Positions 1-64,000 of a DNA stretch of 64,000 nucleotides are shown piece by piece. Numbering within the stretch: position 1 is the stretch's first letter; each line of letters opens with the position of its first letter. The stretch spans positions 39,553-103,552 of the forward strand of contig NZ_JABKCA010000005.1 in NCBI RefSeq assembly GCF_013166655.1. The letters are read 5' to 3'. A program made the translations under genes and the position numbers. This DNA comes from Lentimicrobium sp. L6. Its GTDB lineage: Bacteria; Bacteroidota; Bacteroidia; Bacteroidales; UBA12170. The notes under the pieces were generated by a model. That model searched no databases. It saw only the letters and a list, made by a program, of their open reading frames with translations, and had not been told where the DNA came from.

Positions 1-3000
1 ATCAACTCCTGAATAGGGAATATTTGCATTCCCAAACTGCTCTAAACTACCTGAAATAGAGATAGAAAATTGATTTTCTTCTGCGTATATATGACTCTTT
101 AATCCTTCAGAAGTAAAATCTTCAATTGTTCCATCCCCCCAATTAACAGTTACATCTACTTCGCCAAACAGAGGAAGCTCCATTATTGTTCCATCGGAGT
201 GATTGGTGTTTATGTGAATGACCATGGCATCGTTACTTTCTTCGCCACCCTCATAAGGTCCCATATCCACAACAGCATTTCCATCTCCATTTCCATCTTG
301 GACTCTTTGCTCTCCATCGAAATCTGTTGCAGTCATTACCTTGGTGTTATCACCCGCATCAATACATGGACTAGATTCTAGTAAATAAAAATTATCACTA
401 ACAGCATCAACAAATTGTGGTTCTTGATATAAATTACCATAAACATCTGTGCTATCTCCATTGTCATTTACAATTACCAACGAACCTAATCCGTCGATTT
501 CAACATTAATAAAATTCTGAATATCATGATTCAATAGATTATTACCAACTTCTAATGTACCTCCAAAGGACTCAATGTTACATTCACTATTAATAGAGTT
601 TACTCCAAGTTGGAAAATGTTATTATAGATATAAGAATCTCCTCTTTGATGAATATTTCTCCTGTGAACATTATTATAAAAAATATTATTTGTTATATAG
701 CATTTTCTATTAAAGTCAACCAGAATAATGCTTTCCCAACTAGAGTTGTACCCAGATGGTTCAAAGTTAGAATAGAACAAATTATTTGAAACCAATGAGC
801 TTGTCAAGTCATCATACTGGTTACCACCAATCTGTAATATTATTTCTGTGTTATTATCGAATACTTTATTATTTTCGAAGATTATTTTTTTCGAATTGTA
901 AGCCGTTTCAATTAGATTTTCTGGTGAATTATTATTTCGAATAATACAATTTCTAATACTTGTGCTTTTTGTAAAATAACCTGCGGCACTATTGGCATCG
1001 TTTAATCCATCTTTAATATCAGCTACGCTATTATTATTAATAGTAGAACTTTCAATATTAATGACTCTGTTACATTCGAATGCTCTCGCTCGACTATACT
1101 TTATTTCACAATATTGAATATCAACTGTATCGGTATTGGTATTGAAAATCTTTACCCCATGCCAACTGTCATCGAGATAGGATGTTAATAATACGCTATC
1201 CAATTCGTTTCCTACAATATTAAGAGAACCATATACAAGCAACTTTGCCTGATTGAAGAAATATAATTCTGCACCTGCATCTATAATAAGAGTTTCACTT
1301 GTGTCGACTGCGATATCACAACCAATATAATAAGTACCAGCAGCAAGAGTACCAGAAATCTCCCCACTTAGAGTTGGGAAAAGCGTAATATCCTCCAAAG
1401 TATTCACCGGATTAAAACAAGACTGTGAATAAATCGTATCTGGAGTAGAACCACACTCTTTTATAAAATAAAGATTATAAGTATCTGATTCTCCATAATA
1501 TTCATAATAACCATCAACATTGGTATAAACAGTATCAATTTCGCTTCCAATATTTAGCTGTTCCAAAATGATCCTGATATTGTTGTGGTTATCTGCTCCG
1601 TCAATATAGGCATAACCATTTATTAGATTTCCATCTTGTTGATTTTGATATTCACAAGCCCCAATATCCAAAGTATCTTGAACTGTTCTTGGATTTCCAT
1701 TTAGATCCACATCTGAAACCTGATTATCTGAAGTTCCAGCGTTAATACAAGAAGATAAGCTAGAAATACTAAAATCAGCATTTAATAACTCCTGATATTG
1801 TTCTTCAGTTTGAGCAAGACCAATAAAACTAATTGGGTTTAAGAAGGCTGAATATTCTTCATTATTTTCATTTCCAATATTATTTGAATGAATATAGAAA
1901 CTATTATTCATATTGAAATCGCCATAAGAGGTGTCTTGAATGGCACAATGATTAATATATGGTTCGTTACCAAAAGTGTTATAGGTTTTAATCTGGTTTG
2001 AAGTATCAGCAGTAATGTTGTTCCATAACAAAGTGTTTTTAATTAAACCTGAGGAATTTATTAATATCCCTCCGGCATCACTTGTAGTTTTATTATTAAC
2101 AATGGTACTATTGGTAACAAAGCCATTTGCATTGGCATAAAATCCACCTCCTCGTTCTGCTTCATTATTATAAATAGCACAACCTATGAAATATCCTGCC
2201 AAACCTGAGGAAGCTCCTCCTCCATATTTTGCCTTATTATTAAATATTTTACAATTTACAGCTTTTCCCCATTCCCATAGTAGCATTCCGCCACCACTAC
2301 CATTTACATCTAAACTTGCAGCATTATCGTGCACAGAACAATTATAAAAATATCCTTGATTATGAGCCATAACACCACCACCCAAGGTATTTCCAGTTAT
2401 AGGTGCTACATTAAATGCAATTTCGCAGTTATAAAACTCGGCTCCTCCATCAACACAAACACCTACTCCTTGTCCTTTTGTGACAATTCTATTGAATACA
2501 ATTTCACAATTATTGAATGTTCCGGCAGTTCCATATATACCACCACCATAGGAGATAGATTTATTAGAGCTAAATAAACAATCATCATACTGACCACCTG
2601 CAGAATAGAGTCCGGCACCATAACCATCCAATGGATTGAGTTCTTCTTCGATTCTAAAAGTAGCATTATTGCTAAATTCACAATTTGTAAACGTTCCATC
2701 GTAAACAAATGCACCGCCACCATCTGCAGCAAGGTTTCCAACAAAGACACAGTAGTCCACTGTTGGAGAGGAGGTTTCGCTAGAGAATAATCCTCCACCA
2801 TTAATATCCTGGGTTCCCAAACGGGCATAGCCATTGGCAAAAACGAGTCCATTGAGTATACAAGTGGAATCGGTTCCGGGAGGAATAAAGCCCACATGCA
2901 TGGCATTTTCGCTCATTAATAAGGTATCGGGTAGCAGTGCGGTATCGGGCAAAGCTATTTGCAATGCATCGAGCAGATTTCCTTGGCTAAGTCCTTCTGC

Positions 3001-6000
3001 CCACTCGTCCAACCATTCATCATTTCTATTAAAATCACCACTTAAAATGGTTTTGTTGTTTTCTATATCACGCTCTTCTATAGAAGTCTCATTTCCTAAA
3101 AATCCTCCATAAACTTCTACTTTACTATGGAAGCTAAACCCACGCATTCTAAGACTATCTTGACCTGTTAATCCTGAGGTTTGAGTTCCATAAATAGTAT
3201 CGGTAGGATGATAAATTCCTTGGGCTATCCATACCTGTCCACCTTCATTGTCTTTTTGTTGATTGATGGCATATTGTACTTTTGTGGAATCCATGGCGTT
3301 TTGCCAGGAGGAGCCGTTTTTGGTGCCGGAGCCTGTTTGGGATACATATAAGATATTGGGCATATCCCAATTTCCTATATGATAAAGGCTATCTATTTCT
3401 GCTTGGTTTAAGGTGCGGTTGTAAATGCTAATGTCATCCATTTTGCCATTTACATAATATGGATAAGAAGATGACAAATGACGACCGAATAATATAGAAG
3501 CTGTTGAAGCACCTATTGGTGTAGAATAATTATTTGAATCAACAAGAGAATTATCAATAAATAACTTAATTATAGCACCATCATAAGTTGCTACCATATG
3601 ATGCCAATTATTCTGAGGTATAGATTCTGTCGGTGAAGGTTCAGAAGTGCCATTTGAACCATTTAATCCCCAATAAAAAATATTATTGGTTCCTTGACTT
3701 ATACCAAGTGTAATAGCTCCATTCGATAAGTCATGCCCTCTTGAAATAAAATATTGAGCACAACCTACAGTACAATTAGTATTATTATTAAAGCCAACTA
3801 CTTTAACCCATAAACTTATAGACAGTTCCAAAGCTCCATTCAAAACAGAAATATTTGGCACTTCTATATAATTACTTAATCCATCAAAACTATAAGCTTT
3901 ATTAGCATTACCAAACCTATCAGACGTTAAAGTTGCTCCATTTACGATTCCATCATTCCCATTTCCGCTTTCATCGTTGGCATTGCCATTGAAGGGGTAG
4001 TGCGCAACTAAGCCAGAAGCAGTGCTATTCTCCTCCACAATCACCACTACAGAATCCACTTCCAAAGTAAAACCTGGAAAATCTGTATTGGTAATTTCTA
4101 AATTATAATAAAAAGTTCCGGCATTGTCTTCTGTCACTGAAATACTGTTTTCAGTTGTGGTTCCAACTAGGTTTCCTTCTTTATACCAATTGTAGGTACT
4201 GTTTTCTACAGTATTATCAAAATCTAGTTGGATGGTTCCTTCGGTTCCTGCTGTAAGATAAGCTGTATCGAATGCATAAATGATTCTTTGAGGATCGTAA
4301 TCCAATACGCTTAAGGGTAACTTCGTTAAATCTTCATAAGTAAAAGTATTCAATTTCACACTTAACCAAGTCAAGCTGTTTGTATTTTCAAAAAGCGAAT
4401 CTGAAACGATAGAAAATTGATTATAGCTAAAATTAGCTGTGATTAAATTTTCTAATAAATTCAAGCTCATTGGGATACCACCTGTAAACTGGTTAAATTT
4501 CAGACTTAGGTCTGTTAGTCCTGTTAAATTACCAAGTTCAGATGGAAGCTCTCCACTGAATGCATTGCCATTCAGCCATAATACATTTAGATTAGATAAG
4601 TTTTCTATGTCACTACTCAATGTTCCGCTAAATGCATTGTCATCTAGTTTTAAGGTGTTTAAATTTGTTAAGTCCCAGAGGCTTTCCGGAATAGTTCCTG
4701 AAAGAAGTTGATTATCACTAAGTCTTAACTTCTGCAAACTGATTAGATTTCCAATATTTACTGGGAGATTACCTTCCAGATTATTATTATTTAGATAAAG
4801 ATTCTCCAGGTTTGTCAAGTTAACTAATTCGGATGGGATTGTACCATCTAACTGATTAAAATCCAATCCAAGGGTTTTTAATTGTAAGAGGTTTCCTATT
4901 TCAGCTGGAATATTTCCACTTATTTCATTATTGGTCAAGCTAAGTACTTCCAGATTTAAAAGATTTCCCATTTCAACTGGAATACTTCCTGAGATACTAT
5001 TAACAGGCAACCATAAATAGCTTAAAAACCCGAGTTCTTCCAATTCCGCTGGTAGGAATCCTACCATATTATTATCTGTTAATGATATTTCGGTCACATT
5101 CCCATCCCCATCAGTAGTCACGCCATACCAATCTTCCAATGATTCATCGCTTAGCCAGTTAGTGTTTTCAGTCCAGTTATCACCATCGGTGGCGTTGTAT
5201 AGGGCTATTAATGCATTTTTCTGTTCTTCTATTGTTGATGGACAGTTTGCGCCCCAATTGGGATGGTATTCGGGAAGTAAGGGGCAATTGTTTGAAAAAC
5301 TAGTCGGTTCTTCTACAATTTGTTCAACACACCAATTTGATAGGTTTTTATTAAATGAAGTAGCTCCAGAAAACATAAATTGCATTGATGTAACAGAACT
5401 TACATCCCAATCACCTATAGGTTGATTAAAAGATGTTGCATTACTAAACATAAATTGCATATGTTGAGCCGAACTAACATCCCAAAGACTTATATTCTGA
5501 TTAAAAGAACTTGCATCCATAAACATCCCAACCATTAACTCCACGGAGCTTGTATTCCAGTTTGATATGTCCTGATTAAAAAAATTTGCCTCATTAAACA
5601 TATATGACATTGTTGTAACATTACTTACATCCCAATTGCTTATGTTATTATTGAAACTTGGACAATATTGAAACATACCATATAAATCAGTTACATTACT
5701 AATATCCCAATTAGATAAATCTCCATTAAAATTTGAAGCATATCTAAACATAAAGCTCAGGTTGGTTACATCATTAGGAAGAGTCTCTGGAACAGATACA
5801 ATACTACAAGAATCAGTTATTGTTCCACAAAAAGCTCCTTCAAGTGAAGTTAAACCCAAGTTCCCCCAAGAGCTTACCTCAGTTATTTTATCGGCTCCAG
5901 GATAAGAATACAATGTATTCCCAAACTGATTTAAACTTCCACTTATCCCAATTGTATATTGCCCTTCAGTATCATAAGTGTGATAAGCATTTCCAGCAGT

Positions 6001-9000
6001 ATTAAGATCTTCCGTTATTCCATCTCCCCAATTTACAGTAACATCAACACTACCGTATAATGGCAATCCCATTGAGGTTCCTGCTGAATGATTGGTGTTG
6101 ATATGAATAACCATAGCATCATTATAATCTTCCTCAACAATCACAACAACAGAATCCACTTCCAAAGTAAAACCAGAGAAATCAGTATTGGTGATTTCTA
6201 AGTTATAATAGAAAGTTCCGGCATTGTCTTCGGTAACTGTAATACTGTTTTCAGTTGTAGTTCCTATTAGGTTGTTTTCTTTATACCATTTATAGGTGGA
6301 GTTTTCTACATCGTTGTCGAAGCTTAGTTGTATGTTGCCTTCTTGTCCTGCAGTGAGGTAGGCGGTGTCGTAGGCGTGGATGGTGTTTTGGGGGTTATAT
6401 CCCATACCATCAGGGAAGTTTAGTAAATCTTCGAAAGTAAAATTATTCTGTGAAGCATATGACCAATTCAATTCTAATGAATTAAGTTCAGAAGGATAAG
6501 CATCTAATAAATTATCAGTTAATTCAAACTGCTGAAAATTAGAAAGGTTAGCAAAGGCAATAGGGATACTTCCAGTTAGTTGATTATAACCTAAATGTAA
6601 TTCTTCAAGACTAGGAAGATTAGCCAACTCAGCAGGGATATTTCCTGTTAATTGATTGCTTGACAGAACCAAACCCCTAAGATTTGAAAGACTTTCTAAC
6701 TCCAAAGGAATACTTCCTGTTAACTGATTACTCGATAGACCCAAAACCCTAATATTTGAAAGACTACCCAACTCACTAGGGATGCTTCCTATTAATTGAT
6801 TATCATACAAATCTAAGTATTGAAGATTTACAAGGTTCCCCAGCTCAGGAGGGATACTTCCTGTTAATAGATTATCATACAAAAATAAGTATTGAAGATT
6901 TACAAGGTCCCCCAGCTCAGGAGGAATACTTCCTATTAATAAATTATGATACAAATGTAAGTTACGAAGATTTGAAAGATTCCCGAGCTCAGGAGGTATA
7001 TTTCCTGATAATTGATTTGTGTATAAATTTAAAGAAACTAGGTAAGTTAAATCCCCAACTTCATTTGGGATAACACCTGATAATTGATTCTCATATAAAT
7101 TTAAATATCCTATGAAAGTTAAGTCCCCAATTTCATTTGGAATAAATCCAACTAGATTATTATTTGCAAGATCAACTTTAACAATATTCCCATCAATATC
7201 CACATCAACCCCATACCAATCCTCAAGTGGCGCATCTGTCAACCAGTTTTCATTGTTAGTCCAGTTAGCACCATCTGTGGCATTGTATAGGGCTATTAGG
7301 GCGTTTTTTTGTTCTTCCAAAGTTGAAGGGCAGTTTGCTCCCCAATTCGGATGGTATTCGGGAACTAATGGGCAACTTTCAGAAAAATAAAGAGGTTCTT
7401 CACTAATCAGTTCTACACACCATGCAGAAATATCCTGAATAAAAGAAGACGCTCCTTTAAAAAGCATGGGCATATATGTAACATTACTTACATCCCAATT
7501 ACTTAAATCTTGATTAAAGGAACTAGCATTATGAAATAACTCCATCATAATTGTTAAAGAACTGATATTCCATAATCCAATATCTTGATTAAAGGACGAA
7601 GCACCAGCAAAAATATTATTCATGCTTGTAACTGAGCTTACATCCCATGAGCTGATATTTCCATTAAATAATTCGGCATTTATGAATAAAAAATTCATAT
7701 TTGTCACGTTACTAACATCCCAAGAATTCAGGTTCTGATTAAATGATTCATCATATGAAAACAATCCTTCCATGTTGGTCACAGAGCTAACATTCCAAGA
7801 ATTAATATTTTGATTAAATGACGTAGCACCTGCAAACATCCGACTCATGTTTGAAACTGAACTTACATCCCATAAACCTATATTCTGATTAAAGGAGATT
7901 GCATCTTGAAGCATTCTAGACATATCAGTTACTGAACTAACATTCCAATCACTAATGTTGAAGTTAAATAATGTTGCACCCCGAAACATATTAGACAAAC
8001 TTGTAACACCCTGAGGAATAGAGGATGGTACAAGAACAAGATTTTCTGAACTATCATAAGTTAGTCCTCCAAAAAAAGCTCCACTCAGTGATGTCAAGCC
8101 CAGGTTCCCCCAACTTGATACACTATCGATCAATTGAGCACCATCATAACCAGAACTACCATTTCCAAACTGTTCCAGACTACCACTAATCCCAATTGCG
8201 TATTGCCCTTCTTCATCATAAACATGAGAAGCATTTCCAGCAGTATTAATATCTTCCGTTGTTCCATCTCCCCAATCAACAGTCACATTTACTTCCCCAA
8301 ATAAAGGGAGCTCCATTATTGTACCATCAGAATGATTGGTGTTGATATGGATAACCATAGGTTCAGGACAATCTTCTTCTGAACCTCCATCTGTAATTGT
8401 CCATCCATGATTGTCAATTAATGATTGTCGGGCATTTTCTGCTTCCCCACAGGAGTATTTACTGTTTCCTCCATGAAAGTTTATATTTTGATTTACATTT
8501 TGCAAAGACCAATTTATTAAGATGGCGTCATAATTTTCCGTTGATAAGCTTACCCCTTTTAAAAAATTGGTGAAATCACTTACATTAGAAATATTCCATG
8601 TACTTAAATTCTGATCAAATGAAGAACAATATGTCAGCATATGTTTCATATTCCATACATTACTAACATCCCAGGAACTTATGTCTTGATTAAAACTACT
8701 AGCACCATGAAAAATAGAATACATATTTGTTACAGAACTAACATCCCAACCACTAATATCTTGATTAAAGCTTTCACACAAACTAAATAAATAGCTAAAG
8801 TCTTCAATTGCACTTACATCCCAATTCTGTATATTTTGATTGAATAATGTAGCGCCATAAAACATTCTGAATACTTTTGTGACATTGCTTATATTCCAAC
8901 TAATTATATTAGGATCATTAAAGCTACTAGCATTAAAAAACAAGTTGGACAAATCAGTAATACTTGTTGGCAAATTAGCTGGGACTTGATTCAGATTTGT

Positions 9001-10119
9001 GGCAAAGCTAAAAGCTCCATTCAAGGAAGTTAATCCTAAATCCCCAAAACTTCCGACTGACACTATTTTTTCAGCACCAAGATACGGTGTAATTCCATCA
9101 CCAAATTGCTCCAAACTTCCACGAATATTGACTGTATACTGGCCTTCAGAATCATATGAATGAGAGGCCTTTCCTGAAGTTGTAATATCTTCTATTGTTC
9201 CATCTCCCCAATCCACTGTAACATCAACTTCACCAAACAGCGGAAGCTCCATAGTTGTTCCATCAGAATGATTGGTGTTTATGTGGATGACCATAGGTTC
9301 CGTGCAATCTTCTTCTGAACCTCCATCTGTTATTGTCCATCCATGGTTGTCTATTAATGATTGTCTGGCAATTTCAGCTTCACCACAGGAATATTTACTG
9401 TCTCCTCCGTGAAAGTTTACATTTTGTTGGACACTTTGCTGTGACCATGAATTTAAGGTGGCTGAATAGTTTTCAGCTGATAATGTAACATCATTAAGAA
9501 AATTATTAAAATTAGTTACATTACTAATAACCCATGAACTAAGGTTCTGATTAAAGGAACTTGCTCCTTCAAACATAAACGCCATATTTGTTACTTCACT
9601 AACATCCCACATACTAATATCCTGATTAAATAGAGTAGCATATGAAAAGGCCATAGACAAATTAGTAATACCATCTGGTAATACAGTTGGTACACTTACA
9701 ATACTAGATGTAGCTACATAGCCTCCCATATAAAAAGCCCCGGATAGTGAAGTTAATCCCAAATCCCCAAAACTACTTACACTTTCAATTAAATGAGCCC
9801 CATTATAAGCTGCTAAACCATTTCCAAACTGGGTCAAACTACCATTAATCCAAATGGCATATTCTCCATCTAAAGCATATGTATGTGATAAATTTCCACT
9901 ATTATTTACAGTTTCGCTACTCCCATCCCCCCAATTTACAGTAACATCAACGCTACCGTGTAATGGCAATTCAATTGTGGTTCCTGATGAGTGATTGGTA
10001 TTGATATGAATAATCATATCAGTGGCAGGGTTTTGAGCAAAAGCTCCAACAAAAAAAGCAGATAATAAAAACACAGCTATCACTTTAGCTATAAAGGTTT
10101 GGTTGGTTTTGAAGTTCAT
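1..10119 (-). CDS. Giant exported BspA/leucine-rich-repeat adhesin-like protein (3' end beyond the window)
   Basis: The frame opens at an ATG at 10119 and I see no stop in register down to base 1, so at least 3373 codons are present and the C terminus is missing. A signal peptide ends near residue 30 (AFFVGAFAQ). Five copies of a module with INTNHS and a WGDG motif start near residues 36, 276, 588, 1336 and 3298. The first four are followed by BspA-type DUF285 repeats (SFNQDISNWDVSSVTNM). Leucine-rich repeats opening with LYNATDG.NW lie near 940-1240 and 1630-1940, each followed by an Ig-like stretch. A LamG-like domain lies near 2035-2240, and two parallel beta-helix regions near 2260-2810 and 2900-3270. 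The architecture suggests surface adhesion or polymer binding. Export by T9SS is inferred, because the sorting domain would lie off the edge. Confidence 0.88.
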   Translation of the reverse strand, partial: MNFKTNQTFIAKVIAVFLLSAFFVGAFAQNPATDMIIHINTNHSSGTTIELPLHGSVDVTVNWGDGSSETVNNSGNLSHTYALDGEYAIWINGSLTQFGNGLAAYNGAHLIESVSSFGDLGLTSLSGAFYMGGYVATSSIVSVPTVLPDGITNLSMAFSYATLFNQDISMWDVSEVTNMAFMFEGASSFNQNLSSWVISNVTNFNNFLNDVTLSAENYSATLNSWSQQSVQQNVNFHGGDSKYSCGEAEIARQSLIDNHGWTITDGGSEEDCTEPMVIHINTNHSDGTTMELPLFGEVDVTVDWGDGTIEDITTSGKASHSYDSEGQYTVNIRGSLEQFGDGITPYLGAEKIVSVGSFGDLGLTSLNGAFSFATNLNQVPANLPTSITDLSNLFFNASSFNDPNIISWNISNVTKVFRMFYGATLFNQNIQNWDVSAIEDFSYLFSLCESFNQDISGWDVSSVTNMYSIFHGASSFNQDISSWDVSNVWNMKHMLTYCSSFDQNLSTWNISNVSDFTNFLKGVSLSTENYDAILINWSLQNVNQNINFHGGNSKYSCGEAENARQSLIDNHGWTITDGGSEEDCPEPMVIHINTNHSDGTIMELPLFGEVNVTVDWGDGTTEDINTAGNASHVYDEEGQYAIGISGSLEQFGNGSSGYDGAQLIDSVSSWGNLGLTSLSGAFFGGLTYDSSENLVLVPSSIPQGVTSLSNMFRGATLFNFNISDWNVSSVTDMSRMLQDAISFNQNIGLWDVSSVSNMSRMFAGATSFNQNINSWNVSSVTNMEGLFSYDESFNQNLNSWDVSNVTNMNFLFINAELFNGNISSWDVSSVTSMNNIFAGASSFNQDIGLWNISSLTIMMELFHNASSFNQDLSNWDVSNVTYMPMLFKGASSFIQDISAWCVELISEEPLYFSESCPLVPEYHPNWGANCPSTLEEQKNALIALYNATDGANWTNNENWLTDAPLEDWYGVDVDIDGNIVKVDLANNNLVGFIPNEIGDLTFIGYLNLYENQLSGVIPNEVGDLTYLVSLNLYTNQLSGNIPPELGNLSNLRNLHLYHNLLIGSIPPELGDLVNLQYLFLYDNLLTGSIPPELGNLVNLQYLDLYDNQLIGSIPSELGSLSNIRVLGLSSNQLTGSIPLELESLSNLRGLVLSSNQLTGNIPAELANLPSLEELHLGYNQLTGSIPIAFANLSNFQQFELTDNLLDAYPSELNSLELNWSYASQNNFTFEDLLNFPDGMGYNPQNTIHAYDTAYLTAGQEGNIQLSFDNDVENSTYKWYKENNLIGTTTENSITVTEDNAGTFYYNLEITNTDFSGFTLEVDSVVVIVEEDYNDAMVIHINTNHSAGTSMGLPLYGSVDVTVNWGDGITEDLNTAGNAYHTYDTEGQYTIGISGSLNQFGNTLYSYPGADKITEVSSWGNLGLTSLEGAFCGTITDSCSIVSVPETLPNDVTNLSFMFRYASNFNGDLSNWDISNVTDLYGMFQYCPSFNNNISNWDVSNVTTMSYMFNEANFFNQDISNWNTSSVELMVGMFMDASSFNQNISLWDVSSAQHMQFMFSNATSFNQPIGDWDVSSVTSMQFMFSGATSFNKNLSNWCVEQIVEEPTSFSNNCPLLPEYHPNWGANCPSTIEEQKNALIALYNATDGDNWTENTNWLSDESLEDWYGVTTDGDGNVTEISLTDNNMVGFLPAELEELGFLSYLWLPVNSISGSIPVEMGNLLNLEVLSLTNNEISGNIPAEIGNLLQLKTLGLDFNQLDGTIPSELVNLTNLENLYLNNNNLEGNLPVNIGNLISLQKLRLSDNQLLSGTIPESLWDLTNLNTLKLDDNAFSGTLSSDIENLSNLNVLWLNGNAFSGELPSELGNLTGLTDLSLKFNQFTGGIPMSLNLLENLITANFSYNQFSIVSDSLFENTNSLTWLSVKLNTFTYEDLTKLPLSVLDYDPQRIIYAFDTAYLTAGTEGTIQLDFDNTVENSTYNWYKEGNLVGTTTENSISVTEDNAGTFYYNLEITNTDFPGFTLEVDSVVVIVEENSTASGLVAHYPFNGNANDESGNGNDGIVNGATLTSDRFGNANKAYSFDGLSNYIEVPNISVLNGALELSISLWVKVVGFNNNTNCTVGCAQYFISRGHDLSNGAITLGISQGTNNIFYWGLNGSNGTSEPSPTESIPQNNWHHMVATYDGAIIKLFIDNSLVDSNNYSTPIGASTASILFGRHLSSSYPYYVNGKMDDISIYNRTLNQAEIDSLYHIGNWDMPNILYVSQTGSGTKNGSSWQNAMDSTKVQYAINQQKDNEGGQVWIAQGIYHPTDTIYGTQTSGLTGQDSLRMRGFSFHSKVEVYGGFLGNETSIEERDIENNKTILSGDFNRNDEWLDEWAEGLSQGNLLDALQIALPDTALLPDTLLMSENAMHVGFIPPGTDSTCILNGLVFANGYARLGTQDINGGGLFSSETSSPTVDYCVFVGNLAADGGGAFVYDGTFTNCEFSNNATFRIEEELNPLDGYGAGLYSAGGQYDDCLFSSNKSISYGGGIYGTAGTFNNCEIVFNRIVTKGQGVGVCVDGGAEFYNCEIAFNVAPITGNTLGGGVMAHNQGYFYNCSVHDNAASLDVNGSGGGMLLWEWGKAVNCKIFNNKAKYGGGASSGLAGYFIGCAIYNNEAERGGGFYANANGFVTNSTIVNNKTTSDAGGILINSSGLIKNTLLWNNITADTSNQIKTYNTFGNEPYINHCAIQDTSYGDFNMNNSFYIHSNNIGNENNEEYSAFLNPISFIGLAQTEEQYQELLNADFSISSLSSCINAGTSDNQVSDVDLNGNPRTVQDTLDIGACEYQNQQDGNLINGYAYIDGADNHNNIRIILEQLNIGSEIDTVYTNVDGYYEYYGESDTYNLYFIKECGSTPDTIYSQSCFNPVNTLEDITLFPTLSGEISGTLAAGTYYIGCDIAVDTSETLIIDAGAELYFFNQAKLLVYGSLNIVGNELDSVLLTSYLDDSWHGVKIFNTNTDTVDIQYCEIKYSRARAFECNRVINIESSTINNNSVADIKDGLNDANSAAGYFTKSTSIRNCIIRNNNSPENLIETAYNSKKIIFENNKVFDNNTEIILQIGGNQYDDLTSSLVSNNLFYSNFEPSGYNSSWESIILVDFNRKCYITNNIFYNNVHRRNIHQRGDSYIYNNIFQLGVNSINSECNIESFGGTLEVGNNLLNHDIQNFINVEIDGLGSLVIVNDNGDSTDVYGNLYQEPQFVDAVSDNFYLLESSPCIDAGDNTKVMTATDFDGEQRVQDGNGDGNAVVDMGPYEGGEESNDAMVIHINTNHSDGTIMELPLFGEVDVTVNWGDGTIEDFTSEGLKSHIYAEENQFSISISGSLEQFGNANIPYSGVD

Positions 10120-10384
10120 TTCTGTAATGCGTTTAATTTTTATATACAATAGACTCTTTGGTCTTTTTCAGTGTTCGTCAAAAATATTTTATTGTTTTAT
10201 CATTTCCCTCCCCCTTTTCCGTGATTTTAATCACTCACGGTAAACCATGAGTTTTGTGGGAAGATCAGGAATGAAGAAAAAATGAATCTAGATGGAGAAA
10301 TGGTAATATTGGTAGATTTTTATGGTGGAGAATATTTAGAAAACCTAGTCCCCTTGCTCTTTGCTCTTTGCCCTTTGCTTTTTT

Positions 10385-11032
10385 TTACTCAATCAACTGC
10401 CGCTCCATGGCTTTCTTTATAAGCCCAGCCACATTTTTCACTCCAAACTTGAGGAAGAGGTTTTTTCGGTGGCTTTCGATGGTGTTTGGACTTAAAAATA
10501 ATTTTTCTGCTATTTCCACTGAAGTTAACTCATCAGATATCAACTGTAAGACCTGCTTTTCCCTTTTGGTTAAATCTAATTCATCAAATCTTGAGAAATA
10601 GTCGGCTGGCTTTTTCATTATCTCTATCACAGCTTCATAGATATCTGAGGAATAAAAAGGGTGATCTGTTATGGCCCTGTCAACAGCTTTTGCAATATCA
10701 ATTTTCAAACTTTGCTTGGAGATGATGCCATTAATACCATGATGCAATAATTTCTGTATCACCCATAGCTGTATGTGCATAGTACAAGCTATCACTTTGA
10801 TATTTACAAAATCTTTACGAATAAGCTTAAGGAGTTCCACGCCATCCATTACCGGCATATCCACATCGGTAAATACGATATCTGGTTTGTTTTCTTGAAT
10901 CAAATCAAGAGCCTCTTCTCCAGATTTTACCATTCCAACAATCTCGGTATTTTCTATTTTTTCGATATATTTTGATAGACCATGAAGGGTTATATCATGA
11001 TCATCTACAATGAGGATTTTGGTTAATTTCAT
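10385..11032 (-). CDS. LuxR/NarL-family response regulator (paralog 1)
   Basis: A receiver domain (residues 1-125) with acidic pair DDHD near the N terminus, phospho-acceptor D56 in FTDVDMP and conserved K in SKQS is followed by a LuxR helix-turn-helix (LTKREKQVLQLISDE to SPNTIESHRKNLF). It is a cytoplasmic DNA-binding regulator of 215 residues. An ATG two codons upstream (11038) is also possible; I chose 11032 because the paralog at 13983-14630 begins at the matching MK.TKILIVDDHD. The two paralogs are roughly 85 percent identical by eye and flank a kinase/regulator pair. The target genes are unknown; the giant adhesin gene lies directly downstream on the same strand, which makes it a possible target. 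Confidence 0.9.
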   Translation of the reverse strand: MKLTKILIVDDHDITLHGLSKYIEKIENTEIVGMVKSGEEALDLIQENKPDIVFTDVDMPVMDGVELLKLIRKDFVNIKVIACTMHIQLWVIQKLLHHGINGIISKQSLKIDIAKAVDRAITDHPFYSSDIYEAVIEIMKKPADYFSRFDELDLTKREKQVLQLISDELTSVEIAEKLFLSPNTIESHRKNLFLKFGVKNVAGLIKKAMERQLIE

Positions 11033-11239
11033 AAGCATTCTTTTCTGTCATATAGATGCTTTATTTATCACCGAGCTCATTATAAGCTCAAAGATTATAT
11101 TCTCGCCCACTCTCTATGACTTTCCATTAGTGGTTTTCCGTGAGTTAGATTCTATCATTTGCGAATTTAGATATCCCCACAACACCAAAAAACACATAAA
11201 TGTGTAGGTAAAAGAAGTCTTTGATAAGGAAATAGCAGG

Positions 11240-11872
11240 CTAAAGATACTCACCCACTTTTTCTAATAGCTCAGAAGCTTTATGCACTTCAAATTTTGCG
11301 TATAAATTCTTCGCATGAAAATCTACTGTATTCTTTGAAACACCTAACTTATTGGCTATTTCTTTAAATGTATAATGCTGCCGAAGTAATTTTATCACAT
11401 CTCTTTCTCGCTTTGAAATATGGATTTCATTTTTTGCTTTTGATATTTTTAATGCTTGAAGTACTCCTGAACTATAAAAGGGAGTCTGGTTTAGGAGTAA
11501 TTGTTCGACTGCAGATTTAATAGCATTATTCCCATCAAACTTAGACACAATAGCCTCTACATTTAGTTCTTGGAGCAAACTGACATACTGAATCTTATCG
11601 GCATAACTGGTATAAGAAATTATTTTAGTTTCGGGATATTTTTGCTTGATAATGGCAACCAAATTAATCCCATCAGAGTTCACTTCACTTTTAAAAGAAA
11701 TATCGACAATGGCTATATCGAAAGACTTTTTTTTAAACAAAAGCAAAGCATCATGTATTGCAGTTATACCAGTAAACTCAAACTCCTTGAAGGTCTCTTT
11801 CAACTCATATTTCAAGCCTGAGACTATAGTATCATGATCATCAACTATTATAACAGATAGATTTTTCTTCAT
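11240..11872 (-). CDS. LuxR/NarL-family response regulator paired with the TPR kinase
   Basis: This 210-residue regulator has a receiver domain with DDHD near the N terminus, likely phospho-acceptor D57 in IVDISF, and a C-terminal LuxR-type helix-turn-helix (ISKRERDVIKLLRQHY to VSKNTVDFHAKNLY). Its ATG lies only 5 bases after the stop of the upstream histidine kinase, so the two are almost certainly co-transcribed and form a two-component pair. It is clearly diverged from the near-identical regulators at 10385-11032 and 13983-14630. The loop after the phospho-acceptor is longer than usual (SFKSEVNSDG). The output is unknown. Confidence 0.9.
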   Translation of the reverse strand: MKKNLSVIIVDDHDTIVSGLKYELKETFKEFEFTGITAIHDALLLFKKKSFDIAIVDISFKSEVNSDGINLVAIIKQKYPETKIISYTSYADKIQYVSLLQELNVEAIVSKFDGNNAIKSAVEQLLLNQTPFYSSGVLQALKISKAKNEIHISKRERDVIKLLRQHYTFKEIANKLGVSKNTVDFHAKNLYAKFEVHKASELLEKVGEYL

Positions 11873-11877
11873 ACAAA

Positions 11878-13911
11878 TCAGCTTAACACCGGTATTTTTA
11901 ATGTGATAAATGTTCCTTGTCCAATACTACTGTCAATATTAAACTCTCCTCTGAGTTCTTTGATTCTTTTGTCGATATTTTTAAGACCATATCCATAAGA
12001 GGTTTCTTCAGTATCAAATCCTTTTCCATCATCTTCAAAAGACATCACTAGATTGTTTTTGTCTTTTATGATTTGCAAACTAATATTAGATGCGCCTGAG
12101 TGTTTTTTAACATTGGCCAATAACTCTTGCGCCAACTTATAAATCTGAAGCTTATTCTCATAAGAAATATTCTTCCAAATGATGGTTTGATCAAAATAAC
12201 TATCAATCTTGAAACTACTGGTGCTTTCGTAGAAACTATTGAGTTCATTTAATTCCTGTGAGATGTCAAAATTTTTATTTTTATAATAAGGTGAACTAAG
12301 TTGTCTCATTAAAAACCGCAGTTCCTTTTGTGAACGGTCTATTATTTCTATATCCTTGTCTAGGTCTTTCACCTTCTCATTTCTAAACACCAGGCTATTC
12401 TTTATGGCATGCAAATAACCACTCATACCATCGTGTAAGTTTTTAGATATAATATCATTTTGCTCATCAATTTCTTTTAGCATTAGCTTGTTAATCTTGT
12501 GTTTCTCAAAATTTCTATAAACGATAAAAGAACCAATAATTAGAAGCAGAGCCAATCCAGAAAGTGATAAGATATACATATTCTGTTTTCTTATCGAAGT
12601 ATTTTCCTGCTTTTGTAGTTCATTATCGAATTGTAGCTTTTGGTTTTCTTTTTCTTTTTCTGCTGTTTGGTATTTGGCTTCTAAATTATTTATAATCTCA
12701 TATTTACCCTCGTCAAATATACTATCCTTAATAGCTGAGTATCTTTCATGTGCCTCTAGCGCCTTGGAGCTATTATGACTATCTTTATAAATTGAATATA
12801 ATAGTTTATAAACATCTTGCTTGAGCCTTAAATCATCCACCTCACTTAAACATGCCAAAGCCATATTTGTATGTATCAAAGCTTTATCAGAATATTTAGT
12901 TCTGTATTCAACAGACCCAATATTATAATATAAACTAGCAAGTTCTTTTTTACTATTTAAAGTTTCTTTAATAGAAAGGGCTTTGTTATAATAGACCATC
13001 GCATTATCATACTCCTTCATGTCAAAGTAAACGGAACCAATATTTTCAAAGCTTTTTGCCATCCCATTTTTATCTTTTCCTTCTTCTTGAATTTTAAGCG
13101 CTTTATGATGAATCAAAAGAGCAGAATCGAATAGTCCAATGTTTTTATAACAAGATCCCATATTATTAAGCAACATGGCTTCTTTAATTTTATTATTTAA
13201 TTCTTGAAACAAAGGAAGGCCTTCCGTAAAATATTCTATGGCTTTTCCATACTCTTTCAAATGAAAATATATGGTTCCAATATTTAATTTACAACTTGCC
13301 ATTCCATCGAGAAAATTGTCTTCTTTATAAAACTGATCAGCTTCAATATATTTTTTAATCGCATTAATATAATCTGATTCTTCCGACAGTATTATCCCAA
13401 TATTTACATTACAGTTAGCCATTCCCAGAAAATTACTATCCTCTTTAAATAAACCAAATGCTTTATAATAGTTATTTATTGCTTTTTCAGGCTCATCAAT
13501 CTTCGATTGAAATATTCCCTTATTCATCAAGCAAATAACCATCCCATCTTTGTATTTAATCTCTTCAAACACACCATATGCTTTATCAATAAACAATATT
13601 GCAGAATCGTTCTTTGACAAAAAGTGATAGTTCAATGCCAACAACCTATATCCAATACCTATTCCCTTTTTATCAGAAATGCCTTTTGCCAACTCGAGTC
13701 CCTCATTTGCATAAAACAGACCTGAATCAGGGTTTGAAAACATATAATACTCGGAAAGGTGATTATATGCATTAATCTTAAATGTATCCGCAACTGTAGT
13801 AGTCAATATATTTTTCAAACTATCTACCTTAGAAAAATGTGCTTTAACATTTACAACCATAAATAATATCATGATAAGTAATGATATTCTAGTGACTTTT
13901 CTCATTTGCAT
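11878..13911 (-). CDS. TPR-containing membrane sensor histidine kinase (HisKA_3/HATPase)
   Basis: The 677-residue protein starts with a hydrophobic signal/anchor (ISLLIMILFMVVNVKA), then has about seven to eight tetratricopeptide repeats (residues 60-400), a short coiled region rich in K/E/Q, one transmembrane helix near 440-462 (LSLSGLALLLIIGSFIVY), a HisKA_3 dimerisation helix with phospho-acceptor His in NLHDGMSGYLHAIK, and a HATPase domain with an N-box (ELLANVKKHSGAS) and G-boxes (DDGKGF, YGYGLKNI, GQGTF). The sensory TPR part is predicted to be periplasmic. It pairs with the regulator at 11240-11872. A start at the second Met (13905) is equally possible. The signal it senses is unknown. 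Confidence 0.9.
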   Translation of the reverse strand: MQMRKVTRISLLIMILFMVVNVKAHFSKVDSLKNILTTTVADTFKINAYNHLSEYYMFSNPDSGLFYANEGLELAKGISDKKGIGIGYRLLALNYHFLSKNDSAILFIDKAYGVFEEIKYKDGMVICLMNKGIFQSKIDEPEKAINNYYKAFGLFKEDSNFLGMANCNVNIGIILSEESDYINAIKKYIEADQFYKEDNFLDGMASCKLNIGTIYFHLKEYGKAIEYFTEGLPLFQELNNKIKEAMLLNNMGSCYKNIGLFDSALLIHHKALKIQEEGKDKNGMAKSFENIGSVYFDMKEYDNAMVYYNKALSIKETLNSKKELASLYYNIGSVEYRTKYSDKALIHTNMALACLSEVDDLRLKQDVYKLLYSIYKDSHNSSKALEAHERYSAIKDSIFDEGKYEIINNLEAKYQTAEKEKENQKLQFDNELQKQENTSIRKQNMYILSLSGLALLLIIGSFIVYRNFEKHKINKLMLKEIDEQNDIISKNLHDGMSGYLHAIKNSLVFRNEKVKDLDKDIEIIDRSQKELRFLMRQLSSPYYKNKNFDISQELNELNSFYESTSSFKIDSYFDQTIIWKNISYENKLQIYKLAQELLANVKKHSGASNISLQIIKDKNNLVMSFEDDGKGFDTEETSYGYGLKNIDKRIKELRGEFNIDSSIGQGTFITLKIPVLS

Positions 13912-13982
13912 ATAAGAGTTCTTATTATTTTTAAATTAGTATTCAATAAACTCGTAACTTTTAATTAACAGTGATAAAACTT

Positions 13983-14630
13983 CTACTCAATCAACTGCCG
14001 TTCCATAGCCTTCTTTATCAAGCCAGCTACATTCTTAACCCCGAACTTAAGAAACAGGTTCTTCCGGTGCGATTCTATAGTGTTTGGACTTAAGCTTAGT
14101 TTATCGGCAATTTCTGATGTGGTGAGCTCCTCTGAGATTAATTGTAGGACTTGCTTTTCTCTTTTGGTGAGGTCTAGTTCATCGAATTTGGAGAAATAAT
14201 CATCTGGCCGCTTCATGATTTCCAAAACAGCTTCATAGATATCTGAGGAATAGAAAGCTTTGCCTGTCTCTACCCCCTCAATGGCTTTTTCGATATCTAT
14301 CTTTAAACTTTGCTTGGAGATGATGCCATTAATCCCATTATGGAGTAGCTTCTGTATTACCCAAAGCTGCACATGCATGGTACATGCTATCACTTTTATC
14401 TCTACAAAATCTTTTCTTATGATTTTTAATAGTTCAACACCATCCATTTCAGGCATATCCACATCTGTAAATATGATATTTGGCTTATGCTTTTGAATCA
14501 GCTCCAGGGCTTCCTTTCCAGATTTTACCATTCCAATAATTTCGGTATTTTCTATTTTCTCGATATATTTTGATAGACCATGAAGCGTAATATCATGATC
14601 ATCTACAATGAGGATTTTGGTTACTTTCAT
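13983..14630 (-). CDS. LuxR/NarL-family response regulator (paralog 2)
   Basis: This is a 215-residue receiver plus LuxR helix-turn-helix protein with DDHD, phospho-acceptor in FTDVDMPEMDG, SKQS lysine and the same recognition helix (SPNTIESHRKNLFLKFG) as the protein at 10385-11032. The C-terminal 25 residues are identical in both, so they probably bind the same DNA sequence. Longer upstream starts exist (14687), but the extra residues do not look like part of a receiver domain and the paralog starts at the equivalent Met, so 14630 is preferred. It stands upstream of the kinase gene on the same strand, with about 70 bases between them. Confidence 0.9.
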   Translation of the reverse strand: MKVTKILIVDDHDITLHGLSKYIEKIENTEIIGMVKSGKEALELIQKHKPNIIFTDVDMPEMDGVELLKIIRKDFVEIKVIACTMHVQLWVIQKLLHNGINGIISKQSLKIDIEKAIEGVETGKAFYSSDIYEAVLEIMKRPDDYFSKFDELDLTKREKQVLQLISEELTTSEIADKLSLSPNTIESHRKNLFLKFGVKNVAGLIKKAMERQLIE

Positions 14631-14771
14631 TTGTGTTAATCTATTTCTTTCGCGTGGGTAAAACCATATTGTTGAAAAAAGATACACTATTGGGTTTAGC
14701 AGTATAAATTTACGACTATTTTTTGCTTTTCCAACAAAGCCCTCTATTTAAAAACATTCTAAACACCAAAT

Positions 14772-14808
14772 AAAAAAGGCAAAATTCTAATAGAATTTTG
14801 CCTTTTTT
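14772..14808. terminator. Perfect 18-bp hairpin terminator, bidirectional form
   Basis: Bases 14772-14789 are the exact reverse complement of 14791-14808 (core GGCAAAATTCTA), with A-runs on one side and T-runs on the other. It ends transcription of the dihydroorotate-dehydrogenase-like gene on the minus strand, and insulates it from the response-regulator gene that follows. Confidence 0.9.
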
Positions 14809-14829
14809 ATTTAATTATACACTAAGTAA

Positions 14830-15843
14830 TTACACCATCTTATTTGGTTTATAGAGTTCTACTTTTTTCATTAAAATATCCACATATTGTGCACGCGTGT
14901 AAGCGTAAGGATCTTTTAGGTTGTCTTTGGAGAGGTTACCTCTAAATTCATCTAAAGATTTATAATCTTTTCCATCCATCCAAGCTTCCATATCTTTTAA
15001 CATGGTTGTAATATAATCTAAACCATTCTGATAAAGTGTACTAACCACTTGAACAGCTTCAGCTCCAGCTAAAATCATTTTTATGACATCTTTACCCTCG
15101 ATAATTCCACTATTTCCAACTAGGGTAGCTTTCATTTTGCCATGTAACATTCCCATATATCTTAGTGACTGGCGATAATCTCCTTTACCACTCTTGTTAA
15201 AATTAAAAGTCAATTCCTCAGTATCAATATCTATATCTGGTTGGAATAATTTATTAAACAATACCAATGCATCAGCTCCTGCGCCTTCCATCATATGTGC
15301 AAAACGAAGGGTGTTGGTATAGTATGGACTCAGTTTTACTGCAACTGGAATTTTTAAAGCCTCTTTTACAGCAGAAGTAATATTCAATTGTTCTTCTAGA
15401 ATCTCTTGACCTGATACACCAAACTCTCTTGGAGTAGCATAAAAGTTGAGTTCAATACCATCAACTCCTGTTTTCTCAATTTCCTTGGCATAATCTACCC
15501 ATGTCTCTTTATAAACACAATTTAAACTTGCAATCAATGGAATATTCAAAGCTTCTTTGGCTTTCTTCAGTTTAAGAAGAAAATCTACAGGCCCAGCATC
15601 CTTCATATCAGGATATATATTAATCATTTCAGCATTTCGATTATTATACTCCGCCATAGCTTCTTCTTCAAAAAAGTTCTCTAGCTGTATTTGTTCTTCA
15701 AACAATGATTTATAAACAATTGCTCCTGCTCCTGCTGCTTCTAGTTTCTTTAAATGATTTAAATCGGTAACCAAATTACTAGCTCCAACTACTATGGGGT
15801 TCTTTAATTCTATGCCCATATAATTTGTTTTCAACTTACTCAT
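14830..15843 (-). CDS. Dihydroorotate dehydrogenase-like FMN flavoprotein
   Basis: The 337-residue protein is a TIM-barrel flavoprotein of the PyrD-like family: NPIVVGASNLV at the N terminus, PVAVKLSPYYTNT near the middle with the conserved lysine, and a C-terminal phosphate-binding stretch (LVGNSGI, AGAEAVQVVSTLYQNG). The family name implies dihydroorotate oxidation, but many anaerobic Bacteroidota carry such a paralog beside pyruvate:ferredoxin oxidoreductase, outside any pyrimidine operon. That is the arrangement here, since the gene is divergent from the oxidoreductase at 16118. The substrate is therefore uncertain. It has its own promoter (15876-15907) and terminator (14772-14808). Confidence 0.88.
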   Translation of the reverse strand: MSKLKTNYMGIELKNPIVVGASNLVTDLNHLKKLEAAGAGAIVYKSLFEEQIQLENFFEEEAMAEYNNRNAEMINIYPDMKDAGPVDFLLKLKKAKEALNIPLIASLNCVYKETWVDYAKEIEKTGVDGIELNFYATPREFGVSGQEILEEQLNITSAVKEALKIPVAVKLSPYYTNTLRFAHMMEGAGADALVLFNKLFQPDIDIDTEELTFNFNKSGKGDYRQSLRYMGMLHGKMKATLVGNSGIIEGKDVIKMILAGAEAVQVVSTLYQNGLDYITTMLKDMEAWMDGKDYKSLDEFRGNLSKDNLKDPYAYTRAQYVDILMKKVELYKPNKMV

Positions 15844-15875
15844 ATCTTTATATATTTAGTTTTTTTATTGGATTG

Positions 15876-15907
15876 TAAATATACAAATTATTAAGCTCCT
15901 TTTCAAA
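15876..15907 (-). promoter_or_regulatory. Bacteroidota-type promoter of the dihydroorotate dehydrogenase-like gene
   Basis: Read on the minus strand, TTTG (15907-15904) is followed after 20 bases by TATATTTA (15883-15876), one mismatch from the Bacteroidota consensus TTTG-N19/21-TAnnTTTG. It lies 32 bases upstream of the start codon at 15843. Confidence 0.6.
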
Positions 15908-16050
15908 ATTAAGGATGTTTTAACTATTGCCATATCAGCACTCTATATTATCGCAATCGTTTGAAATCATTATACAATCTATATCCTTTCTAAATTGCTG
16001 AAAATTAGCAATTCTTACGCGTTCTACGCAAAATTCACACTTAATTTTAT

Positions 16051-16058
16051 TAAATTTG
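16051..16058 (+). promoter_or_regulatory. -7 element upstream of pyruvate:ferredoxin oxidoreductase
   Basis: TAAATTTG matches the Bacteroidota -7 consensus TAnnTTTG and lies 59 bases before the ATG. No convincing -33 TTTG is found at the right spacing. A short inverted repeat (CCGCTAAAGCGG, 16062-16073) overlaps the expected transcription start and could be an operator or a 5' leader hairpin. Confidence 0.45.
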
Positions 16059-16117
16059 CATCCGCTAAAGCGGAGCACTGCTTTGGCATAAAATTGATAT
16101 TTTAAATACTATATAAG

Positions 16118-19100
16118 ATGGAAAATAAGAAAAAATTTATCACTTGTGATGGTAACTATGCAGCTGCACATATCGCCTATATGTTTAGCGAAGTTGCTGC
16201 TATCTATCCTATCACACCATCATCTAACATGGCAGAATATGTAGATGAGTGGGCAGCAGGTGGCAGAAAAAACATTTTTGGAGAGACCGTGACCGTATCT
16301 GAGATGCAGTCAGAAGGTGGTGCTTCTGGAGCCGTTCATGGTTCTTTACAAGCTGGTGCTCTTACATCAACATATACAGCTTCTCAGGGTCTACTCCTGA
16401 TGATTCCTAATATGTATAAAATTGCTGGCGAATTATTACCAGGAGTATTCCATGTAAGTGCACGTAGCCTTGCTGCTCAAGCACTTTCTATTTTCGGCGA
16501 CCACTCTGATGTGATGTCTGCCCGTCAAACTGGATTTGCATTCTTAGCAACTGGTGGCGTACAAGAAGTAATGGACTTAGCGGGTATTGCTCACCTTGCT
16601 TCTCTTAAAACTCGTGTACCTTTTGTACATTTCTTTGATGGATTCCGTACTTCGCACGAAATTCAAAAAGTTGAAATACTAAATAACGAAGATTTAGCTC
16701 CTCTTGTTGATCAAGAAGCCTTAGCTGCTTTTAGAGCCAATGCTTTAAATCCAGAAAACCCTGTAACACGCGGAACAGCACAAAATCCAGATATTTATTT
16801 CCAATCTCGTGAGGCTGCTAATAAATTCTACGATGCTATTCCTGACGTAGTTGAAGAATACATGCAAGAAATCACTAAATTAACTGGAAGAGAATACCAT
16901 CCTTTCACTTATTATGGTGCTGAAGATGCTACAGACATTACTATTGCAATGGGTTCTGTAACTGAAACCATTAAAGAAGTTATTGACCATAAAGTGGCCA
17001 ATGGTGAAAAAGTAGGCCTTATTTCTGTTCACCTATATCGCCCATTCTCTGAGAAATATTTCAGAAGAGTACTTCCTAAAACAGTGAAAAGAATTTCTGT
17101 TTTAGACAGAACAAAAGAACCAGGTGCTAATGGTGAGCCATTATACCTTGATGTAAGAGATATTTTCTACAGTGAAGAAAATGCTCCTATTGTAGTTGGT
17201 GGTCGTTATGGTTTAAGTTCTAAAGATACTACTCCAGCTCAAATAGTTGCAGTATATGAGAATTTACAATTGCCTGAACCTAAAAACAGATTCACTTTAG
17301 GTATTAATGATGATGTTACTTTCCTCTCTCTTCCTGTTGGTGAAGCTATTTCTCTAGCTCCAAAAGGAACATTTGAAGGATTATTCTACGGACTTGGCGC
17401 TGATGGAACAGTAGGTGCAAACAAAAACTCTATTAAGATTATTGGTGACAATACTGACAAATATGCTCAGGCTTATTTCGCTTATGACTCAAAAAAATCT
17501 GGTGGTTTTACTGCTTCTCACCTTCGCTTTGGCGACCAACCTATCCGCTCTACTTATTTAGTAACTACTCCTGATTTTGTTGCATGTCATGTGCCTGCAT
17601 ATTTGAAAAAATATGATATGCTAGCTGGCATCAAAGAAAATGGTACATTCCTATTAAATAGTATTTGGGACGTGGAAGAAACAATGAATCATCTTCCTCC
17701 ACATTTCAAAAAGACTTTGGCTGAGAAAAACATTAGCATGTACATCATCAATGCTACTGAAATAGCTAAAGAAATTGGTCTAGGAAATAGAACCAATACT
17801 ATTATGCAATCTGCTTTCTTTAAAGTTGCTGAGGTAGTTCCTTACGAATTGGCGGTGGAACAAATGAAGAAAATGATTGTAAAATCCTATGGAAACAAAG
17901 GTGAGAAAATCGTAAACATGAACTTTGCTGCTGTTGACAATGGTGGTGATGTTACCAAGGTGGAAATTCCTGCTGAGTGGGCAAATTTAGACATACAAGC
18001 AGAACAAGCTATCATTGACGAGAGCATTCCTGCTTTCATTAGAGACTTAGTAGAGCCTGTTAACAACCTTAAAGGTGATCAACTTCCTGTTTCTGTATTT
18101 ACAGGTCGCGAAGACGGTACTTTCCCTGCTGGAACTGCTGCTTATGAAAAGCGTGGTATCGCCATTGAAATTCCTGAATGGGTTTCTGAAAACTGTATAC
18201 AATGTAACCAATGTGCTTACGTTTGTCCTCACGCTGCTATCCGTCCATTCTTATTAGACGATACTGAAGCTGGAAATGTTGGCGAAGGCGTTGATTTATT
18301 AGCTGCTAAGGGAAAAGAAATAGCCGGATTACAATTTAGAATTCAAGTTTCTGCTTTAGACTGCACAGGTTGTAATAACTGTGTTGCTGTTTGTCCTTCC
18401 AAAGAAAAATCACTAGTAATGAAGCCATTAGAAACCCAAATGGTTCAGGCTGAAAACTGGGATTATATGGTTAAGAACGTTACATACAAGACCGATCGTT
18501 TCGACAAAACTAAAAATGTTAAGAATTCTCAGTTCGCTCAACCATTATTCGAGTTTTCTGGAGCTTGCGCTGGTTGTGGTGAAACTCCATATATCAAAAC
18601 TATCACTCAATTATATGGTGATCGCATGACTATTGCTAATGCTACTGGTTGTTCTAGTATCTATGGTGGTTCTGCTCCTGCTACTCCTTATTGTAAAAAT
18701 TCTGATGGAGAAGGTCCAGCATGGGCTAACTCTTTATTCGAAGACAATGCAGAGTATGGCTTCGGAATGTCTTTAGGTATCAATAAATTACGCGATAGAG
18801 TTGAAAAGAAAATCAATGAAGCTTTAGAGGGTGATGTTAGTGATGTTAGAAAAGCTGCTTTCACACAATGGTTAGAAACTAAAAATGACGGTGAAAAGTC
18901 TAAAATTGCTTCTGACGAATTAAAGAAAGTTCTTGCTGGTGCAGATGATGATCAAGCTAAAGAATTAATGGCTATCAGCCAGTATTTCTCTAAGAAATCT
19001 AACTGGATCTTCGGTGGTGACGGTTGGGCTTATGATATTGGATATGGCGGATTAGACCATGTATTGGCTTCTGGTGAAGATGTGAATGTTTTGGTAATGG

Positions 19101-19663
19101 ATACCGAAGTTTACTCAAACACTGGTGGACAATCTTCAAAAGCAACTCCTACTGCTGCTGTAGCTAAATTTGCTGCTTCTGGTAAGAAGATTCGTAAGAA
19201 AGATTTAGGTATGATGGCTATGACTTATGGTTACGTTTATGTTGCTCAAGTTTCAATGGGTGCTAACCAAAATCAATTCTTCAAAGCTTTAAAAGAAGCA
19301 GAATCTTATCCTGGTCCATCTCTAATCATCACATATTCTCCTTGTATAGCTCACGGAGTAAAAGGCGGATTAACAGATACACAAAGCGTAGAGAAAGCAG
19401 CTGTAGAAGCTGGTTACTGGAGCATGTATCGTTTCGATCCAAGATTAGAAGACCAAGGAAAAAATCCTTTCGTATTAGATTCTAAAGAACCAGATTGGAG
19501 TAAGTTCCAAGGGTTCTTGATGAACGAAGTACGTTATACTTCACTGAAGAAAGCCTTCCCTAAAGATGCTGATGCATTATTTGCAGCTTCTGAGGATATG
19601 GCAAAAAGACGTTTAAACTCTTATAAACGTATGGCTGCTATGGACTATTCAACAGAAGAATAA
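16118..19663 (+). CDS. nifJ: Pyruvate:ferredoxin (flavodoxin) oxidoreductase, single-chain
   Basis: The enzyme oxidises pyruvate and CoA to acetyl-CoA and CO2 with reduction of ferredoxin. The 1181-residue length is typical for the homodimeric single-chain form. All domains are present in order: pyrimidine-binding domain I (YPITPSSNMAE), domain II, the gamma-like domain (FYGLGADGTVGANK), two [4Fe-4S] motifs near residues 692 (CIQCNQCAYVCP) and 749 (CTGCNNCVAVCP), and the thiamine-diphosphate domain with CAGCGETPY near 817 and GDGWAYDIGYGGLDH near 968. The reduced ferredoxin it makes is a natural electron donor for the [FeFe] hydrogenase at 41122-45245. A strong terminator follows. Confidence 0.98.
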   Translation: MENKKKFITCDGNYAAAHIAYMFSEVAAIYPITPSSNMAEYVDEWAAGGRKNIFGETVTVSEMQSEGGASGAVHGSLQAGALTSTYTASQGLLLMIPNMYKIAGELLPGVFHVSARSLAAQALSIFGDHSDVMSARQTGFAFLATGGVQEVMDLAGIAHLASLKTRVPFVHFFDGFRTSHEIQKVEILNNEDLAPLVDQEALAAFRANALNPENPVTRGTAQNPDIYFQSREAANKFYDAIPDVVEEYMQEITKLTGREYHPFTYYGAEDATDITIAMGSVTETIKEVIDHKVANGEKVGLISVHLYRPFSEKYFRRVLPKTVKRISVLDRTKEPGANGEPLYLDVRDIFYSEENAPIVVGGRYGLSSKDTTPAQIVAVYENLQLPEPKNRFTLGINDDVTFLSLPVGEAISLAPKGTFEGLFYGLGADGTVGANKNSIKIIGDNTDKYAQAYFAYDSKKSGGFTASHLRFGDQPIRSTYLVTTPDFVACHVPAYLKKYDMLAGIKENGTFLLNSIWDVEETMNHLPPHFKKTLAEKNISMYIINATEIAKEIGLGNRTNTIMQSAFFKVAEVVPYELAVEQMKKMIVKSYGNKGEKIVNMNFAAVDNGGDVTKVEIPAEWANLDIQAEQAIIDESIPAFIRDLVEPVNNLKGDQLPVSVFTGREDGTFPAGTAAYEKRGIAIEIPEWVSENCIQCNQCAYVCPHAAIRPFLLDDTEAGNVGEGVDLLAAKGKEIAGLQFRIQVSALDCTGCNNCVAVCPSKEKSLVMKPLETQMVQAENWDYMVKNVTYKTDRFDKTKNVKNSQFAQPLFEFSGACAGCGETPYIKTITQLYGDRMTIANATGCSSIYGGSAPATPYCKNSDGEGPAWANSLFEDNAEYGFGMSLGINKLRDRVEKKINEALEGDVSDVRKAAFTQWLETKNDGEKSKIASDELKKVLAGADDDQAKELMAISQYFSKKSNWIFGGDGWAYDIGYGGLDHVLASGEDVNVLVMDTEVYSNTGGQSSKATPTAAVAKFAASGKKIRKKDLGMMAMTYGYVYVAQVSMGANQNQFFKALKEAESYPGPSLIITYSPCIAHGVKGGLTDTQSVEKAAVEAGYWSMYRFDPRLEDQGKNPFVLDSKEPDWSKFQGFLMNEVRYTSLKKAFPKDADALFAASEDMAKRRLNSYKRMAAMDYSTEE

Positions 19664-19681
19664 ACCATCTTCTGATTATAT

Positions 19682-19723
19682 AAAAGCCCCGAAGTCCTAT
19701 TGAGCTTCGGGGTTTTGTTTTTT
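19682..19723 (+). terminator. nifJ: Rho-independent terminator after pyruvate:ferredoxin oxidoreductase
   Basis: CCCCGAAG (19687-19694) pairs with CTTCGGGG (19705-19712) around a 10-base loop, flanked by an A-run and followed by TTTTGTTTTTT. It starts about 20 bases after the stop codon. Confidence 0.92.
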
Positions 19724-19810
19724 ATCGGTTCCTCTAGATCAAACTCCATACCTAAACAAGAAAACAATATATTTGCCGAAATATTAAAACTAAAATTAAG
19801 GTACGTTATC

Positions 19811-20992
19811 ATGAATATTTCAAATTGCATTAATAAAAGCATATTTTCCTTAGGTTTATTCAGCCTGCTACTAATATTCCAAAGCAAAGCCCAAGAATCA
19901 AATTCCTATTACGAAACCATAGTCGAAACCATGGATTTAGACATTTTGGAGGCCAACCTGCAACAACATGTTGATTTTGGCTCAAAAGAGCCAGGCACAG
20001 AAGCTTTAGTTAATTCTTTCAATTGGATAAAATCTAGTTATGAGGAATGGGGATATGAAGACATTAGCATTGATACCTTTAGCTATTCTGGGAATGAATG
20101 TTATAATTTAATCATCACTAAAACCGGAACTCATTATCCCAATAAATATGTGATTATTGATGGGCATTATGATACCAGAAATGGCCCTGGGGCCAATGAT
20201 AATGGAACAGGAACTGCTATTGTAATGGAAATAGCGAGGATGCTAAAAGATATTGATACCCAATATTCTGTTCGCTTCATTCATTTTAGTGCTGAAGAAG
20301 TAGGACTTGTCGGGAGTAATCATTATGTAAACCATGTGGTTGTTCCTGAATCACACAACATAAAATTAGTGTTTAATATTGATGCCGTTGGTGGCGTAAA
20401 TGGAATGACCAATGACATTATTGTATGTGAGAGAGACGAGAGCGCTCCTAATAGTAATAATGCGGCTTCTGCAGCTATTACTGACACGCTCTCTAATTTG
20501 ATGGAATTATATTCAAGTTTAAATACTGAAATCAGCTATGCCTATGCAACCGATTATGTTCCTTTTATGGAGGAAGGATATGTAATTACAGGACTTTATG
20601 AATACAATGAAACTCCCTATGCCCATACTCCAAATGACAATATTGAGCATATGGATATGGAATACTTTAAAGAAGTAGCTAAAGGATCGCTTGGAGCTAG
20701 CTTATATTTTACTGGTGCTTATGAGTCGACAGGAGTTGAGGATATTGAAGAAAAAGAATTATTAAGCATTTATCCAAATCCAGTTACTCATGTTTTAAAT
20801 GTTAAGATTACAAATACTGATCATGCTCAGCAATTAAAAATCATAAATCAACAAGGACAAACCATTATGATAGAAGAAATCAAAATGAATACCAAAATTG
20901 ATTTCAGCCAGCTCCCTAATGGCTTATATTTCTTAGTGATGGAAACTGAAAATGGAGAAAAATTAGTAAGAAAAATCAACAAAATAGGCTAA
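19811..20992 (+). CDS. Exported M28-family metallopeptidase with T9SS sorting domain
   Basis: This 393-residue protein has a signal peptide (SLGLFSLLLIFQSKAQ) and an M28 zinc-peptidase fold with likely metal ligands in GHYDTR (near residue 118), GANDNGTG (near 129), catalytic/ligand SAEEVG (near 162), NIDAVGG (near 191) and AHTPNDN (near 272). The C-terminal 75 residues (YPNPV to GLYFLVMET) are a type A T9SS sorting domain, so it should be exported and cell-attached or secreted. I chose the ATG at 19811 rather than 19700 because the longer start lies inside the preceding terminator, a -7 element (TATATTTG, 19768-19775) precedes 19811, and the signal peptide begins there. Likely an aminopeptidase; the exact specificity is unknown. 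Confidence 0.9.
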   Translation: MNISNCINKSIFSLGLFSLLLIFQSKAQESNSYYETIVETMDLDILEANLQQHVDFGSKEPGTEALVNSFNWIKSSYEEWGYEDISIDTFSYSGNECYNLIITKTGTHYPNKYVIIDGHYDTRNGPGANDNGTGTAIVMEIARMLKDIDTQYSVRFIHFSAEEVGLVGSNHYVNHVVVPESHNIKLVFNIDAVGGVNGMTNDIIVCERDESAPNSNNAASAAITDTLSNLMELYSSLNTEISYAYATDYVPFMEEGYVITGLYEYNETPYAHTPNDNIEHMDMEYFKEVAKGSLGASLYFTGAYESTGVEDIEEKELLSIYPNPVTHVLNVKITNTDHAQQLKIINQQGQTIMIEEIKMNTKIDFSQLPNGLYFLVMETENGEKLVRKINKIG

Positions 20993-22053
20993 ACACCTTT
21001 ATAGAGCGCCCCACTAATACTGTCTCGTTTTGCCCCAGTTACTTTATTTAAGATATTGGGTTGTTCTCGAATTCTTAAAACACCCAAGAAAGCAAATATC
21101 AAAGCTTCTTTCATTTCGACGAGTATAGGGTCTGGAATCACAATCTCTAAAGATATTTTCGCCCTAATTCTTTCTATTAAGAAAGAATTATAGGCCCCAC
21201 CTCCAGTAATTAAAACTTTTCCTGAATTTATTTTTGAGGAGGCCAAAGAATAAGCTATTTGGTCTGCGGTATGCTCCACTAGTGTTCTCAATAAGTCTTC
21301 ATCAGAAATATTAGTTGACAAGCAAGGCCAGAAGCACTCGTCCACCCATTCTCTGCCTAATGACTTTGGCCCGTTATGCTGATAGTAATCGAGCTGATTG
21401 AGTTTATGGAGGAGTTCACGAACCAACTGACCATTTCTTGCTATTTTACCATCTTCATCGTATTCTAAGCCCTGTTTACGGGTAATCTCATTCATCACAA
21501 TATTCACTGGACAAATATCGAATGCATTAATATCATCAACACCACCAAAAGAAATATTTGAAAACCCTCCAAGATTTAATCGAGCTAAGTATTTAGAGAA
21601 CAATAAAGCATCACCAATGGGAACCAAAGGTGCTCCCTGCCCTCCTCTAGCTACATCCATGCTTCTAAAATCATTAGCTACCAATAGACCAGTTCGACTA
21701 GCTATAGCTGAGCCATCACCAATCTGGCTAGTAAAACCTAACTCTGGTTGATGAAAAACAGTATGCCCATGAACACCAATGACATCTACCTCAAGCCGAT
21801 GACTTTTAATAAAAGCATCTACTTTCTTCCCCATATAGTGACCAAAGTCCACATGAGTTCTTGCAAATTCAAATGCAGAGGCTTGGGCTAAATTGGATAG
21901 TTTATTTTGCCATTTTTTTGAATAGGGTATTTCGATATAATCACCGAACTGATAAAACCAGTTATTTCCATCAAAGAAAAATTCAGCAAAGACAATGTCC
22001 AAACCATCCAAAGAGGTTCCTGACATGACTCCAATGGCATTATACCTCTCCAT
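20989..22053 (-). CDS. anmK: Anhydro-N-acetylmuramic acid kinase
   Basis: The 354-residue sugar kinase phosphorylates and opens anhydro-MurNAc during cell-wall recycling, giving MurNAc-6-phosphate. The ATPase-fold motifs are present: N-terminal GVMSGTSLDGLD, GDGSAIA, NLGGFSNIS, and the C-terminal adenosine loop ITGGGAYNSFL. Its ATG shares one base with the murF stop codon (translational coupling), and its stop overlaps the stop of the convergent peptidase gene by four bases, so no terminator separates them. The pairing with murF is consistent with a role in peptidoglycan turnover. Confidence 0.95.
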   Translation of the reverse strand: MERYNAIGVMSGTSLDGLDIVFAEFFFDGNNWFYQFGDYIEIPYSKKWQNKLSNLAQASAFEFARTHVDFGHYMGKKVDAFIKSHRLEVDVIGVHGHTVFHQPELGFTSQIGDGSAIASRTGLLVANDFRSMDVARGGQGAPLVPIGDALLFSKYLARLNLGGFSNISFGGVDDINAFDICPVNIVMNEITRKQGLEYDEDGKIARNGQLVRELLHKLNQLDYYQHNGPKSLGREWVDECFWPCLSTNISDEDLLRTLVEHTADQIAYSLASSKINSGKVLITGGGAYNSFLIERIRAKISLEIVIPDPILVEMKEALIFAFLGVLRIREQPNILNKVTGAKRDSISGALYKGV

Positions 22054-23342
22054 TATAATAAAACTTCTTTTAAAACCTCTAATTTAATACCTCTGGAACC
22101 TTTTAATAGGATTTTATAACTTTTCACCCCCTGGATCATCAGATATTGTTTTGCTTCCTCACTAGTTTTGAAAAAATTAAATTCAGGATAATCTGCTTCG
22201 AATTGGAGAAAAGCATCACCCACAAGCAATGCTATATCAAATGAATACTCTATTAAATCATTTAAAACCTTTAAATGTTCCACTTCTTCAAATTCACCAA
22301 GTTCAAGCATATCGCCAAGAACCACCATCTTATTTGGGAAGTCCACATTTTTAAAAAACTGTAAGGCACCTTTCATACTATCTGGATTGGCATTATAAGC
22401 ATCCATAATCAATTCATTATTTTCCCCCTTCTCTATTTGAGATCTATTATTCGATGGCATATAGGATTCCAATGCATGGACAATTTTTTCTTGAGGAATT
22501 TTGAAATATTCACCAATTGCTATGGCAGCTGCTGCATTATATAAATTATAATTACCAAATAAATGTGTTTCAATTTTAAACTCGTTCCACTCAAATACTA
22601 AAGAGACGTTTGAAGCACTTAATTCGACTTGAGTTTGAGAACTGGAACCTATACCATATGTATTTCTTCTTAAAGCGGTTGAAGAATCCATCAAAACCTC
22701 ATCATCTGCATTAACAAAAACACAGCCCTTTACTTTTTCTACAGCACGGTACAAAGCCAATTTTGTGGTTTTAATATTCTGATAAGAACCGAAACCTTCT
22801 AAATGTGCATGACCAATATTAGTGATGACGCCTAAGTTTGGCTTGCAAATATCGCACAACTCAGCAATCTCACCCAAATGATTGGCCCCCATTTCTATGA
22901 TGGCCATATCATGCTTGGCATTTACCTTCAACAAGCTTAAAGGAACACCTATATGATTATTCAAATTGCCTTTAGTATAAGAAATATTGAAATGTGAGGA
23001 TAAAACAGCAGCCAGTAACTCCTTTGTGGTGGTTTTCCCATTGGTTCCGGTGATTCCAATAACCGGAATATCTAGTTTATCACGATGAAAAGAAGCCAAT
23101 TCTTGCATTGTTTTAAGACTATCTTCTACCAATATCATTCTACTTTGGTTAGTAAAATACTTCTCATCATCTAAAACCACTATTCGAGCACCTTTTTCAA
23201 GCGCTTGAAGAGCAAATTTATTGCCATTGAAACTCTCACCACTTAAGCAGAAAAACAACTCTCCTCGTTGTAAACTTCTGGTATCGGTAGAAACACCGGA
23301 GGATTCTATAAATTGTTCATATAATGTTTCTATCATCATCAT
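22053..23342 (-). CDS. murF: UDP-N-acetylmuramoyl-tripeptide--D-alanyl-D-alanine ligase
   Basis: The enzyme adds D-Ala-D-Ala to the UDP-MurNAc-tripeptide in the cytoplasm. The 429 residues contain the Mur ligase signature GITGTNGKTTTKELL (P-loop), NIGHAHLEGFGS, and NYNLYNAAAAIAIG with the C-terminal domain (DAYNANPDSM). Three consecutive ATG codons open the frame (23342, 23339, 23336), so the exact start is uncertain. It lies directly downstream of gldJ, an order also known in flavobacteria, but a terminator hairpin ends within about 10 bases of the first ATG. Confidence 0.96.
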   Translation of the reverse strand: MMMIETLYEQFIESSGVSTDTRSLQRGELFFCLSGESFNGNKFALQALEKGARIVVLDDEKYFTNQSRMILVEDSLKTMQELASFHRDKLDIPVIGITGTNGKTTTKELLAAVLSSHFNISYTKGNLNNHIGVPLSLLKVNAKHDMAIIEMGANHLGEIAELCDICKPNLGVITNIGHAHLEGFGSYQNIKTTKLALYRAVEKVKGCVFVNADDEVLMDSSTALRRNTYGIGSSSQTQVELSASNVSLVFEWNEFKIETHLFGNYNLYNAAAAIAIGEYFKIPQEKIVHALESYMPSNNRSQIEKGENNELIMDAYNANPDSMKGALQFFKNVDFPNKMVVLGDMLELGEFEEVEHLKVLNDLIEYSFDIALLVGDAFLQFEADYPEFNFFKTSEEAKQYLMIQGVKSYKILLKGSRGIKLEVLKEVLL

Positions 23343-23346
23343 GAAA

Positions 23347-23391
23347 TAAAAAAAGTCATTTTGAAACCAGTCGAAACTTTCTCAAAATGAC
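23347..23391 (-). terminator. Hairpin terminator or attenuator between gldJ and murF
   Basis: On the minus strand GTCATTTTGA (23391-23382) pairs exactly with TCAAAATGAC (23364-23355) and is followed by a run of T (23354-23347). It would terminate gldJ transcripts. It sits so close to the murF start that murF needs either read-through or an internal promoter in gldJ. Confidence 0.8.
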
Positions 23392-23412
23392 CTTTATAAT
23401 AAATATTATCTT

Positions 23413-24909
23413 TTATTTGCGACCTGACATAGGGCTACCTACTCGGTTCATCGCGCATCTAAATCCAATAAAGTTAGTCGCTTCTGTTTGCTCTAAGAAC
23501 CTACGAGATGAAGGACTTAAATAGTAAGCAGGATCTTTCCAACTACCACCTTTATATACACGAACGTCATCATTAATCATGGTTGAATTTCCATAATCAT
23601 ACATTAAACCTGTTGCCGTTTTTGTTTGCAATGAATCTGGCATATTCAACCAAGTTTCGTCACTTCTCACAGAAGAGGTAAAGTCTCCATCTAAATAATT
23701 TATATTATCAGATTTTCTATAATTTTTTCTTCCTTCAGCCTCTTCAATAGTGATATCTCTGTATTTTATTCGACCTAGGCTATCTTTTTGAGCAATAAAA
23801 CCATCTTGGTCAGTCACCTTAGTTTGGAATACATTACCACGATAACCAGCTAAATCATCAATATCATCTAAACTTTGAGGACGATATACATCAAGCACCC
23901 ATTCACTTACATTACCACCCATATTATAAAGACCATAATCATTAGGGAAATAGGTTCCAACTTCTGTAGGGATATCTGCACCATCATTTAAAGCACCTGC
24001 AACTCCCATATAATCACCACGACCTCTTTTGAAATTGGCTACAAATCCACCATAATATTTCTTATCAGAAGTACGTGTATAATTACCATTCCAAGGATAA
24101 GTTTTTCTTTGGCTGATTCTTTCATACAAAGTGTTCTCAATTAATCCTAAAGCCGCATATTCCCATTCAGCTTCTGTAGGAAGTCTATAATCTGGGTACA
24201 AAACACCGTCTTCCATTTTTACTATTCTAGTACCATCTCCATTAGGGTTTAAATTTTCTGGTGGCTCATTTACTAAACCTTCGTATTGTCCAGACAAATA
24301 TGCTTCAGTATTAAAATTATTTTCATCCTGTTGATCAATATCCATATCTAGAACCTTATTACTGATCAACCTAAGTTCATTTACTCTATCCGTACGCCAT
24401 TTTGCATAATCATTAGCTTGTAACCAATTTACTCCAACTACAGGATAGTTTTTATAAGCGGGGTGACGCAAATAATTATCCACTAACGGCTCATTATAAC
24501 CAAGTCTAGATCTCCAGACTAAAGTATCGGGCAAAGCTTTACGTCTAACTTCAGGATAGTTAACACCATACACTCTCTTCAACCAATATAGATACTCCAA
24601 ATAATCGACATTGGAAACCTCTACCTGATCCATGTAAAAGGAGCGAATAGTTAATCGACGAGGATAGTTATTAGTATTAAAAACTACCTGGTCTTGTGTT
24701 GTTCCCATTACAAAAGTACCACCTTCAATTAACACTAATCCTGGGCCAGGTTCTTGCTCAACAAAATCGCTAACCTCAAAACCGCCATTTTCAGCATCAT
24801 TATAATTCCAGCCAGTAGTCTGAGAACCTTCAGATCCTCCACAAGAACTAAAGGCGATGATGATCATCGCCGCTGAAACTAAGCCTATTGTTTTTCTAAG
24901 ACTATACAT
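23413..24909 (-). CDS. gldJ: Gliding motility/T9SS lipoprotein GldJ
   Basis: This 498-residue outer-membrane-associated lipoprotein has a lipobox (AFSSCGGS) near residue 23 and a formylglycine-generating-enzyme-like (SUMF1) domain: VLIEGGTFVMGTTQ, YPVVGVNWLQANDYAKW, RLPTEAEWEYAALG, NMGGNVSEWVLD, and the C-terminal GGSWKDPAYYLSPSSRRF. GldJ is needed for T9SS assembly/stability in flavobacteria. The gene order porP - gldJ - murF with porU and porV divergently upstream closely matches the flavobacterial gldJ neighbourhood. GldK is the nearest alternative, but the N-terminal TGWNYNDAENGGFEV stretch fits GldJ better. Confidence 0.88.
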   Translation of the reverse strand: MYSLRKTIGLVSAAMIIIAFSSCGGSEGSQTTGWNYNDAENGGFEVSDFVEQEPGPGLVLIEGGTFVMGTTQDQVVFNTNNYPRRLTIRSFYMDQVEVSNVDYLEYLYWLKRVYGVNYPEVRRKALPDTLVWRSRLGYNEPLVDNYLRHPAYKNYPVVGVNWLQANDYAKWRTDRVNELRLISNKVLDMDIDQQDENNFNTEAYLSGQYEGLVNEPPENLNPNGDGTRIVKMEDGVLYPDYRLPTEAEWEYAALGLIENTLYERISQRKTYPWNGNYTRTSDKKYYGGFVANFKRGRGDYMGVAGALNDGADIPTEVGTYFPNDYGLYNMGGNVSEWVLDVYRPQSLDDIDDLAGYRGNVFQTKVTDQDGFIAQKDSLGRIKYRDITIEEAEGRKNYRKSDNINYLDGDFTSSVRSDETWLNMPDSLQTKTATGLMYDYGNSTMINDDVRVYKGGSWKDPAYYLSPSSRRFLEQTEATNFIGFRCAMNRVGSPMSGRK

Positions 24910-24938
24910 TATATAAATTCATTTTTGTTATTTCATCA

Positions 24939-25961
24939 TTAAAAGCTAGGCGAAGGTATCGCATCCAGTCTTGTTCTTCTGGAACGATACTGCGACCCAG
25001 TATCAAAGGTATAACCCAGAGAAATCTCATGAGCTCCACCTGTAGCATTTTGCAATTTAGATATGGTTATATCGTAACTATATCCAAATTTAAGATTTTT
25101 ATATTGGAATCCCAATAAAGCAATAATGGCATCTGCATTAGTCACATCATGACGATACCACATACCAAGAACGAAAGGATTCTTATTTAAGTATACTCCA
25201 AAATTAATTTGCTGGAAATTTTGCTGCTGTTGATAGATAATATTTGGAGAAACTGTGATACGATCATAACTTGCTCCACGGTACCTTTTATTACGTAAAT
25301 CGATAACAGCACCTGCATGAACAGTAACTTTCATATGAAGCTTACTCAATTTATCATCGTAGAAACCATTTGCTGGTTGAGTTATGTGATCAACAGCTAC
25401 ACCTCCAAAGAAAATATCTTTAAAAGTATAAACCGCACCCGCACTAAAATCGACGATACTTTTACTTGTTGAAGATGGCTGTGTTTCTTCAGTTTCAAAA
25501 ACCAAACCTCTTATGGGATCATACTGGTCTCCAAAAGTAAGAGAATTCCAGTCTAAGCGGCCTTGAAAAAAGCTAGCTTTAACACCAAAATTCACAAACA
25601 TTTCTCGGTTTATTTTCAGCCTATAACTATATAAGGCGCTCACTCCTCCGCTTACCAAAACCCCTTGTCCAGCTCTATCTGTCATGAAAGAAATACCAAT
25701 TCCACTATTGATGGATGGCATATATTGATCATAGGAAGCTCCATAGGTAACAAAGTTAGCATCAAGAGAAGGCCATTGATTTCTATAATTCATGGTTAAT
25801 CGAGGTGTCAATGCAGATCCAGCAAGCGCCGGATTGAGGTATAATGGGTTTGCATAAAACTGCGAAAAATGAGGGTCTTGCGCCTGTGAAACCCCAGTAA
25901 GGGCAACCATTAGCAAGGTGAATAAGATTTTCGTTAGTCTGTTGTTCATGTGGTCTATCAA
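24939..25961 (-). CDS. PorP/SprF-family T9SS outer-membrane protein
   Basis: The 340-residue protein has a signal peptide (ILFTLLMVALTGVSQAQ) followed by the family hallmark DPHFSQFYANPLYLNPALAG and repeated amphipathic strands of an outer-membrane barrel. PorP/SprF proteins are T9SS-linked barrels that anchor the secretion/adhesin machinery. It starts 29 bases upstream of gldJ on the same strand and is probably co-transcribed with it. The second in-frame Met (25949, MNNRLTK) gives a more typical signal peptide and may be the true start. Confidence 0.9.
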   Translation of the reverse strand: MIDHMNNRLTKILFTLLMVALTGVSQAQDPHFSQFYANPLYLNPALAGSALTPRLTMNYRNQWPSLDANFVTYGASYDQYMPSINSGIGISFMTDRAGQGVLVSGGVSALYSYRLKINREMFVNFGVKASFFQGRLDWNSLTFGDQYDPIRGLVFETEETQPSSTSKSIVDFSAGAVYTFKDIFFGGVAVDHITQPANGFYDDKLSKLHMKVTVHAGAVIDLRNKRYRGASYDRITVSPNIIYQQQQNFQQINFGVYLNKNPFVLGMWYRHDVTNADAIIALLGFQYKNLKFGYSYDITISKLQNATGGAHEISLGYTFDTGSQYRSRRTRLDAIPSPSF

Positions 25962-26379
25962 ATTAGAACAGGTTCTGTCGTTAAAGAAAACAATATTACA
26001 AATTATTTTTTGATTGATAAAGGTTTTTAGATATTTCTATAAATAGCCTTATAAATCCTTTACTAATCATTATACTAAGTTGCCATTTTTTTGTTTCATT
26101 TGCACTTTGAAACATTTTAGTTTTTTTTTTAAAAGAACCAAGTTTAGTTAATAATTGCTAAATTTTTGCAAAACAAATTTAAGCAAAAACAAAACAATAC
26201 TCAAGTAAAATTATTTTGTTAATTTATTACTAACTGACAACAAAAAAAGGATTAGAGTTGTCTATATCATAAATCTCTTTTTTTGAGTATGTATAATAAA
26301 AAACTATAAAAGGCGTTTTCAAAAATAAGGAACAGTATATTGAGTTCCATTTTAACTTAAAAAACAAAAAATTAATTTT
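25962..26379. other. Divergent intergenic region between porP/sprF and porU
   Basis: These 418 A/T-rich bases separate the leftward porP-gldJ unit from the rightward porU-porU-porV unit, so both promoters should be here. I see one clean inverted repeat, TGTTTCA (26092-26098) against TGAAACA (26108-26114), which could be an operator. No element matches TTTG-N19/20-TAnnTTTG well enough to call, and I see no reading frame worth annotating. Confidence 0.5.
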
Positions 26380-29300
26380 ATGATAATGAAAAATAGCTTT
26401 ATCATTTTTTTATCACTTATTTTCTCTCAAATTTTGTTGGCGCAATCTATAACAAAACACATTGAGATTGAATGGGAACAAGCTTCAATTGAGAATGCCA
26501 TCTTCCACCCTACATTATTTTTCAATGGTGCTAAGGATATGAGCAATACTGGCCTAATTCCATATTACAGCATTGACATTTCTTTGGAATCAAATGAAAC
26601 AGTTAATCAAGTATTCCTAACAAATATTATTGAAAATTCTCAAACTGTAGAATCCTCTACGTTCCAGAATCTAACTACAGAATTAACAAAAGACTATCTA
26701 GTAAAATTTAGAATTATTGACAAAGGGACTAATAAAGTTGCTCGAATATCTTTTCCATGTCTTTCTAAGAATTCACTTCCAAATGTGGTGAATAGATTAT
26801 CATCTTTCGATTTGAAATATGAGAAAGAAACCATTGAAAACCCAACCACCAAATCAGTTGATAATACATTCGCTACTGAATCAGCAATGAAGGACGGGAA
26901 ATGGTTTCAGTTTAAATTAAGCCAAAATGGAATATACAAAATCTCTTATGAACAAACCACCAGTTCTGGAATTGATTTTTCTGGTTTCACCTCCTCCAAT
27001 ATTAAGGTATATGGTTTTGGTGCCATGTTAGACGAGTCTAATGCCACTTATAAACACCCAGATATTCCAGAAGTTGCTATAAAAATGATTGATGGAGGCG
27101 ATGGGAGTTTTGATGCCGGTGATTATTTATTATTTTATGGAGAAGGTCCAGATAACTGGACCTATGATGCATCAAATGAATCATTTCACCATAGATTGAA
27201 TATTTACGCTCGAGAATCATTTTATTACTTGGTATTAAGCGAAGGAAATGGAATTAGAGTAACAACCCAGTCCAACTCATCTAGTGCTAATGCAAGTGTC
27301 TCTACCTATACCGATTATGATTTTATAGAAGATGAAACCTATAATCTAATCAACTCTGGTAGAAGATGGTTTGGTGACAAATACGAATTTGTGAAAGACT
27401 ACACCTATAATTTCCAGTTTGACAATATTGTTTCCGGCTCTTCAGTTTATATTAATTCTGTATTTGCTGCTCGCTCTACTACTCCCAGTCGTTTCACGGT
27501 AAAAACTTTAGGAGAAACTAAATCTACAAGCATCTCTGCCATTCCTTCTGGCAGTTATCCTAGCTATGCGGTTGGAGGTGATATCGAGTGGAGTTTTTCA
27601 CCCTCTACTACTCCATCCGCTATATCCATTGATGTTAATTATAATCAACCCTTGTCAGGAAGTGTAGGTTGGCTAGACTATATTGAAATAAATGTGGAAA
27701 GAAAACTAATCTATAATGGGAATCAGCTTTTATTCCGCAATAAATATTGTATAAAAGAAGGTCAAATTACAGAGTTTAAAATGCAAACTGAAAAAGCTAA
27801 TCATATGGAAATATGGGACATTTCAAATCCTGTATCTCCTAAAAATATCAACTTTACTTCCACCTCTACAACCTTAAGTTATAAGGTTCCAACTGATGGT
27901 TTAGTGGAGTTTATTGCTTACGAACCAGGCACTGCTCTTCAAGCTACATTCAACAAAGAAATTCCGAATCAAAATCTACATGCAGAGATTAATCACGATT
28001 ATATCATCATCACACATCCTCTATTTATTGAACAAGCCAATGAGTTGGCCGATTTCCATAGGGAGAATAGCGGATTAGATGTTTATGTAACCACACTCGA
28101 ACCCATTTATCATGAATTTAGTAGTGGAAGACAAGACATTAGTGGCATAAGAGATTTTGTAAGAAGCGCCTATGAAAATTCTTTGATTGATCATCAACTG
28201 AAATATTTATTACTTTTTGGCGATGCCAGTATGGACTATCTTCTAAGAGAAGAAAACAATAACAATATGGTTCCAACCTGGGAGTCCTACGAAAGTTTCA
28301 ATCCAATTTATTCTATTGCAACAGATGACTTTTTTGGTTTTATGGATGAATGGGAAGGTGGTGATATTATTAATGGTGAAATTGATCTTGGAATAGGTAG
28401 GTTTCCAGTAGTTAGCATTGCCGAAGCCCAAGACATGGTTGATAAAGTAAAACACTATAGAAGCTATAGTGATGAAGTCATGTCAGATTGGAGAAATACA
28501 ATTTGTTTTATTGCTGACGACGAAGATGGAAATTTACACATTCGAGATGCTGATAGATTAAGTAAGTTGGTTGATACGATATACCCTACTGCTAATCTTG
28601 ACAAAATTTATGCTGATGCATATATACAAGAATCTACACCAGCTGGACAAAGATATTCCAAGGTAAATGAAGCCATTAATGAACGAGTGGATAAAGGTGC
28701 CTTAATTATAAGCTATACAGGCCATGGAGGAGAAGTGGGATGGGGTCAAGAGAGATTCCTAGACATGCCAGATATAGAATCGTGGACTAACCAAAATAGA
28801 CTACCAGTCTTTTTAACTGCGACTTGTGAGTTCTCACGTTATGACGACCCTGCTAGGGTTAGCGCTGGTGAAAGAATATTCCTTAATAATAAAGGGGGAG
28901 GAATCTCATTGTTTACTACCTCGCGGGCTACTTTTGCTGGTTCAAATTTTATTGTCAGTACGAATTTTTATAAAGCAGCACTCCAAAAACAACATGGTGA
29001 ATATTTAAGAATGGGTGACATCCTAAAATCAACAAAATTGGCTAGTGGCAGTGGAGTTAACGTAAGCAAATTTGTTTTACTAGGCGATCCTGCTTTAAAA
29101 ATCTCCATCCCCGAAAACTATTTACAAGTAAACTCCATCATTAATAACAACACAGGTTCTGAAACAGATACTATTAAAGCTTTATCAAATATTACAATCA
29201 AAGGCGAAGTACTTGATGCCAATGACAATCTCTTATCAAATTATAATGGTGATATTTATCCAACTATTTATGACAAGCCTACCCCTGTTAGCTCATTAGC

Positions 29301-30195
29301 AAACGACCCTGGAAGTTCTGTTTTCGAATTCGAACTGCAAAAAAACATATTGTACAAAGGAAAAGCTGATGTGGTTAATGGCAAGTTTGAATTCACATTT
29401 ATTGTTCCTAAAGACATCGCCTATAAATATGGTGAAGGAAAAATTAGTCTTTATGCTGAAAATAACGAAACAGATGCCAGTGGCTTCGACAAAGAAATCA
29501 TTATAGGTGGTTTTGAAGAAAACTCAACTGAGGATGATGATGGACCAGAAATCCAACTATTCATTAATAATATTAATTTTGTGAATGGCGGAATCACTAA
29601 CGAAAATCCGATATTATTAGCATTTGTAAATGACGACAATGGTATAAACACCACCGGAAACGGAATTGGGCATGATATTACTGCAACATTAAACAATGAT
29701 GGCACTAATGTGAAAATCCTCAACGATTATTATTTAGCAGATGCCAATAGTTACAAAAGCGGAGCCATTTCATTTCCATTTTTTAATATTCCAGAGGGCA
29801 ATCATACCATTGAACTAAAAGTATGGGATATTTATAATAATTCTTCCAAAGCTAGTATCGACTTCGTGGTAGCTTCTTCTGGCAGTATGGCCTTAGAACA
29901 GCTTTTTAATTATCCGAATCCTGTTTATGACTACACTACCTTCTCCTTTGAGCACAATCAAGCTAACGGAGACATGAATGTACTAATTGACATTTATAGT
30001 ATAGATGGTAAACTTGTCACTCGTTTGGAAGAAAATTTCTTTACTGATAGTTATAGAAATAATGAAATAAAATGGGATGTAACCGATGAAATGGGAAACA
30101 AAATCTCCAAAGGGATTTATGTTTACAAAGTCTTGGTTCGATCTGAAAATGGACAAGAAGCAACAAAATCAAATAGGTTAGTCGTTATAAAATAA
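26380..30195 (+). CDS. porU: T9SS C25-family sortase PorU (first copy)
   Basis: PorU is the gingipain-fold transpeptidase that removes T9SS sorting domains at the outer membrane and attaches cargo. The 1271 residues include a signal peptide, an N-terminal barrel-like prodomain, and a C25 domain with the catalytic His in SYTGHGGEVGWG (H782) and Cys in TATCEFSRYDDP (C816). A C-terminal region (FNYPNPV to VYKVLVRS) resembles a Por-type sorting domain. A second start at 26386 is possible. It lies 6 bases before another porU-like gene and upstream of porV, its known complex partner. Confidence 0.93.
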   Translation: MIMKNSFIIFLSLIFSQILLAQSITKHIEIEWEQASIENAIFHPTLFFNGAKDMSNTGLIPYYSIDISLESNETVNQVFLTNIIENSQTVESSTFQNLTTELTKDYLVKFRIIDKGTNKVARISFPCLSKNSLPNVVNRLSSFDLKYEKETIENPTTKSVDNTFATESAMKDGKWFQFKLSQNGIYKISYEQTTSSGIDFSGFTSSNIKVYGFGAMLDESNATYKHPDIPEVAIKMIDGGDGSFDAGDYLLFYGEGPDNWTYDASNESFHHRLNIYARESFYYLVLSEGNGIRVTTQSNSSSANASVSTYTDYDFIEDETYNLINSGRRWFGDKYEFVKDYTYNFQFDNIVSGSSVYINSVFAARSTTPSRFTVKTLGETKSTSISAIPSGSYPSYAVGGDIEWSFSPSTTPSAISIDVNYNQPLSGSVGWLDYIEINVERKLIYNGNQLLFRNKYCIKEGQITEFKMQTEKANHMEIWDISNPVSPKNINFTSTSTTLSYKVPTDGLVEFIAYEPGTALQATFNKEIPNQNLHAEINHDYIIITHPLFIEQANELADFHRENSGLDVYVTTLEPIYHEFSSGRQDISGIRDFVRSAYENSLIDHQLKYLLLFGDASMDYLLREENNNNMVPTWESYESFNPIYSIATDDFFGFMDEWEGGDIINGEIDLGIGRFPVVSIAEAQDMVDKVKHYRSYSDEVMSDWRNTICFIADDEDGNLHIRDADRLSKLVDTIYPTANLDKIYADAYIQESTPAGQRYSKVNEAINERVDKGALIISYTGHGGEVGWGQERFLDMPDIESWTNQNRLPVFLTATCEFSRYDDPARVSAGERIFLNNKGGGISLFTTSRATFAGSNFIVSTNFYKAALQKQHGEYLRMGDILKSTKLASGSGVNVSKFVLLGDPALKISIPENYLQVNSIINNNTGSETDTIKALSNITIKGEVLDANDNLLSNYNGDIYPTIYDKPTPVSSLANDPGSSVFEFELQKNILYKGKADVVNGKFEFTFIVPKDIAYKYGEGKISLYAENNETDASGFDKEIIIGGFEENSTEDDDGPEIQLFINNINFVNGGITNENPILLAFVNDDNGINTTGNGIGHDITATLNNDGTNVKILNDYYLADANSYKSGAISFPFFNIPEGNHTIELKVWDIYNNSSKASIDFVVASSGSMALEQLFNYPNPVYDYTTFSFEHNQANGDMNVLIDIYSIDGKLVTRLEENFFTDSYRNNEIKWDVTDEMGNKISKGIYVYKVLVRSENGQEATKSNRLVVIK

Positions 30196-30201
30196 TAGAA
30201 A

Positions 30202-33200
30202 ATGAAACAAATTTATACGTTCTCATCAATAAAAATATTCATACTGGTTTTGTTTACAGGCTGGTATATCAACTCTTCTGCTCAATCAGTCTTAGCAGAA
30301 GGCCAATGGTATAAAGTAGGCATTGAAAAGGATGGAGTTTACAAGCTAAGTTATCAAGACTTCATAGATATGGGATTTGATGTCACTTCAATAAACCCTG
30401 ATTATATTCAAATCTACAGTAGCCTAGAGGGAGTTTTACCTGAGCCCAACGAAATAGAAGTTTCCAATTCATTAACAGAAAATGCCATTTGGGTAGAGGA
30501 TGGTAAAGACGGAAGTTTTGACGAAGGTGATTATGTCGGATTTTATGCTAAAACTGCGGATACTTGGGAATATGATAAAAGCATCCTAATGTTTGCTTAT
30601 ACCCATCACCCATATGCCGATCTCAACTATTATTATATCACAGTCAGTAGCAGTGAAGGATTAAGAATTCAAACTGAAATAAGCAGCTCTGCAGAACCTA
30701 TTAAAACAGTTACTGACTTTCTAGATTATCAAGTTCATGATGAAAATTTATTCAATTTTGTGAAATCTGGTAGAGTATGGTACGGTGAATCTTTTGATAA
30801 AAACGAAACTTTAAATCTTGTCTTTGACTTTCCTAACTTCAATAATGAAAAGTCGGTGAAAGCAAAAATTTATGCTGCAAACCGTTCTTCAGCTAGTGCC
30901 AAATTATTTATCGACCCTCTAGGTGCTGAAACGGTAGAATTCAACCTTCCAGAACCTATAGGAAGCCATACCATGGCCGCTATCGATGATAAAAAATTCA
31001 CTTATCAAACTGATGAAAATAAGGTCGCATTTAATATTACTTATTCTAAACCAAATGCTAACGCCGATGCTTGGCTAGATTATATTGAAGTTTCAGCCTA
31101 CAGAAACCTAGTGATGCACAACCACCAGATTGCCTTTAGTTATTTTGGTTTTCAAAGCATAAGCAAAGTTTATGAGTTTAAAATTGCTAATGCCAATTCC
31201 AATACCAAAGTTTGGGATATTAGTGATGCCTATGCTCCAAAAGAATTTACATATACTCATATGACTGATGACAGTCTGATATTTAAGCACGATCTTGTTG
31301 GGAACAAATATTATACAGCATTCGATTTTGAAGGTTTATTGACACCTCAATTTATTGGTGAAGTTAGCAACCAAAATCTAAAGGGAATCTCTCCATTTGA
31401 CATGGTTATCGTAACAGTTGATGAGTTTCTGGAACAAGCACAGAGACTGGCAGATTTCCACATGGAAAAAGACGACCTAAATACTATTGTATTAACAACA
31501 GAACAAATTTATAATGAGTTTTCTTCTGGAAAACAAGATCCAACAGCCATCAGAAACTTTTTAAGGTATCATTATAACAACAATAGCAATCCTGAGGACA
31601 AACCTCAATATCTATTGCTTTTTGGTGATGCCTCCTACGATTATAGAAATGTGTTGCCCGAAAACACAAATATCGTTCCAGTATACCAGTCACATGGAAG
31701 TATTTCATTAACTAATACCTTTAATACCGATGATTATTTTGGTATCATGGGAGAACCAGACGGTGATTCTGCTTTAGGAGAAATACAAATTTCAATTGGA
31801 AGGTTTCCTGTAAACAACCTAGAGGATGCCACAGTAATGGTAGACAAAACCATTCATTATGCAACAAACATGAAACCTCAGATGGGTGATTGGAGAAATA
31901 AGGTTTGCTTTATTGCCGATGACAAAGACAGTAATTTGCACTTCAATGATAGTAATAGGCTTGCAGATACCTTTCTAATTGCTCATCCAGAATTTAATGT
32001 TGACAAACTATTTCTCGACAGTTATGTTCGCCAAAGAACAACAAATGGATATAGGTACCCAGATGTAACTGATGCCATTAATAGAAATGTAGAAGAAGGA
32101 GTACTATTCTTTAACTACACTGGCCATGGAGGTCATATCGCATTAACAGATGAAAGAATCCTTCAAATTCCAGACATTATCAGCTGGAAAAATTATGATA
32201 AATTAGGCGTTTGGATAGTAGCCAGCTGTGAATTTGGTCCTTTTGACGATCCAAGTCATGTATCAGCTGGAGAGCACGTGGTTTTAAATCGATTTGGGGG
32301 CGGAGTAGCACTATTTACCACCACTCGTTTGGCTTATGCTTCCTATAATTTCAGATTAAACGAAAAATTTCATGAAATCGCATTCTCCAGAAAAGAGGAT
32401 GGTTCTCATTATAGAATGGGTGAAATCATCAAATATGCTAAAAATGAGAGTGGGAATAAAGAAAGAAATCTAAATTTCGTATTACTGGGTGACCCTGCAT
32501 TAAAAATGGCTTACCCTGAGTATAATGTAGAAACAACCCACATCAACGGACAAGATGTGAACGAAGGTTCACTAGACACCTTAAAAGCTCGCCAAACTGT
32601 TCATGTAAATGGAAAGGTAACTAATTCTAGCCACCAAACAGCCACTGATTTCAATGGCCTTGTGGATGTTAAAGTATACGGGAAAGCTTCTAGCTATTCT
32701 ACATTAGCAAATGATTCGGAAAGCTATAAAGCCACTTTTAAGGTTATCGATCATTTGATTTACAAAGGACAGGCACGTGCAAAAGATGGTGAATTCGAAT
32801 TCTCATTCGTGGTTCCTACTAATATACCCTCCTCTTTTGGCAATGGTAAAATTAGTTATTATGCTACAGATGAATTGGACGAAGAGCATTATTATGATGC
32901 AAATGGCGGTTTTATAGACTTCATTGTTGGTGGAGTTGACCATACTATTGAAAATGATTTACAAGGACCGGAGATTAATGTTCATTTAGATACCTATCAA
33001 TTTAAAAGTGGAGATCCAACCACCACTGAACCTTTGATGATGGTTGACTTATATGATGAAAATGGGATCAACAATATAGAATTAGGCTTTGGAAAAGAGA
33101 TAAAAGCCAGTATCGACAATCAAGAAAATCTATATTTAAATGATTATTATCAAGCTATTGACAACTCCTATAAGGAGGGTAGAATAGAATATAATTTAAA

Positions 33201-33615
33201 CGATTTGGATTATGGAACACACGAACTCACTGTGAAAGCATGGGACATGTATGATAATGCTTCTAGCAAATCCATTTCATTTATTGTTATTGCTTCACGG
33301 TCTATTGCAATTTCAGATGTTAGCAACTATCCAAACCCATTCATTGATTATACAGAGTTTGTTTTTAATCATAATCAACCTGATGAAACTGAATTATTAG
33401 TTAAAATTTTCTTATATGATATTAGTGGAAAACGAATTTGGACCTATCAACAAGAGGTGACCGTACTCGGTAACAGCATTGAACCTATTGCCATTACTAC
33501 TGGTGATCAGGCTGTTTCAAGTCTTAAAACGGGATTATATACCTATATCCTTGAGGCAACCAATAGCAAAGGTGAAAAAGTACATCAAAAACAAAAATTG
33601 GTAGTAGTAAAATAA
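30202..33615 (+). CDS. T9SS C25-family sortase PorU-like protein (second copy)
   Basis: This 1137-residue paralog follows the first by 6 bases. It has a signal peptide (LFTGWYINSSAQS), the same opening (GQWYKVGIEKDGVYKLSY), a C25 domain with the catalytic pair intact (His in NYTGHGGHIAL, H642; Cys in VASCEFGPFDDP, C676), and a C-terminal YPNPF-type module. Both copies keep the GDAS.DY motif (LFGDASYDY here) and the RFPV strand. The sequences are clearly diverged outside these motifs, so this is an old duplication. It could be the true PorU, a cargo-specific sortase, or an exported protease; the sequence alone does not decide. Confidence 0.9.
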   Translation: MKQIYTFSSIKIFILVLFTGWYINSSAQSVLAEGQWYKVGIEKDGVYKLSYQDFIDMGFDVTSINPDYIQIYSSLEGVLPEPNEIEVSNSLTENAIWVEDGKDGSFDEGDYVGFYAKTADTWEYDKSILMFAYTHHPYADLNYYYITVSSSEGLRIQTEISSSAEPIKTVTDFLDYQVHDENLFNFVKSGRVWYGESFDKNETLNLVFDFPNFNNEKSVKAKIYAANRSSASAKLFIDPLGAETVEFNLPEPIGSHTMAAIDDKKFTYQTDENKVAFNITYSKPNANADAWLDYIEVSAYRNLVMHNHQIAFSYFGFQSISKVYEFKIANANSNTKVWDISDAYAPKEFTYTHMTDDSLIFKHDLVGNKYYTAFDFEGLLTPQFIGEVSNQNLKGISPFDMVIVTVDEFLEQAQRLADFHMEKDDLNTIVLTTEQIYNEFSSGKQDPTAIRNFLRYHYNNNSNPEDKPQYLLLFGDASYDYRNVLPENTNIVPVYQSHGSISLTNTFNTDDYFGIMGEPDGDSALGEIQISIGRFPVNNLEDATVMVDKTIHYATNMKPQMGDWRNKVCFIADDKDSNLHFNDSNRLADTFLIAHPEFNVDKLFLDSYVRQRTTNGYRYPDVTDAINRNVEEGVLFFNYTGHGGHIALTDERILQIPDIISWKNYDKLGVWIVASCEFGPFDDPSHVSAGEHVVLNRFGGGVALFTTTRLAYASYNFRLNEKFHEIAFSRKEDGSHYRMGEIIKYAKNESGNKERNLNFVLLGDPALKMAYPEYNVETTHINGQDVNEGSLDTLKARQTVHVNGKVTNSSHQTATDFNGLVDVKVYGKASSYSTLANDSESYKATFKVIDHLIYKGQARAKDGEFEFSFVVPTNIPSSFGNGKISYYATDELDEEHYYDANGGFIDFIVGGVDHTIENDLQGPEINVHLDTYQFKSGDPTTTEPLMMVDLYDENGINNIELGFGKEIKASIDNQENLYLNDYYQAIDNSYKEGRIEYNLNDLDYGTHELTVKAWDMYDNASSKSISFIVIASRSIAISDVSNYPNPFIDYTEFVFNHNQPDETELLVKIFLYDISGKRIWTYQQEVTVLGNSIEPIAITTGDQAVSSLKTGLYTYILEATNSKGEKVHQKQKLVVVK

Positions 33616-33632
33616 ACATCTAATAAATTCGT

Positions 33633-33640
33633 TACCTTTG
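33633..33640 (+). promoter_or_regulatory. porV: -7 element upstream of porV
   Basis: TACCTTTG is an exact match to the Bacteroidota -7 consensus TAnnTTTG and lies 51 bases before the porV ATG, in the 76-base gap after the second porU copy. It suggests porV can be expressed separately from the sortases. No clear -33 box is seen. Confidence 0.5.
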
Positions 33641-33691
33641 CACGCTTTTAGCATAATTAATAAAATTTAGAGTATAAAATTAAACACTATA

Positions 33692-34870
33692 ATGAAAAAA
33701 GTATTAAGCATCTTACTGTTAGCTACAGTGATTCTAGGATTGAATCAGACGACTTTTGCACAAGAGACCGGGGCTGAAAGAGAATGGGGAACCATTACCA
33801 CAGCTGTTCCGTTCTTAATGATTGGCCCAGACGCCCGTTCAGGTGGTATGGGTGATGTTGGTGCAGCTACTACACCCGATGGAAATAGTATTTATTGGAA
33901 TGCTTCAAAATTAGCATTTGTTGAAAATTCAGTTGGTTTTAATGTATCCTATGTGCCATGGCTAAAAGGATTGGTAGATGATATTGGACTAGGATATGTT
34001 TCAGGTTATGGTAGAATTAATGATAAATCAGTGGTTTCGGCCTCTTTAAGATATTTTTCTTTAGGTAGTATCACCTTTACCAATGACGAAGGTGTATCTC
34101 AAGGTACTTACAAACCAAATGAGTTTGCAGTTGACGTAGCCTATGCCAGACAATTAAGCAAGAACTTTTCAGCTGCTGTAACAGGTAAATTCATCTACTC
34201 TAACCTTACTTTAGGACAAGATGTTGGTGGCGTTGAATCTCGTGCAGGTACTTCAGTTGCTGCTGATGTTACTGTTTTTTACACTAAACCTTTACGTTTT
34301 TCTCAGGGTCGTCGTGGAACTTGGGGCCTTGGTGGTGGTATTTATAATATTGGTAATAAGATTTCTTATACCAGTTCTACTGAAAAGGATTTCATCCCAA
34401 CAAATTTAAAAATTGGAACAACCTTCTCTATGGATTTAGACGATTATAACTTCTTCTCCTTAAGTTTAGATTTCAATAAGCTTTTGGTTCCAACTCCTCC
34501 TGTATATTATAAAGAAGGTGACAACATACCTGAAGGTTCTGAAGTAGGTGATTTAGTTCCTCCTTACAAGGATAATAACGTATCTCCATTACAAGGTATG
34601 ATTCAATCATTCTACGATGCTCCATTCAAAGAAGAATTACAAGAAATAAATATTGCTGTTGGTGCTGAGTATTGGTACGACAAGCAGTTTGCATTACGTG
34701 GTGGTTATTTCTATGAGTCTCCAAGCAAAGGTAATCGTCAGTATTTCACATTAGGTGCTGGTTTACGTTATAATGTATTTGGATTAGATTTCTCTTATCT
34801 CATCGCAACTAACCCTAATAACCCTCTAAAGAATACTTTGAGATTTACTCTTACTTATGATATTGAGTAA
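33692..34870 (+). CDS. porV: T9SS outer-membrane shuttle/channel protein PorV (LptO)
   Basis: The 392-residue outer-membrane barrel of the FadL-like PorV family carries cargo from the translocon to the PorU sortase. Evidence is the signal peptide (LLLATVILGLNQTTFAQ), the family N terminus (TAVPFLMIGPDARSGGMGDVG, 'plug' region), repeated amphipathic strands, and a C-terminal aromatic/charged strand. Length and neighbours (porU, gldJ) match the family. A terminator follows at 34908-34938. Confidence 0.95.
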   Translation: MKKVLSILLLATVILGLNQTTFAQETGAEREWGTITTAVPFLMIGPDARSGGMGDVGAATTPDGNSIYWNASKLAFVENSVGFNVSYVPWLKGLVDDIGLGYVSGYGRINDKSVVSASLRYFSLGSITFTNDEGVSQGTYKPNEFAVDVAYARQLSKNFSAAVTGKFIYSNLTLGQDVGGVESRAGTSVAADVTVFYTKPLRFSQGRRGTWGLGGGIYNIGNKISYTSSTEKDFIPTNLKIGTTFSMDLDDYNFFSLSLDFNKLLVPTPPVYYKEGDNIPEGSEVGDLVPPYKDNNVSPLQGMIQSFYDAPFKEELQEINIAVGAEYWYDKQFALRGGYFYESPSKGNRQYFTLGAGLRYNVFGLDFSYLIATNPNNPLKNTLRFTLTYDIE

Positions 34871-34907
34871 AAGAAGTACTTAGAGTACTTAAAGTTCAAA
34901 AACATAT

Positions 34908-34938
34908 AGTGGCTGTCTTTTAGATGGTCACTTTTTTT
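34908..34938 (+). terminator. porV: Rho-independent terminator after porV
   Basis: AGTGGCTGTC (34908-34917) pairs with GATGGTCACT (34923-34932), with three G-T wobbles and a 5-base loop, followed by a T-run to 34938. Confidence 0.75.
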
Positions 34939-34958
34939 ATGTCTGAAAAAATTAATTT

Positions 34959-34966
34959 TACCTTTG
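34959..34966 (+). promoter_or_regulatory. ispF: -7 element of ispF
   Basis: TACCTTTG matches TAnnTTTG and lies 14 bases before the ispF ATG at 34981. This rules against the longer upstream start codons, which would precede the transcription start. Confidence 0.55.
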
Positions 34967-34980
34967 CAAAAAACAATAGC

Positions 34981-35454
34981 ATGAGAATAGGAACAGGATT
35001 CGATGTACATCAATTATCAGAAGGATATAAGCTCATCTTAGGTGGAATAGAAATCCCTCACAATAAAGGCTGCGTAGGTCATTCTGATGCTGATGTATTG
35101 ATTCATGCCATCTGTGATGCATTATTGGGTGCATTGGCTTTAGGAGACATCGGACAGCATTTTCCGGATACTTCTGAGGAGTTCAAGGGAATTGACAGCA
35201 GAATTCTATTGAAAAAAGTAAACGAGCTGGTGAGAAAACAAGGATACGAGATTTCAAATATAGATTCTACCCTTGCTTTACAAAAACCAAAAGTAAAACC
35301 CTATATCCCGCAAATGAGAGCCGAACTCGCTAAAGTTCTCGGAATTGAGATAAATCAGGTCTCTGTTAAAGCTACAACTACTGAAAAATTGGGTTTTGAA
35401 GGACGTGAAGAGGGGGTTAGTGCGCAGGCTGTATGTATACTCTTTAAGAAATAA
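34981..35454 (+). CDS. ispF: 2-C-methyl-D-erythritol 2,4-cyclodiphosphate synthase
   Basis: This enzyme of the MEP isoprenoid pathway cyclises CDP-ME-2-phosphate with release of CMP. The 157 residues match the family length and have all motifs: zinc ligands in GFDVH and [20 protein letters not shown], and the C-terminal [17 protein letters not shown]-binding loop. I place the start at 34981 ([11 protein letters not shown]) because the family begins there and the -7 element lies just upstream; an ATG at 34924 would add 19 unrelated residues. Confidence 0.97.
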
Positions 35455-35475
35455 CACAATATATCACATGGATCT

Positions 35476-36147
35476 ATGAAAAGCTTAGTCATCATCTTTC
35501 TGTTGATCTTCAGTATTTATTCTTGTCAAAAAACAGATGATGCTATCACTGTTGTGCAGAAGTTTCACTCATTTAAAAAAGGAACAGATCTTAGTAAAGA
35601 ATATAATTTATTGTCCTATGAAAGTAAATTTTATACTAGTTTAGATATTTATAAGACAGTTTATAGTAACAGAGCTGAGCTTCTTGATACTGCTGACGTA
35701 TTTATCATTGGAACAACAAGAGAAATAGACTTAGACCATCCTCACAAAAATTTCAAACTTTTCGAGACAGAAGCAACAACCATATTGAAAAACTCCAATG
35801 ATACTATCCGTAATTATTATTACTGTACAACAAAGAAAGAGGACAATACTTGGAAAATTGTTTGGCTTATATACGTGAATCAAATTGCCAATTCGTATAA
35901 AAACGAAGGGGATTATCAAGAAGCACTTAATTGGTATTATGAAATGGTTAGGCTGGATCCCTATTGTTATTATGCATATTTCCAACTTAGCCATTATTAC
36001 TTCAATAGAGGAGACTATCAATCAGCTAAATCTTATAACGATACAGCTTTTATATTTTCTCCTAAATGGAATACGAAAGAACATATTCGATATAATAAAG
36101 TCCTTGAAGATTCTATTAGTAACAAGAGAAACAACTCATGTAAATAG
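35476..36147 (+). CDS. Lipoprotein with C-terminal TPR-like repeats, function unknown
   Basis: The 223-residue protein has a lipoprotein signal (IIFLLIFSIYSCQK, Cys near residue 17), a central region without recognisable family, and two C-terminal helical hairpins resembling tetratricopeptide repeats (YQEALNWYYEMVRLDP, YQSAKSYNDTAFIFSP). It follows ispF by 21 bases and may be read through from it. Likely attached to the inner face of the outer membrane. No function is proposed. Confidence 0.8.
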   Translation: MKSLVIIFLLIFSIYSCQKTDDAITVVQKFHSFKKGTDLSKEYNLLSYESKFYTSLDIYKTVYSNRAELLDTADVFIIGTTREIDLDHPHKNFKLFETEATTILKNSNDTIRNYYYCTTKKEDNTWKIVWLIYVNQIANSYKNEGDYQEALNWYYEMVRLDPYCYYAYFQLSHYYFNRGDYQSAKSYNDTAFIFSPKWNTKEHIRYNKVLEDSISNKRNNSCK

Positions 36148-36199
36148 TGCGGATTAAATTTGATTGGGCACTTTCTAAACTTTAAGTACTCAAGGCTCT

Positions 36200-36736
36200 T
36201 TATTCACTCAACAAATTCCCCTCAATCATCTCCTTAATAAACATTTCCACTTCCGGAGTATTTATAGGAAGCCCATCGAGCACTTCTAAGACTTCTTCTG
36301 TATCGAAGTGGAATACTACATTAGCATTATTATAATCGAAAATAAAGCGAATATCAGGACAGGAACAACATAGACCAGAAATGACACCTGCAATATCTCC
36401 TAATTCTGGCAAATCTAGGTGAGAATGTTGAAAATTCATATCAAGCTCAGTTCCTTTCCCTAATTCCGACTCAATACTAAAACTTCCATTACACTCGTCG
36501 GCTCTTTGCTTGATTAAGGGAATGCCCAAACCCACTTTTCTTGTGGTCCGTGTAGTAAAAAATGGATCGGTAATCGATTCCACTTGTTCCTTACTCATCC
36601 CACTTCCGTCATCTATAATAGAAATACTCAAACGATCTTTAATAACATCCTCAGAGATTTTTATGGTGATATTTTTTGCTTTTGCTCTGATGGAATTATG
36701 AGCGATATCGAGTATATGTAGAGATAAGTCTTTCAT
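36200..36736 (-). CDS. HATPase-domain protein of the hydrogenase accessory cluster
   Basis: The 178-residue protein (from MKDLSLHILDIAHNS) has a histidine-kinase-like ATP-binding domain with N-box (LDIAHNSIRAKAKNI), DDGSGM, FFTTRTTRKVGLGIPL and GKGTELD, but no visible dimerisation or phospho-acceptor helix. A C-terminal extension with CCSCPD could bind metal. I chose 36736 over 36775 because the longer form overlaps the PHP gene and adds residues outside the family. It is the last gene of a tightly packed set (gaps of 10 bases or less) with PHP, DRTGG and H-cluster-like proteins. A regulatory role on hydrogenase expression or activity is inferred. Confidence 0.85.
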   Translation of the reverse strand: MKDLSLHILDIAHNSIRAKAKNITIKISEDVIKDRLSISIIDDGSGMSKEQVESITDPFFTTRTTRKVGLGIPLIKQRADECNGSFSIESELGKGTELDMNFQHSHLDLPELGDIAGVISGLCCSCPDIRFIFDYNNANVVFHFDTEEVLEVLDGLPINTPEVEMFIKEMIEGNLLSE

Positions 36737-36746
36737 TCGTAATTTT

Positions 36747-37490
36747 CTATTTTGGGATTTCGCAATAACGCCCATCTAATTTCGAAAAGGCTTTTTTCAT
36801 TTCTTCGAAGTTAGCTTCTTTTAAATAAAAATTAGTAAAAGCACTGGCTATGTCTTCCACATAATGGGCATCGGAGGATTGAATGAAGCTCCTTCCTTTT
36901 AAATACGGAAACTGAGAGAGCAATTCTTCTTCACTGCTTCGTTTGCTAATTTCAATGGCTGTACACTTTATATCTGGAGGAATAAAACCCAATTGACTTG
37001 TCAAACTAAAAGCGGGTCTATCCACATGAGCAGGTATAAAGAATCCACCATTATGCATCACAAACTCCCCTATCTCGTCTACGTCTTTATCAATGGCATT
37101 GATTAATAAATATTCCTCCTCCGAAATGATTTCTTCCTTTTCATTCACCACCAATTGCTCTCCAAAGTATTTTGGATTATTTGGGATTTTGAGGATGTTT
37201 TCATCAATAAAATCTTGCAGTAGTTGGAGTTTCTCATCATTGGGCATAAAACATAAAAGATGGGCTTCCTCTTTAGAAGTTAGCTCGGCTCCACAAAGGG
37301 TAAAGATATTGACTTTAGCAGCCAAGTCACGCACCAATCTGGCATGTTTGGTAGAATTATGATCAGTAATACCCATGATTTGAATACCGCGCAAATGCGC
37401 ATGCTCCACTAATTGAGACGGACTCATGTCCAAATCTCCACAGGGCGAAAGAACCGTATGAAGGTGCAAATCGGCCCTAAACTTGATCAT
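36747..37490 (-). CDS. PHP-domain metal-dependent phosphoesterase-like protein
   Basis: The 247-residue PHP protein has metal-binding motifs ADLHLHTVLSPCGD, GITDHNS, a central AELTSKEEAHLLCF, HVDRPAF and SSDAHYVEDI. These residues fit a trinuclear metal phosphoesterase. It overlaps the upstream DRTGG gene by 4 bases (translational coupling). In this context, next to [FeFe] hydrogenase regulators, the substrate may be a nucleotide or phosphoprotein; none is demonstrated. Confidence 0.9.
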   Translation of the reverse strand: MIKFRADLHLHTVLSPCGDLDMSPSQLVEHAHLRGIQIMGITDHNSTKHARLVRDLAAKVNIFTLCGAELTSKEEAHLLCFMPNDEKLQLLQDFIDENILKIPNNPKYFGEQLVVNEKEEIISEEEYLLINAIDKDVDEIGEFVMHNGGFFIPAHVDRPAFSLTSQLGFIPPDIKCTAIEISKRSSEEELLSQFPYLKGRSFIQSSDAHYVEDIASAFTNFYLKEANFEEMKKAFSKLDGRYCEIPK

Positions 37491-37825
37491 GACTTTTGCA
37501 TCAATTGATAAATGAGGCCACAGAGTTCAAAAGCAGGTTTATCACTACCTAGAACAGGAAGGTCTTCTTCGTTGCTGGCTTCCAAAGTATCGGCATTGGG
37601 TTGGTGATTATTCACCAATAAAATTCCACTCATATCTTTTAAAGCAGCTACTGCCATGGCATTTTTATGAGTTTGGAGTGTAATCCATAATTGATTTTCA
37701 TCTCCATTCCCCATCACATCGCTTAATAAATCGCTACAATAAACTGATTCAACTAGTTTATCTAATCCTTTTTCACCGGAATAAACCTTCAGTTCTAATT
37801 TTTCTACTATATCACGAATAGTCAT
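37487..37825 (-). CDS. DRTGG-domain protein 1
   Basis: The 112-residue protein consists of one DRTGG-like domain, a ligand-binding fold also found between CBS-type and phosphotransacetylase-related domains (VYCSDLLSDVMGNGDENQLW, MSGILLVNNHQP, LPVLGSDKPAFELCGLIYQL). It overlaps its upstream neighbour by 14 bases and the PHP gene by 4, so translation is coupled. It is a distant paralog of the protein at 39611-39955. The ligand is unknown. Confidence 0.82.
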   Translation of the reverse strand: MTIRDIVEKLELKVYSGEKGLDKLVESVYCSDLLSDVMGNGDENQLWITLQTHKNAMAVAALKDMSGILLVNNHQPNADTLEASNEEDLPVLGSDKPAFELCGLIYQLMQKS

Positions 37826-39173
37826 TTATGGCTCCTTTTTTATTACAATCTTTATCTAATCTATCTTTTCCCCAGATGCTTTCAATAATATTAAAAGCAT
37901 GCTCTGGGCTTAGGCGGTGATGCTTTTCCATTTCGCGCTGCATAAACACACAATGGGATAAAATGGCATTTCCTTTGGCCACATCCTCGGCCAAAGACTT
38001 ACAAGTGGGTGCTCCGCAAGCTCCACAATCGAAACCTGGCAAATAGCACATCATCCTGCGTGTTTTATTCATCATTTTCAGTGCTTGACTGGGGTTACTA
38101 TCCAAAGCCAAAACCGACATTTCTTCTATCTCCTCTAACTGCAAGTCTTTTTTCTCCAATAATAGTTTAGGAAGAGGAGTCTGCTTTTGTTGATTTCCTT
38201 CAGCGCGTTTCTTCAAGCTTTCTACACATAAAAATCTATTTTGAGGATTGAGTATTCCTCCAGCACAACCCTGATCACAAGCTTTGAGTTCGAGAAAGTC
38301 AATATCTTTAAAATCATCTTTATCGATATTTTCTAAGAATTCTATACTGTGGTTCATCCCATCGATGCTTAAACAACGACCAGAAAGATGATTACTTTCT
38401 CCTCCTCGTAAACTCCACCCAACACTTTTCCCACTTAAATGATCTTCAATATCTTCAGCCTCCTCTTCCTCGTTTCCTTGCAAAAGCTGTGTAACTTTAT
38501 TAAAAAACACATCCATATTGATGCTACCAGTGATAGGAATTTCTTCTTCGTTATGCGCGTTTTTGATGGCTGCTGCTTTAGCGGCACAAGGTGTCACATA
38601 GAATATTTGGAACTTGGCATCCTCTCCTTTTTCCTTCTTAATGGAACGAGAAATATGCAAAGCAGAAATATCTACTGGCGATTTAAGATGAGCTATAGAA
38701 GAAACCAATTCGGGGAAACGAGTTTGAATGAGTCGAACAATTGCTGGACAAAAGGAAGAAATAGTTTTCTGACCTTTCTTGTCTGATAAATAATTCTCCA
38801 ACTCTTCGGAAAGGTATTCTACAGACTCTTCTACCTCAAAAACATCATCAAAACCCATTTTTAAGATGGCCTTGGTAATTCGTCTTCTAGAGATGTCTGG
38901 AGAAAATTGCCCCCAGAATACTGCAGGTAATAAGGCCACATGAACCGTTTCATCCAGATGAAATTCTGTTAAATCCTCTTTTACAACAATGGCTTTTACT
39001 GGACAAACTCGTTCACAATCGCCACAATCTACACACTTTGGATCTTCGAGTGTTGCTTTTCCATTCCAAACACGAAGCGCCTCTGTAGGGCATACTCTCA
39101 CACAATGCGAACAACCAATACACTGGACTTCGTCAATTTGTATCATGTGATTGAATACCTCGTTTTTTATCAT
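37812..39173 (-). CDS. H-cluster-domain iron-sulfur protein, probable sensory [FeFe]-hydrogenase paralog
   Basis: The 453 residues contain two ferredoxin [4Fe-4S] motifs at the N terminus (CIGCSHCVRVCP, CVDCGDCERVCP), a [FeFe]-hydrogenase-like large domain, and a C-terminal CGACGAPTC-type Fe-S domain. The four cysteines that would hold the H-cluster cubane are kept in altered loops: SSFCPAIV, TPCAAKAAA, and KACDQGCAGG, compared with TSCCPGW, MPCLAKKYE and MACPGGCIGGG in the catalytic hydrogenase at 41661-43439. This fits the noncatalytic or sensory groups better than an H2-producing enzyme. A start at 39146 (MIQIDEVQCIGC) is equally plausible. Confidence 0.85.
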   Translation of the reverse strand: MIKNEVFNHMIQIDEVQCIGCSHCVRVCPTEALRVWNGKATLEDPKCVDCGDCERVCPVKAIVVKEDLTEFHLDETVHVALLPAVFWGQFSPDISRRRITKAILKMGFDDVFEVEESVEYLSEELENYLSDKKGQKTISSFCPAIVRLIQTRFPELVSSIAHLKSPVDISALHISRSIKKEKGEDAKFQIFYVTPCAAKAAAIKNAHNEEEIPITGSINMDVFFNKVTQLLQGNEEEEAEDIEDHLSGKSVGWSLRGGESNHLSGRCLSIDGMNHSIEFLENIDKDDFKDIDFLELKACDQGCAGGILNPQNRFLCVESLKKRAEGNQQKQTPLPKLLLEKKDLQLEEIEEMSVLALDSNPSQALKMMNKTRRMMCYLPGFDCGACGAPTCKSLAEDVAKGNAILSHCVFMQREMEKHHRLSPEHAFNIIESIWGKDRLDKDCNKKGAINDYS

Positions 39174-39181
39174 GATAAGTC

Positions 39182-39607
39182 CTAGCTTTTAAAATATGAT
39201 GTAATAGTTAAAGTGGTTCCTACTCCTACTATAGATTCTATTTGTAAATCATCGGAATTTTTTTTGATATTGGGCAATCCCATACCAGCTCCAAATCCCA
39301 TTTGTCTTACCTCCTCTGAGGCGGTTGTATATCCTTTTTTCATGGCCTGATCGATATCAGGAATTCCAGGACCCACATCTGCAAGTATAGCTTTTATTTT
39401 TTCTTCGTCGATAAAAACTTCAATCTTACCCCCATTGGCATGAGCAATCATATTCACTTCTGCTTCATAAACGGAGACTACCATTTTCTTAATCACAGCA
39501 GCATCGATACCCAACATCTTCAAATTTTTTTTGATATTGCTGCTGGCATTTCCTGCATTAGAAAAATCACCATCTTTAATCGAATATTTCAGTTTTAAAG
39601 TTTCCAT
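39182..39607 (-). CDS. Anti-sigma-factor-like HATPase protein (RsbW type)
   Basis: The 141-residue protein has an RsbW/SpoIIAB-like ATPase domain: VYEAEVNMIAHANGGKIEV (N-box), LADVGPGIPDIDQA, EVRQMGFGAGMGLPNIKKNSD and GVGTTLTI. Such proteins are serine kinases or anti-sigma factors in Firmicutes. It sits 3 bases after the DRTGG gene upstream and 8 bases before the H-cluster-like protein. A kinase acting within this cluster is inferred from context. Confidence 0.86.
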   Translation of the reverse strand: METLKLKYSIKDGDFSNAGNASSNIKKNLKMLGIDAAVIKKMVVSVYEAEVNMIAHANGGKIEVFIDEEKIKAILADVGPGIPDIDQAMKKGYTTASEEVRQMGFGAGMGLPNIKKNSDDLQIESIVGVGTTLTITSYFKS

Positions 39608-39610
39608 GTA

Positions 39611-39955
39611 CTAATAAAGAGCTTTTAATCCATTTTGATATAAAATTCCACATACTTTATAAAGAGAAAATGGGGAGGATAATAAAACAATATCATTCTC
39701 GTTGGCTAAATCAATCATTTCTTTGGTGACTTCTTTTCCCCTAGCAATAAGTACAATTTCGATATCAGCCATTTCAGCCGTTCGAATACTTTGAGTATTG
39801 GCAAGCCCAGTAATGAGTAGAGGTACTTGGTCTTCCAAGGTCAGCACATCACTCATTAAATCGGAGCCAAATGCATATTCAGGAATTGCCACATCGGTAC
39901 ATCCAGTATGCAGCTTAGCCTGAAGGGGTTCTAATAGGTTTTGTATTGTTCGCAT
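39611..39955 (-). CDS. DRTGG-domain protein 2
   Basis: This 114-residue DRTGG-like protein (YAFGSDLMSDVLTLEDQVPLLITG, PFSLYKVCGILYQNGLKALY) is the first gene of the leftward accessory set 39955-36200. The -7 element at 39978-39985 precedes it. It resembles the protein at 37487-37825 in length and order of motifs, so the cluster carries two of these ligand-binding modules. Confidence 0.84.
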   Translation of the reverse strand: MRTIQNLLEPLQAKLHTGCTDVAIPEYAFGSDLMSDVLTLEDQVPLLITGLANTQSIRTAEMADIEIVLIARGKEVTKEMIDLANENDIVLLSSPFSLYKVCGILYQNGLKALY

Positions 39956-39977
39956 TATATATTAAATTTTTCGGGGA

Positions 39978-39985
39978 CAAAGTTA
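39978..39985 (-). promoter_or_regulatory. -7 element of the hydrogenase accessory operon
   Basis: On the minus strand TAACTTTG matches TAnnTTTG 23 bases upstream of the DRTGG start at 39955. A -33 box is not clear. The element suggests the accessory genes are transcribed separately from hydABC. Confidence 0.5.
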
Positions 39986-40233
39986 AGGCTTTAGTGGATT
40001 ATATTGTTCAGATAACACAGATTCTAGGCTAATTTAAAAGGGGTTTAAAGAGGGAAATTAGTTGGAAGTTAGAAGCTTGAAGCAGGAAGAAAAACAACTG
40101 AATCAAAATTTCAAATTTTAGAAAAATCATCTATTTACAATTTGGTTCATGTCCAAACTAAAACATTGATTACTTATTCTTTTGAGAGTAATTATGGCTT
40201 GATATATTGATTGATAATCACAACATTTTAATA

Positions 40234-40854
40234 ATGAAAAAGTCAATATTAATTCTCATTTTTATTCTTAGTACAATTTCAATCGCTTATTCTTATGATT
40301 GCAAAACAAACCTACAATATTCTGAATATGAAAGAGCAGACTATATTTTTACAGGGAGAATAATTGAAGTTAATTATCCCAAAGGATATTATAAGGTTGA
40401 GGTAACAGAAAACATAAAAGGTAGTGTTGACGAAATCGCAACCCTTAGCATGGGAAACAAATATTCTTCAACCATACACCCTGAAAGATTTGATTTTTGG
40501 CTTATTTATGCATCAAAATATAAAAATGACAGCTTATTTGCAGACTGTTGTGGTCATTCACTTCAATTAACAGGAACACAAAGATATCAATCCCCACCTC
40601 CTCCTTACGAAATTATAGTTGACGAAAGATTCCTCCTCAGGAAAATAAATCGTTTGTCACAAAACTTGACTAATAATGAAGAAATTATATCATTAAGATT
40701 TCATGTGCAAAATGAAAAAATAGGGGAAATTCTTAACAACCAACAAATCATAATATCCAAATTAGAAAATGATCTATTCTATCAAAAAGGATTTGCTGCC
40801 ATATTAATAATACTGCTTGTGTTACTTTTGTTCAAAAAAAATACTAAGCCCTAA
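40234..40854 (+). CDS. Exported protein with C-terminal membrane anchor, function unknown
   Basis: The 206 residues have a signal peptide (ILILIFILSTISIAYS), an N-terminal region with the pattern CKTNLQYSEYERADYIFTGRI and VEVTENIKGS seen in tissue-inhibitor-like (NTR/TIMP-fold) bacterial proteins, and a C-terminal transmembrane helix (AAILIILLVLLLF) before a KKNTKP tail. The ATG at 40234 is preferred to a TTG at 40207. It lies on the opposite strand between the two parts of the hydrogenase locus and is followed by repeats; probably an insertion unrelated to hydrogenase. Confidence 0.72.
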   Translation: MKKSILILIFILSTISIAYSYDCKTNLQYSEYERADYIFTGRIIEVNYPKGYYKVEVTENIKGSVDEIATLSMGNKYSSTIHPERFDFWLIYASKYKNDSLFADCCGHSLQLTGTQRYQSPPPPYEIIVDERFLLRKINRLSQNLTNNEEIISLRFHVQNEKIGEILNNQQIIISKLENDLFYQKGFAAILIILLVLLLFKKNTKP

Positions 40855-40858
40855 AATA

Positions 40859-41117
40859 GGACCTGGGATTTATACTAGAAGCAAACTTTAAGTACTTTAG
40901 GCACTTTAGCTCACTTTAAATACTAATTTTATCCCGTACCCTTCGACAGGCTCAGGGTACTTTGAAACAAACTCTAGATCGAAATATTCTTGACCAAATA
41001 AAAAATCCCAAGCCATAAAACATGACCTGGGATTTATATTAGAAGTCAACTCTAAGTACCTGTCTGACTGCGCAAGCCAGGCAGGCTTTAGGCACTTTAG
41101 TCAACTTTAAGTACTTC
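40859..41117. repeat. Cluster of intergenic direct and inverted repeats
   Basis: Two copies of a 27-base direct repeat (beginning GACCTGGGATTTATA, at about 40860 and 41027) are each followed by a copy of a CTTTAAGTACTTTAGGCAC-type repeat. Between them lies an inverted repeat, GTACCC...GGGTAC around TTCGACAGGCTCA (40936-40960), and within the second copy another (CCTGTCTG...CAGGCAGG, 41059-41085). One hairpin with AAATCCCA/TGGGATTT arms (near 41009-41036) may end hydABC transcription. Such elements are common between Bacteroidota genes; no reading frame is seen. Confidence 0.7.
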
Positions 41118-41121
41118 TATT

Positions 41122-41607
41122 CTAAGCATCGTACTCAGCAAGAATTTCTTTAACGCCATCAGGAGCAACACGACCGTAAGTTTTTTCACCTACCAAAACC
41201 ACTGGAGCCAATCCACAAGCACCCACACAACGTAAGCTGCTCAAAGAGAATTTACCATCAGCAGTAGTTTCACCTTGTTTGATTCCTAATTCTTTTTCGA
41301 ATTCCACCATTACATTTTCTGCACCACGAACATAACAAGCTGTTCCTGTACAAATGCTAATTGGATGTTTTCCCTTAGGCTTCATGGTGAAGAAAGAATA
41401 GAATGTAACTACTCCATAAACCTTAGCTAAAGCTACATTTAAGTTCTCGCTTACTACTTCTTGCACTTCTGCAGGTAGGTAACCAAACTCGCCTTGACAT
41501 TTGTGTAAAACATTGATTAACTCACCTGGCTCGTTGCCGAAAAAGTCACAAATCTCAACGATTTTTGCGATGTCTTTTTCTTTTAATTTTATTTTAGTTT
41601 CTGACAT
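41122..41607 (-). CDS. hydC: NADH-linked [FeFe] hydrogenase subunit HydC (NuoE-like)
   Basis: The 161-residue subunit has the thioredoxin-like [2Fe-2S] fold of NuoE, with four cysteines in CTGTACYVRG and LRCVGACGLAP and the N-terminal helical bundle (LLNVLHKCQGEFGYLP type). In bifurcating hydrogenases this subunit relays electrons to HydB. It is last in the order hndB-like, hydB, hydA, hydC on the minus strand, 53 bases after hydA. Confidence 0.95.
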   Translation of the reverse strand: MSETKIKLKEKDIAKIVEICDFFGNEPGELINVLHKCQGEFGYLPAEVQEVVSENLNVALAKVYGVVTFYSFFTMKPKGKHPISICTGTACYVRGAENVMVEFEKELGIKQGETTADGKFSLSSLRCVGACGLAPVVLVGEKTYGRVAPDGVKEILAEYDA

Positions 41608-41660
41608 TTTTTCAAATTTAAATGATTCTTAATTCGTTAGATTCCTCTAGACTTTAATTA

Positions 41661-43439
41661 CTATTCTTCAATATCTCTTTTGCGTTTGCGATCGAAATAA
41701 TGAGTATGTAATAATTCGTGTGACAACTCACCACAAGGCTCACCTAAGAATGTTTCATATAATTCTTTGATAGCTGGGTTCTCATGAGATTTTCTGATTG
41801 GTTTACCAGCATCTTCACGATATAAAGCAGCAGCACGTTTCTGAAGAATCTCAGAATCGCCATGGTGTAGAGGTTGACCACCACCACCAATACATCCACC
41901 AGGACAAGCCATGATTTCAATAGCGTGGAAATGTGATTTACCATCACGAATATCATTTAATAATTTACGAGCATTTCCAAGACCATGAGCAATACCAATC
42001 TTAACTTCTAAACCATCGAAGTCAACACTACCAGCTCTGATACCTTCCATACCTCTTAATTGTTTAAGGTCAACTTTTTCTAAAGTTTTACCAGTATGAA
42101 CTTCATAAGCAGTACGAGCAGCAGCTTCAATTACACCACCTGTAGCACCAAAGATAACACCCGCTCCAGTAGATTCGCCCATTGGCTGGTCGAAATCACT
42201 TTTCTCAAGGGTATTTAAGTCCATATTAGCTTGCTTAATGAGATGAGCTAATTCGCGAGTAGAAATAGAGAAATCAACATCAGGATTTCCGTTTACTTTA
42301 AACTCGTCACGTTGAGCTTCATATTTCTTAGCTAAACAAGGCATGATAGAAACCACAACCATATCTTCGCGCTTAATTCCTAATTTTCCTGCAAAATAAG
42401 TTTTAGCAATAGGGCCAAACATTTGCTGTGGAGAACGTGCTGTTGAAGGAATGTCCTTCATATCTGGGAATTGAGTTTCGAAGAAATTAACCCAACCTGG
42501 ACAGCAAGAAGTTAATATAGGAAGTTTCACATTCTTATCACCTGCTAAATGTGCATTTAAACGACCTAATAGCTCAGTACCTTCTTCCATAATGGTAAGG
42601 TCGGCAGCAAAGTCAGTATCAAATATGTGATCGAAACCAAGACCTCTTAAAGCAGTTACCATTTGACCAGTAACTAAAGTTCCAGCTTCCATTCCAAACT
42701 CTTCACCAAGTGCAGCTCTAACAGCAGGAGCAGTTTGTACCACAACAGTTTTTGTTGGGTCGGCAATTGCTCTAATCACTTGAGGAGTGTGGTCTACTTC
42801 TGTTAATGCAGCAGTAGGACATACAGCTACACACTGCCCACAGTAAGTACAAGTACTGGCTTCTAAGTTCATTTCGAAAGCTGTACCAACAGCTGCTTCA
42901 AAACCACGGTTGATAGCAGAAAGCGCACCAACAGTTTGGACTTCGTTACACATGGTTTCGCAACGACGACACATGATACATTTATCAAGGTTACGAATAA
43001 TACTTGGAGAAGTGTCTAAACGGTATGACGACATTTCGCAAGTAGTTTCATTAGGAATTTCACGAACTCCTAATTTTTGCGCCATATCTTGCAAGTCACA
43101 ATGACCCGATTTAGAACAAGTTAAACACTCTTTTGGGTGATCACTTAAAATGAATTCCATAACAGTACGACGAGCGTTAATCACTCTCATTGTATTGGTA
43201 CGAACAACCATTCCGTCATCTGCTTTTGTAGAGCAAGAAGGAGCCAAATTTCTACGGCCTTCTACTTCTACAACACAAATTCTACAACCACCAGGTTTAT
43301 TTTCGATATCTAAATGCTCCAAATTCATGTAACACAAAATTGGGATTTCGATATTTAATTTTTTAGCTGCGTGATAAATAGTAGTACCTTTTTCTACTTC
43401 TATCACTTTATTATCTATTGTTAATTTGATCATGTCCAT
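41661..43439 (-). CDS. hydA: [FeFe] hydrogenase catalytic subunit HydA (NuoG-like N terminus)
   Basis: The 592-residue catalytic subunit carries, in order, a [2Fe-2S] NuoG-like domain (CRICVVEVEG), a His-ligated [4Fe-4S] motif (HPKECLTCSKSGHCDLQ), two ferredoxin motifs (CIMCRRCETMC, CTYCGQCVAVCP), and a complete H-cluster domain: LTSCCPGWVNFFE, IMPCLAKKYEAQ and EIMACPGGCIGGGGQP. All cubane and catalytic cysteines are present. With HydB and HydC it matches the trimeric NAD- and ferredoxin-dependent (group A3, electron-bifurcating) type. HydE/F/G maturases are not in this window. A start at 43433 is also possible. Confidence 0.97.
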   Translation of the reverse strand: MDMIKLTIDNKVIEVEKGTTIYHAAKKLNIEIPILCYMNLEHLDIENKPGGCRICVVEVEGRRNLAPSCSTKADDGMVVRTNTMRVINARRTVMEFILSDHPKECLTCSKSGHCDLQDMAQKLGVREIPNETTCEMSSYRLDTSPSIIRNLDKCIMCRRCETMCNEVQTVGALSAINRGFEAAVGTAFEMNLEASTCTYCGQCVAVCPTAALTEVDHTPQVIRAIADPTKTVVVQTAPAVRAALGEEFGMEAGTLVTGQMVTALRGLGFDHIFDTDFAADLTIMEEGTELLGRLNAHLAGDKNVKLPILTSCCPGWVNFFETQFPDMKDIPSTARSPQQMFGPIAKTYFAGKLGIKREDMVVVSIMPCLAKKYEAQRDEFKVNGNPDVDFSISTRELAHLIKQANMDLNTLEKSDFDQPMGESTGAGVIFGATGGVIEAAARTAYEVHTGKTLEKVDLKQLRGMEGIRAGSVDFDGLEVKIGIAHGLGNARKLLNDIRDGKSHFHAIEIMACPGGCIGGGGQPLHHGDSEILQKRAAALYREDAGKPIRKSHENPAIKELYETFLGEPCGELSHELLHTHYFDRKRKRDIEE

Positions 43440-43451
43440 TTTCGAGCCTCC

Positions 43452-45245
43452 TTATATTAATTCAATGGCGTTAAACTTACACTTGTCCATACATGCTCCA
43501 CATTTGATACAAATGCTTTGGTCGATGAGATGAACCTCTTTCTTTTCACCAGAAATACAACCTACAGGACAAACTCTAGCACAAGCTGTACAGCCTACAC
43601 ATTCCTCATCAATAATATTGTATTTCAATAATGACTTACACTGTCCAGCTTCACACTTATGATCTGATACGTGAGCTAAAAACTCATCATAAAAATTATC
43701 AAGCATTGATAAAACTGGATTTGGAGAAGTTTGACCTAATCCACAAAGAGAAGTATCCTTGATGACATTACTCATATTTTTAAGTAAATCTAGATCATGC
43801 ATGGTCCCTTTTCCTTCAGTAATTTTATGTAGTGTTTCGTGTAATCTTTTGTTACCAATTCTACATGGAGCACATTTACCACAAGATTCTTCAACAGTAA
43901 ATTCTAAGTAGAATTTAGCCATTGCTACCATACAATCGTCTTCATCCATAACAATCATACCACCAGACCCCATCATAGAGCCAGCTGCTATCAAGTTATC
44001 AAAGTCAATTGGAGTATCTAAATGCTTTTCCGTTAAACATCCACCAGAAGGACCACCGGTTTGAACGGCTTTAAATTTCTTGCCATCTTTAATTCCACCA
44101 CCAATTTCGAAAATAACTTCTCTTAGTGTAGTTCCCATTGGTACCTCAATAAGACCAACATTATTAATCTTACCAGCTAAAGCAAATACTTTAGTTCCTT
44201 TAGATTTTTCAGTTCCAATAGAAGAGAACCATTCAGCTCCCTTAAGGATAATCGCTGGAATGTTAGCGAAAGTCTCAACGTTATTTACGTTTGTTGGCTT
44301 TCCATTATAGCCAGATTCTGCTGGGAATGGAGGCTTAACAGTTGGTTCACCTCTATGACCTTCCATAGAATGGATAAGTGCAGTTTCTTCACCACAAACG
44401 AAAGCACCAGCTCCGTATCTTAGTGTGATATCGAAATCAAATCCAGTTCCAAGAATGTCTTTTCCTAATAAACCATATTCACGAGCTTGCTTAATAGCCA
44501 CGTGTAATCTCTCAATAGCTAGAGGATACTCAGCCCTAATATAGATAATACCTTCATCTGAACCCATGGTATAACCACAGATAGCCATAGCTTCTAATAC
44601 AGAGTGTGGGTCACCTTCTAAAATAGAACGATCCATAAAAGCACCTGGGTCACCTTCATCGGCATTACAAACTACATATTTCTTATCGGCTTCGTTTTGG
44701 GCAGCAAACTGCCATTTTAGACCAGTTGGGAATCCCCCTCCTCCTCTACCGCGAAGACCTGATTTTTTAATGATATCGATAGTTTGCTCTGGAGTATACT
44801 CTGATAATACCTTTCCTAAAGCTTCGTAACCATCGGCTGCGATATACTCATCTACCACTTCTGGATTAATGAAACCACAATTTCTTAATGCGATACGGAT
44901 TTGTTTCTTATAGAAATCCATATGCTTACTATCTGGTTCTGTTACTCCTTTATTAGGATCAACATATAATAAGCTTTCAACTTTACGACCTTTGATGATA
45001 TGCTCATCAATAATCTCAGTAACGTTCTCAGGCTTCACCTCTGTATAGAAAGTGTTGTCTGGTAACATTTTTACAATAGGCCCTTTTTCACAAAAGCCAA
45101 AACAACCGGTAATGACCACCTGAACTTCTTCGTCCAGATTTCTATATTCCAGTTCTTTCTTCATTTTTTCAACTATGGTATCGCTTTGAGAAGCACGGCA
45201 ACCTGTTCCGCCGCAAACCATCATATGCATTTTATATTCTGACAT
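43452..45245 (-). CDS. hydB: NADH-linked [FeFe] hydrogenase subunit HydB (NuoF-like)
   Basis: The 597-residue diaphorase subunit has an N-terminal [2Fe-2S] thioredoxin-like domain (VCGGTGCRASQS, ITGCFGFCEKGP), the NuoF FMN/NADH core (GLRGRGGGGFPTGLKW, CNADEGDPGAFMDR, GAGAYVCGEETAL-like GAGAFVCGEET), an iron-sulfur ESCGKCAPCRIG site, and a C-terminal pair of [4Fe-4S] motifs (CVGCTACARVCP, CIKCGACMDKC). It binds NAD(H) and is the proposed site of flavin-based bifurcation. It overlaps no neighbour and lies 12 bases before hydA. Confidence 0.97.
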   Translation of the reverse strand: MSEYKMHMMVCGGTGCRASQSDTIVEKMKKELEYRNLDEEVQVVITGCFGFCEKGPIVKMLPDNTFYTEVKPENVTEIIDEHIIKGRKVESLLYVDPNKGVTEPDSKHMDFYKKQIRIALRNCGFINPEVVDEYIAADGYEALGKVLSEYTPEQTIDIIKKSGLRGRGGGGFPTGLKWQFAAQNEADKKYVVCNADEGDPGAFMDRSILEGDPHSVLEAMAICGYTMGSDEGIIYIRAEYPLAIERLHVAIKQAREYGLLGKDILGTGFDFDITLRYGAGAFVCGEETALIHSMEGHRGEPTVKPPFPAESGYNGKPTNVNNVETFANIPAIILKGAEWFSSIGTEKSKGTKVFALAGKINNVGLIEVPMGTTLREVIFEIGGGIKDGKKFKAVQTGGPSGGCLTEKHLDTPIDFDNLIAAGSMMGSGGMIVMDEDDCMVAMAKFYLEFTVEESCGKCAPCRIGNKRLHETLHKITEGKGTMHDLDLLKNMSNVIKDTSLCGLGQTSPNPVLSMLDNFYDEFLAHVSDHKCEAGQCKSLLKYNIIDEECVGCTACARVCPVGCISGEKKEVHLIDQSICIKCGACMDKCKFNAIELI

Positions 45246-45278
45246 TAGCTTTGTTTTTCTGATTAATAAACCTATTGA

Positions 45279-45674
45279 CTATTCATTAATGTTTTGATAG
45301 TTTGGAGGAATGATACCGTCCAACAACTCACCTTGCTTGATATACTTCTCAATGATTTGGTCAGCCTTTTTCACATCAACATAACCAAAAACAATAGGAT
45401 CTTTACCAGGAACCAAAACTTCTACAGTTGGTTCAGCATAGCAATATCCCATATCGCCTACCTGAGTAGTAATACCATTTATATTTCTTTTGGCCATTTC
45501 TTCGGTGAAGTAATGATATACTTCTTTGGCTCCACTGGCGATGCCGCTAGTGGCCATACCTACTCTAATCTGGACTACTGATTCAGGATTTTCTGCGTTC
45601 TCCCTGAGTTGGATTTTCGATTGCAGTTCACTCTTCATTGCTCGTAAATCTGCTAACGTTTTAACTTTTGCCAT
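45279..45674 (-). CDS. HndB-like small protein of the hydrogenase operon, cysteine-poor
   Basis: The 131-residue protein resembles HndB-type subunits, relatives of the N-terminal thioredoxin-like [2Fe-2S] domain of HydB (VQIRVGMATSGIASGAKEV, GDMGYCYAEPTVEV). Only one cysteine remains; at the other ligand positions I see S (GMATSG) and D (VGDMG). An Fe-S cluster is thus unlikely and a structural or regulatory role more so. It is the first gene of the operon, 33 bases before hydB, behind a consensus promoter. Confidence 0.85.
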   Translation of the reverse strand: MAKVKTLADLRAMKSELQSKIQLRENAENPESVVQIRVGMATSGIASGAKEVYHYFTEEMAKRNINGITTQVGDMGYCYAEPTVEVLVPGKDPIVFGYVDVKKADQIIEKYIKQGELLDGIIPPNYQNINE

Positions 45675-45737
45675 TGTAATTATATTTATTTCGTATTTGA
45701 TTCTATTTAAGCGCTTGTTATCCTACTAACAATTGGG

Positions 45738-45769
45738 CAAAATTAGTTTCAAGAATTGTATCCTCCAAA
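45738..45769 (-). promoter_or_regulatory. Consensus promoter of the hydrogenase operon
   Basis: On the minus strand TTTG (45769-45766), a 20-base spacer and TAATTTTG (45745-45738) match the Bacteroidota TTTG-N19/21-TAnnTTTG consensus exactly. It lies 63 bases upstream of the first gene (start at 45674). Confidence 0.75.
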
Positions 45770-46119
45770 CAACTTTGTTATAATTTTCACAATAATGAGC
45801 ATTTTAATAGAATTTATATATAATCCAAATAAGAATCACTGTAACATACTGATTGACTGAATACTTTTGTAATTTAAAACGAGTTAAAATATTTTTGATT
45901 TTCTAAGTAAAAAACGCATGAAATGAGTAATAATGCACGGAAATAATAAATATCTATCAAAATCTATATTTAAAACCCGATACATGATATGAATTTTATC
46001 CCGAGAAAATAGCCAAATAGAATATTGATATCACGATAATCAAGCTTCAATCTTCACAGAACTAATTGAATCAAGATAGATTACAGCTCTTTTTTAACAG
46101 TTTTGGGGCCAATCTTTCC
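45770..46119. other. Intergenic region upstream of hydrogenase operon and selenoprotein gene
   Basis: These 350 bases between two divergent promoters are A/T-rich and have no reading frame of note. A second possible plus-strand -7 element (TACTTTTG, 45862-45869) lies far upstream of the selenoprotein gene without a clear -33 partner. Nothing else recognisable is seen. Confidence 0.4.
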
Positions 46120-46149
46120 TTGATATTTACGATATTCCTGTTATCTTTG
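46120..46149 (+). promoter_or_regulatory. Promoter of the selenoprotein gene
   Basis: TTG (46120-46122), a 19-base spacer and TATCTTTG (46142-46149) match the Bacteroidota promoter pattern. Transcription would start near 46156, giving a leader of about 33 bases before the ATG at 46189. Confidence 0.65.
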
Positions 46150-46188
46150 AGAAATAATTTACAAAGTTCTAATTTTAATTTAAGCCTT

Positions 46189-47478
46189 ATGAAAAAACTT
46201 TTACGTTTTGCTTTTGTCATGCTGGCTGCGTTAACGATGAACACATCGTTTGCACAAACACCATTGACTGAAGCGGTGGACTTTACAGCCACCGACACAG
46301 AAGGTCACACATGGAATCTCTTCGATTTATTAGATGAAGGTAAATATGTTGTGATTGATTTTTTCTTTACTACTTGAGCGTATTGCCCAGCATCAGTACC
46401 CCTTCTCAATGCAACCTATGAACATTTTGGTTGTGGAGATTATGATGTAACAATATTATCCGTTGATAACGGAGACACAGACGCACAAGTCATTGCCTAT
46501 GATGAAAACCTAGGTGTACTTTATCCTTCAATTAGTGGAATAGATGGTGGTGGAAATGCCATCTGCTCTTCCTACCAAATTGGAGCTTACCCAACACACA
46601 TTATCATTGCTCCAGATCACACTATCATTGCACAAGACATTTGGCCTGTTTCAAGTCCCAGTGACTTTATCGATCCATTAGAAGCTGCTGGCTGTGAAGC
46701 TAACGATTGTGATGGTGGAAGTACAATGACTGCAGATTTTGAAGCAGACATGACTGATCCTTGTGCTGGAAGTACAGTAACGTTTACAAATAATTCATTT
46801 GGAGACATTACTACTTATGCTTGGGTATTCGAAGGCGGAGATCCTGCTACTTCTGATGAAGAAAACCCAGTTGTAACTTATGAAACTCCTGGAAGTTATG
46901 ATGTAACCCTTACAGTTTCTAACGACGTAGAAGAAGATGAAACTATAATGGAAGGGTATATTACTGTTATGGATTTAACTGCTAGTTTTGAAGCCGACGA
47001 AGTGGATATTTGCGATACTGAAATGATTCAGTTCTCAAGCTCCACAACTTGTTCAGAAGAATTACAGTGGACGTTTGAAGGTGGAGACCCTGCTACTTCT
47101 GATGAAGCAAACCCATCGGTCACTTATCATACTGCTGGAACTTATTCAGTGACCCTATCTGCTATAAATGGCGATAATGAAGTTGAAGTGATTGAGGAAT
47201 CTTATATCACAGTTCACAATTGTACTGGTATTGGTTCTTTAGCATTAAACAAAATGAGAATTTCTCCAAACCCAGGTGATGGAAACTTCCAAGTGAATCT
47301 TCCAAAAGCAGGTAATTTTGAAGTTCAAGTTTATGATATCGCTGGACATATAGTTTATACCACTACCTTAACTTCTGAAAACAACAACTTAAATATCTCT
47401 AATTTAACAGATGGTATTTATGTGATTAGTGCCAATAATGGCATTACTCAGTTTAAAGAAAGAGTAGTTATCAAATAA
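46189..47478 (+). CDS. Secreted thioredoxin-like selenoprotein with PKD domains and T9SS sorting domain (in-frame TGA = selenocysteine)
   Basis: The frame reads 429 residues if TGA at 46375-46377 encodes selenocysteine at position 63. Residues 1-23 are a signal peptide (FAFVMLAALTMNTSFAQ). A TlpA/redoxin-like fold follows: VVIDFFFTT-U63-AYC66-PASVPLL, so Sec replaces the first cysteine of a CxxC site; P135 in GAYPTHII is the expected cis-proline. Two PKD domains (182-262 and 265-344, each with WVFEGGDPATSDE or WTFEGGDPATSDE) and a T9SS type A sorting domain (347-429, ISPNPGDGNF to GIYVISANNG) complete it. No other stop interrupts the frame. The organism encodes SelA, SelB, SelD and tRNA-Sec nearby. 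A hairpin with GCAACC/GGTTGT arms (46411-46434) is a weak SECIS candidate. Alternative: a Cys-to-stop mutation. Confidence 0.85.
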
Positions 47479-47516
47479 ATGATTTTTTGTATTCCACACG
47501 AATACGCTAAATATAT

Positions 47517-47553
47517 GGAGGAGTTTGATTTATTCAGACTCCTCTTTCTTTTG
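47517..47553 (+). terminator. Terminator after the selenoprotein gene
   Basis: GAGGAGT (47518-47524) pairs with ACTCCTC (47538-47544) around a 13-base loop and is followed by TTTCTTTTG. It lies 40 bases after the stop codon. Confidence 0.75.
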
Positions 47554-47650
47554 TGCCTTAAAAACTAGATTTCTTTATATCTCTCAAGCTCGGAATTATA
47601 TTTGCTTTTTCACTACTTTTACCGCCCATATTAAGCAAGACAAAAAGAAT

Positions 47651-48784
47651 ATGAATATAGTGATACTCGGAACTGCTTTTCCCTTTCGTGGTGGATTGGC
47701 TGTTTATAATGAACGATTGGCCAAGGCATTTCAAGAAGAAGATATCCAAGTTAGAATTCATACCTTCAAATTACAATATCCTTCCATCCTTTTTCCTGGA
47801 AAAACACAATATGCTGATTGGGAAGGTCCAAAAGACTTAGATATTGAAGTCTCAGTCAACTCCATCAATCCATTTAACTGGCTGAATGTTGGAAAGAAGA
47901 TAAAAGAGATGAAGCCTGATATTTTGATCATGAAATATTGGCTTCCTTTTATGGCTCCTTGTTTTGGCACTATAGGTAGAATCGTGAAAAAGAACAAACA
48001 TACCAAAGTGATTTCCATCCTCGATAATATTATTCCTCATGAGAAAAATATTGTGGATCGTATTTTCTCAAAATATTTTGTAGGAGGAGTGGATGCTTTT
48101 GTTGGAATGTCGAAGAGTGTATTGAGTGAGTTAAATCAGTTTAACACAACTAAACCTCGTGCTTTTTGTCCTCATCCTCTTTATGATAATTTTGGTAAGA
48201 AAGTAAAGAAAGAGGAGGCCATAAAGAAACTAAACCTCGACCCAAAACAGAAGTATATATTATTTTTCGGACTCATCAGAGATTATAAAGGCTTGGATTT
48301 ATTGATAGAATCTTTTTCTAAGAAAGATTTCGCCAAAGAAAATATAAAGCTCATTGTTGCTGGAGAGTTTTATTCGGATCAAGAGAAATACACCAAACTG
48401 ATAAAAGACCTGAACTTGGAAGACCAAATCATTCTGGCCAATAAATTCATTCCAGATCCAGAGGTAGGATTATACTTTGGAGCTGCAGATATCATTGCAC
48501 AGCCTTATAAAACAGCTACGCAGAGTGGCGTCACTCAAATTGGATATCATTTTGAAAAACCTATGCTGGTGACTAATGTGGGAGGCTTAGCAGAAATCAT
48601 TCCTGACGAGAAAGTGGGCTACGTGGTAGAACCTAATCCAGAAGCCATAGCAGAAAAACTATTTGAATTCTTTGCCAAGGATAGAGCAGAAGACTTCAAT
48701 ACTAACCTGCTCGAAGAAAAGAAAAAATACGAATGGTCAACCATGACTAAAACTATATTAGATTTGTATCAGGAAATTCAATAA
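47651..48784 (+). CDS. GT4-like glycosyltransferase
   Basis: The 377-residue protein has a Rossmann N terminus (MNIVILGTAFPFRGGLAVYNERLA) and a GT-B C-terminal half with KYILFFGLIRDYKGLDLLIES, ADIIAQPYKTATQSGVTQIGY and the EPNPEAIAE loop, typical of group 1/4 retaining glycosyltransferases. I chose the ATG at 47651 rather than 47525: the extra 42 residues do not belong to the fold, and a -7 element (TATATTTG, 47597-47604) lies between. Acceptor and sugar donor are unknown; it precedes heptose-nucleotide genes, so surface glycan synthesis is likely. Confidence 0.88.
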   Translation: MNIVILGTAFPFRGGLAVYNERLAKAFQEEDIQVRIHTFKLQYPSILFPGKTQYADWEGPKDLDIEVSVNSINPFNWLNVGKKIKEMKPDILIMKYWLPFMAPCFGTIGRIVKKNKHTKVISILDNIIPHEKNIVDRIFSKYFVGGVDAFVGMSKSVLSELNQFNTTKPRAFCPHPLYDNFGKKVKKEEAIKKLNLDPKQKYILFFGLIRDYKGLDLLIESFSKKDFAKENIKLIVAGEFYSDQEKYTKLIKDLNLEDQIILANKFIPDPEVGLYFGAADIIAQPYKTATQSGVTQIGYHFEKPMLVTNVGGLAEIIPDEKVGYVVEPNPEAIAEKLFEFFAKDRAEDFNTNLLEEKKKYEWSTMTKTILDLYQEIQ

Positions 48785-48975
48785 AAAAGAAAAAATTGTC
48801 TACGCATTGAGTAGAGAATTGTCATCGACTTATTTCTTAGCCAGCATGCATCTAAGCAAGATTAAAAAACATGTCAATTTAATTGACGATATTCCTATAA
48901 ACTATTTTAAATTTGCCTCAAGTTCTATTAGAATATCATAAGAACTAACAAAAACATACAGCATAATAAGACAAG

Positions 48976-50004
48976 ATGATTATAAGAAGTAAAGCACCAT
49001 TACGATTAGGATTAGCAGGCGGAGGCTCTGATGTATCTCCCTATTCCGATATTTATGGAGGAGCCATTTTAAATGCCACCATCAATATGTATGCACATGC
49101 TACTATTGAGGAAAGAAATGATGGGAAAATCGTTTTAAATTCTGAAGATAAAGGCGAATATATTGAGCTAGAAAGTATAGAAGAATTAGAGATTAATGGC
49201 GAACTGGATTTGCTCAAAGGAATCTATAACCGAGTGGTGAAAGACTTTACAAAGAAAGCCCTATCTTTTACATTAACTACCTATGTCGATGCACCTCCTG
49301 GTTCTGGACTAGGAACCTCCTCCACTTTGGTTACCGCTATTCTAGGTGCTTTTGTAGAATGGTTAAAATTACCTCTTGGAGAATATGATTTAGCACATCT
49401 AGCTTATGAAATTGAGCGAATAGACTTAGACATGGCAGGCGGAAAACAAGACCAATATGCGGCTACTTTTGGAGGAGTTAACTTTATGGAATTTTATGGT
49501 GATGACAAAGTAATAGTAAATCCATTACGCATAAATCCAACTATTTTAAATGAATTGGCACATAATTTAGTCCTTTATTATACTGGAACCAGTCGTGTTT
49601 CTGCTCAAATTATTGAAGCACAACGAAGCAATGTGAATGAAAAGAAACAGACTTCTATCGACGCCATGCACAAGATTAAACAACAAGCCACCAGCATGAA
49701 AGAAGCCTTACTAAAAGGTGAATTAGAAAAAATTGGAGAAATTCTAGACTTTGGCTGGCAGCATAAAAAGAAAATGGCAGATAATATCACCAATTCTGAA
49801 ATTGACCATTTATACGATAGCGTAATAAAAGCCGGAGCCAATGGCGGTAAAGTGAGTGGCGCAGGAGGTGGAGGCTTTATGTTCTTCTATTGCCCAAAGA
49901 ACACACGTCATCAGGTAATTAGAGCCTTAGATGATATCGGGGGCAATGTAAAGCGTTACGAGTTCGTCACTCAAGGATTACAAACCTGGACCATAGATTC
50001 ATAG
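48976..50004 (+). CDS. hddA: D-glycero-D-manno-heptose 7-phosphate kinase-like GHMP kinase
   Basis: The 342-residue GHMP kinase has the family motifs SKAPLRLGLAGGGSDVSPYSD, APPGSGLGTSSTLV (ATP loop), DMAGGKQDQYAATFGGVN and KVSGAGGGGFMFFY. It fits HddA-type kinases, which phosphorylate heptose-7-phosphate toward GDP-heptose. It lies 1 base before the nucleotidyltransferase below, so they are co-translated. Confidence 0.9.
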   Translation: MIIRSKAPLRLGLAGGGSDVSPYSDIYGGAILNATINMYAHATIEERNDGKIVLNSEDKGEYIELESIEELEINGELDLLKGIYNRVVKDFTKKALSFTLTTYVDAPPGSGLGTSSTLVTAILGAFVEWLKLPLGEYDLAHLAYEIERIDLDMAGGKQDQYAATFGGVNFMEFYGDDKVIVNPLRINPTILNELAHNLVLYYTGTSRVSAQIIEAQRSNVNEKKQTSIDAMHKIKQQATSMKEALLKGELEKIGEILDFGWQHKKKMADNITNSEIDHLYDSVIKAGANGGKVSGAGGGGFMFFYCPKNTRHQVIRALDDIGGNVKRYEFVTQGLQTWTIDS

Positions 50005-50005
50005 T

Positions 50006-50695
50006 ATGATCAAAGAAGCCATCATTTTAGCAGGAGGATTGGGCACCAGATTAAAAGGTGTAGTTAATGATATTCCAAAACCAATGGCTCCTATCAATGG
50101 CATCCCCTTTTTGAAATATTTACTAGAGGATGTTCATCAATATGGAATTGAGCGAATCATTTTAGCGGTAGGTTATAAATGGGAAATGATTCAGGACTAT
50201 TTTGGTCAAGAGTTTATGGGTATGAAAATCATTTATGCGATAGAGCATGAACCGCTTGGAACCGGAGGAGGCATTAAGAATGCTATGGCCCATTTACAAA
50301 ATAAAGATTTCTTCTTACTCAATGGCGATACCTTTTTCAAAGTAGATTTGAGAGCTTTGGAAACCCATTATCAAGATACTCAATCTGACCTTTGTCTTTC
50401 ACTAAAAGCTATGACAAACTTCGACAGATACGGAACAGTGACTTTAAAAGGAAATCAAATCATAGCTTTCCAAGAGAAAAAACAAATGGAGGAAGGATTG
50501 ATTAATGGTGGAGTTTATGCTTTGAATACAAGCATCTTTGAATTAGCCAAAGACCAAAAGAAATTCTCCTTTGAAACCGATATTATGGAATCTGGCTTGG
50601 AGCAATTTAAAGTTCAGGGCTTTATTTCTGAAGCTTACTTTATAGATATCGGAATTCCGGAGGATTATTTACAAGCTCAGATGGATATAAAATAG
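50006..50695 (+). CDS. hddC: Heptose-1-phosphate nucleotidyltransferase-like protein (HddC type)
   Basis: The 229-residue sugar nucleotidyltransferase has AGGLGTRLKGVVNDIPKPMAP, EHEPLGTGGGIKNA, LNGDTFFKVD and the C-terminal DIGIPEDYLQA. It follows the kinase by one base. Together these activate heptose for a surface glycan. The isomerase (GmhA) and phosphatase (GmhB) steps are not in this window. Confidence 0.88.
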   Translation: MIKEAIILAGGLGTRLKGVVNDIPKPMAPINGIPFLKYLLEDVHQYGIERIILAVGYKWEMIQDYFGQEFMGMKIIYAIEHEPLGTGGGIKNAMAHLQNKDFFLLNGDTFFKVDLRALETHYQDTQSDLCLSLKAMTNFDRYGTVTLKGNQIIAFQEKKQMEEGLINGGVYALNTSIFELAKDQKKFSFETDIMESGLEQFKVQGFISEAYFIDIGIPEDYLQAQMDIK

Positions 50696-50829
50696 AAAGA
50701 CAAGATTACAAGCTCTATAGTTGGAAGGCGGAAGCAGTTCACTTCATGCTTTAAGCAATAATATCGAACATATCTAGGAGATAATTAATATTTCAAAACA
50801 CAAGTCGAAAAATAATTGAGAATATAAAA

Positions 50830-51846
50830 ATGATACTAGTAACAGGAGGAACAGGTTTAGTGGGCGCACATTTACTTTTTGATCTTTTACAAAAAGAAGA
50901 CAAAGTCTGTGCTATAAAAAGAAGCCACTCCTCTTTAAATCAAATAGAAAAGATATTCTCATTTTATTCCTCCGACCCCATAAGCCTCCTTGCTAAAATA
51001 GAATGGAGAGAAGCTGAATTATTAGACTACTTTTCCCTTGAGGAGGCATTAAAAGGAATTACACAAGTTTATCATTGCGCCGCCATGGTTTCTTTTAAGA
51101 AGAAAGACAAGCAAAAAATGATGACTGCTAATATTGAAGGAACGAAAAATCTGGTCAATGCCTGCTTACATAACAGGATTCAGAAGTTGGTTCATGTGAG
51201 TTCTATTGCGGCATTAGGGAGAGCCGAAGCTGGAGAAAGTGCCAGCGAAAAAACACCTTGGAAAGATAGCGATAAGGATTCGCCTTATTCTATTAGCAAA
51301 TACCAGTCGGAAATGGAAGTTTGGAGAGGAATTGCTGAGGGACTAAATGCTGTCATCGTAAACCCCTCTGTTATTTTAGGCCCTGGCGATTGGAGTAAAG
51401 GAAGCCCTTCATTCTTTAACATGATGGCCAAAGGTATGAAGTATTATAGCCACGGAATGAATGGCTACGTTTATGTGAGAGATGTGACCAGAGCCATGAT
51501 TGAGCTCATGGAATCTGATATCAATGGAGAACGATTTGTTTTAAACGGAGAAGATCTCACTTACCTAGAATTTTTTAATATGATGGCCAAAAGCCTCAAC
51601 AAACCATTTCCTAGTATTGAAGCAAAAGCTTGGATGATGAATTTGGCATGGAGAGGAGCCTATATAAAAGGATTAATCACCCGAAAAACACCTGAACTCA
51701 CGAAATCTACAGCGCGTTCGTTTATGAGTTCCTATAGTTATTCGAGTGAGAAAATAGAGAAGTCCATTAGTTTTGAATTTACTGCGTTGCAAAAAGCGAT
51801 TATGCTGATAGGAGATTGCCATTTGAAGGACAAGAATGTTCTATGA
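50830..51846 (+). CDS. Extended SDR: NAD-dependent epimerase/dehydratase-like
   Basis: The 338-residue protein has the NAD(P)-binding GGTGLVGAHLLFD motif, the active-site pattern YSISK (Tyr and Lys) near 157-161, HVSSIAALG with the Ser, and a C-terminal substrate region. It belongs to the dihydroflavonol-reductase-like branch of extended SDRs. It is separate from hddC by 134 bases, so co-transcription is uncertain. The substrate is not known. Confidence 0.85.
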   Translation: MILVTGGTGLVGAHLLFDLLQKEDKVCAIKRSHSSLNQIEKIFSFYSSDPISLLAKIEWREAELLDYFSLEEALKGITQVYHCAAMVSFKKKDKQKMMTANIEGTKNLVNACLHNRIQKLVHVSSIAALGRAEAGESASEKTPWKDSDKDSPYSISKYQSEMEVWRGIAEGLNAVIVNPSVILGPGDWSKGSPSFFNMMAKGMKYYSHGMNGYVYVRDVTRAMIELMESDINGERFVLNGEDLTYLEFFNMMAKSLNKPFPSIEAKAWMMNLAWRGAYIKGLITRKTPELTKSTARSFMSSYSYSSEKIEKSISFEFTALQKAIMLIGDCHLKDKNVL

Positions 51847-51856
51847 TTAAAACTAT

Positions 51857-51882
51857 CACGCAAAGCCGCGAAGGCGCAAAGT
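51857..51882. repeat. Short CGCAAAG-type dispersed repeat
   Basis: The sequence contains three imperfect units of the CGCAAAG / CGCGAAG type (CACGCAAAGCCGCGAAGG and onward). This repeat is widespread between genes of Bacteroidota. It follows the SDR gene by about 10 bases. Confidence 0.55.
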
Positions 51883-52044
51883 CATTATGATAGTAAAAAA
51901 GTTCGATATCCGACCACTTGTTAGCCACTAATGCACGAATTAGAATAAAACAACGGTAGTTTCTATTTTCACGAATAAACCCAGAGCTGATTCTTTTAAC
52001 GAATTAACTTTACGGACTTTAGGCACTTTATGAACTCAAAGTAC

Positions 52045-53079
52045 TTAAGACACTTCCACTAAGAAATCACCCTTAGCTTTTACTTCTCCCACAACAGCAG
52101 AATGGGGATAAACTGAACTTCTCAAATCTTGAAGCATATCATTTACAGCATCTTTTGGGACACACATCAATAATCCGCCTGAGGTTTGAGCATCGTGAAT
52201 GAGCATTTTGTGCTCGTAAACTACCTCATCGCTAAAATGACAAAACTCTTCAACAAATTCTTGATTTCTAAAGCAAGCACCAGGCAAGCAACCCAGTTCT
52301 GCTAATTCGTAAGCCCCTTTGAGAAGTGGCAGCTTTTGAGTTGCCAAATGCAAACATACATTGCTAGCTAAGGCTAGTTTATAGGCATGACCTATTAAGC
52401 CAAACCCAGTAACATCAGTAGCACATTTTACATCATACTTTTGCATGATTTCGGCACCATTTTTATTCAGAAGCTTCATATTATCCAAACAAGCTTGATA
52501 ATCTTCTTGATTAACCTCCCCTATTTTTTTGCCGGCCAAAATCACACCGGCACCAATGGGCTTGGTAAGTATTAAAACATCACCTGGCTTTGCATTAGAA
52601 TTGGTAATCACTTTATCTGGATGAACCAATCCACTCACTGCCAAACCATATTTGGGCACCTTATCAGTGATGGTATGACCTCCGACTAAATAACCGCCAG
52701 ATTCAATTACTTTATCCTGACCTCCTCTAATGATTTCTTTCAATGCTTCCATAGGTTTATCAGCAGGAAACTCTAATATATTCATGGCAGTAATCACCTT
52801 GCCTCCCATGGCATAAACGTCACTCAAAGCATTGGCTGCCGCTATTTGGCCAAACTCATAAGGATCGGAACAAACTGGAGGAAAGAAATCAGTAGTTTGA
52901 ATGAGTGCCGTTTCTTCGTTTATCTTATAGACACCAGCATCATCGTGAGTACTAATATCCACCATTAATTCAGGGCCTGTAATATGAGGCAAATCGGCTA
53001 AAGCTTTATCTAATTCTTTGGCAGGAAGCTTGGCTGAGCAGCCACCTTCTTGGCCAGAAGCTAATAAATCGTAAATCAT
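52045..53079 (-). CDS. selD: Selenide, water dikinase (selenophosphate synthetase)
   Basis: SelD makes selenophosphate from selenide and ATP, the activated selenium donor for selenocysteine synthesis. The 344 residues contain EGGCSAKLPAKEL, with a catalytic cysteine (not selenocysteine) and lysine, DDAGVYKIN and TTDFFPPV, and ANALSDVYAMGG, GGHTITDKV and VTGFGLIGHA. It lies 10 bases after yedF and is co-transcribed with it from the promoter at 53728-53758. Confidence 0.96.
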   Translation of the reverse strand: MIYDLLASGQEGGCSAKLPAKELDKALADLPHITGPELMVDISTHDDAGVYKINEETALIQTTDFFPPVCSDPYEFGQIAAANALSDVYAMGGKVITAMNILEFPADKPMEALKEIIRGGQDKVIESGGYLVGGHTITDKVPKYGLAVSGLVHPDKVITNSNAKPGDVLILTKPIGAGVILAGKKIGEVNQEDYQACLDNMKLLNKNGAEIMQKYDVKCATDVTGFGLIGHAYKLALASNVCLHLATQKLPLLKGAYELAELGCLPGACFRNQEFVEEFCHFSDEVVYEHKMLIHDAQTSGGLLMCVPKDAVNDMLQDLRSSVYPHSAVVGEVKAKGDFLVEVS

Positions 53080-53089
53080 AATTTAAGTC

Positions 53090-53698
53090 TTAAGGATAAA
53101 TGATATTGCCAGCAGCTGTGATTTTCTCTAAAATATCCAGCATATTAGAAATTCGACCAACACCCACCTCATCCATTTTATTATAATATTCGAGGCAAGT
53201 ACCACAGATATGAATCTCCACACCCATCTTTTCAAGTTCTAGCAAAGGTTCTAATACAATAGAATCTTTTAAAACCAAATGAATTCCAATATTAGCAAAC
53301 ACAATAGCGGAAGGTAGTTTAGAAACATTGGGTAAAGTATTAAAAAATCCGGTTAATAGCATTTTTCCAAGCTTTTCATCACCATCTCCAAAAGTTTCTT
53401 TTTTCACACAAACCATGTAATCGCCTTTGTTTGAAGTGGGAATTTCACAATATTCTTCTGGAGTACTTTGCTCAAAGCTTCCTCCTTTTTTTACTACCAA
53501 AATCTCGTAAACTCCATTATCCTCATTTACTTGGACTTCCATTTTATTATCGGAGAGAAATCGACTCACATTAAACTTGGCACTTTCATTATCTACAAGA
53601 ATTTGTAGTGTTTCAGACTCCTCCATATCTAATAAGGCCTTTTTGGTCATGATTAAAGGCTGAGGACATAGCTTTCCTTTAGCATCTATTGTTTTCAT
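53090..53698 (-). CDS. yedF: Selenium metabolism protein YedF (TusA + DsrE domains)
   Basis: The 202 residues have an N-terminal TusA-like domain with the CPQP motif (KGKLCPQPLIMTKKAL) and a C-terminal DsrE-like part with ICGTCLEYY. This arrangement is typical of YedF-type proteins found next to selD. A role in selenium or sulfur delivery is inferred from the family and the selD neighbour. Confidence 0.93.
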   Translation of the reverse strand: MKTIDAKGKLCPQPLIMTKKALLDMEESETLQILVDNESAKFNVSRFLSDNKMEVQVNEDNGVYEILVVKKGGSFEQSTPEEYCEIPTSNKGDYMVCVKKETFGDGDEKLGKMLLTGFFNTLPNVSKLPSAIVFANIGIHLVLKDSIVLEPLLELEKMGVEIHICGTCLEYYNKMDEVGVGRISNMLDILEKITAAGNIIYP

Positions 53699-53727
53699 TA
53701 TAATATTTTTTGGTGATTATGTAATGG

Positions 53728-53758
53728 CAAAAGTAAGCTAATAGGGATTAGGATCAAA
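53728..53758 (-). promoter_or_regulatory. Promoter of yedF-selD
   Basis: On the minus strand TTTG (53758-53755), a 19-base spacer and TACTTTTG (53735-53728) match the Bacteroidota consensus. It lies about 30 bases upstream of the yedF start at 53698. Confidence 0.7.
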
Positions 53759-53860
53759 TTGTGGGCTTATTTCCGTTTTGATGAGTTTTTGAGCTGTGGG
53801 AGAATATAGGTCGGGTTTAAATCTAGCTAATGAGAGATAAACACTTTCTTTTTTACCTAG

Positions 53861-54132
53861 ATCGCCGCTCTACTTCCCGTTTCAAATCTAAGATGGTTCT
53901 GGCGGCTCTATAAAAATCTACGCTGTAGATTTTCTATAAATATTGCGCTCCTCTGGAGCTTTGAAAAAATATTTATTTCTGAAAATAGCAATTATTGAAA
54001 CACAATTTATTCGTTCGAAAAACTAGCAAAAGAGCTCCAGAGGAGCGAAATCTCTATAAAAACAAGTAAGAAATGAAAATTTTTAAGCCGCCAGTTTTAT
54101 AGCTCAAATAGGAATGAAAGGAATGCGGCGAT
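53861..54132. repeat. 272-bp composite palindrome, MITE-like
   Basis: The ends are exact inverted repeats: ATCGCCGC at 53861 and GCGGCGAT ending at 54132. Inside lie further inverted pairs: TGGCGGCT (53900-53907) with AGCCGCCA (54086-54093), and GCTCCTCTGGAGCT (53947-53960) with AGCTCCAGAGGAGC (54033-54046). There is also a local hairpin AAAATCTAC-GCT-GTAGATTTT. No protein is encoded. It fits a non-autonomous mobile or REP-like element between yedF and the next lipoprotein gene. Confidence 0.7.
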
Positions 54133-54167
54133 ATCTTAAATTTAGAAGCCATAAAAACATTCAGGCT

Positions 54168-55049
54168 TCACTTCCAAATACCTTTATAATCCGGTATACG
54201 GTACTTTCCATTATACATGATACTATCACGATTGTTATGTATTTCGGCTTCAGAACCAATATTAAACCATAACACATTTCCAGAAACGTCTTTACCCACT
54301 AGCTTATTAAGTTGTTTCCTGGGCTCTTGATTAAAACCTTCCATAATAGCCATGAAACCTTGCTCTTCCTTTCCTTTCTTCAGTTCACATTTAGCAATTA
54401 TTGGAAAAAGAATTAATTCTCCATTTGGGCTTTGCTGATAGACTTCAAACTGATTAAAGGCCATTTTTTCAATATCTTCTTGGCCTTGAGAAAATAGAAT
54501 ATTCGAACCATTCTTAAAAGTAAAAACTCTATTACCCAATTTATCAAAAGTCACTTCATTTCCATCTTTTTGAGAAAATGCAATCAGGAAGATTCCTATC
54601 TGGTTTTCTGGGACAATGATAATATCTTTCTTTAAGTTATTAATTTGAGAATTACTTTCTTCTAAGTTCTGACTATTAATCACTTTTCGCAAGGCAGTTA
54701 CTTCATCAATTCGGAAAGAATCAATATAGGTCTTATAATTACAACAAACCATTATGTCTTCCCTAGGCATCAAAAGAAGTTTATCAATCATTCCATCTTC
54801 AGAAAATAAGAAAATGGAGTCTTCGGATATTCTATAATGATAGCTTTGAGTTAATCTAAACTTATCTCTAAGTGTCCAAAAGAGTGAATCTGGACTAATT
54901 GAAACCCCTAATTTAGAATTAAAGCCACCAACCCAATCTCCATAAATCATATCAATACTTAATGGTTTTTCTTTAGCCTGATTACAACTTGAAAAAACAA
55001 TTAACACAAAGGAAATCAGAATAGGAATGTTTTTGATGTTTTTTTTCAT
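54168..55049 (-). CDS. Lipoprotein of unknown function
   Basis: The 293-residue protein has a lipobox (IVFSSCNQAKEK, Cys near residue 23). The rest shows no family I recognise; it contains many beta-prone stretches (YGDWVGGFNSKLG, FRLTQSYHYRISEDSIFLF) and ends with GKYRIPDYKGIWK. It stands between yedF and selB on the same strand, but the 92-base gap to selB and the repeat downstream suggest it is not functionally tied to selenium use. Confidence 0.75.
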   Translation of the reverse strand: MKKNIKNIPILISFVLIVFSSCNQAKEKPLSIDMIYGDWVGGFNSKLGVSISPDSLFWTLRDKFRLTQSYHYRISEDSIFLFSEDGMIDKLLLMPREDIMVCCNYKTYIDSFRIDEVTALRKVINSQNLEESNSQINNLKKDIIIVPENQIGIFLIAFSQKDGNEVTFDKLGNRVFTFKNGSNILFSQGQEDIEKMAFNQFEVYQQSPNGELILFPIIAKCELKKGKEEQGFMAIMEGFNQEPRKQLNKLVGKDVSGNVLWFNIGSEAEIHNNRDSIMYNGKYRIPDYKGIWK

Positions 55050-55141
55050 TTCAAATGATTTAGGGAATACTTAAGCATTCTTATAACGTTATAAGAAATA
55101 TTTTATTATTCCCCAATATTACTTAGAGCAACCAATCAAAA

Positions 55142-57103
55142 TCACATACTAAGTATTCTCAATCCAAACTCCGTAATTTGCGTCCTATAGTTTTCCTTTT
55201 TATGTTCTGAAGTAATGAGTATTTTCTCTGCTTCAAACATTTCTATCAAAAAAGGCAACATTTTCTTTGACAAACCTGTTTCCTGCTTTAGTGGTTGAAG
55301 GAATAAGCCCTCTTTATGATTGGCTAAAACCTGAAGTAATTCCTTGCGATATTTCATGACCAAAGAAGCATGGGCATATTCATTTTTATAATAACTCAGT
55401 TTACCATTTTGAATGAGGAAATCAATATAAGAAGCCAATTTGTCTTTACTTATCATTCTTTGATAGGCAGCCTGATTGATATCCACATAGATGGGTTTTT
55501 GAGGACCATAATCTTTTATAGTTTGCTCTAACCACTCTATATCTGCTTTTTCTTTTTTACTCAACTTGACTTCATGCGAAGACAAAGCCCAAGTCATAGC
55601 AATGGATTTTATATGTTTATCCTCCTCCATTTTTAATAATAAATGAGGAAGGTATTCTTTGAAAACTTTGTTTTTATTTAAACCTAACTTTCCTAGAAGT
55701 TCCAATTCGTTTAAACCCTTGGTGAGCATGGGGTTTTTCTCATGAAATTCTAGTATTAAAGCTTTTACTTTTTTAATGATTTCCCATTCCGCTATTTCCG
55801 CCATATAGATATGATTGGGATATAGAGAAATGCCTTTCAAATTTTTATCTTCTTGGAGCAAATCCTCTTCTGTCATCTTTAATTTATCTTTCAATAAATG
55901 TAGATTTAGAGGAAGGTTTTCTTTCTTAAGCTCGATGAGAATCAGCTCTGCCGTTTTTCCTTCATTGAGGATTCCATCGACGAGTAATTCCAGTGATTGG
56001 AGTAGCTTTTTGGTTCTTTTACGGTGATGCAAAGGTTTGGCATCGATGATAATTCCTCCTCCTATGCTCTTATCGCCAGAGGAGTTTCTTAAGATGAATT
56101 TATCTTTATGAATCAATACACTTTCTTTCTCCAAAACCAATTGAACTAGCCCAGACTCCCCAGGTTTGAGTTTATCTTTGTCGAGTAAATGCATCCTTGC
56201 TTGAGTATCGAAAGTACCTGAATGAAAAACTACTGTTGACCAAATACCCAAATCCACAGAATTCTCAAATAAGGTGATATAAGCATCTATCATCAAGGTA
56301 TTTTCCAATTCTTGATTACTCAAAAGCATGCCTCTTTCAAAATCATCGGGTTTTAATCCAGTCAAGTTAAAAGCGGCTCTATCTCCAGCCACCACTTTCT
56401 CCACCTTTTTTCCATGACGCTGGATTCCTCTTAATCGTAATTTATCTTTATTTCCAGGCAAGAGAAAAACCTCTTCTTCCACTTCAATTTCTCCATTTAA
56501 AACAGAACCCGTTACCACAGAACCCATTCCTTTTACCGTAAATATTCTATCGATAAACATGCGGAAGAATTGGTCTTGTTTTTGAGTTTCTATTTGAGGT
56601 ATTATATTTTCTATTTCTTGCTTCAACTCATCAAGTCCTTGTCCACTTATACTACTCACTCCTACTATTGGGGCTTCTTCAAACTCCGTTCCCTCGAGCC
56701 ACTCCATAATCTCCAGCTTGGCCAATTCAGCAATTTCTTCATCCACCAAATCAATCTTATTCAGCGCAATGATGGCTTTCTTCACTTTTAAGGCTCTGAT
56801 GATATTAAAATGTTCTTTGGTTTGTGGCATCACGCCAGAATCAGCAGCAATCACCAGTAAAACGAAGTCGATGCCACAAGCGCCTCCTACCATAGTATTT
56901 ATAAAATCTTTATGACCGGGGACATCGATAATACCCACAGAATGACCCGATGGCAAATCGATATGAGAAAATCCCAGATTGATGGTGATTCCCCTCTCCT
57001 TTTCTTCTTTGTGGGTATCACAATCTATATTTGTTAAAGCTTTAATCAGCGAAGTTTTCCCATGATCCACATGGCCCGCTGTCCCCATTATTAAATGCTT
57101 CAT
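55142..57103 (-). CDS. selB: Selenocysteine-specific translation elongation factor SelB
   Basis: The 653-residue GTPase brings Sec-tRNA to UGA codons and binds the SECIS hairpin. The G domain has GTAGHVDHGKTSL, RGITINLGF, DVPGHKDF and NKIDLVDEE. After the EF-Tu-like domains 2-3 (SVVTGSVLNGEIEVEEEVF, FERGMLLS) there are C-terminal winged-helix repeats that bind the SECIS RNA. Its ATG overlaps the selA stop by four bases, so the two are coupled. Confidence 0.97.
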   Translation of the reverse strand: MKHLIMGTAGHVDHGKTSLIKALTNIDCDTHKEEKERGITINLGFSHIDLPSGHSVGIIDVPGHKDFINTMVGGACGIDFVLLVIAADSGVMPQTKEHFNIIRALKVKKAIIALNKIDLVDEEIAELAKLEIMEWLEGTEFEEAPIVGVSSISGQGLDELKQEIENIIPQIETQKQDQFFRMFIDRIFTVKGMGSVVTGSVLNGEIEVEEEVFLLPGNKDKLRLRGIQRHGKKVEKVVAGDRAAFNLTGLKPDDFERGMLLSNQELENTLMIDAYITLFENSVDLGIWSTVVFHSGTFDTQARMHLLDKDKLKPGESGLVQLVLEKESVLIHKDKFILRNSSGDKSIGGGIIIDAKPLHHRKRTKKLLQSLELLVDGILNEGKTAELILIELKKENLPLNLHLLKDKLKMTEEDLLQEDKNLKGISLYPNHIYMAEIAEWEIIKKVKALILEFHEKNPMLTKGLNELELLGKLGLNKNKVFKEYLPHLLLKMEEDKHIKSIAMTWALSSHEVKLSKKEKADIEWLEQTIKDYGPQKPIYVDINQAAYQRMISKDKLASYIDFLIQNGKLSYYKNEYAHASLVMKYRKELLQVLANHKEGLFLQPLKQETGLSKKMLPFLIEMFEAEKILITSEHKKENYRTQITEFGLRILSM

Positions 57104-58503
57104 AAACCTAATTTTTTATATGCCTTTTTGATTAATTCGGCTACATCATCTAAATCTTTCTCTTGCAGGCAGAGTAAATCAACATATATGCTTCCACTCT
57201 TTAAATTGGTCAATAGCGCAGGCTTTTGATTCAACAATTCATGATAGAATTGTTTTCCTGTACTTTTTCCTTTTCCTAAATTTAGTTTCACAGAATAGGA
57301 ATCCAAAACTAGATCGGGTAAAGTTCCCCCACCATATTGACCTTTGCTGGGTTCTATGCTGCTAGAGATACTCTTTTTAGCCAATAAACTTTGTAAATAT
57401 TCTGAGGATTCTTTTCTTTCAAGCTTTGGTGTATTTAAGGTTCTAAAGAGCACATTATGTTTGAACAGATCCTGATCGTTGAGATAGTAAGAACAAGCCT
57501 TTTCGAGTATGGCGAGTGTGGTTTTCCCAACCCTTAAGGCGCGCATCATGGGCTCCTTTTTCAGTTTTTGGATGAACTCCTTTTTACCGGCAATTATGCC
57601 AGCCTGAGGACCACCAAGCAGCTTGTCCCCACTAAAGCAAATCATATCGACTCCTGAGGCTAAAGCTTGCTTCACGTCCGGCTCGTTCATCAAAGCCTTC
57701 TCGTCTACTTTCCTTAACAAGCCTGAGCCTATATCGTAGACTGTTGGAATATCATACTTCTTTCCCAATCCGGAGAGCTCCTCTAAAGAAAGCTCCTGAG
57801 TAAAACCTTTAATTACATAATTAGATGTATGAGTTTTAAAAAGCAAAGCTGTATTTTCATTGATGGCTTTTTCATAATCTGCCACCTTGGTTTTGTTGGT
57901 TGCTCCTACTTCTACCATTCCACAATCTGATGCCGCCATAATTTCTGGAATGCGAAAAGAACCGCCTATCTCTATCAATTCTCCTCGTGATACTATAGCT
58001 TCTTTTCCTCTACCAAAGGCTCGAAGAATCAACATAACAGCAGCGGCGTTATTATTTACTATCACTATATCTTCGGCACCGGTCAGGTATTTTAAAATTT
58101 CGCTGGCATGATCGTTTCTTTGTCCTCGGCTTCCTTTCGCCAGATTAAACTCTAGATTATTATAGCCTTTCAACACGTCGAAGACCTCCTCTAAAAGTTC
58201 TTCTCCATAGGGAGCTCTTCCGAGATTGGTATGGATAATAATTCCTGAACCATTCAATATGGGTTTCAAACTTCGCTCTGCAATTTTCTGAATACGAGAA
58301 ACACATTCTTCTCCAATATTGTCCATGTTTAAAGATTCCTCTCCAGCTAAAATCTGTCGCCGATAATTACTAATCACCTCTCGAATAACAGCAGTCACCA
58401 AGTTCTTACTGTATTTTTTAATCAACGGCTTTATGCTAGCATATTGCAAAACCTTATCTACTCCTGGGAGATTTCTTATTTGTTGGGAAGAGAAATTCGT
58501 CAT
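57100..58503 (-). CDS. selA: L-seryl-tRNA(Sec) selenium transferase
   Basis: This 467-residue PLP enzyme converts Ser-tRNA(Sec) to Sec-tRNA(Sec). Family motifs are present: IIHTNLGRAPYG, VNNNAAAVML, SRGELIEIGGSFRIPEIM, KTHTSNYVIKGF, YDIGSGLL and the PLP-binding lysine in CFSGDKLLGGPQAG (K294). The tRNA-Sec gene is 66 bases upstream on the same strand, forming the order tRNA-Sec, selA, selB. Confidence 0.97.
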   Translation of the reverse strand: MTNFSSQQIRNLPGVDKVLQYASIKPLIKKYSKNLVTAVIREVISNYRRQILAGEESLNMDNIGEECVSRIQKIAERSLKPILNGSGIIIHTNLGRAPYGEELLEEVFDVLKGYNNLEFNLAKGSRGQRNDHASEILKYLTGAEDIVIVNNNAAAVMLILRAFGRGKEAIVSRGELIEIGGSFRIPEIMAASDCGMVEVGATNKTKVADYEKAINENTALLFKTHTSNYVIKGFTQELSLEELSGLGKKYDIPTVYDIGSGLLRKVDEKALMNEPDVKQALASGVDMICFSGDKLLGGPQAGIIAGKKEFIQKLKKEPMMRALRVGKTTLAILEKACSYYLNDQDLFKHNVLFRTLNTPKLERKESSEYLQSLLAKKSISSSIEPSKGQYGGGTLPDLVLDSYSVKLNLGKGKSTGKQFYHELLNQKPALLTNLKSGSIYVDLLCLQEKDLDDVAELIKKAYKKLGL

Positions 58504-58569
58504 ATTGATAGCTTATTAATAAGAAAAGAAGAACACAATACTTCAATAATGGGGAAATACAAAATTAGC

Positions 58570-58659
58570 CGAGAGGGCAGGAATCGAACCTGCCACAGCC
58601 GGTTTTATCCGTCTGCTACCGGTGTTGAAGACCGGGTGAAACACCAGTTCCGTCCCCTC
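58570..58659 (-). tRNA. selC: tRNA-Sec (anticodon UCA)
   Basis: About 90 bases on the minus strand fold as a tRNA with a long variable arm. The anticodon stem CCGGT/ACCGG holds loop CTTCAAC with UCA anticodon at 58628-58626. The variable stem is CAGACGG/CCGGCTG with one mismatch, the T-arm is GCAGG-TTCGATT-CCTGC. The acceptor GAGGGGAC pairs with GCCCTCTC with one G-T wobble and one A-C mismatch, followed by discriminator G at 58570. CCA is not encoded. Exact ends are uncertain by a base or two because of the imperfect acceptor. Confidence 0.88.
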
Positions 58660-58928
58660 TGTATAATCAAGACATCAATAATACAATTTTTTTTGGCTAG
58701 GGTTGTCTACTTTGTGAAATATTTTAGAAAGTATTAGAAAATCATAAAAACAGAGCCTTGTATATGAGCACGTTACCATTTTGCCTGATTAATAAGTAGA
58801 TTTAAACTCTAATTAAGAATTACTCCAAGAAAAAAAGAAAATAAAAATTAAAAAAGCCTCCCTTAAGCTGAATATGGATTTAAAAAGTCAAGCTTAGGGT
58901 CCTGATTTGAGCCTTTATCACTTTTTTT

Positions 58929-59120
58929 TTGATAAATATTGCCAATCCAAATCACAAGCTACTTATTTACAATTCTCTAGGAAGTATCATGCATGAAGAG
59001 GATATCAAGAATATCGAAACTTATATTGACATTAGTGATTTTGCCTTTGGAATCTATATGATTAAATTAATTCATCCACAGAAAAAATGGATAGAAAGCA
59101 GAAAACTAATCATTGATTAA
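58929..59120 (+). pseudogene. Remnant of a T9SS sorting domain
   Basis: The 63 codons (from INIANPNHKLLIYNSLGSI to FAFGIYMIKLIHPQKKW and ESRKLIID) match the end of a type A sorting domain, with the expected Pro-Asn at the start and the GIYM strand near the end. No upstream protein body is attached: the frame is closed by TGA at 58908, followed by a T-run and no ATG. It looks like the tail of a deleted exported protein. The 270 bases upstream up to tRNA-Sec show no coding. Confidence 0.6.
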
Positions 59121-59188
59121 TAAAACAGCTAAGGCCATTAAAAAAATTCGTATCTATGCTAGCTTATTGAAACCAAGTAAACATAGAA

Positions 59189-60559
59189 ATGGAAAATTCT
59201 ACTGAAAAGAAAAAAGCTGAATTCCCAAGAAGCTTTTGGACCGCTAACTTAACTGAGTTATTTGAAAGAGGTGCCTATTATGCCATGGCCAGTTTCGTGG
59301 TCTTATATCTAGGTCAATTAGGTTTGGGAGATTATTGGCCCAGTAATTTAAATGGTATCTTGTGGACTTTAGTATTTTTCTTGCCAATTCTTTCTGGGAC
59401 CATTGCCGATCAAATTGGCTTTAAAAAATCCATGCTCATCGCTTTTGTACTTTTAGCTGCGGGTTACTTTACCATGGGATACCCAGTTTGGTTCGGAAAT
59501 CAAACACTAAACCCTGTCATAGGTAGTGAAATGACTGCCGGAATTGGAGTACTCCTCCCCATTATTCTGGCCATTACTTTTATTGGAATTGGTGGTTCTA
59601 TTATCAAGCCTTGTATAGCAGGAACGGTACAGAAAACCGCTGGAGCCAATATTACTCTTGGTTTCGGAATCTTCTATATGATTATTAATATTGGTTCGCT
59701 ACTGGGTAGGGGTGTCAGCTATATTGTGAGAACAGAATATGACTTGAGTTATATTTTTGCGGTTTCTGTATTCTTCTCTATCGTAGCCTTTTTTGCCGTT
59801 TTATTTTTCTATACCGAGCCAGAATCTGATATAACAGAAAAAAAACCTAAAAAATCCATCCTCAGGATTTTAGCCGACATGGTATTGGTTCTTAAGAATT
59901 CCAGGTTTGCTTTATTTATGATAGTTTCCAGTGGATTCTTCTTTATCTATGCTCAAGTTTATAATGTACTTCCACTTTATCTACAAAAAGTGGTAGAACT
60001 GAACCCAGCAGTGGATTTAGTCACCATGGCCAATCCATTTGTAATTGTATTCTTCCAATTACTCATCACTAAGAAATTCGGTAAGATGAAGCCCATCCAA
60101 TCTATTATTGTGGGTATTATCATTATTGGAGTTTCCATGAGTATCAATTTGATACCCATATTTATGAATGGAGGAGTAAGAGCACTTACCTTTGGAGAAT
60201 ATATTCCACTAGGAACCTTATTCATCACGCTTACAGTGGGATTAATTGCTTTTGGAGAATTGTTTACATCCGCCAGAACTTATGAATATATTGGAGCCCT
60301 AGCACCCAAAGGACAAGAGGGATTATTCTTAGGATATGCCAACCTTCCATTGGCCATTGGAGCTTTAATTGGCGGGCCTGCTGGAGCATTTATTTTCCAT
60401 GAAATTATGTGTAAAAATGCCACTCCACTAGAATCAGGACTATTAGACTTAGACCCTTTCTGGAATTCGATGGGTTGGATATTATTAATGGCTATTGGCT
60501 TTGTTTCTGCACTTTCTATGTGGCTTTATAATCGTTGGTTAAAGAATAATCCGATATAA
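59189..60559 (+). CDS. POT/PTR2-family proton-dependent oligopeptide transporter
   Basis: This 456-residue membrane transporter of the major facilitator superfamily has the POT signature ELFERGAYYAMASF in the first helix and about twelve hydrophobic segments. A GTIADQIGFKKSML motif follows helix 2. The family imports di/tripeptides with protons. It starts 69 bases after the sorting-domain remnant. Confidence 0.92.
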   Translation: MENSTEKKKAEFPRSFWTANLTELFERGAYYAMASFVVLYLGQLGLGDYWPSNLNGILWTLVFFLPILSGTIADQIGFKKSMLIAFVLLAAGYFTMGYPVWFGNQTLNPVIGSEMTAGIGVLLPIILAITFIGIGGSIIKPCIAGTVQKTAGANITLGFGIFYMIINIGSLLGRGVSYIVRTEYDLSYIFAVSVFFSIVAFFAVLFFYTEPESDITEKKPKKSILRILADMVLVLKNSRFALFMIVSSGFFFIYAQVYNVLPLYLQKVVELNPAVDLVTMANPFVIVFFQLLITKKFGKMKPIQSIIVGIIIIGVSMSINLIPIFMNGGVRALTFGEYIPLGTLFITLTVGLIAFGELFTSARTYEYIGALAPKGQEGLFLGYANLPLAIGALIGGPAGAFIFHEIMCKNATPLESGLLDLDPFWNSMGWILLMAIGFVSALSMWLYNRWLKNNPI

Positions 60560-60595
60560 ATAAACTACATTTGCACAACCGTTTTAATAACACCT

Positions 60596-61255
60596 ATGAA
60601 AAGCATTAATAACTTAATATTCGGTATATTAGCTTTAGTTTTTCTCTCATCATGTTCCTCGAGCAATCTACTTGATTATTCAACGACCTGTCTTTGTAAG
60701 GTGACGGAAAACTTTTCTGCAAGCACTGATGAAGAAGATAATTCAACCAAAGAATTTATTTTTACGAACAGTCCACTTTTCAAACTTGGGGTTCTAAAGT
60801 ACGATTTCGCACTTAATATGGCTATTTTAATAAATCAAGATATTAAAATTGATTCCTTAACAACCCTAAAGATCACTGTAGATAAGGGCAACTCAAATAT
60901 AAAATCGTATAAGTTTTATTCTTCTGAACTTAAAAATATGACTCCTAAACATACCGAAATTCACAATATCATCAGTTCGTTTGTTGAAAATACTTATACT
61001 GGAGATTTTCATAAGTGTAAAGAAAACTTAGGGTTTGATATAGAAGATGAAAAGCTTAACTCTATAATGACCAAAATAAAAAAAGGACTTAATCATGAAT
61101 ATGTCCAAACTAAAATGATTAGCTTCAAGAAAACCAGAGAGAATATATATCACATATATGGAGGAATTTTGACAAGCGATGAAACACTTGATTTATTTAA
61201 AATGCAATTTAAGGAAATTGATAACCGACTTCAGATTGTTGAATTCTCCTTCTAA
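60596..61255 (+). CDS. Lipoprotein of unknown function
   Basis: The 219 residues have a lipobox (LVFLSSCSSSN, Cys near residue 20). The remainder is mostly alpha/beta with a central helix (HTEIHNIISSFVENTYTGDFHKC) and no family I recognise. A -7 element (TACATTTG, 60566-60573) precedes the ATG, so it probably has its own transcript. Confidence 0.76.
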   Translation: MKSINNLIFGILALVFLSSCSSSNLLDYSTTCLCKVTENFSASTDEEDNSTKEFIFTNSPLFKLGVLKYDFALNMAILINQDIKIDSLTTLKITVDKGNSNIKSYKFYSSELKNMTPKHTEIHNIISSFVENTYTGDFHKCKENLGFDIEDEKLNSIMTKIKKGLNHEYVQTKMISFKKTRENIYHIYGGILTSDETLDLFKMQFKEIDNRLQIVEFSF

Positions 61256-61545
61256 AGAGATAAATTAATATAAAATTAACCTAAACTTAATAATTGGAAA
61301 TCGATGTGATTTTTGAGTGTTTTTCTTGGATCGAAGCACTAATTAATGAAAATACTCTTTAATCTACCATTTCGAAACAAAAGCACATACCACTCATTAT
61401 CACATCTATATAAGCTTTACGAAAAGGTATACAAATCAAATCCTCTATCAATTCCCCCAATTAATGATCTCTTCACATTAAATAATTGTTCATTTAATAA
61501 TAATTACAATATCACTATACTTGCATTTTTTAAAATCAAAACTAA
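61256..61545. other. Intergenic region before the outer-membrane barrel gene
   Basis: These 290 A/T-rich bases hold a near-consensus -7 element (TATACTTG, 61516-61523) 23 bases before the ATG at 61546. A 67-codon frame (61346-61549) is open here, but it would be disrupted by that promoter and has no recognisable features, so I do not call it a gene. Confidence 0.4.
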
Positions 61546-62544
61546 ATGAAGAGTCTAAAACTTATTATTTTGTTAGCAATCATGCCATTAGGATTGCTAG
61601 CCCAAGAGACAAAAGAAAAGGCATGGTACGAAGTTGGAAGAGTATACGGAAAGGTTTTTACTAATGTACATTATGGCCTAGGAGATACTGAAGACAAAGC
61701 TTTTGAAGTAAAAAGAGCATACTTTGGCTATAAGGCTGATATTGATGAGCATTTTTCTGGAAATATTAAATTGGATATTGGAAACCAAAACGATATTCAA
61801 GATTATGCTGCAAAGAAACGTTTTGCTTATTTTAAAAATGCTTTTGTTCAATACAAGTACAAAGGTTTAAAGATTCAATTTGGTATTGCAGATGCTTTCC
61901 AATTTAAAGTTCAGGAAAAGTTTTGGGGATACCGATATATTCAACAAAGTTTCCAAGATAAAAACAAATTTGGCTCCAGTGCCGACCTGGGTATTTTTGC
62001 TTCCTATAAAATAAGCGAGCAATTATCCACAGATATCTCATTCACCAATGGTGAAGGCTATTCCAACATACAGCAAGATGAATATTTCAAAGGCTCCTTT
62101 GGACTAACCTACAAACCTATAGATGCCTTAGTAATTAGAGGATATGTAGATGCCTATCAATCTGAAGACATCACCCAATATTCAGCAAATGCTTTTATTG
62201 GTTTAACAACAAAGTATTTCACCTTAGGAAACGAATTTAACTACCAAGCCAACACATCTCATGTTGAAAACCATGACCGATACGGCCTCTCATTTTACTC
62301 TACAGTGAAACTGGTCAATAAAGTTAAGTTTTTCGCCCGTTACGACTACCTTTACTCTAACATCCTTGGAGGAGATGATATTCCATGGAACTTAGCAAAA
62401 GACGGTAGCAGCATAACATCAGGGATAGAATATCAGCCCATCAAGAACGTAAAAATGGCTCTGAACTATCAAGATTTCATTGCCTACGCTGAGAATGCAG
62501 CCGATTCCCATTATTTGTATTTTAATATTGAGTTAAACTTTTAA
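61546..62544 (+). CDS. Outer-membrane beta-barrel porin-like protein
   Basis: The 332-residue protein has a signal peptide (LIILLAIMPLGLLAQ) and alternating amphipathic strands typical of an outer-membrane barrel (FEVKRAYFGYKADIDEHFSG, GLKIQFGIADAFQF, YLYFNIELNF as last strand). The start resembles phosphate-selective-porin O/P-like proteins. It lies 12 bases before a beta-helix lipoprotein, so a joint role at the outer membrane is likely. The substrate is unknown. Confidence 0.82.
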   Translation: MKSLKLIILLAIMPLGLLAQETKEKAWYEVGRVYGKVFTNVHYGLGDTEDKAFEVKRAYFGYKADIDEHFSGNIKLDIGNQNDIQDYAAKKRFAYFKNAFVQYKYKGLKIQFGIADAFQFKVQEKFWGYRYIQQSFQDKNKFGSSADLGIFASYKISEQLSTDISFTNGEGYSNIQQDEYFKGSFGLTYKPIDALVIRGYVDAYQSEDITQYSANAFIGLTTKYFTLGNEFNYQANTSHVENHDRYGLSFYSTVKLVNKVKFFARYDYLYSNILGGDDIPWNLAKDGSSITSGIEYQPIKNVKMALNYQDFIAYAENAADSHYLYFNIELNF

Positions 62545-62556
62545 ACCCCTTGTAAG

Positions 62557-63882
62557 ATGCAAAAGAACTTCACAATAATACTTATTATAAGTCTCCTTAT
62601 TTTTTCACAATCTTGTAGAAAAAGCGATTATAATTTACCTGTAGATGCCACAGTAATTACGGATAATGGCAGTGGTACAGGTACTGTAACATGGAAAAAA
62701 GGAGATGATATTACATTACAGGGATTTGTTTTTGTAAATGATGGCCAAGTTTTAACCATCGAGCCAGGAGCAATTATCAAGTTTAAAGAAGGACAAGGAG
62801 CTACAGCTAGCGCTTTAATCATTGCCCGCGGTGGAACCATCATTGCAAACGGAAATTCAGAAGACCCTATTATTTTCACTTCAGAATTAGACCTTTTGGA
62901 TGGAACACTCTCTAAAGACTCTTATGGTTTATGGGGTGGTTTGATTATATTGGGAGATGCTCCTCTTAATACTGAAAGTAGTGAAGCCTTCATCGAAGGA
63001 ATACCAACCAGCGAACCTCGTGCCTTATTTGGTGGACAAAACAAAGAAGACTATTCAGGTGAACTTTCTTATATCTCTATTCGTTACCCTGGAACTATAT
63101 TAAACGAAGGAAATGAGATTAATGGATTAACATTAGGTGGTGTTGGCAACAATACCCTAATTCATCATGTTGAAATTATCAATAGTGCTGATGATGGTAT
63201 TGAAATATTTGGCGGAACCGTAAATATAAAACATGCTATTTGTATCAATTCTCATGATGATATCATTGATTTTGATTTAGGATATCAAGGTAAAATGCAA
63301 TTTATTCTAGGCTTACAGAAAGAGCAAGTGGGTGATAATTTACTGGAAACCAATGGTGGAATCGACCCCATTTATGGTCTTCCTATTACAAAGCCAACAA
63401 TTGCAAATGCTACTTTAATTGGCAATTCTAGATCATCTAATAGCTGTATGAGTTATTCGAATTTTGCAGCCGGTATCACCGCAAATTCTATTCTTTATAA
63501 TACTTCTTCAGGAGCTAGGAATGAATACCTTAATGGTTCTACCGATTCTTATTCTCAATGGAAAAGAGAATTATTAAAAATAGAAAGCAATATCTTTTAT
63601 AATATCGCTAATAATGTTGAAAGCAATGTTTTTCAACTATATGGAAACCAAAATGAGGAGGCCTCTCAATTATGGTCTGTCTATTTTACCGCTGGAAATA
63701 ATGAGATTACCAATTTAGGATTAAGTATAGATGGAGAAATAAAATTGGCTCCAGATGTTCCAACAGGAAATAATCTATATCCTCTCGACGATTGGTTTGA
63801 AATTACAAACTACAAAGGGGCTTTTGGAACCTACGATTGGACTGAGGGCTGGACTGTTTATAAGGATTTTCTAGAGGATTAA
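62557..63882 (+). CDS. Surface lipoprotein with parallel beta-helix fold
   Basis: The 441-residue protein has a lipobox (LLIFSQSCRKSD, Cys near residue 20) and a right-handed beta-helix-like repeat pattern (TIEPGAIIKFKEGQGA, LIIARGGTIIANGN, NTLIHHVEIINSADDGIEIFGG). Similar proteins of Bacteroidota are often found with an outer-membrane barrel. It is co-oriented with the porin 12 bases upstream. Function unknown. Confidence 0.82.
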   Translation: MQKNFTIILIISLLIFSQSCRKSDYNLPVDATVITDNGSGTGTVTWKKGDDITLQGFVFVNDGQVLTIEPGAIIKFKEGQGATASALIIARGGTIIANGNSEDPIIFTSELDLLDGTLSKDSYGLWGGLIILGDAPLNTESSEAFIEGIPTSEPRALFGGQNKEDYSGELSYISIRYPGTILNEGNEINGLTLGGVGNNTLIHHVEIINSADDGIEIFGGTVNIKHAICINSHDDIIDFDLGYQGKMQFILGLQKEQVGDNLLETNGGIDPIYGLPITKPTIANATLIGNSRSSNSCMSYSNFAAGITANSILYNTSSGARNEYLNGSTDSYSQWKRELLKIESNIFYNIANNVESNVFQLYGNQNEEASQLWSVYFTAGNNEITNLGLSIDGEIKLAPDVPTGNNLYPLDDWFEITNYKGAFGTYDWTEGWTVYKDFLED

Positions 63883-64000
63883 GTATTGCAATCCTTCTAG
63901 TAATTCACCGAAGCTTATAAACAAATAAAAACTGTTACTAATCAGTCAAGTGTCAATTTACTGTAGTTGCCCATAATAAATGATTTTTTTGTTTTGCCCC

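What the first reader, a model, noticed from the sequence alone, without database searches (positions are those of the whole stretch)
46189..47478. Hidden secreted selenoprotein: Sec in a thioredoxin-like UxxC site fused to PKD domains and a T9SS sorting domain
An in-frame TGA (46375-46377) replaces the first cysteine of the CxxC motif (FFFTT-U-AYCP). The frame then stays open through the rest of the redoxin fold, two PKD domains and a T9SS sorting domain. A Cys-containing consensus (DFFFTTCxxC) is what I expect of relatives. The window also carries selA, selB, selD, yedF and tRNA-Sec. A selenoprotein exported by the type IX route would be unusual: selenocysteine would act outside the cell, on a protein whose secretion signal is at the far C terminus, so only full read-through of UGA gives a sorted product.
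Basis: partly seen in the sequence, partly recalled or inferred. Interest (0 to 1): 0.94.

Follow-up and report, generated by a model that had tools for sequence, protein, structure and literature searches.

The report
Surface-sorted selenoprotein of Bacteroidales
A gene in this Bacteroidales-like genome, and 35 related genes, carries a UGA stop codon exactly where other members of its family have the first cysteine of a redox site, so it is very likely read as selenocysteine in an enzyme that is predicted to be displayed on the cell surface by the type IX secretion system.

Summary
Frame 46189-47478 has one in-frame stop, TGA at 46375-46377, at the first position of the CxxC-type site (U-AYC) of a TlpA/ResA-like redoxin, followed by PKD domains and a T9SS type A sorting domain. 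It is not a lone oddity. Over 393 genomes of the order, 25 family matches (19 genomes) contain one in-frame TGA, and all 25 have it at this column; with one near relative and ten named-genome genes there are 36 distinct TGA genes, while relatives have Cys. TGA genomes carry selA in 16 of 19 cases, other genomes in 26 of 374. For nine TGA genes a sel gene or tRNA-Sec lies within 0.5 kb; 0 of 65 Cys loci hold a sel gene. Codons after the TGA are under purifying selection, and 33 of 34 Sec proteins scanned match the sorting domain. A sister clade has a covarying hairpin 21 nt after UGA that Cys relatives lack; the window's own gene fits neither it nor the published bSECIS model. UxxC redoxin selenoproteins are a known kind; a T9SS-sorted one linked to the sel locus I did not find in eight literature searches. 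Selenium insertion, secretion and substrate are untested.

The parts
46189..47478 (+). Open frame with one TGA: predicted Sec-containing T9SS-sorted redoxin, 429 residues
   Evidence: dN 0.10 and dS 1.13 after the TGA against G003
46189..46254 (+). Likely N-terminal signal peptide (residues 1-22)
   Evidence: Judged by eye from the translation; no signal-peptide predictor was run
46270..46629 (+). Redoxin domain of TlpA/ResA type (residues 28-147)
   Evidence: AhpC-TSA 49.3 bits, cut-off 26; model matches ResA 1su9, TM-score 0.88 over the target
46375..46377 (+). In-frame TGA, predicted Sec63, at the first Cys column of the CxxC-type site
46384..46386 (+). Cys66, second residue of the UxxC pair
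   Evidence: Cys in all 121 aligned rows
46765..46941 (+). First PKD domain (residues 193-251)
   Evidence: PKD 73.9 bits over 2 stretches, best 193-251
46990..47214 (+). Second PKD domain, approximate limits
   Evidence: Second Pfam stretch counted but not placed; limits taken from strands 267-342 of the model
47260..47472 (+). T9SS type A sorting domain (residues 358-428)
   Evidence: PF18962 45.6 bits, cut-off 27; TIGR04183 43.8 bits, cut-off 23
52045..53079 (-). selD (Cys form, by eye)
   Evidence: TIGR00476 368.9 bits, cut-off 125
53090..53698 (-). yedF
   Evidence: TIGR03527 203.3 bits, cut-off 110
55142..57103 (-). selB
   Evidence: TIGR00475 327.1 bits, cut-off 242.25
57100..58503 (-). 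selA
   Evidence: TIGR00474 521.8 bits, cut-off 267.9
58568..58660 (-). tRNA-Sec, anticodon TCA
   Evidence: ARAGORN; Rfam RF01852 53.4 bits, cut-off 47

Best explanation
The gene very likely makes a selenoprotein: its UGA, which stands at the column of the family's first active-site cysteine, is predicted to be read as selenocysteine, and the full-length product would be displayed at the cell surface by the type IX secretion system and work there as a thiol-disulfide oxidoreductase. Steps. (1) Inferred: tRNA-Sec, SelA, SelB and SelD, all encoded in the same window, insert Sec63 at the UGA. (2) Inferred: the protein crosses the inner membrane by its signal peptide; since the sorting domain lies after the UGA, only the read-through product can be taken up by T9SS, trimmed and left at the surface. 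(3) Inferred from fold and motif: Sec63 attacks and Cys66 resolves, reducing or isomerising disulfides or other oxidised thiols outside the outer membrane, with the PKD domains as spacers. (4) The electron donor is unknown; small thiols or sulfide of anoxic habitats are my guess. Shown here: UGA at the Cys column in 36 genes, the link to Sec genes, selection on the frame after the UGA, the predicted fold and the sorting domain.
For: 25 of 25 in-frame TGA matches in 19 of 393 genomes sit on this column; 15 of 80 named loci likewise. selA in 16 of 19 TGA genomes against 26 of 374 others. Among 60 near genomes the seven with tRNA-Sec(TCA) are the seven with selA; 5 of 7 have the TGA gene, 1 of 53 others does. 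Nine TGA genes lie within 0.5 kb of a sel gene or tRNA-Sec, three in the order tRNA-Sec, selA, selB, gene; 0 of 65 Cys loci hold selA, selB, selD or yedF. dN below dS after the TGA in 5 of 5 pairs. Sorting domain in 33 of 34 Sec proteins scanned; SprA in the genome. Sec genes more structured over +3..+48 than Cys genes (36 against 94, p 7e-6) and a covarying hairpin in 13 Sec genes, absent in 19 Cys relatives. ResA-like fold.
Against: No hairpin of the window's gene meets the published bSECIS model, and that model passes 3 of 26 Sec and 12 of 37 Cys genes; the window's own +3..+48 stretch is not unusually structured (z 0.3) and RNAalifold on 16 Sec genes that include it gave no structure. In the 13-gene hairpin the number of pairs with change on both sides (2) is not exceptional (159 of 500 shuffles). 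Three TGA genomes lack selA over cut-off: G043, G154, G244. The two closest database relatives have Trp at the column. The folding p-values and Fisher test are not corrected for kinship. No protein data; surface display and activity untested; no electron source outside the outer membrane is known to me.
Confidence: 0.75

Rival explanations
1. It is a selenoprotein, but it stays in the periplasm and works there like ordinary TlpA/ResA proteins; the sorting domain is not used or only anchors it.
For: The domain's nearest solved relatives are ResA-type proteins, which work on the outer face of the inner membrane (recalled), where reductant is at hand.
Against: The sorting domain is kept in 33 of 34 Sec relatives, scores over two curated cut-offs here, and the genome has SprA.
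Confidence: 0.12
2. The UGA is read through, but by another residue (Trp by a near-cognate tRNA, or Cys), not Sec.
For: Trp at the column in P0002 and P0003; no SECIS in the window's gene by the published model.
Against: Cys in 118 of 120 listed homologues; TGA genes go with selA and tRNA-Sec and sit beside them; 7 of 41 other ORFs end in TGA. The Trp may come from gene callers that read TGA by code 4 (inference).
Confidence: 0.06
3. The TGA is an assembly error or a nonsense mutation in a decaying gene, and the protein ends after 62 residues.
For: A single stop in an otherwise open frame would look like this in one genome taken alone; G002 has TGAs elsewhere in a relative without selA.
Against: The same codon at the same column in 36 genes from many assemblies; dN 0.10 against dS 1.13 over 365 codons after the TGA.
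Confidence: 0.02

Closest known systems
UxxC redoxin (PF08534) and Prx-like thiol:disulfide oxidoreductase (PF00578) selenoproteins, Table 1 of PMC13188914
   Same: Same domain families (both over Pfam cut-off here) and the UxxC motif with one Sec
   Different: The table names no type IX sorting domain, PKD domains or Bacteroidota; terms T9SS, Bacteroid, secret and periplasm occur 0 times in that text
HBP35 of Porphyromonas gingivalis
   Same: Thioredoxin-like motif plus conserved C-terminal domain, found on the cell surface, thioredoxin activity that needs two Cys (PMC2907840 abstract; passages of PMC10202324)
   Different: Cys, not Sec; hemin binding; sequence kinship to this redoxin was not tested
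ResA / TlpA thiol-disulfide oxidoreductases
   Same: Fold (TM-score 0.88 over target), active-site Cys pair and Pro of the PT loop aligned
   Different: No Sec, no PKD or sorting domain in the solved domains; membrane-bound facing the periplasm or outside in Gram-positives (recalled)
Predicted exported selenoproteins of marine surveys (MucD-like protease, trypsin-like protease)
   Same: Predicted Sec in proteins called secreted (passages of PMC2398784)
   Different: Unrelated proteins, no type IX sorting domain mentioned in the passages seen

Membership tests
Bacterial selenoprotein | In-frame UGA at a conserved redox Cys column, with Cys homologues | tested here: met
   118 of 120 listed homologues Cys; 25 of 25 TGA matches at the column
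Bacterial selenoprotein | selA, selB, selD and tRNA-Sec in the same genome | tested here: met
Bacterial selenoprotein | Coding sequence after the UGA conserved as protein | tested here: met
Bacterial selenoprotein | SECIS hairpin after the UGA | tested here: inconclusive
   The published G-loop model is not met in the window's gene, but that model's authors say some genes do not fit it; a covarying hairpin exists in 13 sister-clade genes, not shown for the window
Bacterial selenoprotein | Selenium in the protein | not testable with these tools
   Needs 75Se or mass spectrometry
TlpA/ResA-like thiol-disulfide oxidoreductase | Thioredoxin fold of ResA type with paired active-site residues and the Pro of the PT loop | tested here: met
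TlpA/ResA-like thiol-disulfide oxidoreductase | Disulfide reductase or oxidase activity | not testable with these tools
   Needs purified protein
T9SS type A cargo | C-terminal type A sorting domain over curated cut-off | tested here: met
   33 of 34 Sec relatives
T9SS type A cargo | T9SS machinery in the genome | tested here: met
   SprA, 2657.6 bits over a cut-off of 200; other components not searched
T9SS type A cargo | N-terminal signal peptide | not tested
   Seen by eye in the translation; no predictor run
T9SS type A cargo | Actual secretion or surface display | not testable with these tools
   Needs cell fractionation

The most novel reading that the evidence does not exclude
In this branch of Bacteroidota the selenocysteine system is kept, and handed on, mainly to arm the outer surface of the cell: a T9SS-displayed selenol enzyme is the chief client of the sel locus, is co-transcribed with selA-selB in some lineages, and uses its own class of SECIS hairpin that lacks the loop guanosine.
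Probability: 0.3. Interest if true: 0.87.

Novelty: new variant of a known kind. Interest (0 to 1): 0.72.

Why it matters
It would put selenocysteine chemistry on the outside of the cell through a secretion route whose signal lies after the recoded codon, so that every copy reaching the surface must have passed the UGA. A standard gene call breaks this gene at the TGA, so such proteins are easy to miss in databases. The neighbourhood with selA-selB also offers a testable reason why some anaerobic Bacteroidales keep the Sec system.

Tried and rejected
Published bSECIS model (G in the first two loop positions, 16-37 nt from the UGA, -7.5 kcal/mol; section 5 of PMC13188914): 3 of 26 Sec genes and 12 of 37 Cys genes pass, and the window's gene has no candidate at all. 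Folding of other stretches: +12..+72 weak (p 0.03), +18..+66 no difference (p 0.85). Inverted repeats around the TGA: one palindrome beyond it, nothing of use. RNAalifold on 16 Sec genes including the window: no structure; the hairpin is claimed for the 13-gene sister clade only.

Sec formate dehydrogenase as the reason for the sel locus: 5 molybdopterin-domain matches in the own genome, none with a stop inside. Other selenoprotein families were not searched there, so I cannot say that this is the only selenoprotein.

Beyond the order: 10 of 395 genomes sampled from the phylum (the own genome among them) have the family at E 1e-20, and only the window's gene has a TGA. The genome searches score only a limited number of candidates per genome (9), so counts are lower bounds.

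Tree of 129 domains, quick method: 35 Sec rows (two Sec genes under 130 aa dropped, one gene entered twice), one Cys row of another subfamily and all rows with neither Cys nor TGA left out; 10 changes between Sec and Cys, at least 4 forced by well-supported branches. Direction cannot be told.

Rfam tRNA-Sec alone is unspecific: it matches in 60 of 60 genomes, over cut-off in 17, of which ARAGORN tRNA-Sec and 10 tRNA-Ser. Sub-threshold matches, those of G043 and G002 among them, were not looked at.

Literature: eight searches. Papers seen: PMC13188914 abstract, sections 5 and 9, parts 1-2 of 3 of section 7, and passages; PMC12013277 term counts only, all zero; PMC10202324, PMC5029168 and PMC2398784 passages; PMC2907840 abstract and outline; the rest listings only. 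The library lacks most subscription papers.

Full report
What is in the sequence. The frame 46189-47478 has a single stop, TGA at 46375-46377, and otherwise reads 429 residues: a likely signal peptide (by eye), a redoxin domain, two PKD stretches and a type A T9SS sorting domain. The TGA is at the first position of the active-site motif, FFFTT-U-AYC. The window also encodes SelD, YedF, SelB and SelA, each over its curated cut-off, and tRNA-Sec with anticodon TCA. TGA ends 7 of 41 other ORFs of 100 aa or more, so it is still a stop here.

The column. Of 240 homologues found with the redoxin part, the 120 listed were aligned: 118 have Cys at the TGA column and two, the closest (P0002 and P0003, 79 and 76% identical), have Trp; all have the second Cys. 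Trp may be TGA read with code 4 by a gene caller; that is inference, since their DNA could not be fetched.

The family. A profile of 13 domains was run over 393 genomes of the order at E 1e-20: 97 genomes have matches; the only stops inside matches are single TGAs, in 25 matches from 19 genomes. All 25 were fetched, and in each the TGA is at the first position of the motif. G003, outside that sample, adds one. The same 60-genome search shows one exception: a G002 relative with Cys at this column and two TGAs further on. A scan of named genomes kept the best 80 of 194 loci: 15 have TGA and 65 Cys at the column; ten of the 15 are not among the others. That makes 36 distinct TGA genes (36 distinct stretches around the codon). 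Of 34 Sec proteins scanned (two cut short at a contig or locus end were left out, and one kept row, L017, is also cut), 33 match Por_Secre_tail, 29 AhpC-TSA and 24 PKD_4.

Link to the Sec system. Among 60 near genomes, seven have a tRNA-Sec confirmed by its TCA anticodon, and the same seven have selA over cut-off. Five of the seven have a TGA gene at this column, against one of the other 53, G043. In the order-wide set selA is over cut-off in 42 of 393 genomes: 16 of the 19 TGA genomes and 26 of 374 others (Fisher p 1e-14, not corrected for kinship). Exceptions: G043 (95% complete), G154 (97%) and G244 (76%). Neighbours: L179, L181 and L182 read tRNA-Sec, selA, selB, then the gene on the same strand (gap 126 bp in L179); in L111 (G009), L128 and L137 the gene faces selD; in L098 (G167) and L101 (G273) it follows selD on the same strand; in L108 (G041) it lies about 0.5 kb from tRNA-Sec. 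In the window it is 4.6 kb from selD, with four ORFs between. Among the 80 named loci, 6 of 15 TGA loci and 0 of 65 Cys loci hold selA, selB, selD or yedF. Most unnamed loci have flanks of 1-2 kb, too short to show one.

Selection. Between the window and G003 the 365 codons after the TGA have dN 0.10 and dS 1.13, with 149 of 225 differences at third positions; in four further pairs dN is also below dS. The stretch after the stop is kept as protein.

RNA. The published bSECIS model is not met by the window's gene and does not separate Sec from Cys genes (3 of 26 against 12 of 37). Yet Sec genes are more structured right after the codon than Cys genes with the encoded protein held fixed: mean z -1.33 against -0.18 over +3..+48 for 36 and 94 genes, p 7e-6 (first seen with 26 and 37 genes); over +3..+63 the p is 0.03, and over +18..+66 there is no difference. 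In 13 Sec genes of the clade next to the window's, RNAalifold finds a 7-pair hairpin whose 9-nt loop begins 21 nt after the UGA. There 91% of cells pair (0 of 500 shuffles reach this; slid versions reach at most 45%), 7 cells change on both sides (0 of 500), but the number of pairs with such a change, 2, is not exceptional (159 of 500). In 19 Cys relatives the same structure pairs in 38% of cells and no structure is predicted. The loop lacks the guanosine of the published model. The window's own gene is not unusually structured there (z 0.3), and adding it and two relatives to the 13 gives no common structure.

Fold and likely work. An AlphaFold2 model from 28 sequences (mean pLDDT 85, pTM 0.45) matches ResA best (1su9, TM-score 0.88 over the target); by sequence, residue 63 lies over the first ResA Cys and P135 over the Pro of its PT loop. 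Residues 63, 66, P135 and C174 are invariant in 34 Sec proteins (Sec written as C). So the domain is read as a thiol-disulfide oxidoreductase with Sec attacking. The genome has SprA, and the sorting domain lies after the UGA, so a surface copy must have been read through. Surface location, activity and partner are inferred. The genome also keeps Cys relatives: six matches, one with TGA.

Evolution. On a quick tree of 129 domains Sec and Cys change places at least 10 times on the tree drawn, 4 if only well-supported branches count. The family is nearly confined to the order (10 of 395 genomes sampled from the phylum).

Compared with what is known. PMC13188914 lists 119 selenoprotein families and subfamilies, among them UxxC redoxin and Prx-like oxidoreductases; T9SS, Bacteroid, secret and periplasm occur 0 times in its text. 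By plan the closest is HBP35 of P. gingivalis, a surface protein with thioredoxin activity and a T9SS-type C-terminal domain, with two Cys (abstract of PMC2907840; passages of PMC10202324). Marine surveys list other predicted exported selenoproteins (passages of PMC2398784). One paper holds both 'selenoprotein' and 'type IX secretion', on rabbit diet. I call this a new variant of a known kind: the UxxC redoxin selenoprotein is known, its T9SS sorting and its place beside selA-selB are what I did not find in print.

Noticed in passing
L024 (G002:C187:30971-31486, minus strand): Relative with Cys at the usual column but TGATGA at the conserved Cys further on (FG-UU-DFD against FGCGDYD in the window); G002 has neither selA nor a tRNA-Sec over cut-off. 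Decay or a second Sec site after loss of the machinery are both open.
   Followed up: partly
P0002, P0003 (database proteins): The two closest relatives have Trp at the TGA column; probably TGA read by code 4 in gene calling, not provable from the protein.
   Followed up: partly
G043, G154, G244: TGA genes at the column in genomes without selA over cut-off: missing contigs, contamination, or loss of the Sec system.
   Followed up: no
L013/L025 (G037:C69:12827-14192): A Cys gene and a Sec gene of the family lie in tandem.
   Followed up: no
L143, L147, L151 and other named loci: Long relatives carry a second redoxin-like domain in which the active-site Cys column is Asp, so the second copy may have lost redox function.
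   Followed up: no
L017, L089, L092, L093 (G043, G156): Sec genes with a short hairpin 18 nt after the UGA and a loop that begins with G (GCAAC or GCACC), closer to the published bSECIS model.
   Followed up: partly
window 41122-45674, minus strand: Divergent neighbour genes include an NADH-dependent group A6 [FeFe] hydrogenase (NF040763 over cut-off), which suggests an anaerobic fermenter.
   Followed up: partly
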